Source: Alphaproteobacteria bacterium
Lineage (GTDB): Bacteria; Pseudomonadota; Alphaproteobacteria; Rhodobacterales; Rhodobacteraceae
Direction: 5' to 3'
NCBI GenBank assembly: GCA_030424705.1
Contig: JAUHWJ010000025.1
Coordinates: 1 to 10,563 of the forward strand
DNA length: 10,563 bases
Shown here: positions 1-10,563 of the stretch, one piece after another
How the letters are laid out: each line of letters begins with the position of its first letter
Numbering within the stretch: position 1 is the stretch's first letter
The notes under the pieces: generated by a model
What the model was told of the DNA's origin: nothing
The model's input: only the letters and a program-made list of their open reading frames with translations
Databases searched by the model: none
Position numbers and translations under genes: made by a program

Positions 1-2
1 AC

Positions 3-134
3 CGAGGAGGTCGACCCCATTCTCAGCATAACCACGAAAGCCGCCTGATCATGCCCTCAGGCTATCCGGGAAATTACACCAGCTTGACGGACGTGACCCT
101 AAATATTCAATATAATTCAATAATTGCTAAGTGA
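3..134 (+). CDS. Possible 3' end of a gene entering from the left (partial)
   Basis: The frame starting at base 3 is open from the window edge to a TGA at 132-134 (43 codons) and ends in a protein-like stretch (PGNYTSLTDVTLNIQY). Its alternating polar/hydrophobic pattern suggests a terminal beta strand. It vaguely recalls C-termini of Tc-toxin-like or neuraminidase-like proteins, which end in a DVxLxIxY strand, but this is a weak resemblance from memory. Codon use is AT-richer than in every other gene here, which could mean transferred DNA or simply non-coding sequence. A competing open frame from base 1 ends at a TGA at 46-48 (last residues VDPILSITTKAA). Only one of the two, or neither, can be real; sequence left of the window is needed to choose. 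Confidence 0.25.
   Translation, partial: RGGRPHSQHNHESRLIMPSGYPGNYTSLTDVTLNIQYNSIIAK
105..122. repeat. Short AT-rich direct repeat (ATTCAATA twice)
   Basis: ATTCAATA occurs at 105-112 and again at 115-122, ten bases apart, about one helical turn. It lies in the AT-rich patch at roughly 100-140, which stands out against the GC-rich surroundings. It could be a protein-binding site or a compositional accident. It falls inside the tentative partial reading frame at the left edge, so it may also be coding. Confidence 0.3.
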
Positions 135-203
135 TATTCAGTGAACTCGGCGATAATTGAGGCGCAGCTTGGTGAATTTCGATCCACCTTCCAGTGCACC
201 GCT

Positions 204-1130
204 TCAGATCATCCGATAGACAGGGAGGCCAAACCGGTCCCGCGCATCGGCGGCAGGCGGGGGGATGAGGGCGGGGCCGGTGGACGGGCTGTCGAGCAGA
301 TCCGCCATCGCCTCGTCGCCGAGCCCTGTGGCCACCTCATCCGTCCAGACCTTGAAGCCCGTCAGGTCATAGGAGCCGAAGGACGTCATCATCGCGCCGT
401 CCGCCGCGTCGCGGCCGCGGACCATCAGAACGCGGCCGATGCGCGGCGTGTTGTAACGGGCGTCGAAGGTCCACCAGCGATCCCCAAGCCAGACTTCGAA
501 CCACGCGCAGAAATCGCCCGGACCTGAATAGGGCACGCCGATGTCGCCGAGATAGCCGCTGGCGTAGCGCGCCGGAATGCTCATTGCCCGACAAAGCGCG
601 ATCGAGAGTTGCGCAAAGTCCCTGCATACGCCGGTCCGCTCCCTCAAGGCGTCGCGCGCCGTTTTCGCCGAGCGGCCGAACTGGTAGCCGAAGGTCAGAT
701 GTCCGTGCACGAAATTGCTGATCGCCTGAACCCGCGCCCAGCCCGGCGCGGTGTTCCCGAAAAGCCGCCAGGCGTCCTCCACCATCGCGTCCGAGCCGCA
801 ATAGCGGCTGGCGGTGAGGTAGGGCAGCGTCTCCGGCGGCAGGTCGGCGACAGGGCGCTGCGGCGCGTTCCAGTCATAGGGGTCCGGCGCGCCGTCCACC
901 TCCACGATGCAATCGGAGGAGAGCGTCGTCGCCCCCTTCGGCGCACGGAGCCGCGTCAGCCGGTTTCCGAAAGGGTCCGTGAAGGTTTCAAGCGCGGTCG
1001 CCGGATCGGCGCGCACGAGATCGGAGCCGATCACCCGCCCCTCGAAGCTCGAATGCGGCGAGAGCGCGAGGATGAGCGTCGTATCCATCTGGCACTCGAT
1101 GGCGATCTCGAATCCGATGCGGATGTGCAT
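204..1130 (-). CDS. Transglutaminase-like cysteine protease-fold protein
   Basis: The product is 308 residues, soluble, with no signal peptide. Residues 1-85 look like the N-terminal beta domain typical of bacterial transglutaminase-like proteins. Residues about 100-225 carry the core: the nucleophile in GVCRDFAQ (Cys169), the strand DFCAWFEVWLGDRWWTFDAR, and the acidic triad residue Asp223. The usual His of the HAW motif is replaced by Cys208; relatives I recall often have a small residue there, so this may be a subgroup trait. The region after (PRIGRVLMVRGRDAADGAMMTSFG) is also typical of this group. The ATG at 1130 is preceded by GAAAGG at a good distance and matches the family's usual start; the open frame runs on to 1544 without coding character. 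An EcfG-type promoter lies about 100 bases upstream, suggesting stress induction. Substrate unknown: the fold serves proteases and amidases as well as cross-linkers. Confidence 0.9.
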   Translation of the reverse strand: MHIRIGFEIAIECQMDTTLILALSPHSSFEGRVIGSDLVRADPATALETFTDPFGNRLTRLRAPKGATTLSSDCIVEVDGAPDPYDWNAPQRPVADLPPETLPYLTASRYCGSDAMVEDAWRLFGNTAPGWARVQAISNFVHGHLTFGYQFGRSAKTARDALRERTGVCRDFAQLSIALCRAMSIPARYASGYLGDIGVPYSGPGDFCAWFEVWLGDRWWTFDARYNTPRIGRVLMVRGRDAADGAMMTSFGSYDLTGFKVWTDEVATGLGDEAMADLLDSPSTGPALIPPPAADARDRFGLPVYRMI

Positions 1131-1232
1131 GCTGGCCTTTCGTGGTTCAGCGCAGGGGGCCTCCCGGTTGGGTCGAATCCGCGCGCATGGGGCTCCGTAC
1201 GGAATGGCGCGCGGCGGCCTCGATCTTGGTGA

Positions 1233-1257
1233 AACGCCGGGCCCTCCGGTTCGTTCC
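1233..1257 (-). promoter_or_regulatory. EcfG-type (general stress sigma factor) promoter for the transglutaminase gene
   Basis: On the minus strand GGAAC (1257-1253) is followed after exactly 16 bases by CGTT (1236-1233). GGAAC-N16/17-CGTT is the established -35/-10 signature of EcfG sigma factors in alphaproteobacteria. Transcription would start near 1226, giving a leader of about 95 bases before the ATG at 1130. The window encodes an EcfG-like sigma factor at 8454-9026, so the regulator is at hand. Confidence 0.75.
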
Positions 1258-1374
1258 ACGCTTGCGAAAGGGCCTCCGGGCATGTCGCGGTCTCGAAATC
1301 CGGCCTTCATCACGGGTGAAGCCAGAGACGGCGTCGCGGCGCGATCCGACCTCCGCTTCTCAGGTGGATATAGG

Positions 1375-1380
1375 TACAAT
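1375..1380 (+). promoter_or_regulatory. Possible -10 element of the VPLPA protein gene
   Basis: TACAAT at 1375-1380 lies in a locally AT-rich stretch of an otherwise GC-rich intergenic region and resembles a housekeeping -10 box. No convincing -35 box is seen 17 bases upstream. If used, the leader before the ATG at 1581 would be about 195 bases and would contain the palindrome at 1393-1404. Confidence 0.2.
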
Positions 1381-1392
1381 CCGATCATTTCG

Positions 1393-1404
1393 CTCACCGG
1401 TGAG
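1393..1404. promoter_or_regulatory. Perfect 12-base palindrome (CTCACCGGTGAG), candidate operator
   Basis: CTCACCGGTGAG equals its own reverse complement. It lies in the 450-base gap (1131-1580) between the divergent transglutaminase and VPLPA genes, just downstream of the TACAAT element. This placement would suit a repressor site, but I recognise no specific regulator consensus. The rest of the gap shows only the EcfG-type promoter and no further gene. Confidence 0.3.
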
Positions 1405-1580
1405 ATCGTTAGGACAGCGGGAGGCGCCCTGTCTGACCGAAGGCCGTGGCATTCTCCCTGGATGCGCGGGCGGACGTAGAGAGCACCCCCACCTTCGCTT
1501 CGTTCGCCAGCTTCCTCGCGCCGGACGGTCAGGCGGGGCGCCACGTCCCAACGCCCACCCCCCCTTTCGGGAGACTTTCA

Positions 1581-2090
1581 ATGATCAGAACGATCTGCTT
1601 CGCAGGCGCGCTTGCGCTTGCGCCCTTTGCGGCTTCCGCCGTCACGCTCGTATCGGAGGGCGCAGGTCCCTTCGACGTCACGTCCGATACGCTCTTCACT
1701 GGGGTCGTCACATCCCTCGCCGAGGGGCCGGGGACCTATACGATCGACTTCTTCGCGCCTGGCGGCTCCACCACGGCCGAAGCGGATGTCGCCGTGACCT
1801 TCCAGAGCGTCATGACGATCTTCACCGATCTCACTATGAGCTGGATCGACGGCCTGACCAGCAACACGATCGTTCAGAGCCCCGGGATCGATACGCTGAC
1901 GACCGTTTTCGTGGCGCCGAACCTCATCCAGCAGCTCCAGTTCTCGTGGAGCGGCTCGACGCTGGGCGCCGGCTTCGGTTTCGACGTGGCGGCCGGAATC
2001 TCTCAGGTGCCCTTGCCTGCTCCGATGCTGCTGCTCCTGAGCGCCCTCGCAGGCCTCGGCTTCGTGTCCCGCGGCCGCCGGTCGGCCTGA
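1581..2090 (+). CDS. Secreted protein with VPLPA-CTERM sorting signal
   Basis: The 169-residue product has a signal peptide at residues 1-20 ending in ASA, a Ser/Thr/Gly-rich body of about 120 residues, then VPLPA at 143-147, a hydrophobic segment (about 148-162) and an Arg-rich tail (SRGRRSA). This tripartite C-terminus is the VPLPA variant of PEP-CTERM signals, recognised in Rhodobacteraceae by a dedicated exosortase (XrtD family, from established knowledge; none is encoded here). The protein is expected to be exported, cleaved near VPLPA and released or anchored at the surface. The mature body has no cysteine and looks all-beta, as usual for such proteins. The body fold is not recognised. 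The ATG follows CGGGAG at 1568-1573. A terminator follows at 2164-2200, so the gene is probably transcribed alone. Confidence 0.85.
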   Translation: MIRTICFAGALALAPFAASAVTLVSEGAGPFDVTSDTLFTGVVTSLAEGPGTYTIDFFAPGGSTTAEADVAVTFQSVMTIFTDLTMSWIDGLTSNTIVQSPGIDTLTTVFVAPNLIQQLQFSWSGSTLGAGFGFDVAAGISQVPLPAPMLLLLSALAGLGFVSRGRRSA

Positions 2091-2163
2091 AGCGGGCCTG
2101 ACGGCGCGGCGCTTCCTCCACGGCGCCGCGTCCGGCCGGTCTGCAGCCTGTCGTGTGTTTCGA

Positions 2164-2200
2164 TCCGGCTCCGCGCAATCGCGCGGGGCCGGACTCGTTT
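2164..2200 (+). terminator. Intrinsic-type terminator of the VPLPA protein gene
   Basis: Bases 2164-2176 pair with 2181-2193 around the loop AATC, a 13-pair GC-rich stem. The single non-Watson-Crick position is U2170-G2187 in plus-strand RNA, which is tolerated; in minus-strand RNA it would be an A-C mismatch. The run after the stem is weak (CTCGTTT). Strand and position both fit the VPLPA gene ending at 2090. Confidence 0.65.
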
Positions 2201-2232
2201 GCGCCGTTACGCGAAACTACGTCTTGTTCATG

Positions 2233-2265
2233 AAAAAGGGCCGCGCGCCGAAGCGCGCGACCCTT
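2233..2265 (-). terminator. Intrinsic terminator of the PRC-barrel gene
   Basis: Bases 2236-2248 pair with 2253-2265 around a four-base loop. In minus-strand RNA the loop is UUCG and the one irregular pair (2241/2260) is G-U, while in the plus strand it would be C-A. The stem runs straight into a minus-strand run of five Ts (complement of 2233-2237). It lies 20 bases beyond the stop codon of the minus-strand PRC-barrel gene and is a textbook Rho-independent terminator for it. Confidence 0.8.
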
Positions 2266-2284
2266 CGCTGAATCCCCCGCCGGT

Positions 2285-2653
2285 TCAGGCGTCGTGGCGC
2301 GGCATCGCCTTCAGCTTCTCTTGCGTCGTGTCGGCGTAGACGCGGAGCGCGTCTCCGCCGTTCTCGCGCAGGATCGTAAGTTCCGCATACGGCAGCGAGA
2401 CCGGATGGGAGCCGATCCCGAGGAAGCCGCCGATATCGACAACCGCATCGGTGATCCTGCCGTCCGCGCTGACGGTCAGGTCGCTGATCGAGCCGAGCTT
2501 CTCATCGCCACGATCATAGAGGGTGGCGCTCTTCAGGTCGTCTGCGGTGACGCTCTTCACGATGACGGCGGAGTAGTCGTCATGGCTGAAATGCGCGCCG
2601 TCGGCATGGGCCGCGCCGATACGGCTGTTGTCGTTGGTCATGGGTTCATCCAT
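2285..2653 (-). CDS. PRC-barrel domain protein
   Basis: The product is 122 residues and soluble. Residues about 33-115 form a PRC-barrel domain: an element like SATLYDRGDEKLGSISDLTVSADGRITDAVVDIGGFLGIG, then the strand HPVSLPYAELTIL and a terminal part ending KLKAMPRH. The motif VVDIGGFLGIGSHPV is characteristic of the small stand-alone PRC-barrel proteins of alphaproteobacteria, often linked to stress or envelope functions; their biochemical role is unclear. I chose the ATG at 2653 because the frame upstream to an ATG at 2809 encodes a low-complexity, basic, Pro/Ala-rich stretch. The start is uncertain: no strong ribosome site precedes 2653, 2641 or 2809. The gene lies downstream of the giant kinase on the same strand and may also have its own EcfG-like promoter at 2843-2867. 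Its terminator is at 2233-2265. Confidence 0.85.
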   Translation of the reverse strand: MDEPMTNDNSRIGAAHADGAHFSHDDYSAVIVKSVTADDLKSATLYDRGDEKLGSISDLTVSADGRITDAVVDIGGFLGIGSHPVSLPYAELTILRENGGDALRVYADTTQEKLKAMPRHDA

Positions 2654-2764
2654 CGCCCGAATTCCGGGCCGGTCGTATGCAGGGGCCCCCTGCGGGGTCT
2701 GGCGTGTCGCGTCGATAACGGGGGCGCCCTCTTTCGCTTTCACGAGGCTCGAGACGAGGCGAGG

Positions 2765-2793
2765 CGCGCCGGCGCTTTTTGCGGGCCGGCGCG
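2765..2793 (-). other. GC-rich hairpin in the probable leader of the PRC-barrel gene
   Basis: CGCGCCGGC at 2765-2773 pairs perfectly with GCCGGCGCG at 2785-2793, leaving an 11-base loop that holds five consecutive Ts on the plus strand (As in the minus-strand RNA). If the gene starts at 2653 and transcription at about 2836, the hairpin is in the 5' leader. If the gene starts at 2809, it is within coding sequence. No T-run follows in the minus direction, so it is not an intrinsic terminator. Confidence 0.4.
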
Positions 2794-2842
2794 AAACGTC
2801 TGTTCGCATCCGGCCGGGCGGCCCGACATCGTGCAGGTAAGA

Positions 2843-2867
2843 TACGCCGTCGGCCCCGATCCGTTCC
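2843..2867 (-). promoter_or_regulatory. EcfG-like promoter variant for the PRC-barrel gene
   Basis: On the minus strand GGAAC (2867-2863) is followed after 16 bases by CGTA (2846-2843), one base off the CGTT of the EcfG -10 element. It falls in the short gap between the kinase stop (2874) and the PRC-barrel gene, in the right orientation. It would allow stress induction of the PRC-barrel gene apart from the kinase. The imperfect -10 makes it less certain than the two exact sites in this window. Confidence 0.45.
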
Positions 2868-2873
2868 GCCCCT

Positions 2874-5800
2874 CTACGCGTCTCCCTGCTTCGCGGTCAG
2901 CGCGAGCCTGACAAGGTCCGGGAGGGAAGCGGAGCCGGTCTTTCGCATCACGGCGGCGCGGTGGTTCTCGACGGTGCGCTGGCTGAGGCCGAGATCGGCG
3001 GCGATGTTCTTGTTCGGCATGCCGCCGAGGACCATCTCCATCACCTCCCGCTCGCGCCGCGTGAGGCGGGCGAAGCGCTCCGCCGCTTCGGCGCGCCAGG
3101 CGTCGCCGGCTCCGGCGTCCTTCGCCAGGGCGAGGGCGCGCGCGACGCTGGCGATCAGGTCTTCGGCCGGGATCGGTTTTTCGATGAAGTCGGCGGCGCC
3201 GGCCTTCATCGCGGCGACGGCCATCGCCGTCTCGCCATGGCCGGTGATCATCACCGCCGGGATCGCGCCGCCCTCGTCGCGAAGCCTGCGGAGCATCGCA
3301 ATCCCGTCCATGCCGGGGAGCCTGACATCGGCCACGAGACAGGCGCCGCGCCCGGGGCGGGGCGCAGCGAGGAAATCCTCCGCCGACCGGTAGGCGACCA
3401 CCGCCCAGCCGGAGGATGCGAAGAGCTCGCGCACGGCGTTCAGGACCGCCGGGTCGTCGTCGACGACGTGGACCTCGCCCTCAGCCGTAGTCTCGGCCTT
3501 CGCGGCGGGAGGCTCCGGCTTCGCCCGCCGCGCGCCGGCCAGAAGTTCGTCGATCTTCGCCGTCAGAGCCTCCGCCGTCGCCGGCTTCGAGACCCGCACG
3601 AAAGGCGAGCGCCCGATCTCACCGAGCGTCGCGGCGGTGATGTCGCCGGTCAGGATGATCGTTGGCGGCGCCGCCCCGCCGCCCGCGCCCTCCCGCGCGC
3701 CAAGCGCGGAGCCTATGGCGCCGGCGAGTTCGAGCCCGGTCATGTCGCCGCCGAGATTATGGTCCGTGACCACGAGATCGGGCCGCCGCCCCTCCTCGCC
3801 GATGAGCTTGAGTGCGCCTGCCGCATCGGCGGCGACAAGCACCTCGTGCCCGGCGTCGAGCAGGACGCCCGTCAGGAGGTCGCGAAGGTCCGGCTCGTCC
3901 TCTACCAGGAGGATCGCGCCGCGCTTTCCCGCCACGGCCGCGACCGCCGGCGCCGCGACGACGGGCGCCGCCTCCAGCCGCTCCGCCTCGACGGCGAAGC
4001 CCGAGCCGCCGCCAGGGCGGGAGCGGACCGAGATCCGATGGTCGAGCAGCGATCCGAGGCGCTGCACGATGGAGAGTCCAAGCCCGAGGCCGTGGCCGTG
4101 ACGGCCCGGATCCCGGTCTTCGTCGTCGATCTGGTGATAGGCCTCGAAGATCCGCTCGAGATGCTCCGCCTCCATGCCGATCCCCGTGTCCCAGATCTCG
4201 ATGCTGACCTTGTCGCCGCGGCGGCGGCAGCCGAGGAGGACGCCGCCTTTCCTCGTATACTTGATCGCGTTGGAGAGGAGGTTGCGGAGAATCTGTTCGA
4301 GCAGGCGCGGGTCGCTCCTGATCGTCGCCGAGCAGGGGACAAGCCGCATCCGGAGCCCTCGCTCCTTCGCCAGATGCCCGAACTCCTCCGCCAGGCCGGC
4401 CATCAGCGGCGCGAGGCGGACGGGGCCGATCTCGGGCGCGATATCGCCCGTCTCGATCCGGTTCACGTCGAGCAGCGTGTCGAGCATCGCGGTCATCGAG
4501 GTCAGCGTCCGGTCGAGAAGCGCGGCGAGCCGCGCCTGCTCCGCCGCGCCGGCGCTCTTGCGCAGAAGCGTGTGGACCAGCGTCAGCGTTTGCAGCGGCT
4601 GGCGGAGGTCATGGCTCGCCGCGGCCAGAAACCGGGACTTCGCCGCATCCGCCCGCTCGGCCATGCGCCGCGCCTCCCGAAGCGCCTCCGCGGCGCGGCG
4701 AGCCTCGGTCACTTCCTCAAACGTGATGACGACGCCCTCTATCTCCTTCCGGTCGTTGCGATAGGGCTGCATCCGCCGCGCGAACCATCGGCCGCCGAGG
4801 GCCCCGACCTCCCGCACGATCGGAGCAGCGCCTCCGAGCACCGCCCTCGCGTCCGCTTCAAGCCCCGCGTCGGCGGCCTGCGCGGCGAGGTCGGAAAGCG
4901 GCCGGCCGACATCGGTGGCGATGACGTGAAAGAGCGCGCGCGCCGCCGGGGTGAAGAACCGGATGTTCAGGTCGCGGTCGAGGAACAGGGTCGCGACGTC
5001 GGTCGAATAGAGGACGTTCTGGAGATCGTTGGCGATGGTGCGTTGCCGCTCCATCGTCTCCTGAAGCTGACCGTTGAGCGCGGTCAGCTCCTCGTTCAGC
5101 GATTGCAACTCCTCCTTGGAGGCCAGCAGCTCCTCGTTGGTGGACTGGTATTCCTCGTTGACCGAGAGCGCTTCGGCGGCGTCGCGCACATGCTCCTCCG
5201 CGGACGTCTCGAGATCCCGGAGCGCGCCGCGCACTTCCGCCCGGGACGCTTCGAGCTCGGCTTCCAGTTCGGCGACGCGAGTGGCCTCCGGCCCCGGTTT
5301 CGTCGGCTCTGCGCCTCGTCCGTGTTCGGGCAGGTCGAGGAAGCAGGCGAGGAGCAACGGCTCCGCCTCAACGGAGACCCGGCTGATCTCGACGGAAAAG
5401 GACGCGCCCTCGGCGCTTCGCCCGCCCGTCACCGTGACTGTTCCGCCCTCGCCAAGGCACTTCGCCGCAGCCGCGCGAAGCCGCACCCGCATCGCCCGCG
5501 GCGCCATCGCCAGAAAGTCGAGGCTCGGATGCCCGGGCGCGAGGCGCAGATAGCGTTCGGTCGGCCCGAGAAGATAGAGCGCCTCGAGCCTCTGGTTGAG
5601 CAGCGCAGCCGCGGGCGCGTGCGCCTCCAGAACCAGCCGACGGCAAGTCTCCGCCAGCAGCGCGCGGCGCCCGCCCGCCGGCGGGCCGGGCTGCGGCGCG
5701 CCGGGGCGTGCGAGCGGCATCGTCGGCAGTTCGCCAGGCGCGCCGCGCCCGATCTTGCGCCAGAGCCGCCCGGCCTTGTCCGCAATGTCGAACCGCCCGT

Positions 5801-7274
5801 CCGGCGGCCCCGGCGTCTCCGCCGCGCCGAGCAGAAGCCAGCCGCCAGGAAGAAGCGCAAAGGCGAAAAGGGCGACGAGCCTCCGCTGAGCCTCCGCTCC
5901 GAGATAGATCATCACGTTGCGGCAGGAAACGAGGTCGATCCGCGAGAAGGGCGGATCGGCCAGAAGATCGTGCACGGTGAAGACGATCATTTCGCGCAGG
6001 TCCGGGGAGACGCGCCAGCCCCCGTCCTCCCGGGTGAAAAAGCGCTTCAGCCGGGCTTCGGAGACGCCGCTCGCGACGCCATCGGGATAGAACCCGTCCC
6101 GCGCCGCCGCCACCGCGTCCGGATCGATGTCCGAAGCGAGAATCTGAAGGCGCGCCTCCGAGCCCGCCGCCTCGATCCCTTCGGTGAACGCCATGGCCAG
6201 GGAATAGGCCTCCTCCCCCGTGCTGCACCCGGCGACCCAGATCCGGATCGGCCCCTGTGGCGACAGACCGGCGCCATGCGCGGCGACGATTGCGGGAACC
6301 GTCGTCGTCGCAAGCGCCTCGAACGCCACCGCGTCGCGGAAGAACGAAGTGACGTGGATCAGCAGGTCCGCCGCCAGCAGGTCCAGCTCTTTTGGGTCGG
6401 CGAGGAGCCGCGCGAGATAGAGGCCCGTCGCCTCCGCCGCCAGCGGGATCATCGCCATGCGCCGCGCGACGCGACGGCGGATCGTGCCGGTCTTGTAAAG
6501 CGTCACGTCCTGCGGCGCGCGGGTCCGGACCAGCGCGGTGATCTCCGCCAGCGCGTCCTCCGACGGCGCTTGCGACTCGGCGGTCGCTGGGTCGTGCGCC
6601 GCCAAAGGCGCGGCGAGGTCCGGCCAGCGCTTGACCAGCGCCGGGATGACGTCCTCCGCCGGAAGCACAAGATCGACAAGCCCAGTGGCGATCGCGCTCT
6701 CCGGCATGCCGGGATAGCCGGCCTCCTCCGGGCTCTGGGCGATCACGAACCCGCCTGCCGCCTTCAGCACTGCGAGCCCGGCGGAACCGTCCGCCGCCGT
6801 GCCCGAGAGCACGACGCAGCCCGCAAGTGGCCCGACCTCCACAGCCAGAGAGACGAGCAGATGGTCGAACGGCAGCCGCACCCCGCGCCCCCCGTCCAGC
6901 TTGTCGAGCCGGAGCGCCCCCTTCGAGACGGAAAGCTGCGCGCCCGGCGGGATGACATGCACCCGCCCCGGCCGAAGCCGCATGCCCTCCGTCGCCTCGA
7001 CCACGTCGAGCGCCGTGCCTCGCGCCAGCAATCCCGCCGCGAGGCTCTCATGCTTCGGGTCGAGATGCAGCACGAGGATGAAGGCCATCCCGATATTGGC
7101 GGGCGCCGCCGCGAGCAGCAGCCGGCAAGCCTCCAGTCCGCCCGCCGACGCGCCGATGGCGACCACAGGACAGGGGAGAGGTGGCCGCCGACGCAGGGGC
7201 GTTGCAGCGTCCGAAGCCGACGGCGCTGTGGGCGCGCCGGAACGCGCTCCCGATGATCGCCCGGGCGCTGACAT
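2874..7274 (-). CDS. Giant hybrid signalling protein: CheB-CheR-PAS-histidine kinase-REC-REC-LuxR
   Basis: 1466 residues, no membrane segment or signal peptide. Order: CheB-type methylesterase without its usual receiver (35-215; GASAGG Ser43, His70, Asp162); CheR-type methyltransferase (235-505; SAM loop VAGCSTGEEAYSLAM, then CRNVMIYL); divergent PAS-like region (535-650); Glu-rich coiled coil with NEE/LNEEL repeats (662-745); PAS (746-858); HisKA kinase (phospho-accepting His888 in ASHDLRQPL); ATPase domain (985-1096; NLLSNAIKYT, DTGIGM, GLGLGLSIV); receiver 1 (phospho-Asp1171, Lys1230); Pro/Ala-rich linker (1247-1266); receiver 2 of FixJ type (DDD 1272-1274, Asp1316, Thr1344, Lys1366); LuxR-type helix-turn-helix (1402-1462). 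All key residues are present. CheB-CheR-kinase fusions are known, and the FixJ-like regulator is often a separate neighbouring gene; here it is fused in frame. The signal is unknown. The ATG at 7274 has no strong ribosome site. Confidence 0.93.
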   Translation of the reverse strand: MSAPGRSSGARSGAPTAPSASDAATPLRRRPPLPCPVVAIGASAGGLEACRLLLAAAPANIGMAFILVLHLDPKHESLAAGLLARGTALDVVEATEGMRLRPGRVHVIPPGAQLSVSKGALRLDKLDGGRGVRLPFDHLLVSLAVEVGPLAGCVVLSGTAADGSAGLAVLKAAGGFVIAQSPEEAGYPGMPESAIATGLVDLVLPAEDVIPALVKRWPDLAAPLAAHDPATAESQAPSEDALAEITALVRTRAPQDVTLYKTGTIRRRVARRMAMIPLAAEATGLYLARLLADPKELDLLAADLLIHVTSFFRDAVAFEALATTTVPAIVAAHGAGLSPQGPIRIWVAGCSTGEEAYSLAMAFTEGIEAAGSEARLQILASDIDPDAVAAARDGFYPDGVASGVSEARLKRFFTREDGGWRVSPDLREMIVFTVHDLLADPPFSRIDLVSCRNVMIYLGAEAQRRLVALFAFALLPGGWLLLGAAETPGPPDGRFDIADKAGRLWRKIGRGAPGELPTMPLARPGAPQPGPPAGGRRALLAETCRRLVLEAHAPAAALLNQRLEALYLLGPTERYLRLAPGHPSLDFLAMAPRAMRVRLRAAAAKCLGEGGTVTVTGGRSAEGASFSVEISRVSVEAEPLLLACFLDLPEHGRGAEPTKPGPEATRVAELEAELEASRAEVRGALRDLETSAEEHVRDAAEALSVNEEYQSTNEELLASKEELQSLNEELTALNGQLQETMERQRTIANDLQNVLYSTDVATLFLDRDLNIRFFTPAARALFHVIATDVGRPLSDLAAQAADAGLEADARAVLGGAAPIVREVGALGGRWFARRMQPYRNDRKEIEGVVITFEEVTEARRAAEALREARRMAERADAAKSRFLAAASHDLRQPLQTLTLVHTLLRKSAGAAEQARLAALLDRTLTSMTAMLDTLLDVNRIETGDIAPEIGPVRLAPLMAGLAEEFGHLAKERGLRMRLVPCSATIRSDPRLLEQILRNLLSNAIKYTRKGGVLLGCRRRGDKVSIEIWDTGIGMEAEHLERIFEAYHQIDDEDRDPGRHGHGLGLGLSIVQRLGSLLDHRISVRSRPGGGSGFAVEAERLEAAPVVAAPAVAAVAGKRGAILLVEDEPDLRDLLTGVLLDAGHEVLVAADAAGALKLIGEEGRRPDLVVTDHNLGGDMTGLELAGAIGSALGAREGAGGGAAPPTIILTGDITAATLGEIGRSPFVRVSKPATAEALTAKIDELLAGARRAKPEPPAAKAETTAEGEVHVVDDDPAVLNAVRELFASSGWAVVAYRSAEDFLAAPRPGRGACLVADVRLPGMDGIAMLRRLRDEGGAIPAVMITGHGETAMAVAAMKAGAADFIEKPIPAEDLIASVARALALAKDAGAGDAWRAEAAERFARLTRREREVMEMVLGGMPNKNIAADLGLSQRTVENHRAAVMRKTGSASLPDLVRLALTAKQGDA

Positions 7275-7388
7275 GTTGCTTGGGCTTTCGAATGGAGAGA
7301 GCTATGCCTTAGACGGAAATGTTACCATGCCCCCGCCGTATCGCCTAACGCGAAATTGCGACCAAGAATCAGGGCCAATAATTGTTTC

Positions 7389-7400
7389 GGATCCGGATCC
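7389..7400. repeat. Tandem GGATCC palindrome in the divergent intergenic region
   Basis: GGATCCGGATCC is a perfect 12-base palindrome made of two tandem GGATCC units. It lies in the 362-base gap (7275-7636) between the giant kinase gene and the small-protein operon. That gap is AT-richer than the genes in its first 230 bases and holds no convincing gene. It may be part of a regulatory region. Confidence 0.3.
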
Positions 7401-7412
7401 TGAATAATCACT

Positions 7413-7435
7413 GGAAATCCCCATGGGTAATTTCC
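7413..7435. promoter_or_regulatory. Inverted repeat, candidate regulator-binding site
   Basis: GGAAAT at 7413-7418 and ATTTCC at 7430-7435 are inverted copies, with an inner CC/GG pair around the centre ATG (7423-7425). The site is 23 bases wide with 8 of 11 arm positions symmetric, about the size of a site for a dimeric LuxR/FixJ-type regulator. It lies between the divergently transcribed kinase gene and the small-protein operon. Binding by the kinase's own C-terminal domain is a guess from position. Confidence 0.35.
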
Positions 7436-7535
7436 GATCCTGTTGATTTGTTGCTGGTCAGGTTAGGTATTCTGGGAGTTCACGGCCCGGTCAAAACTTT
7501 ATTTGGGAGGCTGAGGCAAGGCGGAGCGGGCGGAA

Positions 7536-7551
7536 GCGGCGGCATCGCCGC
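7536..7551 (+). other. Small leader hairpin upstream of the microprotein gene
   Basis: GCGGCG (7536-7541) pairs with CGCCGC (7546-7551) around the loop GCAT. It is the first of three hairpins in the 100 bases before the ATG at 7637. Alone it would be unremarkable in GC-rich DNA. Confidence 0.3.
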
Positions 7552-7581
7552 ATCGCCCCGCTCAAGCCTGGCGGGTCAAGG

Positions 7582-7631
7582 CGCGCCCTTCCCGCAGCCA
7601 AAAGGGCGCGGCCCGCGATCGGGCCAAGGAG
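7582..7631 (+). promoter_or_regulatory. Two adjacent hairpins ending at the ribosome site of the microprotein
   Basis: CGCGCCCTT (7582-7590) pairs perfectly with AAGGGCGCG (7602-7610), loop 11 bases. GGCCCG (7610-7615) pairs perfectly with CGGGCC (7620-7625), loop CGAT. The two stems share only base 7610 and could stack. The Shine-Dalgarno AAGGAG (7626-7631) begins at the next base and sits 5 bases before the ATG at 7637. Such a folded leader could stabilise the transcript or control ribosome access; no known riboswitch or thermometer motif is recognised. Confidence 0.5.
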
Positions 7632-7636
7632 CAGTA

Positions 7637-7711
7637 ATGAACAACATCATCTACATCGTAGGGCTCGTCGTCATCGTCATGGCGGTCCTCGCCTTTTTCG
7701 GCCTCCGCTGA
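7637..7711 (+). CDS. 24-residue membrane microprotein
   Basis: The product MNNIIYIVGLVVIVMAVLAFFGLR is almost entirely one transmembrane helix (residues 4-21) with a short polar start and a C-terminal Arg, so insertion in the inner membrane is expected. The ATG has a near-perfect ribosome site, AAGGAG, five bases upstream. I recall very similar 'hypothetical' microproteins in other alphaproteobacteria, so it is probably a genuine conserved gene despite its size; its function is unknown. It is the first gene of the plus-strand run, 66 bases before the DUF883-like gene. Its structured leader suggests regulated expression. Automated annotation often misses genes this short. Confidence 0.75.
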   Translation: MNNIIYIVGLVVIVMAVLAFFGLR

Positions 7712-7733
7712 AAAGGCCCGCAAGGCCGTCTCC

Positions 7734-7757
7734 GATCGCGGCGCTGCGCCGGCGATC
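7734..7757 (+). other. Hairpin between the microprotein and DUF883-like genes
   Basis: GATCGCGGCG (7734-7743) pairs with CGCC plus GCGATC (7747-7750 and 7752-7757), a ten-pair stem with one bulged G (7751) and loop CTG. No T-run follows, so it is not a standard terminator. It could set the relative amounts of the two products by blocking decay of the upstream part of the mRNA, or be a weak attenuator. Confidence 0.4.
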
Positions 7758-7777
7758 TCTTCGAACAGGATCTCAAG

Positions 7778-8035
7778 ATGAACACGCCTTTCTCCAAGAC
7801 CGCTGAAGACGAACTCCGGGACCAGGTCGCGACGCTTCGGCGGGACCTGGCGAAGCTGACGGAGACCGCCGCCGGCGCAGTCGCCGGAAGCGTCGGCGCG
7901 GCGGGCCACCGGGCGGCGGACTCCGCGCGCGCGGCGCGCGCCTCCGTCGTCGACACGGTGGTCGAACATCCGCTCACCGCGGTCGGCGTCGCCGCGGCGC
8001 TCGGCTATCTCTTCGCCGCCCTGACGCGGCGCTGA
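7778..8035 (+). CDS. DUF883/YqjD-ElaB-like membrane-anchored protein
   Basis: 85 residues: an acidic/basic amphipathic N-terminal helix (DELRDQVATLRRDLAKLTE, about 10-30), an Ala-rich helical middle, then a C-terminal membrane helix (about 64-82, HPLTAVGVAAALGYLFAALTRR) ending in RR. This is the architecture of the DUF883 family, whose E. coli members YqjD and ElaB are tail-anchored inner-membrane proteins that can bind ribosomes and are induced in stationary phase; whether this homologue does so is not known. The ATG follows AGGA with suitable spacing. The next gene begins 2 bases after the stop, so the two are translationally linked, as with yqjD-yqjE in enterobacteria. With Ala and Arg so dominant, homology is judged mainly from architecture and the terminal helix. 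Confidence 0.8.
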   Translation: MNTPFSKTAEDELRDQVATLRRDLAKLTETAAGAVAGSVGAAGHRAADSARAARASVVDTVVEHPLTAVGVAAALGYLFAALTRR

Positions 8036-8037
8036 AC

Positions 8038-8424
8038 ATGGGGCCGGAGCTGGCCGCCCTCGCGGAGAACGCCGCGAGCCGGGCGGCCCGCTCCTTCACA
8101 TGGCTGGCGCTTGGTTTGGCGGCGCCGGCGCTCCTTGGCGCGGCGGCGCTCGGCTTCCTCACCGCGGCCGGCTTCGGCCTTCTCTCGGCTGAGATCGGGC
8201 CGATCGCCGCCTCGTTCGCCTTCGCAGCGCTCTTCGCTTTCCTGGCGCTCATTGCACATCTCGCGCGCCGCGCCGCGGCGGCCCGAAGAGGCAGGAAGGC
8301 GGCTGCGGCGCAGGCGCGAATGGACGGGGCGGTCGCCTCGGCGCGCGCCCTCGCAAGCGCCCCGGGTCTTCTCGCGCCTGTCGCCGCCTTTGTCGCCGCC
8401 TTCATGTTGGCGCGGCGGCGTTGA
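8038..8424 (+). CDS. Holin-family/YqjE-like membrane protein
   Basis: 128 residues with two close membrane helices (about 20-48 and 53-76), a basic Ala/Arg-rich cytoplasmic helix (77-105) and a third hydrophobic segment near the C-terminus (108-125) ending ARRR. Small proteins with a helical hairpin plus basic tail next to a DUF883 gene are usually assigned to the phage holin 3-6/YqjE group; despite the name these are not phage lysis genes. I assign it on topology and gene order, not on specific motifs. There is no clear ribosome site: its ATG lies 2 bases after the preceding stop, so translation probably depends on coupling. Its stop overlaps an in-frame TTG/ATG of the following sigma factor frame, though that gene's likely start is 30 bases on. 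Confidence 0.6.
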   Translation: MGPELAALAENAASRAARSFTWLALGLAAPALLGAAALGFLTAAGFGLLSAEIGPIAASFAFAALFAFLALIAHLARRAAAARRGRKAAAAQARMDGAVASARALASAPGLLAPVAAFVAAFMLARRR

Positions 8425-8453
8425 TGCCAACCACAAACCGACGGGAGCCGCCC

Positions 8454-9026
8454 ATGATCGAGCTTCACCCCTTTCATCACCAACTCGCGGAAGAAACGCC
8501 GGCCCTCCTGCGGCTCGCCCGCCACCTCACGCGAAACGAACACAGCGCGCAGGACCTGGCGCAGGAAACGCTGAGAAAGGCGTGGAGCGCGCGGGAAGGA
8601 TATCAACCCGGCGCCCGGCTCCGCGCATGGCTCTTCACCATCCTCCGGAACACCCACATCTCGGAACGCCGCAGGCATCGCCGCGAAGTGGAGGACATTG
8701 GCGGGGCGCTCGCCGGCGCGCTGACGCAGGAGGGAGCGCAGGAGCATGTCCTTGCGCTGGCGGAGCTGACTGCGGCCATGTCGACGCTGCCTTTCGAGCA
8801 ACGCGAGGCGCTGCTTCTGGTCGGCGGCGCCGGCTACTCCCATGAAGAGGCGGCGCTCGTGACGGGCTGCGCCGTGGGCACGGTCAAGAGCCGGGTCAGC
8901 CGCGCCCGCGCCCGGCTGGAAGTCATCCTGGCGCCGCCTTGCGCCGACGCGTCGATCGACGTTCGACGGCCCGAGCCCTCGACACGAAAGCATCTCAGAC
9001 ACGACGTCCACGGCGCCGCCGCGTGA
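8454..9026 (+). CDS. ecfG: EcfG-like (ECF15-type) general stress sigma factor
   Basis: 190 residues. Region sigma-2 (about 14-80) reads QDLAQETLRKAW...GYQPGARLRAWLFTILRN followed by SERRRHRREVED; region sigma-4 (about 101-155) reads LPFEQREALLLVGGAGYSHEEAALVTGCAVGTVKSRVSRARARL. The RREVED motif and the GCAVGTVKSRV helix are hallmarks of EcfG, which directs RNA polymerase to general-stress promoters in alphaproteobacteria and is held off by NepR and released by phosphorylated PhyR. The C-terminal tail (160-190) is poorly structured. I chose the ATG at 8454, six bases after GGGAG; in-frame TTG/ATG codons at 8421/8424 overlap the preceding stop. No nepR or phyR is visible, unusual for the primary ecfG, so this may be a paralogue. 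A consensus EcfG-type promoter lies 8 bases beyond its stop. Confidence 0.88.
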   Translation: MIELHPFHHQLAEETPALLRLARHLTRNEHSAQDLAQETLRKAWSAREGYQPGARLRAWLFTILRNTHISERRRHRREVEDIGGALAGALTQEGAQEHVLALAELTAAMSTLPFEQREALLLVGGAGYSHEEAALVTGCAVGTVKSRVSRARARLEVILAPPCADASIDVRRPEPSTRKHLRHDVHGAAA

Positions 9027-9033
9027 CTGCGCG

Positions 9034-9059
9034 GGAACCATTCACTCCCGTCGTGCGTT
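9034..9059 (+). promoter_or_regulatory. EcfG-type promoter for the entericidin-like gene
   Basis: GGAAC (9034-9038, extended to GGAACC) is followed after 17 bases by CGTT (9056-9059), an exact match to the EcfG promoter signature. Transcription would start near 9066, leaving about 56 bases to the ATG at 9122. It lies in the 95-base gap after the sigma factor gene, so the sigma factor probably drives the genes directly behind itself. Confidence 0.8.
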
Positions 9060-9121
9060 CCTTCCCTTGCCGCGTTGCGTCGGCCTGCGCCCGCGCCGCC
9101 TCCCCAGAAAGAGATCATGCC

Positions 9122-9280
9122 ATGGATCATTCGAAGGCTTTCGGCCGTAACGCGCTCGTCGCGGCCGCTTTCGTCGCGCTGCTGCTTTCCGCCTGCAACA
9201 CGACCTCCGGCTTCGGCCAGGACCTTGGCGCAGCGGGAAATGCGATCAGCGACGCCGCAGAGGACGCGAAGTCGGAATAG
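9122..9280 (+). CDS. Entericidin A/B-like small lipoprotein
   Basis: 52 residues: a basic N-terminus, a hydrophobic stretch (11-24) and a lipobox LLSAC with Cys25 as the predicted lipidation site, leaving a 28-residue mature lipopeptide (NTTSGFGQDLGAAGNAISDAAEDA). The ACNT...GxGxDxxxAGxAIxxAA pattern is that of the entericidin family. In E. coli EcnA/EcnB form an antidote/toxin pair, with EcnB under the stationary-phase sigma factor; alphaproteobacterial relatives usually occur singly and their role is not established. Export by Sec, lipidation and membrane anchoring are expected. The ATG at 9122 is preceded by AAAGAGA; an out-of-frame ATG at 9117 is ignored. The EcfG-type promoter upstream suggests induction in stress, parallel to sigma-S control in enterobacteria. 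Confidence 0.88.
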   Translation: MDHSKAFGRNALVAAAFVALLLSACNTTSGFGQDLGAAGNAISDAAEDAKSE

Positions 9281-9445
9281 CGTCTTGGCGCACCTGCAAA
9301 GGCATCTGGGTATTTCCCGAGGCTGCCGGCGCGCCGCGCTGCGCGTTATCGTTTGTCGAGCCTTCACGCCGCAATGCCGCGAGCGATCGCCCTTCCGCCG
9401 AGGGAAGCGCGAAAAAAGGAGATACGGACCTTGGAGAGCGATCGC

Positions 9446-9724
9446 ATGGACGGGCGCCGATGCATCATCGGCGACGAGGACGCGCGCCGCGCCGCATTCT
9501 CCGGCGCACGCGCGCCGAGCCCTGTCATCGGCTCGCGGAACGAAGCGCCATCCCGGTCTGCGATGATCGGCTCGAGCGCGAGCGCTCCGCTTGTCCGCAA
9601 GCGCACCGGCGTCTGGGAGGTGAGCGTCGGCGGCGTCTTTGTCGGCGACTATGCGAAGCGTGAACATGCGGACGAAGCCGCCGCGCGGCGTATCGGCGCC
9701 GCTGGCCGGAAGACGACGCCATGA
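9446..9724 (+). CDS. Hypothetical protein, 92 residues
   Basis: The ATG at 9446 follows GGAGAG with good spacing; the frame is open further upstream (from about 9353) but without coding character. Residues 1-48 are low-complexity and rich in Ser, Ala, Arg and Pro, probably disordered. Residues 52-83 (RKRTGVWEVSVGGVFVGDYAKREHADEAAARRIG) form a compact element of two predicted strands and a helix, similar in pattern to small domains where a Trp-Val strand and a Gly-Asp-Tyr turn are followed by a helix. I do not recognise a named family. No signal peptide or membrane segment. Its TGA overlaps the ATG of the zinc-ribbon gene (ATGA), so the two are translationally coupled. The gap after the entericidin gene (9281-9445) holds no clear promoter or terminator, so it is probably part of the same transcript. 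Confidence 0.65.
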   Translation: MDGRRCIIGDEDARRAAFSGARAPSPVIGSRNEAPSRSAMIGSSASAPLVRKRTGVWEVSVGGVFVGDYAKREHADEAAARRIGAAGRKTTP

Positions 9725-9918
9725 CGACTGCCGCTACTGACGGGAAGAGCGTGTGGAGATGGGGCGTCAAGGATCAGGCGAGATCTCGCCCCTGCCTCCG
9801 GTGCAAGACAGAGTTCCTGAGCGGCGGGCCCGGCGAGCGGATCTGCCCCAGGTGCAAGAAAGGCGCCCTCTGGCATTCCACAGCCGCTGCGCCTTCCGCA
9901 GGGCGCGGAAGGGCGTGA
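9721..9918 (+). CDS. Small zinc-ribbon protein
   Basis: 65 residues with two CxxC knuckles: Cys25/Cys28 (RPCLRCKTEF) and Cys42/Cys45 (RICPRCKK), separated by 13 residues, a standard zinc-ribbon spacing. The pattern RxCLxCxxxFxSxGxGxRICPxCK is one I recall from conserved small proteins of alphaproteobacteria with no assigned function. It likely binds one zinc ion and could contact nucleic acid or another protein. The N-terminus is short and polar, the C-terminal 15 residues low-complexity. The start overlaps the preceding stop as ATGA, with GGAAGA upstream as ribosome site. A 70-base gap follows before the next gene. Confidence 0.72.
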   Translation: MTTAATDGKSVWRWGVKDQARSRPCLRCKTEFLSGGPGERICPRCKKGALWHSTAAAPSAGRGRA

Positions 9919-9961
9919 ACAGGCGAACAAGACCCGATGCGCGACCCAATTACGGCTCGCG

Positions 9962-9988
9962 CGACGGTCTACCAGAGAGGAGCCGTCG
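9962..9988 (+). promoter_or_regulatory. Ribosome site displayed in a hairpin loop before the ATG at 9989
   Basis: CGACGG (9962-9967) can pair with CCGTCG (9983-9988), which abuts the start codon. The 15-base loop contains the Shine-Dalgarno AGAGGAG. Displaying the ribosome site in a loop may favour or tune initiation. The stem is only six pairs, so chance is possible. Confidence 0.35.
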
Positions 9989-10267
9989 ATGATCACCAGA
10001 ACGCTGACCTCCACCGTGACTTTCGCTCATCCGTTCCGCCTGCGCGGCGAGACGAGGGAGTTCCCGCCCGGCGCCTATCGGGTGATCGCAGAAGAGGAGC
10101 TGATGCAGTCCCTCAGCTTCGAGGCGTTCCTCAGGCTCTCCACCCATATCGAGGTCTCTGGTCGCCCGGGCGTCGTCTCGCAGGTCGAGATCGCCAAGGA
10201 AGAGCTGGAACGGATGGTGGAGCGGGACGGCGCCTTGCCCCAGCCCCCGAAGGAGGAAACGTCATGA
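9989..10267 (+). CDS. Conserved hypothetical protein, 92 residues
   Basis: The ATG follows a strong ribosome site (AGAGGAG). The product is soluble and acidic. Residues 8-52 carry the core VTFAHPFRLRGETREFPPGAYRVIAEEELMQSLSFEAFLRLSTHIEV: a beta strand with HPF, a PPGxY turn, and an EEEL helix. I recall this HPF...PxGxYxVxxEEExxxxLSFxAxxR pattern from uncharacterised proteins widespread in alphaproteobacteria, often beside stress genes. No catalytic motif, cysteine, signal peptide or membrane helix is present. The C-terminal 30 residues form a predicted charged helix and a Pro-rich tail. The stop overlaps the ATG of the next gene (ATGA), so the pair is translationally coupled. Confidence 0.78.
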   Translation: MITRTLTSTVTFAHPFRLRGETREFPPGAYRVIAEEELMQSLSFEAFLRLSTHIEVSGRPGVVSQVEIAKEELERMVERDGALPQPPKEETS

Positions 10268-10563
10268 CGAGTCCCGACTGGATAAAGCCAGGTCTCTACG
10301 GCGCCGCGATCGGCGCAATCGCGGTCGCGACAGTCGGCTTCTCCTGGGGCGGATGGATGACCGGCAGCGCCGCCGAGACGGCCGCATCCGCCCGTTCGAA
10401 GGCGGATGTCGTCTCCGCCCTGCAGCCGGTCTGCCTACGGAACGCGGCGGCGGATCCCGATCGTCTTGCAAAGCTGGAGACGATCAGGGCCGCCTCGGCC
10501 TATCAACGCAGTGCGGCGGTGATGGCGGCCGGGTGGGCGACGATGCCCGGCGAGACGGAGCCC
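10264..10563 (+). CDS. Membrane-anchored conserved hypothetical protein (partial)
   Basis: The gene starts at the ATG overlapping the previous stop, with AAGGAGG just upstream, and runs off the window after 100 codons. Residues 8-32 (KPGLYGAAIGAIAVATVGFSWGGWMTG) are a single N-terminal membrane helix; the rest, so far as seen, is an Ala-rich helical domain with one cysteine (PVCLRNAAADPDRLAKL) and the segment AASAYQRSAAVMAAGWATMPG. This arrangement (GFSWGGWxTG, then a PxC motif, then xxYxRxxxVxxxGWATMPG) matches a hypothetical protein family I recall in many alphaproteobacteria; its function is unknown. The bulk probably faces the periplasm, inferred from the helix and the following small/polar residues. 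It is the last visible gene of the plus-strand run. Confidence 0.8.
   Translation, partial: MTSPDWIKPGLYGAAIGAIAVATVGFSWGGWMTGSAAETAASARSKADVVSALQPVCLRNAAADPDRLAKLETIRAASAYQRSAAVMAAGWATMPGETEP

Follow-up and report, generated by a model that had tools for sequence, protein, structure and literature searches.

In chemoreceptors, Glu/Gln pairs recur at a seven-residue spacing in long helices and are modified by CheR and CheB; the methylation sites of Tsr, for example, are 297, 304, 311 and 493 (PMC6829392). CheR has also been found joined to another domain, as in the CheR-TPR fusions FrzF and WspC, which have been tied to alternative cellular functions (excerpt of PMC3447774). Proteins in which CheB and CheR are themselves joined ("two-component system CheB/CheR fusion protein") commonly consist of an N-terminal CheB-CheR part, a Glu-rich helix and a PAS_10 domain, and many database records call them chemotaxis proteins. 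A CheB-CheR hybrid is mentioned in Rhodospirillum centenum, in an excerpt that does not name its substrate (PMC2890560), and the expression of a CheB/CheR chimera of Phaeobacter inhibens was unchanged in CtrA-pathway mutants, again with no substrate named in the portion concerned (PMC11974857).

The window analysed here (the whole stretch of DNA, 10,563 nucleotides) is one entire contig (C487) of a genome that is 66.6% complete in 654 contigs. On its minus strand, at 2874..7274, lies one gene with the order CheB-CheR-PAS-helix-PAS-HisKA-HATPase-REC-REC-LuxR. Counted from its ATG it encodes 1466 aa with no internal stop in the ORF analysis, as the preliminary description of this DNA had stated; the start codon is uncertain, and the database copy of the fusion begins at residue 37 and has 1430 aa. 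Because a relative of 1427 aa, 84% identical to the fusion, sits on a separate 28 kb contig, a misassembly is unlikely. On the plus strand an antisense frame of 1431 codons (2961-7256) covers almost all of the gene and probably just mirrors its G+C-rich codon usage.

All parts of the protein are given here with their minus-strand coordinates. The CheB methylesterase domain (residues 38-212, 6639..7163; Pfam E 1.6e-48) contains S43, H70 and D162 and is preceded by no Pfam match before residue 38; as already recognised, it has no receiver ahead of it, unlike canonical chemotaxis CheB. The CheR methyltransferase (residues 242-487, 5814..6551) carries R313, D382 and N453 and is matched by Pfam at E 2.8e-47 for residues 308-487, with a weak CheR_N match at 242-274 (19.8 bits vs a cut-off of 27). 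Next comes PAS-A (residues 533-647, 5334..5678), a PAS-fold domain that is absent from the Pfam matches and was missing from the earlier domain list, whose named domains Pfam does find. Since residues 533-647 form this second PAS-fold domain, the coil is flanked by two PAS domains. AlphaFold2 predicts a single continuous helix (residues 662-756, 5007..5291) that links PAS-A to PAS-B, so that the coil first placed at 662-745 is present as part of a longer helix; the model has a pTM of 0.41, at which the position of the helix on CheR is unreliable. Within the helix lies a Glu-Glu array (residues 701-745, 5040..5174) with pairs at 707/708, 714/715, 721/722 and 728/729, the proposed substrate of the protein's own CheR and CheB. 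It is followed by PAS-B, a PAS_10 domain (residues 751-856, 4707..5024; Pfam E 2.3e-24), by HisKA with the phospho-acceptor H888 (878-943, 4446..4643; Pfam and alignment) and by HATPase_c (988-1095, 3990..4313; Pfam). Receiver 1 (about 1118-1245, 3540..3923; D1171, Pfam and alignment) is joined through a variable linker (about 1246-1266, 3477..3539, from the alignment) to receiver 2 (1268-1377, 3144..3473; D1316), which is the better Pfam match of the two receivers and is FixJ-like together with GerE (Pfam and the FixJ model). The chain ends in a LuxR/GerE helix-turn-helix (1403-1458, 2901..3068; Pfam E 2.1e-17). A linker ahead of REC-LuxR had been described and exists, and the stretch 1244-1266 ranges from 11 to 33 residues (median 22) among 193 sequences. 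Neither MCPsignal (PF00015, at E 0.01) nor an Hpt domain is among the Pfam matches of the chain. The protein thus has all features of a hybrid histidine kinase (HisKA with its His, HATPase_c, a receiver with its Asp) and those of a CheB/CheR fusion (both catalytic domains and their residues on one chain, and a Glu-rich helix followed by PAS_10).

The signature residues, which had been read as intact, are present and near-invariant in an alignment of 193 sequences (the query, 119 proteins and 73 loci; sampled pairs have a median identity of 51%). CheB S43 is kept in 191 of the 192 sequences with a letter there and H70 and D162 in 192/193; CheR R313, D382 and N453 in 193/193; H888 in 192/193; and D1171 and D1316 in 193/193. 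The joining of REC-LuxR to the kinase had been thought unusual, a view that does not hold. In a full-length search the best 120 of 7999 scored candidates, the query's own copy apart, all share its main Pfam domains, with identities of 52-84% and coverages of 96-99%. The chain occurs in a single frame in 9 of 289 genomes drawn evenly from the class (G000, G051, G313, G282, G300, G307, G301, G164 and G071), with a tenth carrier, G218, that has a frame break. Among named genomes a scan retained 80 loci, which by title are mostly from Alphaproteobacteria with some from Burkholderiales, and the C-terminal half was matched in 25 plasmid records at E 1e-100. The listed matches, genome scans and plasmid records rule out that the fusion is rare, though it is absent from the other three genomes searched in the window's genus. 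On whether the architecture is both common and characterised, a question raised in the preliminary description, the full-length search answers the first half with yes; the open-access literature yielded no functional study of such fusions and no paper giving the substrate of one.

What do the CheR and CheB parts act on? Conservation and gene losses suggest that it is the Glu-rich rod in the same protein rather than chemoreceptors. We lean towards a reading in which the protein is a soluble one-chain device from sensor to DNA, whose own CheR and CheB would methylate and demethylate the inter-PAS helix and so tune the kinase, with LuxR as output. CheR, from the same chain or across the dimer, would methylate glutamates of the helix, and CheB would demethylate them; by analogy with chemoreceptors the likeliest targets are the second residues of the pairs (E708, E715, E722 and E729). 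How strongly PAS-A and PAS-B signals switch the histidine kinase would then be set by the charge that the helix carries. H888 would be autophosphorylated and its phosphate would pass to D1171 and/or D1316, in an order of steps that is not readable from sequence, and phosphorylated receiver 2 may release or dimerise the LuxR helix-turn-helix. If CheR and CheB do act on their own helix, chemoreceptor-type adaptation would thus sit in a transcriptional two-component protein, with no chemoreceptors needed. The substrate is placed on the same chain because CheR and the helix have been lost jointly and because carriers without chemoreceptors and CheW exist.

The array coincides with the most conserved part of the protein. 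Across the 193 sequences the 30-residue segment of lowest entropy is 710-739 (0.193 vs 0.501 for the next), below any catalytic region. Conservation taken from the loci of the named-genome scan alone is unsafe, and it was recomputed on 33 and on 120 other sequences because 2 of the 6 search patterns of that scan fall within the coil. The 33 CheR-bearing sequences, most of them picked with a query beginning behind the coil, again have their lowest segment here (712-741, mean entropy 0.252 vs 0.534 for the next), as do the 120 sequences of the protein search (coil segment 0.149 vs 0.338 for the next), and in both sets the eight Glu positions are invariant but for one Asp. The pairs lie exactly seven residues apart in a predicted helix, a repeat like that of chemoreceptor Glu/Gln pairs and one that agrees with Tsr 297/304/311. 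They match 5, 5, 4 and 4 of the 6 positions of the chemoreceptor methylation consensus, and the strict form, [ASTG][ASTG]xx[EQ][EQ]xx[ASTG][ASTG] as given in an excerpt of PMC6829392, has no site anywhere in the fusion protein.

That shortfall from the strict consensus favours the main rival explanation, in which the helix serves CheR as a dock or support, positioning the enzyme as a rod or pseudo-substrate would; it stays unmethylated, and it decays after CheR loss when it has nothing to hold. It is also in keeping with this explanation that the non-acidic N713, S719, L723, Q724, N727 and L730 are as invariant in the alignment as the Glu pairs. A support rod, however, has no obvious need for four Glu pairs at chemoreceptor spacing, and in more distant CheB-CheR fusions, L002 among them, the NEEL arrays are longer and differ in repeat number with the repeat unit kept, a pattern easier to reconcile with a modification site that recurs than with a single docking face. 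We consider docking unlikely. A relaxed pattern found such arrays in 9 of 12 further loci, and L093 and L100 also show arrays when four EE pairs are required. L002 (G000:C225) is a second CheB-CheR-helix-PAS gene in the window's own genome, an 845-codon frame with about eight NEEL repeats whose match to the query stops at PAS-B. A distant query made of coil and PAS matched 197 plasmid records; among the 60 listed, 32 came with a feature name, which was CheB or CheR in 29, and the other three features occur together with CheR sequence, which in two cases is broken or split. Hybrid kinases without CheR can also bear EEL-type coils.

Self-modification of the helix does not require that chemoreceptors be present, and some carriers have none. 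The chemoreceptor test covered 57 handles from 56 genomes, perhaps 55 distinct ones since G313 and G410 (both with chemoreceptors) gave identical coordinates. Nine of the 56 fusion-bearing genomes have no PF00015 match. CheW likewise has no match in these nine and is present in 4/4 other fusion-bearing genomes checked. All nine chemoreceptor-free fusions keep the S/H/D and R/D/N residues, the pairs (with one ED in L053), H888, D1171 and D1316. One of these carriers, G029, belongs to the window's family and is listed as 100% complete; absence is less sure in G384, G402 and G406, as these are metagenome bins by title. Such carriers speak against the possibility that CheR and CheB work in trans on chemoreceptors or another protein, with the coil as an ordinary signalling helix between PAS and kinase. 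The other 47 genomes do have chemoreceptors, among them the window's genome with 3 chemoreceptor-domain matches, where a role in trans is possible because they are present, and the chemotaxis names in many records point the same way. A generic signalling helix should, though, outlast CheR as the PAS domains do, and it does not: among the 12 loci without intact CheR described below, PAS-B is kept in 12/12 and PAS-A, which lies between CheR and the coil, in 7/12. Such action in trans seems improbable to us.

The joint fate of helix and CheR was followed in 51 loci, two of which (L204 and L205) came from the whole-protein query and the others from a search with residues 746-1466. Given that the query begins behind the coil, neither CheR nor the coil was selected for, L204 and L205 apart. 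From genomes the set holds all 19 rows of one search, 10/11 of another (three common to both) and L153 in addition; G340:C570 (L203) was dropped for having no kinase match above 300 bits. From plasmids it holds 22 of 28 places, omitting H4, H7 and H18 (identity and scores equal to H3, H6 and H17) and three second places. Searches of G282's family and order returned the same 5 genomes and one added locus, and a third protein search was left out of the counts. Loci were scored with profiles built from the alignment and residue by residue; L112, L151 and L209, where CheR lies wholly or partly in a different frame or gene, were counted as encoding it, and L200, L201 and L202 end at contig edges. 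L209 (3359-7639, on a Methylocapsa polymorpha plasmid) is a split chain: a first annotated gene covers CheB and the start of CheR, and a second the remainder of the fusion.

Among the loci examined with their DNA, a complete array is confined to those that encode CheR. All four acidic pairs are kept in 39/39 CheR-encoding loci (38 strictly EE, with one DE in L113) and in 0/12 loci without intact CheR (Fisher 6e-12, kinship ignored). On a tree of the kinase-to-LuxR part, which took 49 of the 51 loci (two were too short), the CheR label has to change 7 times, and well supported branches force 5 of these changes; the array label, set from the residue scoring, is identical to the CheR label in every row and therefore changes the same way each time. 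Independent loss pairs are few, and a sign test gives 0.0625 for 5 and 0.016 for 7. Essentially no coil is left in L153, L154, L155 and five Shinella records, and part of it in L152, L160 and L214. L156 has a degenerate CheR (R313 and N453 changed), no CheB, and has lost the pairs; L152 keeps three of the four pairs (QE, EE, EE) without CheR. Counted as Glu and as other conserved coil positions, the remnants keep 5/8 and 20/28 (L214), 5/8 and 14/28 (L152), 4/8 and 18/28 (L160) and 2/8 and 10/28 (L156). The entire coil decays where intact CheR is missing, with the Glu pairs not going first, which is again compatible with docking.

The losses are of two separate stretches, CheR and the helix, with PAS-A retained between them in Shinella and L214. 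Conserved PAS-A positions number 8/9 in the five Shinella records, 9/9 in the Neorhizobium locus L214 and 7/9 in L156. Pfam finds no CheR in L214 or L158. On both flanks the annotated genes around Shinella L158 and L217 match those around CheR-bearing L211, with aminomutase and response regulator at one end and GDP-sugar and glycosyltransferase genes at the other; the remaining three Shinella records are without annotation there. L214 likewise shares its annotated neighbours with CheR-bearing L215. In the tree L211 is sister to L158/L217, and L164/L215 to L214. These six loci, of Rhizobiaceae type, have a common plasmid setting, in the order glutamate-1-semialdehyde aminomutase, response regulator, fusion and sugar-polymer genes, and as this setting holds CheR-bearing and CheR-less versions it amounts to a natural experiment. 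Two organism labels are doubtful: L211 ("Roseateles sp. XES5", title UNVERIFIED_ORG) groups with Shinella by neighbours and tree, and L028 ("Mycobacterium sp. KBS0706") has a fusion of alphaproteobacterial type. CheB can be told apart from CheR in two loci. In L214 the CheB triad is intact, CheR is absent and the pairs read EE, EE, KE and QG; in L113 it is the CheB triad that is broken, and both the CheR residues and the array are retained. On these two loci the helix follows CheR, not CheB. In the Shinella records CheB has lost its Asp in 4/5 and its Ser in the remaining one.

These losses would be uninformative if the CheR-less relatives were decaying pseudogenes or assembly breaks. L160 does have a frame break in its C-terminal part, and CheR could conceivably lie farther upstream of L152 and L153, as both are at contig ends. 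All 12 loci, however, keep 56-60 of 60 HisKA-HATPase positions, so they are not plain pseudogenes, and they keep H888 and D1171 in 12/12 and D1316 in 11/12; the Shinella layout is moreover identical in five plasmid records, from two named species and one further strain. Decay or broken assembly as an explanation is highly improbable. Among 120 short proteins listed, 78 have a four-pair array, 74 of them with no listed CheR domain and 4 with one, in a count made on protein entries alone. The 74 may count in favour of action in trans, and the set, limited to 710 aa, favours truncated copies; in 17 of the 120 the sequence starts no more than 25 residues ahead of the array. Should many of the 74 be complete proteins that truly have no CheR, the association of helix and CheR would weaken. 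A by-eye pick of short proteins that seem to lack CheR and have lost the array was discarded as evidence, since the choice leaned on the array itself.

The neighbourhood offers hints of a different kind. Pfam identifies a transglutaminase (about 204-1142), a PRC-barrel protein (2285-2809) and an ECF sigma factor (8421-9026) around the gene. On plasmids of other genera, PRC-barrel proteins (L166, L206, L212) and transglutaminases (L209, L213) lie near the fusion, and in L159 a sigma-70 family factor is accompanied by ferritin-like and DUF892 proteins. These recurring neighbours hint at a general or envelope stress role. The ECF-type sigma factor of the window is on the plus strand; its best model is PRK12546 (175 bits, cut-off 270), and it shows likeness to the PhyR sigma-like domain (39.1 bits, cut-off 27). 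A short lipoprotein-like frame at 9122-9280 (+), with a cysteine after a hydrophobic stretch, we take by eye to be entericidin-like. Upstream of the fusion, 5 of the plasmid loci encode on the other strand a small stand-alone response regulator that may be its partner in trans (L165:2648-3022, L206:2795-3154, L207:2802-3161, L208:2337-2699 and L210:1946-2308).

The interpretation in the preliminary description is partly supported as a whole and its observation is confirmed; its suggestion that the protein may modify its own Glu-rich coil has been strengthened by the conservation of the coil, its loss with CheR and the carriers without chemoreceptors. Our modest preference is that the widespread CheB/CheR-PAS-kinase fusions are self-adapting kinases, in which reversible carboxyl methylation would reset a transcriptional phosphorelay, with or without chemotaxis. 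If so, methyl-based adaptation beyond chemoreceptor arrays would be a common, portable module of gene regulation, and receptor-style methylation a general device that tunes two-component gene regulation. The four named glutamates, with Shinella and Neorhizobium as natural controls, are open to direct assay.

Compared with the systems already described, the domain order is no different from that of known CheB/CheR fusions; what is added to them here is a PAS domain (PAS-A) ahead of the helix, the association of that helix with CheR, and the existence of carriers that lack chemoreceptors. REC2-LuxR is FixJ-like, with a REC and a LuxR/GerE domain and a phmmer E of 6.9e-43 to solved FixJ, though its 226.5 bits are below the cut-off of 255 of the NCBIfam FixJ model and, in contrast to FixL/FixJ, the regulator is joined to its kinase. 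For HK-REC1 the nearest model is that of NahK/ErcS-type hybrid kinases (301.7 bits, below the NCBIfam cut-off of 400), from which the fusion differs in having CheB-CheR in front. FrzF/WspC-type CheR-TPR fusions act on separate receptors and, unlike the fusion here, have no kinase or CheB on the chain. Chemoreceptors share the Glu pairs at seven-residue spacing, but the fusion has neither MCPsignal nor the strict consensus, and it brings the enzymes, their proposed substrate, a kinase and a DNA-binding output together on one chain.
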